A DNA stretch of 38,036 bases from Chloroflexota bacterium. Its GTDB lineage: Bacteria > Chloroflexota > Anaerolineae > Anaerolineales > Villigracilaceae. This document shows, piece by piece, positions 1 through 38,036 of this stretch. The stretch is from the NCBI GenBank assembly GCA_016191985.1, contig JACPVB010000195.1, positions 1-38,036 of the forward strand, given 5' to 3'. Under the pieces are notes generated by a model, which was not told the origin of the DNA, did no database searches, and saw only the letters and a list, made by a program, of their open reading frames with translations. The translations under genes were made by a program, and so were the position numbers. Within the stretch, counting starts at the first letter, position 1. Each line of letters starts with the position of its first letter.

Positions 1-380
1 ACAATCGCGCCCGCGCTAAAACCAACCAGCGGCAGCCCCGCTTGAACCTTCTTTTTCAAATATGGCATCACCCCGCTGATATGCAAACGATGATTGAGCA
101 AAAACGTGTTTCCACCGGGGATGTAAACCAGAGACGCATCCTGCAGAATATCCTCGATCTCTTTCTGGCGCATCAACTCGGCGTTAATGGTTTGCAAATG
201 CGCCAAGCCTTTGAATGCAGCCTCATTCATCCCCAGCCATTTCTCCGCATATAACGACGCCAATGGCATGTACGCAATGACGGGATCGTCTTTATTTTCC
301 AAATACGGGCGGCTGGCTTCGACAATATCATTGATGTCATTTCGGCCGGGGGTGGAGAAGAGATGGAGGTTGGGAGACAT
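1..380 (-). CDS. Peptidase S51 family protein (peptidase E-like), 3' end outside window
   Basis: An open minus-strand frame runs from an ATG at 380 through the window edge, giving about 126 residues of the N-terminal part. It begins MSPNLHLFSTPGR. Near residues 87-91 it has YIPGGN, and near the edge GFSAGA. GFSAGA is the nucleophile elbow (GxSAG) of the S51 / class-I glutamine-amidotransferase-like fold, and PGGN is the substrate-side loop typical of dipeptidase E and cyanophycinase relatives. By family this would be a cytosolic serine peptidase cleaving Asp-X dipeptides, but the exact substrate cannot be read. It starts 9 nt after the tmk stop on the same strand, so the two are probably cotranscribed. 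No good ribosome-binding site is visible because the spacer is the heptanucleotide repeat. The catalytic His and the C-terminus are not in the window. Confidence 0.8.
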   Translation of the reverse strand, partial: MSPNLHLFSTPGRNDINDIVEASRPYLENKDDPVIAYMPLASLYAEKWLGMNEAAFKGLAHLQTINAELMRQKEIEDILQDASLVYIPGGNTFLLNHRLHISGVMPYLKKKVQAGLPLVGFSAGAI

Positions 381-383
381 GGG

Positions 384-412
384 AAACTTTCAACCTTCAA
401 CCTTCAACCTTC
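384..412. repeat. Heptanucleotide tandem repeat at the tmk stop codon
   Basis: On the minus strand the unit AAGGTTG is repeated about three and a half times, with a degenerate last copy. It encodes the last residues of thymidylate kinase and its TGA stop, and fills the gap before the S51 gene. A 7-bp unit shifts the frame when copy number changes, so slippage would alter the kinase C-terminus. Confidence 0.75.
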
Positions 413-1013
413 CAATAATCACCTTCCTCAATTCCTCCTGCACCGACTCCCACTTCTGGTCCGAGTTGACCACCATCCAGCGATTCGGTTCTGCTTTCAC
501 CATCTCCAAATACCCGGCGCGGACTCGTTTGTGGAATTCCACAGTATAGGCATCCATGCGATTCCATTCGACTTCATTTTGCGTTTTGCGTTTTAGACCG
601 ATCTCTACTTCAAGGTCAAGCAAAATGGTGAGGTTGGGAGTCAAACCACCTGTGGCGTATTTGACCAGCGCGCGGACTTGATCTAAATCCTGCTGGTGTC
701 CATAACCCTGATAGGCAATGGTTGAATCATAATAGCGGTCTGAAATAACGATCTCATCATCCGCCAGGCGCGGCTTGATGACCTGCTCCACGATCTGCGC
801 ACGCGCGGCCTGATAGAGCAGGGTTTCCGTGCGTGGGTGCATTTCCGCATTTTTCAAATCATGCAAAATATCGCGGATCTGTTCGCTGATGGAGGTTCCG
901 CCCGGTTCGCGGGTGGGAAACACGATATGCCCTTGCTCGCGCAGGAATTCAACGAGATGGGGAATGTGGGATGTCTTGCCGGAGCCTTCGGGGCCTTCGA
1001 GTGTGATGAACAT
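390..1013 (-). CDS. tmk: Thymidylate kinase
   Basis: Phosphorylates dTMP to dTDP with ATP in the cytosol (dTTP synthesis). The 207-aa length is normal for bacterial Tmk. The N-terminus is MFITLEGPEGSGKT, with the P-loop GPEGSGKT at residues 7-14. The DRYYDSTIAYQG segment in the middle carries the DRY/substrate motif, and a LID-like Arg/Lys-rich stretch (GLKRKTQ) follows. The start is the ATG at 1013, directly ahead of the conserved first strand; only a weak GGAT lies upstream. The C-terminus (GRLKVEG) is written by the AAGGTTG repeat and is probably not conserved. It lies between the R3H ATPase upstream (94-nt gap holding two palindromes) and the S51 peptidase downstream. Identification is secure. 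Confidence 0.96.
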   Translation of the reverse strand: MFITLEGPEGSGKTSHIPHLVEFLREQGHIVFPTREPGGTSISEQIRDILHDLKNAEMHPRTETLLYQAARAQIVEQVIKPRLADDEIVISDRYYDSTIAYQGYGHQQDLDQVRALVKYATGGLTPNLTILLDLEVEIGLKRKTQNEVEWNRMDAYTVEFHKRVRAGYLEMVKAEPNRWMVVNSDQKWESVQEELRKVIIGRLKVEG

Positions 1014-1022
1014 GGGTTATCC

Positions 1023-1105
1023 GTAGGGACAGGGCTTGCCCCTGTCCATGGTTTTATTTCCCGAAATAATAATACAAAAAGGGCGACCGCGAGGATCGCC
1101 CCTAC
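1023..1105. repeat. Two short palindromes of the dispersed GTAGGG family
   Basis: The first palindrome is GTAG followed by GGACAGGGCTTGCCCCTGTCC (arms 1027-1047). The second, 1081-1105, has arms GGGCGA and TCGCCC and ends in CCCCTAC. They fill the gap between tmk and the R3H gene. The same CGCCCCTAC / GTAGGGA ends recur near 22.7 kb and 24.5 kb, so I read them as copies of a small non-coding dispersed element. No T-run follows, so they are not classic terminators. Confidence 0.6.
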
Positions 1106-1107
1106 AT

Positions 1108-2736
1108 TTACTCCCTAAAAATCCTCACATGCCTTCGCGGTTCCTTCCCATACGAATGACTCACCAACTCGGCGTTGCGCGCCATTTCATGTTGGAGTCT
1201 TCGCACGAGCGAGGGACCGGGCGGCAGATCCACCCAGCGCTCGCCATTTAATACAGCGGCAATGGCTTGCTGGGTTTCATGGCGGACATCGTCCATTGCA
1301 TCGCGCGGGTGCTGCTGTTCGGAGAGGTTATACAGGTCGCCAAGGAACTGCTCCACTTGCGCCACCGTGTTCGCGCGCAGCACATAAATGGGCATGCCGC
1401 GTTGTTCGGCTTCGATGACGGTCTGTTCGCGGTTGCGATAATACGTCCGCAAAGTGACGAGCACGTTGGCTTCGTTCACATCGGTCACCACCACGGCGGG
1501 CACGCCGAGTCTCTTGGCAGCTTGCATCAGTCGATTGCGGGCCACGCCATAGGCAAAGACTCGCACGGTCTGCAATTTTGCGCTGATGTTCGAGGTTGCA
1601 ACGACGGGCGGGTTGATCGACTCGGAGCGTGGCGAATGGTCCTCGAGAACAGGAACAGGCCTGCCCGGAGTCTGATCGAAAGGCTGACGTCGAGTACGAG
1701 GCGATTTCGGTTCCACTTTGGTGGTGGGCTTGGGCAGCGTGGCCTTTTCGATCTGCACCTGTCCCGCTTCATCGCGGGTGCGAATCTCCGGCGACATGGG
1801 CACGTCACGCAGAAGCGCATCCACAGCGGACATGATATCGACATGGACAGCAAATCGTTCGCGGTGCTGGATTTCGATCAGGACATCGAAGGTGGGCGGA
1901 GCGCGTCTTTCCAAAACTGTTTTCTGGGTGCCGCGTCGACGGGCTTCCTCGTCTGACAGAGTGACCGCTTCAATGCCGCCGACAAGGTCGCTCAGCGTTG
2001 GGTTGAGCAAAAGATTATCAAGGGTCTGACCGTGCGCCGTACCGATGAGCTGCACGCCGCGCTCGGCGATGGTGCGCGCAGCGAGGGTTTCTAACTCGCG
2101 CCCGATCTCGTCAATGACGATGACTTCGGGGTTGTGATTCTCAACGGCTTCGATCATCACTTCATGTTGAAGCATCGGCTCGCGGACCTGCATTCGGCGT
2201 GCCTTGCCAACAGCGGGATGCGGCACATCGCCATCTCCACCGATCTCGTTGGAGGTATCGACGATGACAACACGTTTGTTTTCAGCGAGGATGCGCGCGG
2301 CTTCGCGCAGAAGGGTGGTCTTGCCAACGCCAGGGCGGCCAAGAATCAGCACGGACTTGCCCGATTCGATGATATCTTGAATAATGTCCACAGTGCCGTA
2401 GACGGCGCGCCCCACACGGCAGGTTAAACCGACGATGGCCCCGCGCCGGTTGCGAATGGCGGAGATGCGGTGGAGCGTGCGCTCCATGCCGGCGCGGTTA
2501 TCGGCGTCGAAGTCGCCGATACGCTCGGTGATATGGTCAATTTCTGTGCGGGTAATCTCTTTTTCAGAAAGGGTGATTTCACCCTCCACAAATCGCGCGG
2601 CGGGCAGGCGGCCAAGGTCAATGACGATCTCGATCAATTTGTCGCTGTTATTGGCCTTTTCCACCGCATGGCGAAGGTTGGTTGGGAGGACATCCAGGAG
2701 AACGTCTAGATCGTCTGTAATTCGATGTTGGGTCAT
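1108..2736 (-). CDS. AAA ATPase with R3H domain (Ycf45/SpoIIIAA-like)
   Basis: A 542-aa soluble ATPase of the Ycf45/SpoIIIAA-like P-loop family fused to a nucleic-acid-binding R3H domain. Residues 1-110 form an alpha/beta N-terminal region. Walker A is GRPGVGKT (133-140) and Walker B is VIVIDEIG (205-212), with the family signature DTSNEIGGDGD (160-170). Residues 310-380 are a Pro/Arg-rich linker. Residues 390-460 form a compact alpha/beta domain, and the R3H module sits at about 480-542 (LVRRLQHEMARN, with Arg and His residues late). Start ATG 2736 gives MTQHRITDDLD. It has its own extended -10 promoter about 200 nt upstream. Neighbouring tmk suggests housekeeping. The cellular role of this family is not well defined; single-stranded nucleic-acid binding is inferred from the R3H domain only. 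Confidence 0.85.
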   Translation of the reverse strand: MTQHRITDDLDVLLDVLPTNLRHAVEKANNSDKLIEIVIDLGRLPAARFVEGEITLSEKEITRTEIDHITERIGDFDADNRAGMERTLHRISAIRNRRGAIVGLTCRVGRAVYGTVDIIQDIIESGKSVLILGRPGVGKTTLLREAARILAENKRVVIVDTSNEIGGDGDVPHPAVGKARRMQVREPMLQHEVMIEAVENHNPEVIVIDEIGRELETLAARTIAERGVQLIGTAHGQTLDNLLLNPTLSDLVGGIEAVTLSDEEARRRGTQKTVLERRAPPTFDVLIEIQHRERFAVHVDIMSAVDALLRDVPMSPEIRTRDEAGQVQIEKATLPKPTTKVEPKSPRTRRQPFDQTPGRPVPVLEDHSPRSESINPPVVATSNISAKLQTVRVFAYGVARNRLMQAAKRLGVPAVVVTDVNEANVLVTLRTYYRNREQTVIEAEQRGMPIYVLRANTVAQVEQFLGDLYNLSEQQHPRDAMDDVRHETQQAIAAVLNGERWVDLPPGPSLVRRLQHEMARNAELVSHSYGKEPRRHVRIFRE

Positions 2737-2935
2737 ATGTTAAGTTTCAAATTTCAGGTGTCAGGTATCAAGTGACACGTTAATACGAAAAAGGAAAGAA
2801 GAAAGAACTTTGCTCGCGTGGGTTTGAAACTACGCGGCTTTTCGGTTTGGAAAATTAGTGGGAAATGTTGAACATGGCAATGATCCTGCCTCGTCGAGAA
2901 ATGTCACGCGCCAGGTGTAGGTCACGTGCAGGGAT

Positions 2936-2944
2936 ATTATAGCA
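2936..2944 (-). promoter_or_regulatory. Extended -10 promoter for the R3H ATPase gene
   Basis: The minus strand reads TGCTATAAT, a perfect -10 hexamer with the TGn extension. No good -35 lies at 17 bp. Transcription would start near 2929, leaving a leader of about 190 nt before the ATG at 2736. The leader holds only a short inverted repeat, GTGTCA...TGACAC. The core (CACTGCTATAATA) is identical to the promoter at 3755. Confidence 0.5.
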
Positions 2945-3030
2945 GTGTCTCGGCTGGCAATAAATTAAAGACTTGTGTTAATTTTGTCGAGTTGTCAGAC
3001 GAATTTTCCCGCTACATAGCCAATCTTGAT

Positions 3031-3411
3031 TTATTTTGATCTGAGATAACTTTGTGCGGCGGCAAGAAATTCGCGGGCCTGTTCAATGATTTCCTGCACG
3101 TCTTCCAAAATAAAATCAGAAGTTGCGCCATAATCTCCGATAATCCTTTGGCTGAAGGTGGTTACAAGCCAGCGCTGATATTTTGGGTCAAACTCACCTG
3201 TTTTCACAAAATGTTGGGCAAATGCTCCATGCACACCGCCATGTTTACTGAAATACATATCTTTTTCACCCAATAGGGCGCTCGCAATATAAAACATGGC
3301 GTAATAGACGCGGCTTATTGCAAAATCAAAGTCTCCATCCGCCATTGTATTTTCTGCATTATGAATGGCGCGCTCCGCTTTTGTCAGTAACTCGGCAGTT
3401 TCCTGTTTCAA
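3031..3411 (-). CDS. HEPN domain protein (partner of MNT nucleotidyltransferase)
   Basis: A 126-aa helical protein with the PF05168-type HEPN pattern. The helix around residues 28-45 contains SRVYYAMFYIASALLG, and the FSKHGGVHGAF loop follows at about 54-64. These proteins pair with minimal nucleotidyltransferases in toxin-antitoxin-like or regulatory modules. The RNase motif Rx4-6H of active HEPN toxins is not evident, as is usual for this subfamily, so toxicity is not shown. The start is TTG at 3411: the sequence GGGGGTGGCAATTTGA places this TTG in overlap with the TGA stop of the nucleotidyltransferase gene, giving translational coupling. No in-frame ATG lies near the conserved N-terminus. 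Confidence 0.8.
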   Translation of the reverse strand: MKQETAELLTKAERAIHNAENTMADGDFDFAISRVYYAMFYIASALLGEKDMYFSKHGGVHGAFAQHFVKTGEFDPKYQRWLVTTFSQRIIGDYGATSDFILEDVQEIIEQAREFLAAAQSYLRSK

Positions 3412-3728
3412 ATTGCCACCCCCTCTTTTTTGACATTACGAAGCAGCGGGAATTTATTCATTTTCCATTCGCTTTCGCGCATGAAGAGAGGGCTGACCGT
3501 TATTTCAAAATCCAGGGAAAGGTCACCTATCAATTGGCTGATGCGGCGAAGCTCAGCCGCGCGGCGTTGAAAGTCGTTCAACACCACGAGCACATCCAAA
3601 TCCGAGCCATCCTTGTTGTCACCGCGTGCATAGGAACCATACAAATAGACAGAATCCAATTGTTCGCCATAGATGCGAACGAGACCTGTTTTTAGTTCTT
3701 TGAGGAGTCTTTTAATCTGTGGTGACAT
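3408..3728 (-). CDS. MNT-type minimal nucleotidyltransferase
   Basis: A 106-aa protein of the DNA polymerase beta-like nucleotidyltransferase fold. The catalytic signature GSYARG followed by SDLDVLVV (about residues 31-49) gives the GSx10DxD metal-binding arrangement. In HEPN/MNT modules this component can AMPylate its HEPN partner, or acts as the antitoxin; that is family knowledge, not visible here. It overlaps the HEPN start (TTGA). The start ATG 3728 gives MSPQIKRLLKEL, and an extended -10 lies about 27 nt upstream. The usual third acidic residue falls in the DFEITV strand (about residue 89). Confidence 0.85.
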   Translation of the reverse strand: MSPQIKRLLKELKTGLVRIYGEQLDSVYLYGSYARGDNKDGSDLDVLVVLNDFQRRAAELRRISQLIGDLSLDFEITVSPLFMRESEWKMNKFPLLRNVKKEGVAI

Positions 3729-3754
3729 TAGTCCAACTCGATTACTTAATCTGT

Positions 3755-3763
3755 ATTATAGCA
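3755..3763 (-). promoter_or_regulatory. Extended -10 promoter for MNT-HEPN
   Basis: The minus strand reads TGCTATAAT, with the start expected near 3748, about 20 nt before the ATG at 3728. It shares 13 nt (CACTGCTATAATA) with the R3H-gene promoter at 2936. No convincing -35 is present. Confidence 0.5.
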
Positions 3764-3781
3764 GTGCCGCAGTCAGTGCAC

Positions 3782-4621
3782 CTACACCTGCTGGCTTGTC
3801 ACGCCAAGTGAGGCATATTTCCTCTTCCAATTTTTAAGGACAAGGAACACCACCGGCAGGTTCGGGCCGACCCCGGAGATGCGGATGTATTTTTTGCTGG
3901 TCAGGTCGACCCGCACAAAATAGTTCTTGCCGTTGCGGGTCTGGGTGTAATTAAGGCTTAGGGACGCGACCTCATGTGCGCGAATAGATTTTTCGCTGAA
4001 GAAGTATTTGATAAACAGGGTATCCCCTTCAATGTTCAGAGATTTTGGCAAGGAGAATGTTACGTACGCAACAAAAAGCGCAATGATCAAAAAGAAGATG
4101 AAAATAACCACCCCTGCACCGGACTGGGTCAAAAGGAAAAAGCCCGTCCCCACTACAAACAGGGCAATGACGGCCAGCAGGATGTACCCATACCAATTCC
4201 TGGTCATTTCTCTGTAGTCCTGGGGTGTGAAAAGGTCGGGACGCTTGCTGCCGATAAACTCAACCACTTCGTTGTAACCAGCCAATTGTGAACTGGGCGC
4301 TACGGTTATATCGCCATCCAGATTATGCAACTTAATGGAATATCCCCTGCCTGAAACGCGGTTGATCTCACTCCATTTCAATGACTTTGCACCCAGCAGA
4401 CTTTGAGTGGAAATTTCATCGTCCGAGATCGTTGTTTTCACGGTCACCGAATACAGAGAGAATAGAAAAACCAGCACAAAAAATACGGCAAACGGCAGGG
4501 TGGAAACAGAATCGGCTCCATCAAACGATACGACCATCCCAACCGCCAGGGCGCCAAAGATCAATAACAACATCACAAACTGAAAAGGGGAATGACGATA
4601 GGTGCGCGGTTCATTAAGCAT
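3782..4621 (-). CDS. Membrane protein with PH-like (bPH) domains
   Basis: A 279-aa protein with two N-terminal membrane helices (about residues 12-32 and 41-58), a soluble beta-rich segment with the bPH-like pattern ISDDEISTQSLLGAKSLKW, a second helix pair (about 142-185), and a C-terminal PH-like strand set. Two repeats of helix pair plus PH-like domain are therefore visible. Bacterial PH (DUF304-like) membrane proteins have no general assigned function. I chose the ATG at 4621 over the upstream ATG at 4651 because AAAGGAAAA sits 7 nt before it, whereas the upstream ATG has no ribosome-binding site. It has no close operon partner: 53 nt separate its stop from the divergent-looking MNT promoter region. 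Confidence 0.65.
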   Translation of the reverse strand: MLNEPRTYRHSPFQFVMLLLIFGALAVGMVVSFDGADSVSTLPFAVFFVLVFLFSLYSVTVKTTISDDEISTQSLLGAKSLKWSEINRVSGRGYSIKLHNLDGDITVAPSSQLAGYNEVVEFIGSKRPDLFTPQDYREMTRNWYGYILLAVIALFVVGTGFFLLTQSGAGVVIFIFFLIIALFVAYVTFSLPKSLNIEGDTLFIKYFFSEKSIRAHEVASLSLNYTQTRNGKNYFVRVDLTSKKYIRISGVGPNLPVVFLVLKNWKRKYASLGVTSQQV

Positions 4622-4841
4622 GGGTATTTTTCCTTTGGCTGACTCTATCATATTTTGTAAATATTTTTACCGCCAGGAGCGTGAGGTTTTTCTTTGATTT
4701 TGTAGGTAATGCTTACAGCGTGACCGCCCCGTTACAAACATGGCCTACAGCGGATTTTTTGAAATGAAACTTTTTCATAGATGCTCTGTAGCAAAAGGCT
4801 TTTAAATCATTTCAAATCCATCATCCTCCCTTCCTATCCTG

Positions 4842-4847
4842 TATAAT
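4842..4847 (+). promoter_or_regulatory. -10 element 7 nt before the start codon (leaderless)
   Basis: A perfect TATAAT ends 7 nt before the ATG at 4855, so transcription should begin at or within 1-2 nt of the start codon. No Shine-Dalgarno sequence fits in the gap. The -35 region is poor. The mRNA of the DUF389-SH3 gene is therefore predicted to be leaderless. Confidence 0.5.
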
Positions 4848-4854
4848 TGAAAAC

Positions 4855-6195
4855 ATGTCCCTTTCTGATGACCCGATCATTCCAACGGAGCCGCCATCCC
4901 GTCCGCGAGAGGAAATTCGCAACCGCCGCAGGCGCGCCACGCGCCGTTCCTCCATCCCCCGGGATGCAGAGGGACAGGCCACACTCATCTCCGATCTTTC
5001 ACGCCGTGCGTATCCGTCCTTTGAATTATTCATCTTCTCGCTTGTGTGCGGCGCGATCCTTGGGCTGGGATTTTTGCTTGATTCACAAACCGTGCTTTTG
5101 CTCGGTATCCTCGTCGCACCGTTAATGACTCCCTGGGTGGGATTCCTGCTCTCCATCCTGACCGGCTCACCGCGTTTTCTTTTTGAAACCATCATGGCAT
5201 TGCTCATCAGCGCCGCGCTAGTCTTTGCCGGCGGCCTGCTCACGGGCTTTGCGGCGCGCCTCTTCATGCCGATGACTCTCACCAATGTCTTCATTCATTC
5301 GCGATTGTGGCTTCCCGCATTGGTGGTGCTTGCCATCGGCGCAGTCACACTGGTTGCATCCTTTGCGCGTTCCGAGGAAAAACCGTTCCTGCCGAGCGTG
5401 CTGATTGCCTACGTTTTTTATCTGCCCATCAGTGCCGGTGGTTTTGGGCTTGGCTCCGGTTTGGAAGGCGTATGGCCGCAGGGCCTGCTTGTATTCCTTG
5501 CGCATTTTGCAATGGCTGGCGTGCTGGGTCTCATCACGTTGTATGCCTTAAGGCTCCGCCCGTCGATGGGGGGAATCATCTTCAGCGGAGTCGCATTCCT
5601 GCTCTTCGCGTGGATTCTGTTTGCTTTAATGGGATCAGGCTTCCCGTCGACGAATGAAGCGGCGGCAGCAATTTCCACGCCCACGACTCAAGCATCCCCG
5701 CTCCCTGCTTCAAGCGCGACCTCGAGCCTGCCATCCACGACGACAAGCAGTCCCCGCCCTTCCAGCACTTCCGCTCCGCGTACCCCCACAAATTCTCCTG
5801 CACCAGACGGAACGATCACAGTGACGGAGGAAACTCCCAGCCCCGTGCCGTTGACCATTGAAGTGACCCTGCCCGCCACTGAAACCCCCACCATCACATT
5901 GACCATTCCCGCCGCCCCAACCTATGGGAAAGTTGCCGCCAATGAAGGCGGCGGTGCGAACCTCAGACAGACCCCAGGCGGAAAATATGTAATGACCCTG
6001 CTCAACGGCACCATTGTGGAAACCTATTCAGATTTCACCGAGGTAAACGGGGTAACGTGGGTGCATGTGTTTGTGACGGTCAATGGACAACGTGTGGAAG
6101 GCTGGCTGTTAGAGTCGGTGGTGGCTTATGCCACGCCCGCACCAGATTTTGAAGCCTCCGCCACACCGACCTTTGGCGTGACCCCCGCTCCATAG
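4855..6195 (+). CDS. DUF389-like membrane protein fused to a C-terminal SH3b domain
   Basis: 446 aa. Residues 1-50 are an Arg-rich cytosolic head. Residues about 56-265 hold six or seven membrane helices with the motif LLGILVAPLMTPWVGFLLS, which matches the DUF389 (PF04087) family. Residues 265-345 are a Ser/Thr/Pro linker, as in surface proteins. Residues about 352-425 form a bacterial SH3 domain (ANLRQTPGGKYVMTLLNGT, then WVHVFV and VEGWLLESVV). The SH3b domain should lie outside the cell and could bind cell-wall peptide. DUF389 has no firm function. The start ATG 4855 is set by the TATAAT 7 nt upstream. The phosphohexomutase follows 31 nt later and may be cotranscribed. Confidence 0.8.
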   Translation: MSLSDDPIIPTEPPSRPREEIRNRRRRATRRSSIPRDAEGQATLISDLSRRAYPSFELFIFSLVCGAILGLGFLLDSQTVLLLGILVAPLMTPWVGFLLSILTGSPRFLFETIMALLISAALVFAGGLLTGFAARLFMPMTLTNVFIHSRLWLPALVVLAIGAVTLVASFARSEEKPFLPSVLIAYVFYLPISAGGFGLGSGLEGVWPQGLLVFLAHFAMAGVLGLITLYALRLRPSMGGIIFSGVAFLLFAWILFALMGSGFPSTNEAAAAISTPTTQASPLPASSATSSLPSTTTSSPRPSSTSAPRTPTNSPAPDGTITVTEETPSPVPLTIEVTLPATETPTITLTIPAAPTYGKVAANEGGGANLRQTPGGKYVMTLLNGTIVETYSDFTEVNGVTWVHVFVTVNGQRVEGWLLESVVAYATPAPDFEASATPTFGVTPAP

Positions 6196-6226
6196 TTTTC
6201 ATATCAATTTTTAAAAAGGAAAATCA

Positions 6227-7675
6227 ATGCCCATTCATTTTGGCACCGACGGCTGGCGCGCCGTCATCTCAGACAGTTTTACATTCGGCAATTTACGGAT
6301 GGTCTCGCAGGCCATCGCAGACGCAGTGGCTTCCGACCATTGGGATAAATCCAACCATGTGGATGCCACGAAGATCGTGGTCGGCTACGATACACGCTTT
6401 CTCTCTGACCGTTTTGCGGGTGAGGTGGCGCGTGTGCTGGCCGCCAATGGTTTTACCGTTCTGCTGGCTCAATCCGATTCGCCCACACCCGCCATTTCAT
6501 ATTCGGTGAAACACAACAATGCCATCGCGGGCGTGATGATTACCGCCTCGCATAATGCGCCGCGTTATAACGGCGTAAAATTGAAGGGCGCGTTTGGCGG
6601 CTCGGCTCTCTCCGAACAATGCCGCCGTGTGGAAGTGTACATCAACGACAACGAAGAGCAGGCGCGCGGCCCCAACCTGATGGATTTCAAAAAGGCGCGT
6701 GAAGCGGGTTTGATCCAGAAGTTCAATCCATTGCCCGCTTATTTCGACCACCTGCGAACCCTGATCAACACCGATATTATTGCGGACAATCCCCAACGCT
6801 TCGTGGTGGACGCCATGTATGGCTCCGGGCGCGGCGTGATCAAATCCTTTTTACAGGGGACAGGCTGCGAGATCGCCGAGATCCGCGGCGAGATGAACCC
6901 CGGCTTCGGCGGCGTGCATCCCGAACCGATTGCAAAAAATCTCGGCGCATTGGCAAGCGCGGTCAGTTCCGGTGTTGGCAACTTCGGCGTGGTGACAGAT
7001 GGCGACGCGGACCGCATCGGCGCAATGGACGAACGTGGAAATTTTGTCGACCCGCACAAGATCATGGCTCTTTCATTGAAATATCTGGTTGAAAAACGCG
7101 GTATGAGCGGCGCAGTGGTGCGGACCGTCTCCACCACGCGCATGATCGACCGTCTGGCAATCCGTTACGGTTTGAAATTGTACGAGACCCCCGTCGGCTT
7201 CAATCACATTGCCGATTACATGATGAAGGAAGATGTGTTGATCGGCGGCGAAGAATCGGGCGGCATTTCCTTCAAGGGACATATTCCCGAAGGCGACGGG
7301 CCCATCATGGGATTGCTGTTGGTCGAGATGGTGGCCGAGTCGAAAAAGCCGCTCATTGAATTGGTGGATGATTTGCTTGCGGATGTCGGTCCAGCCCTTT
7401 ATGAGCGCGTGGACTTGCGCCTTAGTCGTCCCGTTGCCAAAGCGGAGATGACAGAGTTCCTCACCAAAAAAGCCCCAGCCGAGATCGGCGGACAAAACGT
7501 GCAGGAGATCAGTCAGCGTGACGGTGTCAAGTACATCATGGCCGATGATTCGTGGCTGCTCATCCGCCCATCGGGCACGGAACCCGTCCTGCGTGTGTAT
7601 GCAGAGGGACGTTCACAGGGAATGGTCAAATCCCTGATAGGATATGGAAAGACGGTGGCTGAAACGGTTGTGTAG
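6227..7675 (+). CDS. Phosphoglucomutase/phosphomannomutase family protein
   Basis: A 482-aa alpha-D-phosphohexomutase interconverting hexose 1- and 6-phosphates through a phosphoserine. TASHNAP carries the catalytic Ser at residue 108. DGDADRIG (258-265) is the Mg2+ loop. GGEESGGISF is the sugar-specificity loop, and RPSGTEPVLRVY (about 447-458) is the phosphate-binding C-terminal motif. All four domains are present at normal length. The start is ATG 6227, with AAGGAAAATCA just upstream. Glucose versus mannose preference cannot be read. It could supply glucose 1-phosphate to GlgC (16.2 kb), or hexose phosphates for NDP-sugars used by the solute genes at 32-38 kb. An intrinsic terminator follows. 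Confidence 0.93.
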   Translation: MPIHFGTDGWRAVISDSFTFGNLRMVSQAIADAVASDHWDKSNHVDATKIVVGYDTRFLSDRFAGEVARVLAANGFTVLLAQSDSPTPAISYSVKHNNAIAGVMITASHNAPRYNGVKLKGAFGGSALSEQCRRVEVYINDNEEQARGPNLMDFKKAREAGLIQKFNPLPAYFDHLRTLINTDIIADNPQRFVVDAMYGSGRGVIKSFLQGTGCEIAEIRGEMNPGFGGVHPEPIAKNLGALASAVSSGVGNFGVVTDGDADRIGAMDERGNFVDPHKIMALSLKYLVEKRGMSGAVVRTVSTTRMIDRLAIRYGLKLYETPVGFNHIADYMMKEDVLIGGEESGGISFKGHIPEGDGPIMGLLLVEMVAESKKPLIELVDDLLADVGPALYERVDLRLSRPVAKAEMTEFLTKKAPAEIGGQNVQEISQRDGVKYIMADDSWLLIRPSGTEPVLRVYAEGRSQGMVKSLIGYGKTVAETVV

Positions 7676-7726
7676 GATGCGATTAGATCCGATAACACGG
7701 CAGGCTTTAATGTGAAGCTGCTATAT

Positions 7727-7759
7727 AAAAAAGGACAGCCGAGTTGCTGTCCTTTTTTT
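7727..7759. terminator. Bidirectional intrinsic terminator
   Basis: A-tract, stem GGACAGC (7733-7739), 6-nt loop, stem GCTGTCC (7746-7752), then a run of seven T. The A-tract on the other side lets it serve the convergent minus-strand gene ending at 7776 as well. Confidence 0.9.
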
Positions 7760-7775
7760 CATGCGGGAAAATTTT

Positions 7776-8348
7776 CTATCTTATATTTGGTGAAAAACGC
7801 AGCCGGCGCGCCAGCAGGATGACAATTACAAAAGCCAGGGCCATCACAACCATTCCGGGCACGCCATAATCATCAATGAAGCCGGTGTTGGGCAGGGCCG
7901 TGGTGGTCGGGACAATAGTCAACTGGGCGGCGGCGGCCTGGGTCAATGCCGCGCCGACAGTGGCTGTGGCAGCGGCGGGAGTGCCGTCCAATGAGGCGGT
8001 TCCAGCAGAGGCATCTGGGGTGAGGGTGGCTTTGGCAACATTGACGACCGCCGTCGGCTCGGGTGTGGATGTGGTGGTGGGCAATATCGAAGCCTCGAAG
8101 GTGGCGGTCAACGCATCATTGATAAAGTTATTAGACGCCTGGGCGGTCAGGGTAGCATTTGCGGCTTCGGCTTGAGCAGTGTTACTTCCTCGTAAACCAA
8201 ACAGGTATACCCCCACAAGGCAGGCAATGGAAAGCAGGATGATCCCGCCTAAAATACCGACGGCAACAAGAAAAGTGCGGTTGTTGTTCGACTCTTCGGG
8301 CAGTTGGGCATCGTCAGATTCATCAAAATTGGTTTCATCGAAAGACAT
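7776..8348 (-). CDS. Small surface protein with LPxTG-like anchor
   Basis: 190 aa. An acidic N-terminus (1-23) is followed by a membrane helix (about 25-51), then an Ala/Thr-rich low-complexity region (55-150), LPNTG (152-156), a second hydrophobic helix (165-180) and a basic tail RRLR. The second half is a textbook cell-wall-sorting layout. The first helix has no signal-peptidase site, so the protein may stay doubly anchored. The composition resembles stalk-like surface proteins. The start ATG 8348 has AGGAGAG 7 nt upstream. The 138-nt gap to the next gene upstream holds only a small hairpin (GACC-ATCA-GGTC). No function can be assigned. Confidence 0.7.
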   Translation of the reverse strand: MSFDETNFDESDDAQLPEESNNNRTFLVAVGILGGIILLSIACLVGVYLFGLRGSNTAQAEAANATLTAQASNNFINDALTATFEASILPTTTSTPEPTAVVNVAKATLTPDASAGTASLDGTPAAATATVGAALTQAAAAQLTIVPTTTALPNTGFIDDYGVPGMVVMALAFVIVILLARRLRFSPNIR

Positions 8349-8486
8349 GTAACACTCTCCTGATTATTTTTCAAAGACCCTGATGGTCTCCTTGCAATCA
8401 AAACTGCGTTTTTGTTGAAGTTTTTTTTTCGCAAATTTTTCCGATGGTTCACTGAAAAATCTTTAGAGGCCGCGATTGCGGGATTA

Positions 8487-9542
8487 TTATCCCACAACTT
8501 CAAGGTTTACGAGAGGCGCAGTGACCGTTTCGTCGTTCTCAAGTTTTACTTCCGCGGCAGGCGCGCGCAGACCGCTCGGCAGAGTGCTCAACCCGGGTTT
8601 GATGGCGATAATCGAACCGATCATTCCCATGAACGGCGGACGCCTCATCCGCACCTGCAAGCCCGGCGCGAAGGTTTCCACTTCCCTCGGCGCGGGCGGG
8701 TTCGATGAAATGGGAAGGGGAATGATCACTTCCGGCTTTGCACCGCTGTACCGGTCGAACATTTCCGCGTTTACCGTCACGTCCCGTTTGGCATTCGTGC
8801 TCAACAATTTAAATGCGGCGGAATTCATCGGCAGGGCGCCGAATCCATCCGTGATCATGATCGGGTAACGCATCTCACGCGCGGTTTGAAGCAGGGATGG
8901 AAAAATGCTGGAAAGGATCAACCCGCGCACAGGCAGGTCGGCAGCGGCTTGCAGGGTCTCCGCATCCTTCACCATGCCTCCCAAAATAATGGAACCGCGC
9001 AGGCTGATATCCAGTTTGGCGGTGGTTAGAACGCCATCCTGTTTTTCAGCGATATTAACCAGCAAACCCGAGTCGATGCGCCCGTTACCCCACACGCCCT
9101 GCACCAACGCGCCCGCTGTTTGGATCACAGCGCCGCGATTTGGCATCACTTCAATGATCGTGCCGGGAATACCGGCCCGTAATTCCATTTTGGTCTCGCC
9201 CACTTCCATCAACACCTGGCCGCCGCCCACAGCCACCACACGTCCTTCGCGCGGGGTGCGAACGGAGCGCGGGAAGAGTCCTTTGCCCACGGCAATCTCA
9301 ACGCTGGCCGCAAGCTGATCGTCCACCTTGCATTTGATCAGTCGGTCGGCGGCATTGGGAGATACGCGCAGGATGCGCGCCACATCCAAAAGAATATGTT
9401 CACGCGCCCATTTTGTTTCGGCAACCACATCGTTCGGGCTGACCTTTTGATTCGGGCGCACGAGCACAGTCCCTGAAACGGGCAAAAGCCGTTCACGCAC
9501 TATGGAAGTAAGTCCGACAATATGATTAACAGGCGCCTGCAT
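8487..9542 (-). CDS. Conserved beta-rich protein, last gene of the MutL/PxWL operon
   Basis: 351 aa, soluble, no membrane helix. It looks built of short beta-barrel/hammerhead units: residues 15-45 contain SGTVLVRPNQKVSPNDVVAE, which resembles a lipoyl/biotinyl hammerhead, and residues 90-150 are a Gly/Val-rich strand set (EGRVVAVGGGQVLMEVG). Residues 185-235 form a Rossmann-like strand/helix stretch, and the C-terminal 60 residues a KOW/SH3-like barrel (PPFMGMIGSIIAI). I do not recognise an enzyme signature. The start ATG 9542 has GGAGG 9 nt upstream and lies 3 nt after the stop of the ASKHA gene, so the two are cotranscribed. A role with the MutL-like protein is inferred from this linkage only. 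Confidence 0.7.
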   Translation of the reverse strand: MQAPVNHIVGLTSIVRERLLPVSGTVLVRPNQKVSPNDVVAETKWAREHILLDVARILRVSPNAADRLIKCKVDDQLAASVEIAVGKGLFPRSVRTPREGRVVAVGGGQVLMEVGETKMELRAGIPGTIIEVMPNRGAVIQTAGALVQGVWGNGRIDSGLLVNIAEKQDGVLTTAKLDISLRGSIILGGMVKDAETLQAAADLPVRGLILSSIFPSLLQTAREMRYPIMITDGFGALPMNSAAFKLLSTNAKRDVTVNAEMFDRYSGAKPEVIIPLPISSNPPAPREVETFAPGLQVRMRRPPFMGMIGSIIAIKPGLSTLPSGLRAPAAEVKLENDETVTAPLVNLEVVG

Positions 9543-9545
9543 CTT

Positions 9546-11303
9546 CTACTCGCCTCCGAGGGTCCAATTCCATTTTTTGATCAATTCACGCCGCCGCACC
9601 GTATCGGATGGAAGTTCCAACGGGCGGCCACGCCCATCGAAGACCACGCCTAACGCCCCGCCGCTTACTGGGATGGTCCCACTGCGGCCGGGCCCAAAGC
9701 CGACATCCGCTCCGCGCAAGCCCTGGATCGTGAGCTTTCCCGTTTCTCCAATTGCCAATGGCAAAGTTTCAAGCGTGCCATACTTCAAATCCACACGCGC
9801 TTCCGCGCCGTTCTCGTAGTTCAATTTCGCTTTCAGAATCAGCGTGCCGTAACTGGCGGAAACCACCGGTGAAACAATCGTGCCCACGCTAAGGAACGCG
9901 CCGGATTCCAATACCTGCACAGGCAGGATGTTGTTTTGTGAAGCCGCCGCACCCAACAGGGGCAGCAGGTTGTTCTGGTCGAGGATGACCGTGGTCACAC
10001 CCACAGGCTGGATCGAGTCAAGGAGCAGGAGCAGGTTGTGGCCGGGGCGCGAAGCGTCGCTCAACGCGCCGCCTCCAGCGAGGATCGGCTCGAAAAGTGG
10101 AGTCAGGTTTGGTTTGATCGAGGCGATGTTCTGCGGAAAATCACGGCGCGCAGACTGCATCGCAAGGTATAGGGCCTGTCTCGCAACCGCCTGAGACATG
10201 GCCAGGTCTTCGCGGGTGGCTGCAATCGTGGAAGGGTAGAGGGATTTTTGATACAGGTAATCGCGCAGCACGCCATTGGAAATATCAAGCGATGACCAAC
10301 GCAAAATTTCTTCAAGTGTTGTGTAATTGAGCAGGCCTGGCAGGTTTTCGCCCAAACCAAATTGCGGCGAAACCTTCAGCGTGGATTTGCCGTTGAAGCC
10401 CGCGGCAATGACCGCCGCAGATGCGCCAAGGTCCACACTTAAGATTCCTTTTTTGGAACCGTATACTTTTGCGAGGAAGCGCACCATACGCCCGGTGGCA
10501 TACGCGGTGGGAAGCATGTGCCCGCCCGACCATAAGTCCAAAAGATCCACGCCTTTGATCTGCCGCTTGCGGATGTTGATGAACATGCGCGCAAGTTCAC
10601 GTTCCGCAGGATCGATATCTTCGGTTTCAAGGGATGGCCGCACATTGGGGCTGAAATGCAGGGAAGTGGCAAGCTCGCCTACCAGGGTCTTGACCTCCGC
10701 GCCCATCTTTTCGTTGCCCGCAAACAACACGGCGGGGCGTTTTTCCTGGGGCAGAAGAAAGCTGGCGAGACCGATGGGTTCAAGTAATTTTTGAATGGAA
10801 AGCGATGCGCCGCCGTCGGTGCCGCCGGTGATCAGAACGAGATCGGGCCGCAGGCGCAGGATGCTGTCTATTTGCTGGTCGGGCCTGCGCTGGTCGTTCA
10901 AGCCGATGGTATCCACAATGCGGGTATAGGTGGATTCCGTCAACCTGCGGGCGCTTTCCAGCGAGACGTCCTTGAGCAGGCCGACAACGACCGTCTTGAC
11001 AACCGGTCCTGCAGACAGGGTGACGACCAGCGCATCCACACCGGTCCCATTGGACTGGCTCGGCGTAATCAATCCGCGTGAAGCATCCAGCAGATTTTTC
11101 CCCAATATCTTTTGCAAACTCATGATGGCGTTGCGCGCGCCTTCCGCCACATCCTTGAAAGGAGCTTCCGCTGTGGTAGGCGCAGTACCGGATGCCACAA
11201 AGCGATATTCGCCTTCGATGACATCAAAAAGGACAGCGCGTGTATTCGCCGCGCCGACATCGATTGCGAGCAGGGAGTTACCGTCAACCAGTGAGGATGG
11301 CAT
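9546..11303 (-). CDS. Glutamate mutase L (MutL)-family ASKHA protein
   Basis: 585 aa. The N-terminus LLAIDVGAANTRAVLFD (12-28) is the phosphate-1 strand-turn of the ASKHA (actin/Hsp70/sugar kinase) fold. LRPDLVLITGGTDGG (about 150-164) matches the MutL family found beside adenosylcobalamin glutamate mutase in clostridia, and LSVDLGASAAVIAAG (about 290) is a second DxG nucleotide-binding turn. MutL itself has no settled function; a chaperone or reactivation role for B12 enzymes has been considered. No mutase subunit is encoded here. It sits instead among membrane proteins with gaps of 5 and 3 nt, so its partner is more likely a membrane assembly. The C-terminal 100 residues are beta-rich. Family assignment is firm; function is unknown. 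Confidence 0.82.
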   Translation of the reverse strand: MPSSLVDGNSLLAIDVGAANTRAVLFDVIEGEYRFVASGTAPTTAEAPFKDVAEGARNAIMSLQKILGKNLLDASRGLITPSQSNGTGVDALVVTLSAGPVVKTVVVGLLKDVSLESARRLTESTYTRIVDTIGLNDQRRPDQQIDSILRLRPDLVLITGGTDGGASLSIQKLLEPIGLASFLLPQEKRPAVLFAGNEKMGAEVKTLVGELATSLHFSPNVRPSLETEDIDPAERELARMFINIRKRQIKGVDLLDLWSGGHMLPTAYATGRMVRFLAKVYGSKKGILSVDLGASAAVIAAGFNGKSTLKVSPQFGLGENLPGLLNYTTLEEILRWSSLDISNGVLRDYLYQKSLYPSTIAATREDLAMSQAVARQALYLAMQSARRDFPQNIASIKPNLTPLFEPILAGGGALSDASRPGHNLLLLLDSIQPVGVTTVILDQNNLLPLLGAAASQNNILPVQVLESGAFLSVGTIVSPVVSASYGTLILKAKLNYENGAEARVDLKYGTLETLPLAIGETGKLTIQGLRGADVGFGPGRSGTIPVSGGALGVVFDGRGRPLELPSDTVRRRELIKKWNWTLGGE

Positions 11304-11308
11304 GATTG

Positions 11309-11998
11309 CTAAAAATTCCCGAAGAGTTTAAAGAAGTTGATGAGGGATGAAATGCGTTCGATCAATGCGGTGAGCGCGGCGGCGTACACGCCCGCAAAGA
11401 TCGCACCCAGCGTAATGCCGATAAAGATACGTCCCACCCAGGCAATAATTTCGATCACCTTCGGACGGCGCATGGAACCGTCCGCTTTGGGGCTTGCGCC
11501 GAAGTGGAAATAAACCAGCGAGAAGATCGTCCCAGCGAGGACAATCGACCCGTTGCCTATCGCCTCCATGAAGCCGATGTTGCGTGACGCGGCAGCGTTC
11601 AGGTCGAAGAAATTAATGGTCGCTTCCACCTGGGGGATAAGCGTGCCGATGACCGCTCCAGCCAGGATCACCGCTGCGCCTGCGCCGACCAAAAAGGCCA
11701 TCGTCATGCGCGCAACGCCAGACAGGCGTGACGAGGCTTTCATGAAAATAAACAGCACACCGAGCAATGGGACGGCTGCAAATATCTTTTCGTTAAGCGA
11801 ACCGAACCAGAGTGGGTACCCCAAACGTGGGATGAGCACCTGCCAAACCGCAATTGCGGCCACATATCCCGCAGACACCCCAACGAAAAGGTAAACCGCA
11901 ATTCGGAAGAGGGGGTTATCCCCTATCAGGTAACTGAAGATAAGGATGGTAAATATAAAGCTGATAACGCCGATGATCAGGTCGGGAGAAAAGGTCAT
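11309..11998 (-). CDS. Polytopic membrane protein of the MutL/PxWL operon
   Basis: 229 aa with about six hydrophobic segments: residues 7-25, 31-52, 73-87, 97-120, 145-165 and 186-212. Loops are short, with FGSLNEK and KADGSMRRPK the only clearly polar ones. No transporter signature is evident. The start ATG 11998 has GGGAGG upstream and begins 1 nt after the stop of the zinc-ribbon gene. The next gene (MutL-like) follows after 5 nt, so expression is coupled. It could be a membrane anchor or channel component for the ASKHA protein; that is inference. Confidence 0.7.
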   Translation of the reverse strand: MTFSPDLIIGVISFIFTILIFSYLIGDNPLFRIAVYLFVGVSAGYVAAIAVWQVLIPRLGYPLWFGSLNEKIFAAVPLLGVLFIFMKASSRLSGVARMTMAFLVGAGAAVILAGAVIGTLIPQVEATINFFDLNAAASRNIGFMEAIGNGSIVLAGTIFSLVYFHFGASPKADGSMRRPKVIEIIAWVGRIFIGITLGAIFAGVYAAALTALIERISSLINFFKLFGNF

Positions 11999-11999
11999 T

Positions 12000-14567
12000 C
12001 TATTTTGCCTCCCTTGCTGAGGCGCGGTCTCGCAGGCCCAGGGCTAAATTCCATAAACCACCGCCCAACACCAACGACATGGCAAGCAACATGCCGAGGC
12101 TGTAGGCATCCCAATAATTTCGCGCAGTGCCGGGACGCCCGGCGTTGTTCTGCTCGAACACTGCCCCGCCATATAAACCCGCCACCATGCCGCTGACCTG
12201 CTGCGAGTCGTAATATGGCTGGATCATGGGCGCGGCTTGTGCGCTGGTAATCACCACAAATGGAATATTGCCGCGCGCCGACTCAGTCTGTTCGATCCAC
12301 ACGCGGGCAGATTCAGCGTTATCTGTAATCAAAACCAAAGCCGCAAATTGCGAAAGCGAAGATACGCCCTCCAGCGAAGCAGAAGCCCAGGCCGGTTGCA
12401 GGGACATATCCAGCGGGCTGATGATATGCGGGTTTTGCGCAAAAGCATGAATGCCCAACTGTCCGCCGGGCAGGTAGCCCAGATTCAGGTAGGAGAATCC
12501 GCTATTTTTGTAATGCTCAGCCAAAGGTCCAGAAACGAAGCGCTCTGCCAGAATTGCACCTGTTTCGTTGGTGGAAATAAAAGTCAAACGTGGATGGCTA
12601 TAAAAGATCATTTGGTCAAAGAACGGAGCGGCGGCGGCTTCTATTTCACCAACGCGGGAGGCTTCGTAATCGACAGCCACCAGCACCGCCCCATCCGCCG
12701 GTATGGCGCGAGCCACATCCACGGCACCGCCGACTTCACGCGGAACACCCACAGGCATGGAAAAGATCGGTGCAGGCAGCAGCAAAGCAGCGATGACGAC
12801 CACAAAAACCATAAAGAAAAGGAACCAGCGTAAACCGCGCGAACCCCTCAGCGTGGAAAAGGAAGCGATTGGAACAGGGGCAGTTTCAGCCGCGAGGATT
12901 TGCTCCAGTAATTCGGCATGAGCCAATTGCTCGTCACTGGTTTGCAATCGGATCGAATAAGGCTTGGGCTTGCTGGTGGGTGAATAGCCCGGCACCGCCG
13001 GCAGCACGCCTTGCAAACCCGCCAGCGCCCCGCGAGACTCCAGGGTTTGGTCGCTGCTGACAAATGACGATGATAATGAGGGCAACGGCTCGTCCACCGG
13101 GCGCATGGCCTGCACCCACGATGGCAATTCGCCCGGAGCGATCGCATCGGTATTTGTGATCGGCGTCGGGCTGGAGGATGCGGGCAGATCCATTGCATTC
13201 GAAAGCCAGTCCGGCATTTCCGTGAACAGCTCATCCGTGGTCTCGCCTTTCGCTTCTTCTACAAAAGCTGGCGGTACCTCAAACGGCGTCTCTTTTTCAG
13301 GCGCGGGCGTCTCTGCGGTTGTGAAAGTGTTGAGCCAATCCGGCGAATCAAACGAAGCATCAGCCGGTTCAGCTTCAGCCGCTGTTTTTTCCTCGGGCTG
13401 TTCAAAAATGGATGCCTGCGGCGCGGCGGCTTTCAACCAATCAGGCAAGCCGGCAAGCGCATCCTCGTCTTTTGCGGGTAAATTTTCTTCTTCCTGCGCG
13501 GCTGGCAAAGGAATCGTCTCTTCATTGCCAGACAACCAGGCAGGCAGTTCGCCAGTACCTGAATCTTCGGCTTCCTTTTTCAACCATTTCGGAGTCGTAT
13601 CTTGAAGTGGCTTGGCGGCGCTTTCACCCTGATCGTTCAACCAGGCGGGCAATTCATCTTTGGAGGAAGGATCAAACGCCTCCACCTCACTCGAAGCTGG
13701 TCCTGTAAAAGCGGCAGAGTCGGTGCTTTGGTTTTTATCTTCCATACCTCGCAGCCAGTCCGGGGTGTCTTTGAGTTCATCCGCAGGTGAGTCCGCCGCT
13801 ATTTGGCGCAACCAATCCGGTGATTCGGATGCCTCCGGTGGGAACGCATTCGATGAACTATCGAAGGACGGGGGCTGTGCTTTTTTGGCATCATCTTCCG
13901 CAGCCATGCGGCGCAGCCAATCTGGCGTATCGTCGGCGGCGGATGTGGAAAAAATATCGTCAACCGCGGGCGTTTCGGCAGCCTTTTCCGTAGGCTTGGA
14001 ATCATCCGCATCACGGAACCATTCGGTCAGTTCATCTTTTTCATCGGCTTGTGATCCGGTTGGAGTCAAACTTGCCAGCCAAGAGGGAGTCTCCGCGTCA
14101 CCCGCAGTTTCCTCCTGGGCAAAGTCGGCCTTATCTCCTAATTCAACCCAGCGCACCTCGGATGATTCTGATGTGGATTTTTTGGGTTTGGGCGCCGCGC
14201 CAGTGATACTGGCCAGCCAGTCCGGCGTTTCATCTTCATCGCCATCGGCAGCCTGGGACCGCAAACCAGCCAAAAGGTCTTCTGTGTGAGATGCAGGCTG
14301 GGTCTGCCCGGGTTTTTGTGAGGCCTGTTGCCCTTCCTGTTGTTCGGTATTTCGCGCCGAGTCGCGCGCATCCCTTAGCCATTGCGGCAGGATCGGCTCG
14401 AGTTCAGCGGTATTTTTTTTGGTTGGAATCTGGCCGGGTTTAATGGGCGCATCCACACCCTTGAGAGGCCCGCTGCCCGGTTGCAGGCGAGACTGGCAAT
14501 GCTGGCAAAATTCCTGGTTCGCCGGATTGCTTTCACCGCAAACGGGGCATTTGATAATCTCCGCCAT
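12000..14567 (-). CDS. Zinc-ribbon, PxWL-repeat scaffold protein with two membrane helices
   Basis: 855 aa. Residues 1-30 are a zinc ribbon with CPVC (7, 10) and CQHC (21, 24). Residues 55-490 are acidic, Ser/Ala/Glu-rich and probably disordered. They carry 14 copies of a short motif [TSLM]PxWLxx, with Trp at about 63, 117, 163, 183 (WF variant), 217, 252, 271, 309, 328, 344, 377, 411, 454 and 484 (WV variant). A membrane helix (580-600) leads to a folded domain (605-815) and a second helix (822-845) with a basic tail. The zinc ribbon and repeats should be cytosolic and the domain external. The repeats look like docking motifs for one partner. Start ATG 14567 overlaps the previous stop (TAATG), with GGGGGG upstream. 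Not an enzyme I recognise. Confidence 0.75.
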   Translation of the reverse strand: MAEIIKCPVCGESNPANQEFCQHCQSRLQPGSGPLKGVDAPIKPGQIPTKKNTAELEPILPQWLRDARDSARNTEQQEGQQASQKPGQTQPASHTEDLLAGLRSQAADGDEDETPDWLASITGAAPKPKKSTSESSEVRWVELGDKADFAQEETAGDAETPSWLASLTPTGSQADEKDELTEWFRDADDSKPTEKAAETPAVDDIFSTSAADDTPDWLRRMAAEDDAKKAQPPSFDSSSNAFPPEASESPDWLRQIAADSPADELKDTPDWLRGMEDKNQSTDSAAFTGPASSEVEAFDPSSKDELPAWLNDQGESAAKPLQDTTPKWLKKEAEDSGTGELPAWLSGNEETIPLPAAQEEENLPAKDEDALAGLPDWLKAAAPQASIFEQPEEKTAAEAEPADASFDSPDWLNTFTTAETPAPEKETPFEVPPAFVEEAKGETTDELFTEMPDWLSNAMDLPASSSPTPITNTDAIAPGELPSWVQAMRPVDEPLPSLSSSFVSSDQTLESRGALAGLQGVLPAVPGYSPTSKPKPYSIRLQTSDEQLAHAELLEQILAAETAPVPIASFSTLRGSRGLRWFLFFMVFVVVIAALLLPAPIFSMPVGVPREVGGAVDVARAIPADGAVLVAVDYEASRVGEIEAAAAPFFDQMIFYSHPRLTFISTNETGAILAERFVSGPLAEHYKNSGFSYLNLGYLPGGQLGIHAFAQNPHIISPLDMSLQPAWASASLEGVSSLSQFAALVLITDNAESARVWIEQTESARGNIPFVVITSAQAAPMIQPYYDSQQVSGMVAGLYGGAVFEQNNAGRPGTARNYWDAYSLGMLLAMSLVLGGGLWNLALGLRDRASAREAK

Positions 14568-15178
14568 TATTGCCCCCCGTACGGACGGTCTACGCCGAAC
14601 AGTACACGTATGCCGGTGGTCAATGTGCCAAGCGCCACGCCGATCAAAATTCCGCGCGCGCCACCGAGGGCGAGGATCTGGCTAACCCAGGGACGGATCA
14701 ACGTGCCGATCAAAGGAATATCACCGGACCGCATCGTAGCAGAACCAAGGAAAAGCAGGGCTGCTGTCACCAAAAAGACGATGCCCATCATGTCTGTGCG
14801 ACGGCGCAGGAGGCGGATGGCCGCATACAGCAGGGAGATGGTCAGCACACCCATCAACGCGGCTTCGGCCGGGATGATGATGCCGCTCAACACAATTTGC
14901 ATTGCAGAATGCTGGGGGCGTAGGAGAATGCCGATAGTAAACGTGGCAACCAACCCGATGACAAGAAGCGCGCTGTAGGTGCTCCCTTTTTCACCACGGC
15001 GAATTTTATCTGTATGGACTGAAATCAAATTAAATATCCCCACCAGTGCGGCAGCCCCCGCAAGGATGATGGCCCAATTCAACAAAAGGGTTTGCACATC
15101 CGCCAGGGCCGGGAAGAAATAACCGCCTAATATCAAAACGCCAGTTGTAATGGCAATGAACGCAGTAATGACTCGCAT
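14567..15178 (-). CDS. Polytopic membrane protein of the MutL/PxWL operon
   Basis: 203 aa with about six hydrophobic segments: residues 5-25, 33-52, 70-87, 93-115, 128-148 and 160-190. A basic loop HTDKIRRGEKG lies between helices 2 and 3, and LLRRRTDMM between 4 and 5. No catalytic or transport motif is visible. The start ATG 15178 shares one base with the TAA stop of the preceding gene (TAATG), and its own stop shares one base with the zinc-ribbon start, so translation is coupled on both sides. No family name can be given from sequence alone. Confidence 0.7.
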   Translation of the reverse strand: MRVITAFIAITTGVLILGGYFFPALADVQTLLLNWAIILAGAAALVGIFNLISVHTDKIRRGEKGSTYSALLVIGLVATFTIGILLRPQHSAMQIVLSGIIIPAEAALMGVLTISLLYAAIRLLRRRTDMMGIVFLVTAALLFLGSATMRSGDIPLIGTLIRPWVSQILALGGARGILIGVALGTLTTGIRVLFGVDRPYGGQ

Positions 15179-15909
15179 TAGATGACCCCGAAAAATTTCG
15201 CCGCCGCGCCGACTAGGAGGGCGAGGATAATCAGCCAGCGCAAAATATCCTGTACAGTCAGGCTGGCGATGTGTGTTGCACCCGCGCCGAGATAGGCGCC
15301 AGCGGCAAACAATTCCTCACCGATCAATGCATCCTGAGTGTTTGCAAAAAGAACAGCCTGCCCGCTAAGGTTATCGCTTGCGCCAATCATGGTTACGCTT
15401 TCACGGTCTGAGGCATCGGCAAGCAGGGCCGCTTCAGGACCAAAATGCCCGAGCATGACGTTCGTGGAAACTTTCTCGTTTTGCGCAATGTGCATTGCAC
15501 CGGCCGCAAACCCAAAGGGACTTAACCCGGTAATGCGGCCTGCAGTTGGGACATACAATTCACTTACGCCGGCAGCTTGATACCCAGCCTGCAAGGTATC
15601 CTGTGTAAGCAGGCCAAGCACAGGGTCACCGGAAGAGGCAACTACGGGCATGTCACTGACGGATGTTTTTTCCGCAATGATCCGCAGGGTTGCCAACCCA
15701 GCCAGCGCCGAGCCTCCGCGCGCATCCAGCAGGCTCCCGCGCCCAAGTGAAATATGCAGGCGGGTGCCGTCTTCCACACTTAGTCCTAACATGCGGTATA
15801 GGCGGGTTAGGGCGGGGATGTCACGCAGCCTGGCGGGGGAATTTCTTTTCCATAAAGTAATCCCCAGCAAAAGTGCGGCGGTAAAGACAATCACCAACAA
15901 GGCGGTCAT
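15178..15909 (-). CDS. Membrane-anchored domain protein (possibly DUF6754-like)
   Basis: 243 aa. One N-terminal helix (2-17) and one C-terminal helix (about 222-240) flank an alpha/beta domain. The domain contains GTRLHISLGRGSLLDARGG, later AGRITGLSPFGFAAG, and then MIGASDNLSGQAVLFANTQ. From memory this pattern resembles a domain annotated DUF6754 in Chloroflexota; I cannot confirm that here. Gly/Ala-rich turns suggest a Rossmann-like core, but no nucleotide-binding loop is obvious. The start ATG 15909 overlaps the stop of the 81-aa gene by ATGA. Its place as second gene of the seven-gene operon points to a shared envelope function. Confidence 0.65.
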   Translation of the reverse strand: MTALLVIVFTAALLLGITLWKRNSPARLRDIPALTRLYRMLGLSVEDGTRLHISLGRGSLLDARGGSALAGLATLRIIAEKTSVSDMPVVASSGDPVLGLLTQDTLQAGYQAAGVSELYVPTAGRITGLSPFGFAAGAMHIAQNEKVSTNVMLGHFGPEAALLADASDRESVTMIGASDNLSGQAVLFANTQDALIGEELFAAGAYLGAGATHIASLTVQDILRWLIILALLVGAAAKFFGVI

Positions 15910-16151
15910 TGGCCTGCTCCCTCGTGCTCCAGGAAGAATGCAAATGCACGCGCTTCTGTTTCCTCTTCAAGTGTTTCCGCAAGCGCGATCAATTGATCGC
16001 TTTTTACAAAACCGCCGCTAAAATAAATCGCCTGCGCTCCAAGCAAGGCAAGAGGACTTCCTGCTTCAAGGAACGAGGCGACCAGATTGTGAAGTTGATA
16101 TCGGCGCAAGGACTCAGCCCAGCGCGGCCAAAATTCGCGCGGTGACTTCAT
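15906..16151 (-). CDS. Small 81-aa helical protein, first gene of the MutL/PxWL operon
   Basis: 81 aa, no signal peptide. It starts MKSPREFWPRWAESLRRYQL, has a moderately hydrophobic middle (AGSPLALLGAQAIYFSGG, about 30-48), and ends in an acidic helix (ETLEEETEARAFAFFLEHEG). It could be a peripheral membrane or adaptor protein. The ATG at 16151 lies only 10 nt after a TATACT hexamer, leaving no room for a ribosome-binding site, so it probably heads a leaderless message. It overlaps the next gene by 4 nt. The four-base overlap and the promoter argue it is a real gene. Confidence 0.6.
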   Translation of the reverse strand: MKSPREFWPRWAESLRRYQLHNLVASFLEAGSPLALLGAQAIYFSGGFVKSDQLIALAETLEEETEARAFAFFLEHEGAGQ

Positions 16152-16161
16152 AGTTAATGCG

Positions 16162-16170
16162 AGTATAGCA
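16162..16170 (-). promoter_or_regulatory. Extended -10 promoter of the seven-gene operon
   Basis: The minus strand reads TGCTATACT, 10 nt before the ATG at 16151. The start point should fall 3-4 nt before the ATG, giving a leaderless mRNA. No good -35 is seen. The TGC extension matches the promoters at 2936 and 3755. Confidence 0.45.
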
Positions 16171-16241
16171 TAATTTCATGGCCGACCCGCATGGCCTTTA
16201 TGGGAGAAAGATTACAGTTATATAAAATTTTAAACCATCAA

Positions 16242-17489
16242 TCAGGGCGCAATGGTTGTACCGGATAATATCTCCGCATCCTTTGGGATGACAACGATGC
16301 CATCGCGAACATACCAGTTTACATTTTCCATATCCGTGTTGCGCGGGAAGGGGCGGATGGTGACATTACTTCCAATGCGCGCATTTTTATCGAGGATCGC
16401 GCCTTCGATGTAACAATTCGCGCCAATGCCAATGGGCAGGCCTTCGCGGTCGCGTTCATAATAATCCGACCCCATCACAATGCTGTCCTTGATCACACAT
16501 CCCGCTGCAATCTGGCTGCGAATGCCGATAATGGAATGAGTAATCTCGGATTTGAGAATGCGACTCCCTTCCGCAAGTAGAACATTTTGCAGCCTGCTAT
16601 CCTCCACAATGGAGCCAGGCAGGAAGCGTGTATCGGTATAGATGGGAAGTTTTGCATCGTAAAAATTAAAGGGTGTTTCAGGAGTGGTCAGCGCAAGGTT
16701 GGTCTCGTAGAACGAGCGGATCGTCCCAATGTCCTGCCAGTATCCATCGAAATCGAAACCAAAGACAGCATGCGAGGTGATTGCCTGTGGGATGATGTCA
16801 CCGCCGAAATCATCGTGGTTGGGGAAGTTCGTCAATAAATCCACCAGCACTTTTGTGTTGAACATGTAAATGCCCATGGAGCCGAGGAACGGTCTCAGCG
16901 GGTCGTCACGGCTGACAAATTTCTTCTGGATTTCCGGGTCTTTGGGCTTTTCCACAAAGGAGGAAATACGTCCGCCTTCTTCGCGTTTTAAGATGCCAAA
17001 ACGCGTCACCTCTTCTTTTGAGACCGGTTGCACCGCCACGGTGATATCCGCCTTATTTTCCCAATGATATTCGGCCATTGCCTTGTAATCCATGCGGTAC
17101 AAATGATCGCCTGCGAGGATCAGGATGTGCTTTGCCCCGGCAGCCTGGATTTCAAGCATTTGTTTGCGGACCGCGTCGGCTGTGCCCTGGTACCAGTCCG
17201 CGCTCTCAAGGGTCTGCTCGGCGGCCCAGATCTGCACCCAGCCCTGGTGAAAGGCGTCAAAATTATAGGTGCGCGTAATGTGGCGATGCAATGACACGGA
17301 ATTGAACTGCGTCAGGATCGCGATACGATAAATCTCTGAATTGATGCAATTGCTGATGGGAATATCAATGAGGCGGTATTTGCCCGCAATCGGCACGGCC
17401 GGTTTGGAGCGCATTTGGGTCAGTGGATACAGGCGCGCCCCGCGCCCTCCACCCAAGATCACCGCCAGGACATCGTTCAATGAGGGCAT
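16242..17489 (-). CDS. glgC: Glucose-1-phosphate adenylyltransferase
   Basis: A 415-aa enzyme making ADP-glucose and pyrophosphate from ATP and glucose 1-phosphate, the committed step of bacterial glycogen synthesis. The N-terminal GGGRGARLYPLTQMRSKPA (13-31) is the nucleotidyl-transfer loop. IPISNCINS, DHLYRMDY (metal Asp) and FVEKP (sugar binding) follow in order. The C-terminal part has hexapeptide-like repeats (left-handed beta helix). The start ATG 17489 has AGGAGG 8 nt upstream. A tiny membrane-protein ORF ends 48 nt upstream on the same strand. No other glycogen genes are adjacent. ADP-glucose could also feed the GpgS fusion at 32.4 kb, since that family accepts several NDP-glucoses. 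Confidence 0.95.
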   Translation of the reverse strand: MPSLNDVLAVILGGGRGARLYPLTQMRSKPAVPIAGKYRLIDIPISNCINSEIYRIAILTQFNSVSLHRHITRTYNFDAFHQGWVQIWAAEQTLESADWYQGTADAVRKQMLEIQAAGAKHILILAGDHLYRMDYKAMAEYHWENKADITVAVQPVSKEEVTRFGILKREEGGRISSFVEKPKDPEIQKKFVSRDDPLRPFLGSMGIYMFNTKVLVDLLTNFPNHDDFGGDIIPQAITSHAVFGFDFDGYWQDIGTIRSFYETNLALTTPETPFNFYDAKLPIYTDTRFLPGSIVEDSRLQNVLLAEGSRILKSEITHSIIGIRSQIAAGCVIKDSIVMGSDYYERDREGLPIGIGANCYIEGAILDKNARIGSNVTIRPFPRNTDMENVNWYVRDGIVVIPKDAEILSGTTIAP

Positions 17490-17537
17490 AATGGGCCTCC
17501 TGGAATTTTCTTCGCCCGTACAGCAAGCGAGATGGCA

Positions 17538-17642
17538 CTATTTTACACCCATCATCTTACGAATGCGATGAATTACGTACACAATCGGATATGCCAGCAG
17601 GACCATGATATCAATAACGGCAAAAAGCAGGTATAGTTTCAT
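17538..17642 (-). CDS. Putative 34-aa single-helix membrane protein
   Basis: A 34-codon ORF, MKLYLLFAVIDIMVLLAYP, then IVYVIHRIRKMMGVK. One membrane helix (4-25) is followed by a basic tail, which is the usual shape of a real small membrane protein. GGAG lies 11 nt before the ATG. The region further upstream has an inverted repeat (CGTAAA...TTTACG, about 17667-17695). It precedes glgC by 48 nt on the same strand and is probably cotranscribed. No homologue is recognised; the call rests on composition, ribosome-binding site and position. Confidence 0.45.
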   Translation of the reverse strand: MKLYLLFAVIDIMVLLAYPIVYVIHRIRKMMGVK

Positions 17643-17771
17643 ACGCGTTGGTTCTCCGGAAGAAAGCGTAAAGACTCGTCTTAGGAGGGTTTACGTTTTT
17701 TCACGTTTTGAGTTTCCATTTTGATTGTACAGTTCAAAAAATTCGATGTCAACGCCAGCGATTCAGGGTCA

Positions 17772-17812
17772 TATAAAACTCAAACGCCCTCTCGAATTGG
17801 AGGACGTTTGAG
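17772..17812 (-). terminator. Intrinsic terminator of the tRNA-Leu gene
   Basis: On the minus strand the arms CTCAAACGTCCTC and GAGGGCGTTTGAG (one mismatch) form a 13-bp stem with an 8-nt loop, followed by TTTTAT. It lies 47 nt past the tRNA 3' end. Confidence 0.8.
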
Positions 17813-17859
17813 GATGAACCCTGTAAGGTATAATACCGCTTCGGGTACGATGTCACCTG

Positions 17860-17942
17860 TGCCGAAGGAGGGAATCGAACCCTCATTCCCGTAGGGAACA
17901 CGATTTTGAGTCGTGCGCGTCTGCCTATTCCGCCACTTCGGC
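17860..17942 (-). tRNA. tRNA-Leu (anticodon CAA)
   Basis: 83 nt with a 7-bp acceptor stem (GCCGAAG with CTTCGGC) and discriminator A. The D region contains TGGCGGAATAGGCAG. The anticodon arm is CACGA-CTCAAAA-TCGTG, giving anticodon CAA. A long variable arm (TTCCC-TACG-GGAA) marks class II, and the T arm is GAGGG-TTCGATT-CCCTC. CCA is not encoded. It reads UUG codons. Confidence 0.96.
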
Positions 17943-17956
17943 CAATTGCGAACGCA

Positions 17957-17984
17957 AGTATACCACTCCCAAGAACAAGGTCAA
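17957..17984 (-). promoter_or_regulatory. Promoter for tRNA-Leu; -10 region shared with ychF
   Basis: The minus strand has TTGACC, a 16-bp spacer and TATACT, about 15 nt before the tRNA 5' end. The same bases read TATACC on the plus strand (17959-17964), a likely -10 for ychF at 17986. The tRNA -35 box abuts the ychF start codon, so the two divergent transcription units share about 45 bp. Confidence 0.65.
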
Positions 17985-17985
17985 G

Positions 17986-19044
17986 ATGAAACTAGGAATT
18001 ATTGGATTACCCCAATCAGGAAAGACCACCATTTTCAACGCGTTGACACGCGGCAATGCCCCCACCACCGCCTCGGCGGGACGCATCGAAGTGCATCAGG
18101 CCGTGGTGGATGTTCCCGATCCGCGCGTGGATAAACTCTCCAGCATGTTCAATCCGAAGAAGACAGTCTACACCAAGGTGACTTATGCGGATATTGCCGG
18201 GCTGGAAACTGGTTCGGCCAAAAGCGGCATTTCCGGGCAACTGTTGAATCACCTCAACCAAATGGACGGACTGATTCTGGTGGTGCGCGCCTTCGAAAAC
18301 GACAGCGTGATGCACCCAAATGGAAGCGTGAATCCACTCCGCGATGTGGACACGATGCTGACCGAGCTTTTGCTGAACGATCTCATCGCCGTCGAACGTA
18401 AATTGGAACGCCTCGTTGAAGAACGCAAAAAAGGCGGCACCGACAAAACCTTAAACGCTCGGCAAACAGAGTTGTTCGAAAAACTGCACAAAACGCTTTC
18501 AGATAACCTGCCTTTGCGCAGCATGGAATTTACGCACGAGGAGCAAAAGGAGCTTTCCAGTTTCGGGCTGCTTACTCGCAAACCCATTCTGACTGTGTTT
18601 AATCTGGGCGAAGGACAGCCAGCACTCGAAGCAAAGCTGGACCATCCGTCTGTGGCGTTGATGGGGAAACTGGAAATGGAAATTGCCCAGCTCTCTGCGG
18701 AAGATGCGGCGGTTTTTATGGAAGAATATGGCATTAAAGAACTCAGCTTAAACCGTATGATCAATTTGTCTTATGAATTGTTGAAGATACAGACATTCTT
18801 CACTGTGGGTGAGGATGAAGTGCGCGCATGGACAACCCATCGCGGTGCGACGGCACAGGAATCTGCCGGGGAAATCCATACCGATCTTTCGCGTGGATTT
18901 GTCCGGGCGGAGGTAGTGGCTTACGAAGACCTGATCAGCCTCGGGTCGATGAATGAGGCGAAAGCCAAAGGGAAATTAAGGCTCGAAGGCAAGGAGTATC
19001 CAGTTAAGGACGGCGATATCATGCACGTCCGATCCAGTTTGTAA
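17986..19044 (+). CDS. ychF: Ribosome-associated ATPase YchF (Obg family)
   Basis: A 352-aa P-loop NTPase of the Obg/HAS family that hydrolyses ATP and binds ribosomes. The P-loop GLPQSGKTT is at 7-15, and DIAGLETGSAKSGISGQ (about 69-85) is the G3/switch II region with the hydrophobic residue in place of the catalytic Gln. The canonical NKxD is replaced around FNLGEG, consistent with ATP preference. The coiled insertion lies at about 125-180. The C-terminal TGS domain contains TTHRGATAQESAGEIHTDLS. The start ATG 17986 has AAGG 5 nt upstream. It is divergent from tRNA-Leu and followed after 72 nt by pepF. Confidence 0.95.
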   Translation: MKLGIIGLPQSGKTTIFNALTRGNAPTTASAGRIEVHQAVVDVPDPRVDKLSSMFNPKKTVYTKVTYADIAGLETGSAKSGISGQLLNHLNQMDGLILVVRAFENDSVMHPNGSVNPLRDVDTMLTELLLNDLIAVERKLERLVEERKKGGTDKTLNARQTELFEKLHKTLSDNLPLRSMEFTHEEQKELSSFGLLTRKPILTVFNLGEGQPALEAKLDHPSVALMGKLEMEIAQLSAEDAAVFMEEYGIKELSLNRMINLSYELLKIQTFFTVGEDEVRAWTTHRGATAQESAGEIHTDLSRGFVRAEVVAYEDLISLGSMNEAKAKGKLRLEGKEYPVKDGDIMHVRSSL

Positions 19045-19051
19045 AAATGAA

Positions 19052-19097
19052 GTGACGGCTGTCGTCGTTCACTGCACGGGCGATTGAAGTCGCCACC
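19052..19097. repeat. Dispersed palindromic repeat (GGCGA-TTGAAG-TCGCC)
   Basis: This lies between ychF and pepF. A degenerate stem GTGACGGCTGTCGTC is followed by a clean hairpin, GGCGATTGAAGTCGCC (19079-19094). The core GGCGACTt.AGTCGC type recurs at 29784. It ends just before the pepF ribosome-binding site. No T-run follows. Confidence 0.5.
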
Positions 19098-19116
19098 ACC
19101 TATTTCAGGAGAATAT

Positions 19117-20985
19117 ATGACCTACAAACTTTCCAAATGGGATCTTTCCCCGCTGTACCCTGGTTATGAAAGTGCGGAACTACAAAATGCCTTTGACATG
19201 ATCGAAGAGCAAGTGACTTCGTTTGAAGGCGTGCGCGACAAACTCAAACCCGACATGCCCGCCGAGCAATTCGTGGAAGTATTGAAAGCCAGCGAAGAGA
19301 CGACACGCATTGGGAACAAGTTGTATTCGTTTGCGGGTCTGTCATTTACGGCGGATACGCAGGATCAGAAGGCGCAGACCTTACAGAACCGCGTGCTGCA
19401 ATTTTTAGCGGAGATCCAAAACCGCACACTGTTCTTCAATTTGTGGTGGAAGGATGTGGATGAGGAAAACGCAAAACGCCTGATGGACGCTTCGGGCGAT
19501 TACCGCTATTACCTCGAAGCGATTCGCCTGTTCAAGCCGCACACTTTGAGCGAAGCGGAAGAGAAGGTCGTCAATCTCAAAAATGTAACAGGCGTGAATG
19601 CGCTCGGCAATCTGTATGATTCGATCACGAACCGCTACACGTTCAAATTAAAGGTCAACGGCAAAGAAAAGGAAATGACCGCTTCTGAATTATTTTCCTT
19701 CCGCTACAGTACCGACCCGAACCTGCGCGCCGAGAGTTACAAGTCTCAGTTTAAGGTTTTTGGCGAAGACGGCCCAATCCTTGGGCAGATTTACCAGACG
19801 ATTTTGCGTGACTGGCACAACGAGAATGTGAACCTGCGCAAGTTCAAGAATTCGATTGCACCGCGCAACCTTAATAATGATATTCCCGATGAAGCGGTGG
19901 AAACCCTGTTGAATGTGGCCCGCAAAAATGTGGGCATCTTCCAGCGTTATTTCAAGATGAAAGCCAAATATGTGGGAATGAAAAAGATTCGCCGCTACGA
20001 TATTTATGCGCCTGTGGCCGCCTCGAAGAAAACTTACAAATGGGACGAAGCCGTCAACATGGTACTGGATGCGTTCACGGCTTTCGAGCCGAAGGTGGCG
20101 GATTTGGCAAAGCGCGTCTTTGACGGGAGCCGCATTGACAGCGAAATCCGCAAGGGCAAACGCGGCGGCGCATTTTGCTGGTCCTACCTGCCCGAAGAAA
20201 CCCCATATGTGCTGGTCAATTATCAGGGGACAGGACGCGAAGTGGCGACGCTGGCGCATGAACTCGGTCATGCCATTCATGCCATGCTGGCTTCGCATCA
20301 CAACACGTTTACTTTCCATTCCTCCCTGCCGCTGGCAGAGACCGCATCCACATTTGCGGAAATGGTCCTGATCGACAAACTACTCGCGGAAGAGAAGGAT
20401 GATTCCGTACGCCGCGATATTCTCTTCAAGCAAATGGATGACGCCTACGCGACCATCATGCGCCAATCCTATTTTGCGCTGTTCGAGAAGACCGCACATG
20501 AGATGGTACAAAAGAACGCCTCAGTAGACGACTTGAGCAATGCCTATCTTGAAAACTTGAAGGAACAGTTCGGTGATTCCCTCGCCCTGAGCGACGAGTT
20601 CAAGTGGGAATGGGTGGGGATTCCGCACATTTACCAAACTCCGTTCTATGTGTATGCCTATGCCTTTGGTCAGTTATTGGTGCTGGCCTTGTATCAGCAG
20701 TTCAAAGCGGAAGGGGAATCGTTCAAGCCAAAGTACCTCAAGATTCTGTCTGCGGGCGGTTCCGAAGCTCCCGAAAAGATTCTAAGTGAAGCGGGCATCA
20801 ACATCCGCGACGCGAAGTTCTGGCAGGGCGGGTTCGATGTGCTGGAGAAATTGGTGAGTGAATTGGAGAAGCTGCCGGTGGCGAAGAAGGTGAAGTCTGT
20901 AAAGCGTAATGCGAAATCTGTAAAAGGTAAGGCGGTGGGGAAGAAGGCAGTAAAGAAAACTATTATGAAGAAGAAGAAAAAGTAA
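19117..20985 (+). CDS. pepF: Oligoendopeptidase F (M3B metallopeptidase)
   Basis: A 622-aa zinc peptidase of family M3 that cleaves oligopeptides in the cytosol. The zinc motif HELGH is at residues 381-385, with a downstream Glu in LAETASTFAEMV. The PepF N-terminal domain (about 100-185) and YQGTGREVATLAHELGH context support subfamily B. I chose ATG 19117 (MTYKLSKWDLS) over the upstream in-frame ATG 19084 because AGGAGA lies 6 nt before it. Oddity: after the catalytic domain the last 35 or so residues are an Ala/Val/Lys-rich tail ending in five lysines, not part of the family fold, perhaps binding nucleic acid or membranes. A strong terminator follows. Confidence 0.92.
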   Translation: MTYKLSKWDLSPLYPGYESAELQNAFDMIEEQVTSFEGVRDKLKPDMPAEQFVEVLKASEETTRIGNKLYSFAGLSFTADTQDQKAQTLQNRVLQFLAEIQNRTLFFNLWWKDVDEENAKRLMDASGDYRYYLEAIRLFKPHTLSEAEEKVVNLKNVTGVNALGNLYDSITNRYTFKLKVNGKEKEMTASELFSFRYSTDPNLRAESYKSQFKVFGEDGPILGQIYQTILRDWHNENVNLRKFKNSIAPRNLNNDIPDEAVETLLNVARKNVGIFQRYFKMKAKYVGMKKIRRYDIYAPVAASKKTYKWDEAVNMVLDAFTAFEPKVADLAKRVFDGSRIDSEIRKGKRGGAFCWSYLPEETPYVLVNYQGTGREVATLAHELGHAIHAMLASHHNTFTFHSSLPLAETASTFAEMVLIDKLLAEEKDDSVRRDILFKQMDDAYATIMRQSYFALFEKTAHEMVQKNASVDDLSNAYLENLKEQFGDSLALSDEFKWEWVGIPHIYQTPFYVYAYAFGQLLVLALYQQFKAEGESFKPKYLKILSAGGSEAPEKILSEAGINIRDAKFWQGGFDVLEKLVSELEKLPVAKKVKSVKRNAKSVKGKAVGKKAVKKTIMKKKKK

Positions 20986-21003
20986 CGAGTGATGAGTAAT
21001 GAG

Positions 21004-21035
21004 AAAGAGACCCGGTATTATTGCCGGGTCTCTTT
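21004..21035. terminator. Bidirectional intrinsic terminator
   Basis: A perfect 12-bp stem AAAGAGACCCGG / CCGGGTCTCTTT with an 8-nt loop, between convergent pepF and the GNAT gene. Confidence 0.85.
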
Positions 21036-21047
21036 AGTTGAGCGGAT

Positions 21048-21563
21048 TTATTTCAGCAATTTATACATGAACACAGTGGAGTGGAGTTTCCCATTCGTGC
21101 TACGCGCGTACTCCGGGATGACTCCCGCCCGCACATAGCCGAGTTTTGCATACAACGCCTCAGACGGGTCTCCTTCGCGCGTATCCAAAACCAGTGTGGT
21201 TCTACCTGCGGACCGGGCTTCTGCTTCGATGGCATTCATCAGCAATCGAGCGACTCCCTGCCTGCGAAAAGATGTGTGCACCATGAGCTTGGCAACTTCC
21301 GCACGATGGCTTCCATTTGCGCGAGTCGCAAGGTCGAGTTGGACAGTGCCTGCAAGTTCATCGTCCGCTTTTGCAATCAACAAAATGCGGCTCGAGCTTT
21401 CAATGGCCTTCGCCACATCCTGCCAGTAGACGAGGGCGTCTTCTTCGGAAAGCGGCAGTAAAAATCCCACAGATGCACCGTTTGTGACAGCATTTTGTAA
21501 AAGAGACGCGAGTTTCGAAAGTTCGGGAAGGATTGTTTGGGATGTGAGGCGATGGATGTGCAT
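21048..21563 (-). CDS. GNAT family N-acetyltransferase
   Basis: A 171-aa acetyl-CoA-dependent acetyltransferase. The core strand AGTVQLDLATRANGSHRAEV leads to the acetyl-CoA loop, RRQGVARLLM (about 115-124, the RxxGxG/A pattern). Then come TLVLDTREGDPSEALYAKLGY, the conserved C-terminal strand and helix, and RAGVIPEYAR. The length is typical for a single GNAT domain. The substrate is unknown. The start is ATG 21563 (MHIHRLTSQTI). It is monocistronic: terminator downstream, MITE upstream. Confidence 0.88.
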   Translation of the reverse strand: MHIHRLTSQTILPELSKLASLLQNAVTNGASVGFLLPLSEEDALVYWQDVAKAIESSSRILLIAKADDELAGTVQLDLATRANGSHRAEVAKLMVHTSFRRQGVARLLMNAIEAEARSAGRTTLVLDTREGDPSEALYAKLGYVRAGVIPEYARSTNGKLHSTVFMYKLLK

Positions 21564-21604
21564 GTGCGAAATTTACCACAGATACTCATTCGGACATGAT
21601 GTGA

Positions 21605-21764
21605 ACGTGGATGGGAGTGGCTAATCTCGTGGGCTTATCCAAAGATTTGACCACAGAGTCCACAAAGAACACGGAGTTTCTCTTTTATTTTTCTCAGTGA
21701 ACTTCGTGCGCTCTGTGGTAGGAAGGTTTTTAGCCCATCCTTTTAGCCACTCTCACGTGGATGA
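21605..21764. mobile_element. MITE-like element, about 142 bp, with 9-bp target duplication
   Basis: The 9-mer ACGTGGATG flanks the element on both sides (21605-21613 and 21756-21764). Inside are terminal inverted repeats: GGAGTGGCTAA at 21614, and the reverse complement of TTAGCCACTCTC at 21744-21755. A second matching block (TGGGCT near 21628 and AGCCCA near 21732) extends the arms. The centre holds another inverted repeat, ACCACAGAG / CTCTGTGGT (about 21650 and 21711). No ORF is encoded. This is the structure of a non-autonomous transposon derivative that would move with a transposase encoded elsewhere. Confidence 0.7.
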
Positions 21765-21800
21765 AAGGGATTTATCCACAGTAAACGAGAGGTAAAAACA

Positions 21801-21834
21801 AACTCGCCCACGAAACGATTTTCATGGGCGAGTT
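21801..21834. terminator. Intrinsic terminator of ssb
   Basis: 10-bp arms AACTCGCCCA / TGGGCGAGTT, with further pairing of GAAA and TTTC inside the loop. T-runs flank both sides, so it works for ssb on the minus strand. Confidence 0.85.
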
Positions 21835-21857
21835 TTTACTATTCACTATTTACTGTT

Positions 21858-22241
21858 CTACACATCGTAATCGCCGGGGTCTTCATCCACTGCCATCACG
21901 GGTTCTTCCTTATCCCTCTTATCGAGGAATTGCAGGGTTTGGGCCACGATTTTTGTGAAATACTTTGTTTCGCCTTTATCTTCATACTTGTCAGTCTTCA
22001 ACCGACCTTCGAGGTAGATGAGACTGCCTTTCTTCAGATATTCCTGGCAGATTTCGCCAAGCCGTCCCCAGGCTTCGATGTTGACCCACTCGGTGGCTTC
22101 CTTCGTCTCGCCGCTCTTGTCCTTCCAGCGGTTGCTGACAGCGAGGCTGAAATGGGTCACTTTTTTGCCGGTGGGGGTGAACTTGCTCTCTGGGTCCCTG
22201 CCCAGGCGGCCAATCAATTGAACGCGGTTTAATGTTGGCAT
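21858..22241 (-). CDS. ssb: Single-stranded DNA-binding protein
   Basis: A 127-aa SSB that coats single-stranded DNA in replication and repair. The OB fold spans residues 1-107: LNRVQLIGRLGRDPE (4-18), THFSLAVSNRW (about 29-39), WVNIEAWGRLGEICQEYL and GSLIYLEGRLKTDKYED. The usual long Gly/Pro-rich linker is nearly absent, and the C-terminus (DEDPGDYDV) is acidic but lacks the DDDIPF tip that recruits partner proteins in most bacteria. The start ATG 22241 has GGGGAG 5 nt upstream. A possible 20-codon ORF with a strong ribosome-binding site overlaps the start. A terminator follows. Confidence 0.95.
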   Translation of the reverse strand: MPTLNRVQLIGRLGRDPESKFTPTGKKVTHFSLAVSNRWKDKSGETKEATEWVNIEAWGRLGEICQEYLKKGSLIYLEGRLKTDKYEDKGETKYFTKIVAQTLQFLDKRDKEEPVMAVDEDPGDYDV

Positions 22242-22291
22242 GGCTGCTCCCCTTTTATTTCATAACTTTTAGATGCATGTGTACGTGTCAT
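22229..22291 (-). CDS. Possible 20-aa leader ORF overlapping the ssb start
   Basis: An ATG at 22291 has AAGGAG six nt upstream and opens MTRTHASKSYEIKGEQPCQH. It stops at a TAA inside codons 4-5 of ssb in another frame. The strong ribosome-binding site and overlap allow translational control of ssb. The peptide has no recognisable features. Chance cannot be excluded. Confidence 0.3.
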   Translation of the reverse strand: MTRTHASKSYEIKGEQPCQH

Positions 22292-22349
22292 ATGAGTCTC
22301 CTTTTTAATCTAAAAGAACAGGTTTGGGTTGTGTCGAACAGGTTATACT

Positions 22350-22565
22350 TTACGAAGCTGCCTCTGTTTTCTCCGCGGGTTTCGCTTCGCCTTCGGCAAC
22401 GATCTTCTTCAAGACCAACAAGCCGGTCTTCATCTCAGCCACCTGGTAGCCCGCAGGGACGGCATCGAGAGCGCCTTCCTTCACTTCCTTCGAGAAGAAG
22501 AACATCTTGCCCTTCGAGTGCAGGTAGTAGGTGGTTCCTTTTGAATTGGTGTGTCCGTAAGCCAT
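22350..22565 (-). CDS. Small 71-aa protein of unknown function
   Basis: 71 aa starting MAYGHTNSKGTTYYLHSKG. A compact beta-rich core (KMFFFSKEVKEGALDAVPAG and YQVAEMKTGLLVLKK) is followed by a charged, Ala/Glu/Lys-rich tail. The core pattern of a YYL.skGk..FFs strand pair, then a Gly-Tyr strand, looks like a small conserved domain. The start is the ATG at 22565, with AAGGAG 7 nt upstream; an earlier in-frame start has no such site. It precedes ssb on the same strand by 108 nt and could share its transcript. I cannot name the family. Confidence 0.65.
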   Translation of the reverse strand: MAYGHTNSKGTTYYLHSKGKMFFFSKEVKEGALDAVPAGYQVAEMKTGLLVLKKIVAEGEAKPAEKTEAAS

Positions 22566-22660
22566 TATTATCTCCTTTTGTCTAAGTGTAGCAAGAGTGT
22601 AGAACAAAATTTCTAGCCTGTCAAGCCCCTAAACGGGGTTTTGTATAGACAAATTTAACC

Positions 22661-22708
22661 TAGGGGCGGCCCACCCACGAGAGCAAGCCAACGTGACAAT
22701 CGCCCCTA
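22661..22708. repeat. Dispersed palindromic element, TAGGGGCG ends
   Basis: The ends TAGGGGCG (22661-22668) and CGCCCCTA (22701-22708) are perfect inverted repeats around a 32-nt centre. The CGCCCCTAC end is shared with the copy at 1081-1105. It lies directly upstream of panC, so it may sit in its leader. Confidence 0.6.
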
Positions 22709-22724
22709 CTGCCTCGGAGTAGAC

Positions 22725-23558
22725 ATGAAAACCATAACCACCCTCTCTGACCTACGAGCCGCGCGCCTCTCTCTTACAGGGACAGTTGGCCTTGTCCCGA
22801 CGATGGGATATTTACACGAGGGGCATCTCTCTCTTATCCGCCGAGCCAGGGTCGAGTGCGAGCATGTGATCGTGACCATCTTCGTCAATCCCACACAGTT
22901 CGGCCCAACCGAAGACCTCTCGAAATATCCTCGTGACCTTGAACGTGATCTTGGTCTGATAGAACCTCTCGGTGTGGATTTGGTCTGGAATCCCTCAGCG
23001 GAGGTAATGTACCCGTCTGGCTACCAGACCTGGGTGGAGGTCGAAGCGATGACTCGTCCACTGGAAGGCGCGATGCGGCCCGGTCACTTCCGCGGTGTGA
23101 CCACCGTCGTGGCGAAATTGTTCAACGCCACCCAGCCGCACAAGGCCTACTTCGGCCAGAAGGATGCCCAGCAGGCGGCGGTCATCCGCCAGATGACTCA
23201 GGATTTAGATTTCCCAATCGAAATTGTGGTCTGCCCCATCGTGCGCGAGGCGGACGGGCTGGCGATGTCCAGCCGCAACAAGTATTTGAGCGAGGCCGAG
23301 CGCAAGGCGGCTACGGTGCTGTTTCGGGCGTTGAGCGCGGCAAAGGATTTGTATGAGGGCGGGGAAAGGGATGCAGAGAAGGTAAGGGGAAAGATGAAAG
23401 AAGTTTTGGCGGGCGAACCGCTGGCACAGATGCAATATGTCTCCTGCGCAGACTATGTTTCGTTGGAAGAATTAAGGGAGATTAAAGGAAAAACCCTGCT
23501 TTCGATGGCCGTCTTCTTCGGCAAAACCAGATTGATCGATAATTTTGTGTTGGGGTAA
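22725..23558 (+). CDS. panC: Pantoate-beta-alanine ligase (pantothenate synthetase)
   Basis: A 277-aa cytosolic enzyme that condenses pantoate and beta-alanine with ATP to give pantothenate for CoA. The HIGH-type motif is in PTMGYLHEGHLSLI (25-38), followed by IFVNPTQFGP and the pantoate/ATP site FGQKDAQQAAVIRQM. The KMSKS-like loop is in MSSRNKYLS (about 184-192). The length is normal. The start ATG 22725 has GGAG 5 nt upstream. No panB or panD is adjacent. The alpha/beta hydrolase starts 26 nt after the stop and may be cotranscribed. Confidence 0.96.
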   Translation: MKTITTLSDLRAARLSLTGTVGLVPTMGYLHEGHLSLIRRARVECEHVIVTIFVNPTQFGPTEDLSKYPRDLERDLGLIEPLGVDLVWNPSAEVMYPSGYQTWVEVEAMTRPLEGAMRPGHFRGVTTVVAKLFNATQPHKAYFGQKDAQQAAVIRQMTQDLDFPIEIVVCPIVREADGLAMSSRNKYLSEAERKAATVLFRALSAAKDLYEGGERDAEKVRGKMKEVLAGEPLAQMQYVSCADYVSLEELREIKGKTLLSMAVFFGKTRLIDNFVLG

Positions 23559-23584
23559 CTCATAGGGCACAGCCAAATCCATTG

Positions 23585-24478
23585 ATGAAATTTTCTCTTT
23601 TTCTAAAAACTTTCGTTTGGATTCTCCTTGCGCTTGTCTCGCTGATGCTTGGCCTGAGTTTATACGGCCTGTACGATGTGCTGCACCCTCCACGAAAAAT
23701 CCCACCGGGGACAACGCTCAGGGAGGAAAATATCCCCTTTCAAAACGTGGATTTAACAACTGAAGACGGAATTCGTCTCACCGCCTGGTACACGTTGCCA
23801 AAGCCTGCGCTGAACAGCGGCGAAGGCAAGGGAGCGGTCATCCTGCTGGCGCATGGTTATGGCGATAACCGCCCCGAATGGGTGTATGCCCTGCTTGCAA
23901 AAAAGGGCTACGGTGTGCTGGCCTGGGACGCCCGTGCACATGGAGAAAGCGGCGGGGATATTTCCACGCTCGGTTATTTGGAAATTTTGGATGTGAAAGC
24001 CGCGCTCGATTTTGCACTCACCCAACCGGATGTGAATCATGTCGGCGCGTGGGGCGGCTCAATGGGCGGGGCGACGATGATCCGCGCAACGGCGGAGTTC
24101 CCGCAGATCGAAGCATTGATCGTGGATAGTTCTTTCGCCTCACTGGATGCGGAGGTGGATTTCCTTGCGCCCTATCCGTTGCTCAACCCGCTGGCAAAAT
24201 TGATGATGGGCATCGGCCTTGGCGTAGACCTGGGTCAGGTGAGTCCTGCCGCCGTAATCGGGAAAATCAGCCCGCGGCCCGTATATATCATCCACGGCAT
24301 GGAAGATTCAGTGGCATCGCCCGAATCAGCGGAGGTTTTATTTAACGCGGCAAACGAACCAAAACAGCTATGGCTTGAAGAAGATGCGATTCATCTGGGG
24401 ATTCACATGGAAAACCCGCCTCGTTATCAGAGACGGGTGATTCGTTTCTTTGACGAATGGCTGTTGAATAAAAAGTAG
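23585..24478 (+). CDS. Membrane-anchored alpha/beta hydrolase
   Basis: 297 aa. An N-terminal hydrophobic helix (about 4-28) without a clear cleavage site suggests membrane anchoring with the catalytic domain outside. The hydrolase core has VILLAHGYGDNRPEW (oxyanion HG), the nucleophile elbow GGSMGG (about residue 158), a likely acid in HGMEDSVASP, and His in EEDAIHLGIHME. The family includes serine esterases and peptidases; the substrate is unknown. The ATG at 23585 is preferred; a TTG one codon earlier is in frame but adds nothing. The ribosome-binding site is weak, so coupling to panC (26-nt gap) is likely. The TAG stop lies inside a dispersed repeat that begins at 24475. Confidence 0.85.
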   Translation: MKFSLFLKTFVWILLALVSLMLGLSLYGLYDVLHPPRKIPPGTTLREENIPFQNVDLTTEDGIRLTAWYTLPKPALNSGEGKGAVILLAHGYGDNRPEWVYALLAKKGYGVLAWDARAHGESGGDISTLGYLEILDVKAALDFALTQPDVNHVGAWGGSMGGATMIRATAEFPQIEALIVDSSFASLDAEVDFLAPYPLLNPLAKLMMGIGLGVDLGQVSPAAVIGKISPRPVYIIHGMEDSVASPESAEVLFNAANEPKQLWLEEDAIHLGIHMENPPRYQRRVIRFFDEWLLNKK

Positions 24479-24526
24479 GGACACGGCGACCCTTTGACAA
24501 AGCTCAGACAGGCGCCGTGTCGCTAC
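24475..24526. repeat. Dispersed palindromic element overlapping a stop codon
   Basis: Left end GTAGGGACACGGCG and right end CGCCGTGTCGCTAC match as 14-bp inverted repeats with one mismatch. The centre contains TTTGACAAAGCTCAGACAGG, which resembles another widespread bacterial repeat. The first bases provide the TAG stop of the hydrolase gene. Confidence 0.65.
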
Positions 24527-24589
24527 GGCAAAATTACGGTGTCTCTTCTCCTTCGTACAACGCGGGGACGAGAAAATCACTTCACATCA

Positions 24590-27274
24590 TCAACTCATCT
24601 TCCCGAACCAGCCTCTACGCTCCATCCACTTTGCAATTTCCAGCACCGGTGAAATCGTCAGTGCCAACGTAAACACGATGAGCCAGTCCACCAACGGCAT
24701 GTAATACGTACCGAAAGCGTCATGCAGGAAGGGCACATAAATGATTAGTATCAATAGTATCACCTCCCACAGGATGGCGACATTCAGCCACCTGTTGGAA
24801 AACGGGTTATTGAATACCGAGTGGCGATCGGAGCGAAAGTTGTAGGCTTTGAAAAACTGAATTAGCACCAATGAGACAAAGGTCATCGTCATGGCTTCTT
24901 CGATACTTCGCCCGGAATTCAGCGCCCAGGTGAATAACCCCAGGTTGATCAGCGCGGACCAGATTCCGCCCAGCACCATTAGTATGACCACCGGACGGGT
25001 GAAAATACCGGTGCGCGGATCGCGCGGCCTGCGCTTCATCAAGTCCTTCTCAGCGGGATCAATCGAGAGCGCCAGGGCGGGCAAACCATCCGTCGCCAGA
25101 TTGACATATAAAATTTGAACTGCTGTTAATGGAAGCGGCAATCCGAGCAGGGTAGCGCCAGCCATCAGCCCGATTTCTCCGATATTCGAAGAAAGCAGGT
25201 ACATCAGATATTTCTTGATGTTGCCGAAAACTCCGCGCCCTTCCTCCACTGCGGCGACGATGGATGCAAAGTTATCGTCCAGCAGGGTCATGGCTGCGGC
25301 TTCCTTGGTCACGTCGGTGCCGGTAATGCCCATTGCAACGCCAATGTCGGCTTTCTTGAGCGCCGGGGCATCGTTCACGCCGTCGCCCGTCATGGCGACA
25401 ATATGTCCATTGGTTTGCAAAGCTGTCACCACGCGCAGTTTATGCGCCGGGGAAACGCGCGCATAAACATCGATGGTTTCCACTTCGCGCGCGAACTGCT
25501 CGTCGCTCATGTTTTCCAGTTCCGCGCCCGTAACAACCCGCCCGCTCTTGAGCAACCCCAACTCGCGCGCCACAGCCTGCGCCGTCATGGGATGGTCGCC
25601 GGTGATCATCACCGGGCGAATGCCTGCTTCTTCGCAAACGGCAATCGCGGCTTTGGCTTCGGAGCGCGGCGGGTCTATCATCCCTGCCAGCCCGAGAAAT
25701 ACCATATCCGCTTCAGCGGTTTCCAACGCCGCGCGCGGCTTGGATGCAATCGCCAGCACACGCAACGCCTCGCCTGCCATCTCCTGCGCTGTGGCAAGTA
25801 TCTTTTCGCGCCCGGGGGCATCCAGCGGCAGAGTGCCATCGGCGGTCAGCTGCCAATTGCAACTTCCAAGAATCACTTCCGGCGCGCCCTTGGCGTACGC
25901 TGTCAGGCCGTCTTCCGTTTTGTGCAAGGTGGTCATGCGTTTTGATTCGGATGTGAATGGGATTTCCTGCACTCGTGGATAAGCGGAATCAAGAGACTCT
26001 TTCTGCAGCCCGGCTTTTGCCGCCGCCGCCACCAACGACCCTTCAGTTGGGTCGCCCTTAATATGCCATCCACTACCCGATTCATTTTCTCCATTAACCA
26101 GATGCGTATCCGAAGCCAGTGTTGCAGCGGTCAGCATCTGCTTGAGCGCATCGGTTGGAAGAGTGGGCGTTCCACCATTGACCGAGAACTCTCCCAGCGG
26201 GGCGTAACCCGCGCCCGACACCTTGAATATCTGTCCGCCCGCATAAATTTTGCGCACGGTCATCTCGTCTTTGGTCAACGTACCGGTTTTATCCGAGCAG
26301 ATCACGGAGGTGCTGCCAAGTGTTTCCACGGCGGGCAGGCGGCGAATCAACGCATTGCGCTTGACCATCTTCTGCACACCGATTGCCAGTGAAATTGTCA
26401 CCACTGCGGGCAGGGCTTCCGGCACGACCGCTACTGCCAGCGCAATGCCAAAGATGAGCATTTCGATGAAAGGCTGTCCACGGAACAAACCGAGTGCAAC
26501 GATAATGGCAACCACCACAAAAGCCGCTCGAGCCAGCATGGTACCGACTTTATCCAGATTATGCTGGAGGGGCGTTTTGCCCGTTTCAACCGTTTGCAGA
26601 AGTTGGGCAATTTTTCCGAACTCGGTCTGCATGGCGGTTGCGATTACCAATCCGCGCCCGCGCCCGTAGGTGGCGGCGGTTCCAGCGTAGATCATGTTCT
26701 TGCGGTCACCAACAGCCAACCCGTCAGAAGGAAGCGGAAGGGTGTGTTTTTCCACTGGCATAGATTCGCCCGTCAGCGCGGCTTCATCCACTTGCAAGTT
26801 GATCGATTCAAGCAGGCGCGCATCGGCAGGGACGCGGTCTCCTGTGTGAAGAAGGATCACATCGCCCAGAACCAACTCACGAGCAGGGATTTTAGTTTCC
26901 TTGCCGTCGCGCAAGACTGTTGCCGTAGGCGCCGCCATATGGCGCAGGGCTTCGATGGCGCGTTCGGCGCGGTACTCCTGAATGAAGCCCAGCACAACGG
27001 CAAACAGGACAATGACGGCAATCACAATGGATTCTACGCCATGCCCCAAAAATAAGGAAATCGCCGTCGCGCCAAGCAGGATTAGAATCAACACATTTTT
27101 GAATTGTTCCAGCAGGATTTCCCACGCTGAAATGCGCTTTGCCGCTTGGATTTCATTTGCTCCATATTCTGAAAGTCTCAGGGCGGCATCCGCACTGCTT
27201 AATCCTTCGTGTTGGCTTTGGACCTGCGTCAATGCCGTATCAATCGTTAGGCTGTGCCAGTTATTCTGTTTCAT
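24590..27274 (-). CDS. P2-type cation-transporting ATPase (Ca2+/Mn2+ class)
   Basis: 894 aa, full length. In order: N-terminal cation-ATPase domain (1-75), TGES (168-171) in the actuator, VPEALP (284-289) in TM4, the phosphorylated Asp in DKTGT (328-332), KGAPE (462-466) for ATP, TGDGVNDAP (629-637), and NLATDG (725-730) in TM6. The TM4 Glu and the TM6 Asn and Asp match site II of Ca2+ pumps; PMR1-type pumps with this site also carry Mn2+. Ten membrane helices are expected. The operon is headed by a Mn2+ riboswitch, which argues for manganese (or Mn/Ca) export rather than pure Ca2+ transport. The start ATG 27274 lies 3 nt after the 85-aa membrane protein, with AGGA upstream. Confidence 0.92.
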   Translation of the reverse strand: MKQNNWHSLTIDTALTQVQSQHEGLSSADAALRLSEYGANEIQAAKRISAWEILLEQFKNVLILILLGATAISLFLGHGVESIVIAVIVLFAVVLGFIQEYRAERAIEALRHMAAPTATVLRDGKETKIPARELVLGDVILLHTGDRVPADARLLESINLQVDEAALTGESMPVEKHTLPLPSDGLAVGDRKNMIYAGTAATYGRGRGLVIATAMQTEFGKIAQLLQTVETGKTPLQHNLDKVGTMLARAAFVVVAIIVALGLFRGQPFIEMLIFGIALAVAVVPEALPAVVTISLAIGVQKMVKRNALIRRLPAVETLGSTSVICSDKTGTLTKDEMTVRKIYAGGQIFKVSGAGYAPLGEFSVNGGTPTLPTDALKQMLTAATLASDTHLVNGENESGSGWHIKGDPTEGSLVAAAAKAGLQKESLDSAYPRVQEIPFTSESKRMTTLHKTEDGLTAYAKGAPEVILGSCNWQLTADGTLPLDAPGREKILATAQEMAGEALRVLAIASKPRAALETAEADMVFLGLAGMIDPPRSEAKAAIAVCEEAGIRPVMITGDHPMTAQAVARELGLLKSGRVVTGAELENMSDEQFAREVETIDVYARVSPAHKLRVVTALQTNGHIVAMTGDGVNDAPALKKADIGVAMGITGTDVTKEAAAMTLLDDNFASIVAAVEEGRGVFGNIKKYLMYLLSSNIGEIGLMAGATLLGLPLPLTAVQILYVNLATDGLPALALSIDPAEKDLMKRRPRDPRTGIFTRPVVILMVLGGIWSALINLGLFTWALNSGRSIEEAMTMTFVSLVLIQFFKAYNFRSDRHSVFNNPFSNRWLNVAILWEVILLILIIYVPFLHDAFGTYYMPLVDWLIVFTLALTISPVLEIAKWMERRGWFGKMS

Positions 27275-27277
27275 AAT

Positions 27278-27535
27278 TTATTTTTTTCCTGTGTAAGTCA
27301 TGTCTAGCCTGTCCTCGCGGCGGGGCATGCGGGATTTGAAGATGAAATGATCGAACAGGCAAATCAGCCCGCCAAGGATAGCCACGAGAATCACGCCAAA
27401 GATTTCCGCGGCAAAGGCCATCGTCTCCTCGAACCAGATGACAAGCGTTGTGCCGCCTGCACCGCTGGCAAGGACGGGCTTCCAGAATCTTCGAAAACGC
27501 GGGAAACGGGAAGGATGTGAAGGGTGTCTGGACAT
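27278..27535 (-). CDS. Small 85-aa membrane protein upstream of the P-type ATPase
   Basis: 85 aa. A basic N-terminus (MSRHPSHPSRFPRFRRFWK) is followed by a short apolar segment (20-35), a strong membrane helix (about 39-61, with FDHFIF next) and a basic tail. The start ATG 27535 has AAGGAG 7 nt upstream. It ends 3 nt before the ATPase start, so the two are cotranslated. A small accessory or regulatory subunit of the pump is a reasonable guess from position. The family is not recognised. Confidence 0.65.
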   Translation of the reverse strand: MSRHPSHPSRFPRFRRFWKPVLASGAGGTTLVIWFEETMAFAAEIFGVILVAILGGLICLFDHFIFKSRMPRREDRLDMTYTGKK

Positions 27536-27604
27536 GGGAAGCTCCTTTTTTGAATAATTGAAATCCTGTCGCGTATAGCACCTGTTGGTTTGGCGGAGCG
27601 TTGC

Positions 27605-28264
27605 CTAGTCGTCGTTCGAACGAACATGGGCAAACGCCGGAACCAATAACCGACGGGTGTAGTAAATGTAAATTGCCAGCGCCGCCATTCCACCGATCAG
27701 CAGGTAGGGCAGGTATTGTTTGAGATAGGTGCTGACCAGCGTCCACTCGTGCCCAAGCACATATCCTGCGCCAATCAGCAGAGTACACCAGGCATAAGCG
27801 CCGATAAAGGTGGCGATAAAAAATGTCGTAAATGACATACGCGCCAATCCTGCTGGAATGCTGATGAGTGTGCGGATGCCGGGCATCACACGCCCAACGA
27901 GCACCAGGCCTGCACCCCAGCGATGGAACTGGTATTCCGCGCGGGTGATGTGGACTGGGTCAATCCGCAGCCAGCGGGCAAATTTATCCACCACTGGACG
28001 CCCACCCAGACGCGCCACCCAATAGGTGAGGGACGCGCCGAGGGTACTGCCAAGGGCGGCATATAACCCACCCAGGAAAATCGTTGAGATGGGTAATTGA
28101 TGTTCGGCAATCAGCATCCAGCCTGCCAGCCCAAGAATGACCTCGCTGGGCGTGATGCCTGTGGCGTTTTCAAAGACCAGAAGCGCTGCCACGCCAAACC
28201 AGCCCCAGGCATCGTAAATAGTTTGGATGGCGGATAGTATGATGGTTTCGAGCCTGTCTATCAA
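27605..28264 (-). CDS. DedA family membrane protein (VTT/SNARE-associated domain)
   Basis: 219 aa, about five membrane helices. The DedA signatures are present: FENATGITPSEVILGLAG (acidic re-entrant loop, about 31-48) and VGRVMPGIRTLISIPAGLARM (about 122-142, with the conserved Arg and Pro). DedA proteins are lipid or ion transporters of the inner membrane; some act as undecaprenyl-phosphate flippases. The start is TTG at 28264, with AAGGAG 7 nt upstream; there is no nearby ATG with a site. It lies 131 nt after the 91-aa gene and 69 nt before the 85-aa gene on the same strand, inside the riboswitch-led unit. Confidence 0.9.
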   Translation of the reverse strand: MIDRLETIILSAIQTIYDAWGWFGVAALLVFENATGITPSEVILGLAGWMLIAEHQLPISTIFLGGLYAALGSTLGASLTYWVARLGGRPVVDKFARWLRIDPVHITRAEYQFHRWGAGLVLVGRVMPGIRTLISIPAGLARMSFTTFFIATFIGAYAWCTLLIGAGYVLGHEWTLVSTYLKQYLPYLLIGGMAALAIYIYYTRRLLVPAFAHVRSNDD

Positions 28265-28395
28265 AATATGTCTCCTTCAGAATTACAAACAAATAGAAAA
28301 TAGCCGGCTTGTTATGCAAGGTCTGGTATGCCTTGCGACAATAAGCCACAACAACAAGAGATCCCTGTCTGTTGTTTGATTGGGAGTCCGATAAA

Positions 28396-28671
28396 TTATG
28401 TGTGTTTGGGGGGAGGGAAAACAGGTAACAAGTCGGCAGTTTGAAAATCCAGATTTATCCACCCATATTTCGAAATAATCAAACCTGCGATTGCTATGGC
28501 GATGACCAATATGAAATAATCATCTTCAAATTCACTTTGCTCGAAATCAATTTCGGAAAGTTCCAACATGGATATGCCATCAGCAGGCACAGACAGCATG
28601 ACCTGAGCGCTTAAACAAAAGCAGAGAATCAGAATTACGAGGGAGATTCGAAAACGGGATTGTCCAAGCAT
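28396..28671 (-). CDS. 91-aa membrane protein directly downstream of the Mn2+ riboswitch
   Basis: 91 aa. An N-terminal signal-like helix (7-26), then an acidic stretch (ELSEIDFEQSEFEDDY, about 37-52), a second helix (53-66) and a polar tail ending PVFPPPKHT. The acidic stretch between the two helices should face outside and could bind divalent cations. No homologue is recognised. It is the first gene after the yybP-ykoY riboswitch and its terminator, so Mn2+ should control it directly. No clear terminator separates it from dedA; the 131-nt gap holds only short hairpins such as GCAAGG...CCTTGC. Confidence 0.6.
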   Translation of the reverse strand: MLGQSRFRISLVILILCFCLSAQVMLSVPADGISMLELSEIDFEQSEFEDDYFILVIAIAIAGLIISKYGWINLDFQTADLLPVFPPPKHT

Positions 28672-28702
28672 GGTTCACTTAATCAATAGAACTTCCAAAA
28701 AC

Positions 28703-28733
28703 AAAAAGACCATCGCCAAAAATAGCGATGGTC
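28703..28733 (-). terminator. Riboswitch expression-platform terminator
   Basis: The minus strand has GACCATCGC, an 8-nt loop, GCGATGGTC and then TTTTTG. The 5' arm includes CCATCG, which is also the 3' strand of aptamer helix P1, so the two structures exclude each other. Confidence 0.88.
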
Positions 28734-28820
28734 TTGCGCTTCACTCAGGCAGCCGGGAAATTTCTTTCCGTCTTGACGACTGCTCAACCCGAAAAATCGG
28801 GTGGCTACTCCCCATCGGAG
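28726..28820 (-). promoter_or_regulatory. yybP-ykoY manganese riboswitch
   Basis: The minus-strand RNA carries the conserved elements of the Mn2+-sensing yybP-ykoY aptamer in order: GGGGAGTAGC, a hairpin CACCCG...CGGGT, then GTCGTCAAGACGG, the CCCGGCTG arm, and the 3' signature GCGCAAGACC. Helix P1 is CGATGG (28812-28817) with CCATCG (28726-28731). P1 shares its 3' strand with the terminator arm, so Mn2+ binding should stabilise P1, block the terminator and switch the operon on. Known members control Mn2+ exporters, including P-type ATPases, TerC-like and UPF0016 proteins. Confidence 0.92.
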
Positions 28821-28833
28821 TAATTACACTTAC

Positions 28834-28862
28834 AGTGTACAGGAGAATTGGATTTGCGTCAA
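28834..28862 (-). promoter_or_regulatory. Sigma70-like promoter of the Mn riboswitch operon
   Basis: The minus strand reads TTGACG, a 17-bp spacer and TACACT. Transcription should begin near 28827, 7-10 nt before the aptamer P1 helix. The position fits the riboswitch exactly. Confidence 0.75.
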
Positions 28863-28954
28863 ATAGGCGTAGTTAGATGATTTGGATTGCTCTTGTCCGA
28901 AATAACAGATTCTGGTGAACGACCACTGAGACGATAAGCGCGCCCGGGCAGAAA

Positions 28955-29215
28955 CTAAACCTGTTCGTAATGCTGCACAGGGACAACAAAAATAGTGGCG
29001 CGTTTCTGGTCGGCTTTGGGCGGCAGGGAATTGCGAACGGTTTGAATGACCGCATCCACCTGCTCCTCGTCCACGCCCAAGAGCATGGTCACAACGCCGC
29101 TGCGCAGAAACCCTCCTGTGGATGCCACGCGCGTCACACGGAAACTTGCGGCGGTGAAGGCCTGCGTCAGAAGATCGGCGTCGTGATCTTTTACAATGAC
29201 AATGATCATTTTCAT
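28955..29215 (-). CDS. Cyclic-di-AMP receptor, PII-like (DarA family), copy 2
   Basis: 86 aa from ATG 29215 (MKMIIVIVKDHDADLL). The fold is the PII-like ferredoxin domain of DarA/PstA proteins: VTRVASTGGFLRSGVVTMLLGV (about 28-49) is the c-di-AMP-binding strand and loop region, and the C-terminus FVVPVQHYEQV is the family ending. I start at 29215 because AAGGAGAG lies just upstream; the earlier in-frame start places that site inside the coding region. The long B-loop is short, as in copy 1's relatives. It is likely a cytosolic sensor relaying c-di-AMP to osmotic or K+ homeostasis; its partner is unknown. Confidence 0.88.
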   Translation of the reverse strand: MKMIIVIVKDHDADLLTQAFTAASFRVTRVASTGGFLRSGVVTMLLGVDEEQVDAVIQTVRNSLPPKADQKRATIFVVPVQHYEQV

Positions 29216-29276
29216 GATTTCACTCTCCTTTGTGCTCAAGCCGCCGTACCCTAAAGGGCACTTTCCTCGGCGGCGG

Positions 29277-29300
29277 TTTTGCGCCGAGGACGGCGCAAAA
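29277..29300. repeat. Perfect inverted repeat between the two c-di-AMP receptor genes
   Basis: TTTTGCGCCG-AGGA-CGGCGCAAAA is a 10-bp perfect hairpin. A second stem (CCGCCG at 29241, CGGCGG at 29268, with CCCT-AA-AGGG inside) lies next to it. There is no T-run, so it may stabilise or process the mRNA between the paralogues. Confidence 0.55.
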
Positions 29301-29307
29301 AGCAGAA

Positions 29308-29643
29308 TTATATCTGCTCGAATCTTTCCACAGGTAAAGCGAACACCGTCGCGCCGCCGACCGTCACCGGCACGGGCGCGGGCATGGGCATGGGCGAGCC
29401 TTCCAGCGGAAGCGTCATATACTCGATGCGCTGACGGCAGACTTGCTGCAAGGCAGCCAGGGCTTCGTCTTCTTTTTCAACAGGCAGGCCGATCAATAAA
29501 GTGGCATTGCGCCTGCCAAGAAAACCACCCGCGCTCGAAAGATACGTAAGCGACGCCCCAACATTTTGCAGGGCTTTGGTGGCGGCATCGAGGTCCTGTT
29601 CCTGGATCACGGCCACCAGCAATAAGTGGATTGGATTTTCCAT
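29308..29643 (-). CDS. Cyclic-di-AMP receptor, PII-like (DarA family), copy 1
   Basis: 111 aa from ATG 29643 (MENPIHLLLVAVIQEQD), with AAAGGAGATC upstream; the earlier in-frame start adds a non-conserved N-terminus. The core has LTYLSSAGGFLGRRNATLLIGL, the ligand-binding strand, and the end GGATVFALPVERFEQI is the canonical DarA C-terminus. Between them is a longer loop rich in Pro and Met (LPLEGSPMPMPAPVPVTVGG) that copy 2 lacks. The two copies are tandem, 92 nt apart, and diverged, so they may form heterotrimers or respond to different partners. It has its own promoter near 29.83 kb. Confidence 0.9.
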   Translation of the reverse strand: MENPIHLLLVAVIQEQDLDAATKALQNVGASLTYLSSAGGFLGRRNATLLIGLPVEKEDEALAALQQVCRQRIEYMTLPLEGSPMPMPAPVPVTVGGATVFALPVERFEQI

Positions 29644-29710
29644 CTTCGATCTCCTTTGGACAAAAAACGCTTCGCACTGCGCCTTGAACTGGTCGCTGTT
29701 TCGATGAGAT

Positions 29711-29806
29711 GTCATTGCGGGGAGGGTGTTCTCCCCAACAAGGCAATCTCCGTCACATTATCAGTACTTCACGAAATGGTCCCGTAGTGGCGACTTTAGT
29801 CGCTGC
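29711..29806. repeat. Two dispersed repeats in the leader of the c-di-AMP receptor genes
   Basis: 29711-29751 is a GTCATTGCGGGGAG...GGCAATCTCC element, with arms GGGGAG / CTCCCC, of a type widespread in bacteria. 29784-29806 is the GTAGTGGCGACT-TT-AGTCGC palindrome. Together with the promoter they account for part of the 363-nt gap (29644-30006). The rest (29870-30006) is AT-rich and shows nothing clear. Confidence 0.5.
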
Positions 29807-29823
29807 AATGGCATGATGAGTAG

Positions 29824-29868
29824 ATATTATCAGATGTCTGACGATGATTCAACCATACAGGTTGATTC
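29824..29868 (-). promoter_or_regulatory. Promoter with overlapping inverted repeat for the c-di-AMP receptor genes
   Basis: The minus strand has TTGAAT, a 17-bp spacer and TAATAT. An inverted repeat, GAATCAACC-TGTAT-GGTTGAATC with one mismatch (29846-29868), covers the -35 box, a position suited to a repressor. The leader to 29643 is about 175 nt. Confidence 0.5.
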
Positions 29869-30006
29869 TCAGCGGGCTTTTTCAAAATCGATACTGCTTG
29901 CAAATTAAAAAATAACCGCGACGAGCACAAAATTTTAGAACTTTCTTCGCGGGACTGGCGGTAAAACGGGTTTGTCAATCATTAATTTTAAAAAATCATA
30001 TCGATT

Positions 30007-31299
30007 TCACAGCCAGCGATACACAAGCGCATACAAGATACTGGCTATCGCGCATGTGACCAGCATGACCGGCAGGCCGCGTTTGAGCCACAAGGCGGAA
30101 GTGATCGGCGTGCGTGTTTTCTCCGAGAGCGTGGCAACGATGATATTTGCGCTCGAACCGATGATCGTTCCGCTACCGCCAAAGCCCGCGCCAAACGCCA
30201 GCGCCCACCAAAGCGGACTGATATCCATGCCGGTCTCGCCCAGCCCCTTGATGACAGGGATCAATGCAATGGTGATCGGCACGTTATCCACAACTGCGGA
30301 GAGCGCCGCCACGATCCAAATCATAAGAATACCGAACAACACCGGCGACATCCCATCGGCGTTTTGGAACAAGGTAACCACTATTTCCAGCACGCCGGAA
30401 TGTTCCAGCCCGCCCACCATCACAAATAACGAACCAAAGAAGAGCAGGATGCTCCACTCTACTTTTTTCAATATTTCGTGAATGTCCGGCTGCACCCAAA
30501 TCAGCGCGACCGAAGCCGCGCTCAACGCAACAAACGACGGTTCAATGTGCAAAAAGTGGTGCACAAAGAAAAACAGGGTCGCCCCGCCAAGCACAATCAG
30601 AACGCGGCGCGCATTTTCAGGATGGTTCAGGGTCTCCGCAGGGTTTAGCTTCATCACGGCTTTGCTTCTGCGCGGACGTTTGGATAATTCCTTTTTGAAA
30701 AGTGCTTGCAGCAGGAACGTGGCTCCCGCCAGCGCCACAAGCACGATCGGCATGGAATAAACGAGAAAATCATTGAAAGAAAGCCCGGCTGCCGAGGCGA
30801 TGAGCACATTAGGCGGGTCGCCCACCAGGGTGGCAACCCCCCCTGTATTGGACAACAACGCCTCCGCGACAAGATATGGAAGCGCGCTGACACCGATGAT
30901 CTCGCTGATAAGAATGGTGACCGGCGCGATCAAAACAATGGTGGTCACGTTGTCCAGGAACATGGAAAGAACGGTGGTAATTCCCCCCAGCAGGAGGAAC
31001 AGACGAATGGGTTTTCCCTGGGAAGCGCGCGCCGCAAGCACAGCCAGGTATTCAAAGAACCCTGTCGGCTCCAGCATGGCGACGAGGATCATCATCCCCA
31101 TTAAGAGGCCGAGCGTATTAAAGTCAATCGCTTCGATGGCGGCCTCCTCCGAATAAAACCCCATGATTTTTCCAACACCAATCATAAGCACAGACCCGGC
31201 AATGGCGACGATGGAACGGTTTATTTTTTCGGAAAAAATAAGGATGAGGCTTCCAAAAAAGATAACGCTGGAAATGATGATGGCGAGAATGGGCATCAT
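30007..31299 (-). CDS. ArsB/NhaD-type ion transporter
   Basis: 430 aa, about eleven membrane helices. The family signature NTGGVATLVGDPPNVLI (about 151-167) and the symmetrical second-half motif GSGTIIGSSANIIVA (about 385-399) place it in the IT superfamily (ArsB/NhaD/P-protein). NhaD members exchange Na+ for H+; ArsB members export arsenite. No arsenic gene is nearby, so cation/H+ exchange is more likely. I start at 31299, where ATGA overlaps the TGA of the CBS gene and GGGGGA precedes; a second ATG follows at once. An in-frame upstream extension to 31443 is the CBS gene in another frame. Coupling suggests the CBS protein gates it. Confidence 0.85.
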   Translation of the reverse strand: MMPILAIIISSVIFFGSLILIFSEKINRSIVAIAGSVLMIGVGKIMGFYSEEAAIEAIDFNTLGLLMGMMILVAMLEPTGFFEYLAVLAARASQGKPIRLFLLLGGITTVLSMFLDNVTTIVLIAPVTILISEIIGVSALPYLVAEALLSNTGGVATLVGDPPNVLIASAAGLSFNDFLVYSMPIVLVALAGATFLLQALFKKELSKRPRRSKAVMKLNPAETLNHPENARRVLIVLGGATLFFFVHHFLHIEPSFVALSAASVALIWVQPDIHEILKKVEWSILLFFGSLFVMVGGLEHSGVLEIVVTLFQNADGMSPVLFGILMIWIVAALSAVVDNVPITIALIPVIKGLGETGMDISPLWWALAFGAGFGGSGTIIGSSANIIVATLSEKTRTPITSALWLKRGLPVMLVTCAIASILYALVYRWL

Positions 31300-31754
31300 T
31301 CCCCCTTTGCCCATGTGGAAAGGATGGCAACGCCGACATCGACGCGCGATGCGATCCCGATCAATTTTCCATCCTTGGAGACCACGGGGATGTCGTGCAG
31401 GTTTTGTTGCAGCATCAGGGCATAGGCGCGCAGGAGACCGCAATCCTCGTCCACGGTGATTACGGGGCGCATCAGGGATTTGATGGTCTTGTTCAATGTC
31501 TTCGCGGGCGGACGTGTATCCTCCACCGCCCCAAAGTCGTGGACAAAATCCACATCGACAACAAAATTTACAAAATCGGGCAATTCAAGTTTGAGCAGGT
31601 CGCGCATACCGATGACGCCGATGGGTTTGTTATCCTCATCCACGACGGGCAGCAAGCCGATATGTTTTTTTACAAAAATGGCAGCGGCTTCGTGGATCGT
31701 GGTGCCCGGCGTAATGGAAACAACGTGCCGTTTCATACAGGTGGTTACGTTCAT
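31296..31754 (-). CDS. CBS-pair domain protein
   Basis: 152 aa made of two CBS motifs: residues 1-60 (MNVTTCMKRHVVSITPG, then HIGLLPVVDEDNKPIGVIGM) and 90-150 (SLMRPVITVDEDCGL, then IPVVSKDGKLIGIASRVD). CBS pairs bind adenosine nucleotides and regulate enzymes and channels. The insertion at 62-88 (VVDVDFVHDFGAVEDTR) is acidic. The start ATG 31754 has GGAG 7 nt upstream. It overlaps the ion transporter by ATGA and lies 50 nt after the histidine phosphatase, so it may be part of the compatible-solute operon. Confidence 0.9.
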   Translation of the reverse strand: MNVTTCMKRHVVSITPGTTIHEAAAIFVKKHIGLLPVVDEDNKPIGVIGMRDLLKLELPDFVNFVVDVDFVHDFGAVEDTRPPAKTLNKTIKSLMRPVITVDEDCGLLRAYALMLQQNLHDIPVVSKDGKLIGIASRVDVGVAILSTWAKGE

Positions 31755-31804
31755 ATCATCTCCACAAATTTTTGAAATTCAAAGAAGCACCTTACTTGAT
31801 ATTT

Positions 31805-32371
31805 TTACCGCCTCCATTCCACACGAATAGGCTTCGCGTTTTCTGGAATATGGTCATAGACCCGGTCCATTGGAATGCTGTGCGCGTGGCAAAGAATAAC
31901 CGCGAGCGAGAGTCCATGCGCAACGATCAGAATATTTCCGTTCGGATGCCTGCCTGCGATCTCTTCCATTGCCGCAAGGACGCGCTCCGCAACCTGGCGG
32001 GGCGATTCTCCATCCGGCGCGCGGGTGTAAAACGGATTCTTTGCGCGTTCCTCCAGTTCGTTTGGATATTTTTCCCTGATCTCTTCCGCAAGCATGCCTT
32101 CCCATGCGCCAAGGTTCATTTCACGCAGACGCGGCTCCAGCGTAACGGTCATGCCCAGGGTCTCGGCAAGCAGCTCCGAGGTCTGGCGAGAGCGTAACAG
32201 GTCGCTGGAATAAATCGCAGAAAAATGCACATCCTTCAATTCATCACAAACGGCAAGTGCCTGCGCGCGTCCTGTGCCATTTAATCCCGGCGCATCCGGC
32301 GTTTGCCCCTGCCAGCGGCCGGTTAGATTCCAGTCGGTTTGTCCGTGACGAACAAGCCAGAGACCTGTCAT
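31805..32371 (-). CDS. Histidine phosphatase, probable glucosyl-3-phosphoglycerate phosphatase
   Basis: A 188-aa phosphoglycerate-mutase-like phosphatase. The phosphohistidine motif RHGQT is at 8-12, SSDLLRSRQTSELLAETLG carries the second Arg, and the proton donor is in LREMNLGAWEG. The second catalytic His is in LIVAHGLSLAVI (about 148-159). In actinobacteria the phosphatase of glucosylglycerate synthesis (GpgP) belongs to this superfamily. Here the gene overlaps the GpgS fusion by ATGA, which strongly suggests the same role: removing phosphate from glucosyl-3-phosphoglycerate. Superfamily membership is certain; the substrate is inferred from context. Confidence 0.88.
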   Translation of the reverse strand: MTGLWLVRHGQTDWNLTGRWQGQTPDAPGLNGTGRAQALAVCDELKDVHFSAIYSSDLLRSRQTSELLAETLGMTVTLEPRLREMNLGAWEGMLAEEIREKYPNELEERAKNPFYTRAPDGESPRQVAERVLAAMEEIAGRHPNGNILIVAHGLSLAVILCHAHSIPMDRVYDHIPENAKPIRVEWRR

Positions 32372-34167
32372 CGTTTTCTTTCCAAATATTCCTGAACTTC
32401 GATCATGGGTGGACGTTCGCGCTCGGCGATTTCTTCCACTTCCAAATAATAACCTTTTCTACCATGGCGGATCAACTTCATGGAGCGGTTCACATCCTCC
32501 AGGACCGCCCCCCCGAAGCGGCTCTCCAGTTTTCGGATGACAGTTTGGATAATGGCAAAGGACATTTTGCTCAATGCCTCCAGGTGCTGGTTGTGATGGA
32601 TGCGCTCGAGCAAATCCACCTGCGCGATGGCACGCAATCCAAACTTTTCATAAATATCGATCAACAAGCCGGTCTCCACCCCATAGCCGGAGAAGAAGGA
32701 AATCTGTTCCAATGCTTTGCGCCTGCCCGCATATTCACCGGAGAGCGGCTGCACCACCCCGGAGAGTTCGGGATAAAACAGGTTCAATAATGGCCGCGCA
32801 GTCAACTCGGTGACGCGCCCGCCGCCGCCCACCTGCATCTTCTGCCCCACTCTTAAAGGCCGCCGATAAAAACCTTTCACCAACTGCACCTGTTGATTCA
32901 GCAGCAGCGGGCCGATGATGCCATACACAAAGCGCGGGTGAATATTGACGATGTCGGTATCGATCCATACCACGATGTCGCCGCGCGTTACAAGCAAACT
33001 CTTCCACAAGGCTTCGCCTTTGCCGTCTCGCGGCCTTAACCTCTCCAACAGTTGCTGGTGAATATAAACAGGCACACCCGTCTCTTTTGCGATCTCACGC
33101 GTCTGATCCGTTGAATTTGAATCGATCAAAACGATCTCATCCAGCAGCGGCACTTTCTCGACCAGTTCCTTCTTCATCATGTTGATCACTTTCCCCACAG
33201 TCTCCTGCTCGTTCAGGGCCGGTAGCGCCAGACTGATCGTGACACCCTGCTGGCGTTTCAACTCGATCAGGTCTTTCAATTGCGAAAATTCATCGGCATG
33301 GTAGGTATTCTCGGCAAACCATTTATCCACCAAAATGGAGATGGCTTGCAAACCCGCGCTTTCATCGTAATTCAATTGAGGCAGGGGGCGTCCACTTTTC
33401 ACGGCAATCACCACGCCGGGCGCTTCACGCAAAATGCGGTCTGCAAAAGGGCCGAGCGAAGCGGAACTTGAAGCGGGCTGGGATGTGGTTCCGAGAATGA
33501 TGGCATCTGCCTGCTTTGCGTTATTCAGGATCAATTCTGCCGCATCATCCGTAACTGTGAACTGCTTCTGCACTTCCGGCATTTGCTTCAGAATGCGTTC
33601 GAGTCCCTTGAAGGGCGCGTCGCTTCCCGCTGCAGGGTCATTTGTGCCGCGCAGATGCAAAGCCGTGACACCCTTTGAATGCAGACCCAGACCCACGCGT
33701 AACGCCAATTCGGCATGAGGCCCGCCTCTTAACGGAACGAGTACCTGCTTCGGTTTACTGGAGAGTTTTCCACGCACCAAAGCGACATTGCACGGGGGCC
33801 GTGTCAGCACTTCGTTCACCGTCACGCCCAACGCCTGGAAGTGCGCGTCCCAATCCAGGCAGAGCAGGTCGGGCTTTTCATCCTGCAAAACTTTCACCAG
33901 ATCCACCCACGGGTGGTATGAGACGATGATCTGTGACTTGCTGGTGATGTTTTCGTCTTTTCCATAATGACGTAATTGTTTTCGCAACGCGCGTGCAGCG
34001 GGAGCCGCCGTGCTCAGCGACTCTTCTGAAGGCACGACCACGATGCCCACAAGGATGAACTTCGCATCGAAATGGCGCGCAACTTCAAGTGTGTGAATGC
34101 CCGGCCCATCGTGCACAAAAGGGATGAGGATCTTATGGATGGGGACAAATTCGGAATGTGTTCGCAT
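32368..34167 (-). CDS. gpgS: Universal stress protein-GpgS fusion (glucosyl-3-phosphoglycerate synthase)
   Basis: 599 aa. Residues 10-132 and 139-258 are two USP-like alpha/beta domains (HKILIPFVHDGPG; KQVLVPLRGGPHAELALRV, then IILGTTSQ). The C-terminal half (about 308-599) is a GT81/GT2-type transferase: ISLALPALNEQETVG, the DxD in WIDTDIVN (402-408), GKGEALWKS (382-390) and GGGGRVTELTARPLLNLFYP (447-466). These match GpgS, which joins NDP-glucose to 3-phosphoglycerate. Stand-alone GpgS is about 300-330 aa, so the tandem USP part is an added regulatory module. The start ATG 34167 has AAAGGA 8 nt upstream. It lies 53 nt after a GT4 gene and overlaps the phosphatase gene by 4 nt. Confidence 0.88.
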   Translation of the reverse strand: MRTHSEFVPIHKILIPFVHDGPGIHTLEVARHFDAKFILVGIVVVPSEESLSTAAPAARALRKQLRHYGKDENITSKSQIIVSYHPWVDLVKVLQDEKPDLLCLDWDAHFQALGVTVNEVLTRPPCNVALVRGKLSSKPKQVLVPLRGGPHAELALRVGLGLHSKGVTALHLRGTNDPAAGSDAPFKGLERILKQMPEVQKQFTVTDDAAELILNNAKQADAIILGTTSQPASSSASLGPFADRILREAPGVVIAVKSGRPLPQLNYDESAGLQAISILVDKWFAENTYHADEFSQLKDLIELKRQQGVTISLALPALNEQETVGKVINMMKKELVEKVPLLDEIVLIDSNSTDQTREIAKETGVPVYIHQQLLERLRPRDGKGEALWKSLLVTRGDIVVWIDTDIVNIHPRFVYGIIGPLLLNQQVQLVKGFYRRPLRVGQKMQVGGGGRVTELTARPLLNLFYPELSGVVQPLSGEYAGRRKALEQISFFSGYGVETGLLIDIYEKFGLRAIAQVDLLERIHHNQHLEALSKMSFAIIQTVIRKLESRFGGAVLEDVNRSMKLIRHGRKGYYLEVEEIAERERPPMIEVQEYLERKR

Positions 34168-34220
34168 GGTTGTTATCCTTTGCAGCTATGGAGTGCGTCG
34201 TACCTGACTCATAAGCGGAT

Positions 34221-35477
34221 TTATTTCTTCACGGCTCCACCCGCCAGGTGCGACACACCTTCAGAGGAAATAAGGGGCACGATATATTGGCGATGGATCG
34301 CTTCCCAACGGAAGGTGGAACGGATGCGCATCGAAAGGCGCGCAGGTGCGGTCAATTGAAAATAATTTGCGATCAACCCCGCAACTCGTTCCGGCTTTTC
34401 ATCCGGTGAAAAGAAAATTGCATCCTCCATCCCCAACTCGCGCAAAGGGAGAATATCCGCGCAAAATGCGGGCAAATGACCGAATGCGGCTTCGATCAAC
34501 GGAATGCCAAATCCCTCCTCGCGGCTGGGGAGGAAGAGCGCATCGGCAACACGAAAAAAATCCGCAATGACGGCATCGGGCAAAAAAGAGTCTACGAGTT
34601 CGGCAAGGAAATGAGCTGAACCCTGCAAACCCAATTGCGTACGCAAATTCGATAACATGTCGAAGTAAACGTGGTTGCTGGCATTATGCGGCCCCAACGG
34701 ACCTGTCACCACGAGGGCCGCTTTTGGAAATTGCCTTTGTAATTCCAGCAGCATATGCAAAGCCAGTTCAATATTTTTGCGCGGCGTCACACGGACGGGC
34801 AGCAGCAGGATCGGTGCGGCATCCAGCAGCTTTGTCCGTTCCAACAGAATTTGAGTCTGCAATTCCAGTTTGTAAAAGCGATCTACATCCACACCGTTGG
34901 GAATGACGTGAATCGCCTCGGGAGAAATATCCATTAAACGCGCCAATTCCGCGCGGCGCAATTCCGAAACGACCACATGTGTGGTCTCCCCCCAATCCGT
35001 CCGCAATAAATCCCAGGGATGTCCGTTATGAAGTTCGGGCAAATAGCGTGGCGTTGTCCACGCGAGATCATGATGCCATAAAATCAAACGCGGCAGTTTT
35101 TGCGCAGCGTGCAATTTATGAAGCGCGGCGGTGAGCGCAAGATTCTTGTTCAATGAACAGACATTATGCGCGATCAAAATATCCATGTCCGATACCGCAT
35201 CCTGCAATTGGACGGCGAGTTCATCGCGCAGCGCCTCGAACCCCGCCGTCACTTCGCCGCGATCCAACTGGTCCTTCACCTGCGCCACCCGTTCATGGCG
35301 CGAATCGGCCAGGGGAATCTTTGTCAACGGAATCTGATAGCTCAACGATTCGCCGCGTGCCGCAAGCAGGTGGATAGAATGCCCTTCCTCCGTCATCAGC
35401 CGCGCGTGATGAGCGATCACACTTTCCACGCCGCCGACGATGGGCGGGACCGAATAATGGAGAATGGCAATCTTCAT
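34221..35477 (-). CDS. GT4 glycosyltransferase
   Basis: 418 aa, GT-B fold. The N-terminal MKIAILHYSVPPIVGGVESVI (first 20 or so residues) is the acceptor-side GT4 opening. Residues about 195-240 contain HVIPNGVDVDRFYKL, then LLLPVRVTPRKNIELAL, and the EX7E-type donor motif is in PSREEGFGIPLIEAAFG (about 331-347). The start ATG 35477 overlaps the stop of the previous GT4 gene by ATGA, which settles it over an in-frame upstream ATG at 35579. It lies between another GT4 and the GpgS fusion, so it probably extends or modifies the glucosylglycerate product, but the sugar and acceptor cannot be read. Confidence 0.85.
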   Translation of the reverse strand: MKIAILHYSVPPIVGGVESVIAHHARLMTEEGHSIHLLAARGESLSYQIPLTKIPLADSRHERVAQVKDQLDRGEVTAGFEALRDELAVQLQDAVSDMDILIAHNVCSLNKNLALTAALHKLHAAQKLPRLILWHHDLAWTTPRYLPELHNGHPWDLLRTDWGETTHVVVSELRRAELARLMDISPEAIHVIPNGVDVDRFYKLELQTQILLERTKLLDAAPILLLPVRVTPRKNIELALHMLLELQRQFPKAALVVTGPLGPHNASNHVYFDMLSNLRTQLGLQGSAHFLAELVDSFLPDAVIADFFRVADALFLPSREEGFGIPLIEAAFGHLPAFCADILPLRELGMEDAIFFSPDEKPERVAGLIANYFQLTAPARLSMRIRSTFRWEAIHRQYIVPLISSEGVSHLAGGAVKK

Positions 35478-36817
35478 ATCTGCTGCCCCAAACAATCCGC
35501 GAGGATGGATTGCAGGCGGCGCTCCAAAACGGTGTAGGAGAAATAGCGTTTCGCAAGTTGATAATTCTCCTCGGCCCATACCCGCGCTTGCGCCGGTGTT
35601 TGTAAAACATCGCGCACCGCTTTGAGCGTATTTGCGCTGATGAATCCATCGAACCAGACCGCGCGAAAGCCTTTCGGCTTGATATCCACTTCGTAGATGG
35701 AATAGTTATTCACCAAAATCGGGCGGCGATAATACACGGCTTCCAAAAACGCATTGCCAAACCCTTCGATACTGGATGGATACGTGACCATATCCGCGTG
35801 TGGATACACATCGCCGAGTGTGTAAATTTTCCTGCCGTCTTCGGTCATGCCGCGAAAATCCTGCACCTGATCCGCTTCAAAGCGAATGGTCACATCCAAT
35901 AAATGGGCATACTCACGGACACGCTGCTCGTAGTCTGTACCTTCATCTCCCGAGGCGTGAGAGATGACCAGTTTTGCGGGGAGGTCGAGCCTGCGGACAA
36001 GTTCCACGGCATGTTCAATCCCTTTGCGCTGGATGACGCGCGTGGGTTGCAGGAAAAAATATTCGTCCGCTTGAATGCCAAAATCTGCGCGAACGGTTTG
36101 GGTGTAGAGGTCCGGGTCGGGTGGCGGAGAGTCGAAGTCCATCACGTTGGGGATCATGCGCGAGGTGACACCATACCGTGAAGCGATCTGCTGGGCCTGG
36201 ATCGAGTTGATGACCACATGTCGAATCGAAGGCAGGGTGGGCGGGAAGGCCGCGGCGAGATAATCTCCCACACAATTCACCTGAAAGCGCTGGCGTTCCC
36301 AGTGAAAATCATGATGGTGCGCAATCGTGGGGAAACCCGTCTCGGCGATGAACTCCGTCAATGCAAGACCAAGCGGCAGATTAAGCGGGATCGTCACCGC
36401 GTTTTCGATGATGAGGATTTGCAAATCGAAACGATGTGCAAACTCGTACAACTGCACTTTGAAATATTCCTTGAGCACATTTACGCTGCGTGTCAGTTGC
36501 GGCGGGCGCACGTAGATGGAGAAAAAATCCTTATGCAGGGAAGCGATCTCAGGATGGGCGGCGCGCGCTTCTCTTGTGACCATCCAGCTGCCGGAATACG
36601 CCATTTTATTGAGCGCGTCGATTTCCGGGTGACGATAAAACGCCTCAGGCACGACCTGGGAGCGTTCCGGGCTTCGATCAGATTGACCTGCGAAATAAAA
36701 GCATTCGTGGCCGAGCCGTTCGAGTACGGTTGCCCACTTCGCCGTTTCAAGTGAAACGCCGTCAGTCCCTGCGAAACGGGTGGAGATAAAACCGATATGA
36801 AGGTGGGGGGTTGTCAT
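35474..36817 (-). CDS. GT4 glycosyltransferase, mannosylglucosylglycerate synthase-like
   Basis: 447 aa, GT-B fold. The opening IGFISTRFAGTDGVSLETAKWA and the mid-region FIAETGFPTIAHHHDFHWER resemble, from memory, the GT4 mannosylglucosylglycerate synthase (MggS) of planctomycetes and Petrotoga, which moves mannose from GDP-mannose to glucosylglycerate. FLQPTRVIQRKGIEHAVELV and the donor motif PSSIEGFGNAFLEAVYYRRP (about 325-344) are general GT4 features. I start at ATG 36817, which overlaps the phosphorylase stop (ATGA); an in-frame ATG 15 nt earlier is possible. The next gene overlaps by 4 nt. Family is sure; the MggS assignment is likely but untested. Confidence 0.8.
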   Translation of the reverse strand: MTTPHLHIGFISTRFAGTDGVSLETAKWATVLERLGHECFYFAGQSDRSPERSQVVPEAFYRHPEIDALNKMAYSGSWMVTREARAAHPEIASLHKDFFSIYVRPPQLTRSVNVLKEYFKVQLYEFAHRFDLQILIIENAVTIPLNLPLGLALTEFIAETGFPTIAHHHDFHWERQRFQVNCVGDYLAAAFPPTLPSIRHVVINSIQAQQIASRYGVTSRMIPNVMDFDSPPPDPDLYTQTVRADFGIQADEYFFLQPTRVIQRKGIEHAVELVRRLDLPAKLVISHASGDEGTDYEQRVREYAHLLDVTIRFEADQVQDFRGMTEDGRKIYTLGDVYPHADMVTYPSSIEGFGNAFLEAVYYRRPILVNNYSIYEVDIKPKGFRAVWFDGFISANTLKAVRDVLQTPAQARVWAEENYQLAKRYFSYTVLERRLQSILADCLGQQI

Positions 36818-38036
36818 ATTATTTTTACCCATAAAATTTGATAAGGGTCGAGATGGATTTTTGAAACCTGTAAAGATTGACCTGTAACCAGGTCTACTGC
36901 CGATGTGTAATTTGTTGTGAAAGCAATCTCCTGTGCACCGACATTATGCAAACATACCACATGTGATTTTGAATCAGGTGAGATGCGTTCAATGGCAAAG
37001 ACAGCCGGGTGAACATCCAATATCTTTTGCGTGCCATGTGGATTAAAGGCCGGTGCGCTGCTCCTTGCCTGCAGCAACTGGCGGTAGCGTGTGAAAACTT
37101 TTAAGCGCAGGGAGCTTTCATCCATGAGTTCGTTCTGCAATTGGTCGAGCTGGAATTTTTCGCGGTTGATCGTGCGGTTGCGCCCTGTCTGCTTGACGCC
37201 TTCGATCCATCCGCGTGAGCCGAAGAGACTGTGAAAGTAAATTCCCGGCATACCCACAAGCGTGAGCATGATGGCTTGCGAGGCAATGAAGCGGTTGATC
37301 TGCAAATCCAGCGGCTCGCTCCCATTCGGGTTGGAGAGTGCGTTGAAATAGTTGATGTTCATTTCATACGGACTTTGCGAACCATCTGCGTTGTGTTTGT
37401 AGGAAATGAGTCCGCCGTGTTCGAGGGCTTTGTCCACAAGCGCGTCGATGTCAGCGTTGGATAATATCCCTCGGGCAGGATTCAGCCCGATCCCGTCGTG
37501 TGAGGCGAGGAAGTTGAAGAAGGTTGTTTTATCGGAAGGCAGCGCCAGCGTCTTCGCCCAATCGGATAAGATGCGCGCATCGCCGGTGTGAAAGGTGTGC
37601 AGGGTCAGCGGCGGCAGGGCAAAGTTGTAAACGAGCTGCGCTTCGTTCGTCCCATCTCCAAAATAGGAGATGTTGTCGATGTGCGGCACGTTGGTTTCGG
37701 TGATGAGGTAAACATACGGGGCGACTTCGTTCAGCGCAGCGCGCAGGAATTGAATGACATGATGGGTTTTCGGCAGATGGATGCAGTTTGTGCCGATCTC
37801 CTTCCATAAATAGGCAATCGCATCGAGGCGGATAAAGGTGGCTCCGCGCTCCACGTACATGAGCAGGATGTCGAGAATTTCAAGCAGAACTTCGGGGTTC
37901 TGATAATTCAAATCGATCTGGTCTTCACTGAATGTCGTCCACACGCGTTTTTCACCTGAGGGTGTAGTGCAGGTTGTCAGCAAAGACAAGGCGCGCGGAC
38001 GGACCACCTGCGAAAGATCAGGCGAGCCATCCACTG
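36814..38036 (-). CDS. GH13_18 glycoside phosphorylase, possibly glucosylglycerate phosphorylase (5' end outside window)
   Basis: About 407 residues of the catalytic and C-terminal part. The GH13 nucleophile is in RLDAIAYLWKEIGTNCIHLP (TxCxHLP follows the barrel strand, as in sucrose phosphorylase), the acid/base Glu in LITETNVPH, and the third Asp in FLASHDGIGL. PGIYFHSLFGSRGW forms the loop before the last barrel helix. The all-beta C-terminal domain ends QILWVKII. GH13_18 covers sucrose, sucrose 6F-phosphate and glucosylglycerate phosphorylases. Linkage to gpgS and a GpgP-like phosphatase favours glucosylglycerate, which it would split with phosphate to glucose 1-phosphate and glycerate. 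The N-terminal 90 or so residues are missing. Confidence 0.85.
   Translation of the reverse strand, partial: VDGSPDLSQVVRPRALSLLTTCTTPSGEKRVWTTFSEDQIDLNYQNPEVLLEILDILLMYVERGATFIRLDAIAYLWKEIGTNCIHLPKTHHVIQFLRAALNEVAPYVYLITETNVPHIDNISYFGDGTNEAQLVYNFALPPLTLHTFHTGDARILSDWAKTLALPSDKTTFFNFLASHDGIGLNPARGILSNADIDALVDKALEHGGLISYKHNADGSQSPYEMNINYFNALSNPNGSEPLDLQINRFIASQAIMLTLVGMPGIYFHSLFGSRGWIEGVKQTGRNRTINREKFQLDQLQNELMDESSLRLKVFTRYRQLLQARSSAPAFNPHGTQKILDVHPAVFAIERISPDSKSHVVCLHNVGAQEIAFTTNYTSAVDLVTGQSLQVSKIHLDPYQILWVKII

Follow-up and report, generated by a model that had tools for sequence, protein, structure and literature searches.

ECF transporters, to which the locus described here bears a likeness in working, combine a shared energising module with many substrate modules. 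The MutL family (PF13941) is represented by GlmL, an accessory protein of cobalamin mutases, and by Or-4. DUF6754 (PF20539) is a family in name only: a full-text literature search returned no paper using that name, and for the GlmL-type name no relevant paper was found in the literature. In type IV pili, the actin-like protein PilM binds a conserved N-terminal peptide of PilN (PMC5805733).

The window, that is, the whole stretch of 38,036 nucleotides analysed (contig JACPVB010000195.1 of a Chloroflexota bacterium), contains a seven-gene operon, g1-g7, that combines a MutL-like ASKHA (actin/Hsp70-fold) protein with a set of membrane proteins (Table 1). The first-pass annotation had interpreted it as an undescribed membrane-bound assembly around the ASKHA protein, with a multivalent scaffold as a core part and a role in export, the envelope or stress. 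Our results uphold such an assembly around the MutL-like protein but neither the place given to the scaffold nor the proposed role. The seven-gene system is found across distant bacteria, and its membrane core in archaea too, apparently without a described function; as to family labels, it carries only DUF6754 and a mutase-accessory name that misleads. Very probably, it is an assembly of two modules. Module A would be a four-subunit membrane complex of g2, g3, the C-terminal part of g4, and g5, and module B a cytosolic hub made of g6 and its partner g7, often joined by g1.

The operon and its MutL-like protein

All seven coupled minus-strand ORFs of the first-pass annotation were confirmed, and the junctions proved exact: an ATGA overlap, two TAATG overlaps and then gaps of 1, 5 and 3 nt. 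To these we add an eighth conserved gene, g8. In the window, the operon lies beside glgC and a phosphomutase gene and has no catabolic neighbours, which are absent from the single-copy Chloroflexota operon.

Table 1. Position and predicted character of the operon genes in the window
Feature	Coordinates	Strand	Description
g1	15906-16151	minus	81 aa, helical; no family match
g2	15178-15909	minus	243 aa, DUF6754: TM helix, Rossmann-like alpha/beta domain, TM helix
g3	14567-15178	minus	203 aa, polytopic, ~6 TM; no family match
g4, whole	12000-14567	minus	855 aa
g4, N-terminal scaffold	12948-14567	minus	zinc ribbon and 13 PxW[LV] in acidic linker
g4, C-terminal core	12000-12947	minus	TM, alpha/beta-like domain, TM
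g5	11309-11998	minus	229 aa, polytopic, 5-7 TM; no family match
g6	9546-11303	minus	585 aa, MutL-family ASKHA protein with extra C-terminal domain
g7	8487-9542	minus	351 aa, beta domains of lipoyl/RnfC-like and swivel-like type, C-terminal KOW-like domain
g8	7776-8348	minus	190 aa, LPxTG-type protein, 138 nt past g7

The MutL-family identity of g6 holds (PF13941, E 9e-60, 203 bits against a cut-off of 27). Since the Pfam family is the same, and since genuine GlmL-type proteins adjoin mutase genes in this phylum (loci L069 and L071), g6 could in principle be a cobalamin-mutase accessory protein that sits in a membrane operon by chance. We regard this as highly improbable. Against the NCBIfam models g6 scores far below every cut-off (94.8 of 475 bits for GlmL, 65.8 of 204 for the GlmL family and 49.1 of 600 for Or-4), and in a quick tree the 15 GlmL/Or-4 proteins form a single clade that excludes it (SH-aLRT 100). 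Just 4 of 301 Chloroflexota genomes have GlmE above cut-off, and the own genome, which is 78% complete, is not among them; the exclusive tie to cobalamin mutases, named in the first-pass annotation as a possible refutation, was thus not observed. Judged by these sequence criteria, g6 is distinct from GlmL. The two share a homologous ASKHA domain with its phosphate and adenosine motifs, but g6 has no mutase partner, forms its own branch, keeps fixed partners (g7 and g1) and carries a C-terminal domain (GGxLGxxxDxRGRPL) that GlmL does not have. Many 'GlmL' or 'MutL' annotations in these organisms should not be counted as evidence of glutamate mutase. The second phosphate motif reads GASAAV in the g6 of the window and GGATTD in relatives outside Chloroflexota, and the ATPase activity of this particular g6 may therefore be weakened.

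A membrane cassette and a probable cytosolic hub

The genes do not scatter in related genomes. In all 42 Chloroflexota loci g2-g6 are present without exception and on the same strand, and they are colinear in 41, the remaining one (L051) being an ORF-start artefact; the exact g1-g7 order recurs in distant Bacillota (L107, L292-L296). Apparent g5-g6 fusions in some loci were rejected as artefacts of upstream ORF starts. In 53 of the 67 Chloroflexota genomes bearing DUF6754, MutL follows 2.2-6.3 kb downstream on the contig and strand of DUF6754; in 12 it lies on another contig, and 2 have none. All 20 DUF6754 genomes from outside the phylum have a MutL-family gene, and 17 of them have a g6-like frame of 580 aa or more. 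The cassette (g2, g3, the C-terminal part of g4, and g5) is also free-standing in Bacillota, archaea, Planctomycetota and others, and copy numbers of the two modules differ: F. carboniphilus has 13 cassette loci against 5 hubs, and two archaea have 4-5 copies of DUF6754 against a single MutL. One genome (G365) holds 27 DUF6754 genes, and G681 has seven cassettes in tandem. Hubs consisting of g6-g7 without cassettes occur in several Chloroflexota classes, where the hub presumably has another job. Comparison of genomes thus shows the modules to be real, conserved and co-occurring, and shows that a single genome can carry many A and few B modules.

Within the cassette, g2, which had been described only as a membrane-anchored domain protein, can now be assigned to DUF6754 (PF20539, E 6e-27, 94.8 bits against a gathering score of 27). 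Its AlphaFold2 model is confident (pLDDT 95.9), and a fold search with it gave no match below E 1e-3 and no known transporter part. In a PDB sequence search g2 and g6 had no match, and the matches of the g4 core did not exceed chance level. The positive-inside rule, applied to g2 over 119 relatives and also to the g4 core, places the two domains on opposite sides of the membrane: the Rossmann-like domain of g2 is predicted to face the cytosol, and the alpha/beta-like domain of g4 to be extracellular. Homologues of the g4 core in Bacillota and archaea are about 280 aa long and scaffold-free, and g3 and g5 are kept in cassettes across phyla. Module A would thus be built from two polytopic proteins, an anchored g2 domain facing the cytosol and an outward-facing g4 domain. 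Homology between the g2 and g4 domains is not claimed, as the profile comparison was marginal (its score was reached by 1 of 100 shuffles). Homology of g3 and g5, as a duplicated ancestral pair, was not supported (5 of 100 shuffles reach the score, and 22 of 100 for the C-terminal halves).

As to the hub, the beta-rich nature of g7 was confirmed by an AlphaFold2 model (pLDDT 91). A Foldseek search gave domain-level matches only, and the C-terminal end has profile matches to the SPT5/NusG KOW domain. In other phyla g1 accompanies the g6-g7 hub, and it adjoins g6-g7 in L154, L224 and L298.

Additions found in Chloroflexota

The N-terminal part of g4 carries a zinc ribbon, its two CxxC pairs being CPVC and CQHC. 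Of the 14 motifs reported in the first pass, 13 are PxW[LV], the fourteenth being one degenerate TEWF; composition-preserving shuffles contain 0.2 such motifs on average and 4 at most (20,000 shuffles). The motif is repeated, up to 58 times, in Chloroflexota only, and PxWL arrays are also present in an unrelated TPR protein of the own genome. Outside Chloroflexota there is no zinc ribbon and next to no PxWL, which speaks against a multivalent scaffold as a core part. In several loci (L052-L055, L057 and L062) the scaffold is a separate soluble protein encoded just upstream of g6-g7; this form occurs where the cassette is missing, whereas in the window the scaffold is fused to g4. Judging from this distribution, the zinc-ribbon/PxWL scaffold is an addition particular to Chloroflexota. 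In this phylum the chain on g4 would hold several molecules of one cytosolic partner at the complex. The most likely partner would be g6 or g7, and binding of PxWL to one of them is conceivable, though we propose it with reserve.

The other addition, g8, is present in 30 of the 42 loci and belongs to loci of the Anaerolineae type. It consists of an acidic N-terminus, a TM helix, a Thr/Pro-rich linker, LPNTG, a second TM helix and RRLR; LPxTG is found in 19 of 26 near-complete members. With this motif, a hydrophobic helix and a basic tail, and since the own genome yields three sortase matches, g8 has the features of a sortase substrate, but the acidic stretch of about 25 residues before the first helix is unlike a usual signal peptide.

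Possible function and alternative explanations

Our best explanation of the whole, which we hold tentatively, is a two-module membrane system with hub-driven movement of solutes. The hub would work on many cassettes, g6 would drive or gate them with ATP, and each cassette would move peptide- or amide-like solutes. The main indication comes from tight downstream neighbours, defined as genes of at least 250 aa located at most 80 nt downstream. The 93 cassettes yielded ten of these: six amidohydrolases (three near Xaa-Pro dipeptidase), one creatininase and one DUF885 protein. Amidohydrolases thus account for 6 of 10 tight neighbours in this small set, partly drawn from the same genomes, against 5 of 109 genes at least four genes away (Fisher p 2e-5, ignoring relatedness). 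For distance-1 neighbours alone the enrichment is weak (12/115 against 5/109, p 0.08). Further points against this explanation are the lack of catabolic neighbours in the single-copy Chloroflexota operon, the hubs that occur without cassettes, the g7 genes encoded apart in Chloroflexia, the PxWL arrays of the TPR protein, the g2 fold with its lack of resemblance to a transporter part, and the GASAAV motif of the g6 in the window. Upstream of cassettes we find beta-lactamase2 genes and regulators that we read as RpiR- and IclR-like. The prevalence of amidohydrolases downstream of stand-alone cassettes suggests that the cassettes transport solutes with the help of an ASKHA hub common to them, a function that we put forward tentatively. 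The operon partners would rather point to peptides and amides being taken up or used than to the export, envelope or stress function proposed earlier, which found no specific support. The likeness to ECF transporters is by analogy, in that few energising hubs would serve many membrane modules near catabolic genes; here, however, an ASKHA protein stands where ECF transporters have their ABC ATPase (a Pfam search of the operon found no ABC_tran match), there is no sequence relation, and the substrate is only inferred. Should the transport reading be true, the system would be an energised membrane machine outside known transporter classes. One might even propose a new class of ATP-dependent membrane transporters of bacteria and archaea, in which a shared ASKHA hub replaces the ABC ATPase of a four-subunit cassette, with many copies, each specific for its substrate, in Bacillota that use peptides, and a multivalent PxWL tether in Chloroflexota, but in this full form the proposal is doubtful.

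An ASKHA protein next to membrane proteins is reminiscent of PilM. By analogy with the binding of the PilN peptide (PMC5805733), g6 might bind short peptides of its membrane partners and organise an envelope assembly without moving any solute, with PxWL, a short motif that recurs along a membrane protein, as a candidate peptide and g8, in view of its LPxTG and the sortases in the genome, on the outside face. This alternative is rather unlikely. PxWL and g8 are lineage add-ons missing from the widespread core, a Pfam search linked none of the proteins to a pilus or envelope family, and the numerous paralogous cassettes next to hydrolases are hard to reconcile with a structural role. The likeness to PilM/PilN is again one of working: Pfam and NCBIfam searches of g1-g5 and g7 gave no match to PilN, PilO or other pilus partners, no PilQ relative was found, the ASKHA family is a different one, and the repeated motif is confined to Chloroflexota.

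In two further explanations, the weight shifts to g7 and to variable neighbours. Weak Biotin_lipoyl and RnfC_N matches among g7 relatives raise the question of an energy-coupling or membrane-enzyme complex of the Rnf or biotin-decarboxylase type, with g7 as the carrier or electron-transfer arm. It is true that in several Chloroflexia g7, encoded apart from the operon, lies near the ATP synthase operon, and that a PYC_OADA gene precedes the archaeal cassette in L145 and L152, the latter also having a biotin-carrier-like gene; yet this PYC_OADA neighbour is limited to two related genomes, the most conserved residues of g7 are mainly glycines, its KOW end is not Rnf-like, and the family search found no Fe-S, flavin, heme or biotinylation site. 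We therefore give this explanation little weight. A signalling or sensory membrane complex appears a slim prospect as well. Response regulators adjoin g7 in Chloroflexia, two-component genes come after cassettes in L142 and L300, and in L142 and L166 cassettes are preceded by a GGDEF-type protein, but such neighbours vary between genomes and the cassettes themselves are devoid of signalling domains.

A gene system of two modules

The seven genes g1-g7 belong to a conserved gene system that spans several phyla and consists of two co-occurring modules: a cassette made of g2, g3, the C-terminal part of g4 and g5, and a hub made of g6 and g7, often with g1. Checking the ORFs in the window bore out the seven minus-strand genes of the first-pass annotation, in their positions as well as in all six junctions (6/6). 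Pfam searches assigned g2 to DUF6754 and g6 to the MutL-family ASKHA proteins, while g1, g3, g5 and g7 had no Pfam family above the cut-off. Simple promoter and terminator scans, which are weakly informative, gave 10 promoter-like sites (4.5 expected).

DUF6754 is present in 57 of 61 close genomes and in 67 of 301 evenly sampled Chloroflexota genomes. MutL lies 2.2-6.3 kb downstream on the same contig and strand in 53 of these 67, is on a different contig in 12 and was not found in two. Gene-by-gene profiles placed g2-g6 on a single strand in all 42 Chloroflexota loci compared (g1 was present in 39 and g7 in 36), and the order is colinear in 41, the remaining locus being an ORF-start artefact; the fixed order proposed initially holds in these loci, where the genes are not scattered. 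In Chloroflexia-like genomes (e.g. G174, G222), g7 is located away from the operon. Such lone g7 genes (L184-L188) mostly adjoin response-regulator genes, with an ATP synthase operon near.

Among the matches listed for species-representative genomes, DUF6754 relatives occur in archaeal MAGs and, among others, in Bacillota and Planctomycetota (MAG names as deposited). The system is not widespread in Bacillota (32 of 399 genomes sampled), and the exact g1-g7 order is found in Bacillota loci L107 (JAAYHI010000001.1) and L292-L296. Outside Chloroflexota the cassette order g2-g3-g4-g5 is retained: in 76 loci around cassettes and hubs, 63 four-gene runs were both complete and in order. The median gaps between their genes were 11, 11 and 13 nt, in a survey based largely on MAGs and on ORFs called by length and profile rather than by a trained gene finder.

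MutL is present in all 20 non-Chloroflexota genomes having DUF6754, with at least one g6-sized open frame in 17 and shorter or fragmentary ones in the others. Since cassette and hub copy numbers differ, one hub probably serves several cassettes: F. carboniphilus (CP062796) combines 13 cassette loci with five g6-g7 pairs, and two archaeal MAG genomes have 4-5 DUF6754 genes each versus one MutL. G365 carries 27 DUF6754 genes, and in G681 (L288, L289) seven cassettes follow one another in tandem, all on the same strand; an M20-type peptidase-like gene is also found near the latter. Dependence between the modules is one-way, since several Chloroflexota families possess the g6-g7 pair but lack DUF6754.

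Hub, membrane proteins and scaffold

The possibility that g6 is a mutase accessory protein was rejected, as the GlmL, GlmL-family and Or-4 models all score far below cut-off. Short GlmL/Or-4 proteins form one clade (SH-aLRT 100) separate from g6-type proteins, which have in common a C-terminal GGxxGLIIDARGRPL stretch that GlmL lacks. Nor does the MutL-like protein depend on cobalamin mutases: GlmE exceeds the cut-off in only 4 of 301 Chloroflexota genomes, and was not found above it in the window's own genome (78% complete). The ASKHA motifs DxG and GGG are retained in g6; its second phosphate motif is GASAAV in the window versus GGATTD in non-Chloroflexota relatives. In g7 (model pLDDT 91), lipoyl/RnfC-like and swivel-like parts are joined by a KOW-like domain at the C-terminus.

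The AlphaFold2 model of g2 (pLDDT 95.9) comprises a Rossmann-like domain between two TM helices; no PDB match fell below E 1e-3, and those that came closest were generic Rossmann and SIS-type folds. Mean charges flanking the helices place the domain of g2 inside and that of g4 outside, a topology with which the secreted FN3-like extensions read from some DUF6754 sequences (see table) agree. The g8 protein, encoded by an eighth gene of the operon, has an acidic N-terminus, a TM helix, a Thr/Pro linker, LPNTG, a second TM helix and RRLR. LPxTG is present in 19 of 26 g8 relatives, and the window's own genome has sortases. A conserved PEExxNRTF motif precedes the first g8 helix.

The g4 protein of the window combines a zinc ribbon with 13 PxW[LV] motifs (0.2 expected from shuffling); the longest arrays seen are in g4 of L105 (2661 aa, 58 motifs) and L109 (2398 aa, 47). 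Outside Chloroflexota, g4 is mostly about 280 aa, one domain between two TM helices, with the zinc ribbon absent and PxWL almost absent. In hub-only Chloroflexota the gene directly upstream of g6 often encodes a soluble zinc-ribbon protein with PxWL. Anaerolineae and Chloroflexia have a chain of this kind as an N-terminal fusion to g4. This fused or separate arrangement ties the scaffold to both g6-g7 and the membrane complex. However, a TPR protein of the window's own genome also has a PxWL array, so the receptor for the motif need not be g6 or g7; the array in the TPR protein suggests that these cells may have a common PxWL receptor.

Coordinates of features in the window and in compared loci (L-numbers)
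Feature	Location	Remarks
g8	window 7776-8348	138 nt after g7; kept in 30 of 42 Chloroflexota loci
AAA/Spore_III_AA-like ATPase, PTPase-named domain and R3H	window 1108-2736	one protein
Secreted FN3-like N-terminal extension, g2/DUF6754 protein	L149:7583-10738	HEAT repeats as well
Secreted FN3-like N-terminal extension, g2/DUF6754 protein	L163:2746-4668	
Secreted FN3-like N-terminal extension, g2/DUF6754 protein	L136, L158	
Soluble zinc-ribbon/PxWL protein upstream of g6	L052-L055, L057, L062	3-14 motifs
Zinc ribbons at least, gene upstream of g6	L056, L060	
TPR protein with PxWL/PxWV	L175:6809-10075	own genome, contig C52; ~14 motifs between TPR-like ends; housekeeping neighbours (ndk, thymidine phosphorylase-like)
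PYC_OADA gene, then cassette	L152:2115-4114	Methanomethylicota-related MAG; biotin-carrier-like gene too
PYC_OADA gene, then cassette	L145:8180-9586	second Methanomethylicota-related MAG

Possible function

Our best reading of the sequence data is that the system would be a solute-handling complex served by the ASKHA hub. Genes of the amidohydrolase or peptidase kind usually adjoin a transporter for their own substrate. Amidohydrolases lie one gene from stand-alone cassettes in 12 of 115 cases versus 5 of 109 at a distance of at least four genes, a weak enrichment (p 0.08) among neighbours that are not independent when they share a genome. The pattern is clearer for the closest neighbours. With limits picked after inspecting the loci (at least 250 aa, at most 80 nt downstream), 93 cassettes have ten tight neighbours, six of them amidohydrolases (three nearest to Xaa-Pro dipeptidase); the other four are a creatininase, a DUF885 protein, a permease-like protein and one without assignment.

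Among the subunits of paralogous cassettes, g2 is conserved best (mean identity 0.42-0.46 versus 0.31-0.39 for g3-g5). This would suit a complex whose cytosolic docking face is shared while its membrane and outside parts have diversified, although g4 also diverges faster than g2 between single-copy operons. ECF transporters, with their shared energising module, and PilM-PilN, an ASKHA protein and a short membrane-protein motif, serve as the closest working analogies only, with no family membership implied. PilM is an ASKHA protein that binds a short motif of the membrane protein PilN (PMC5805733).
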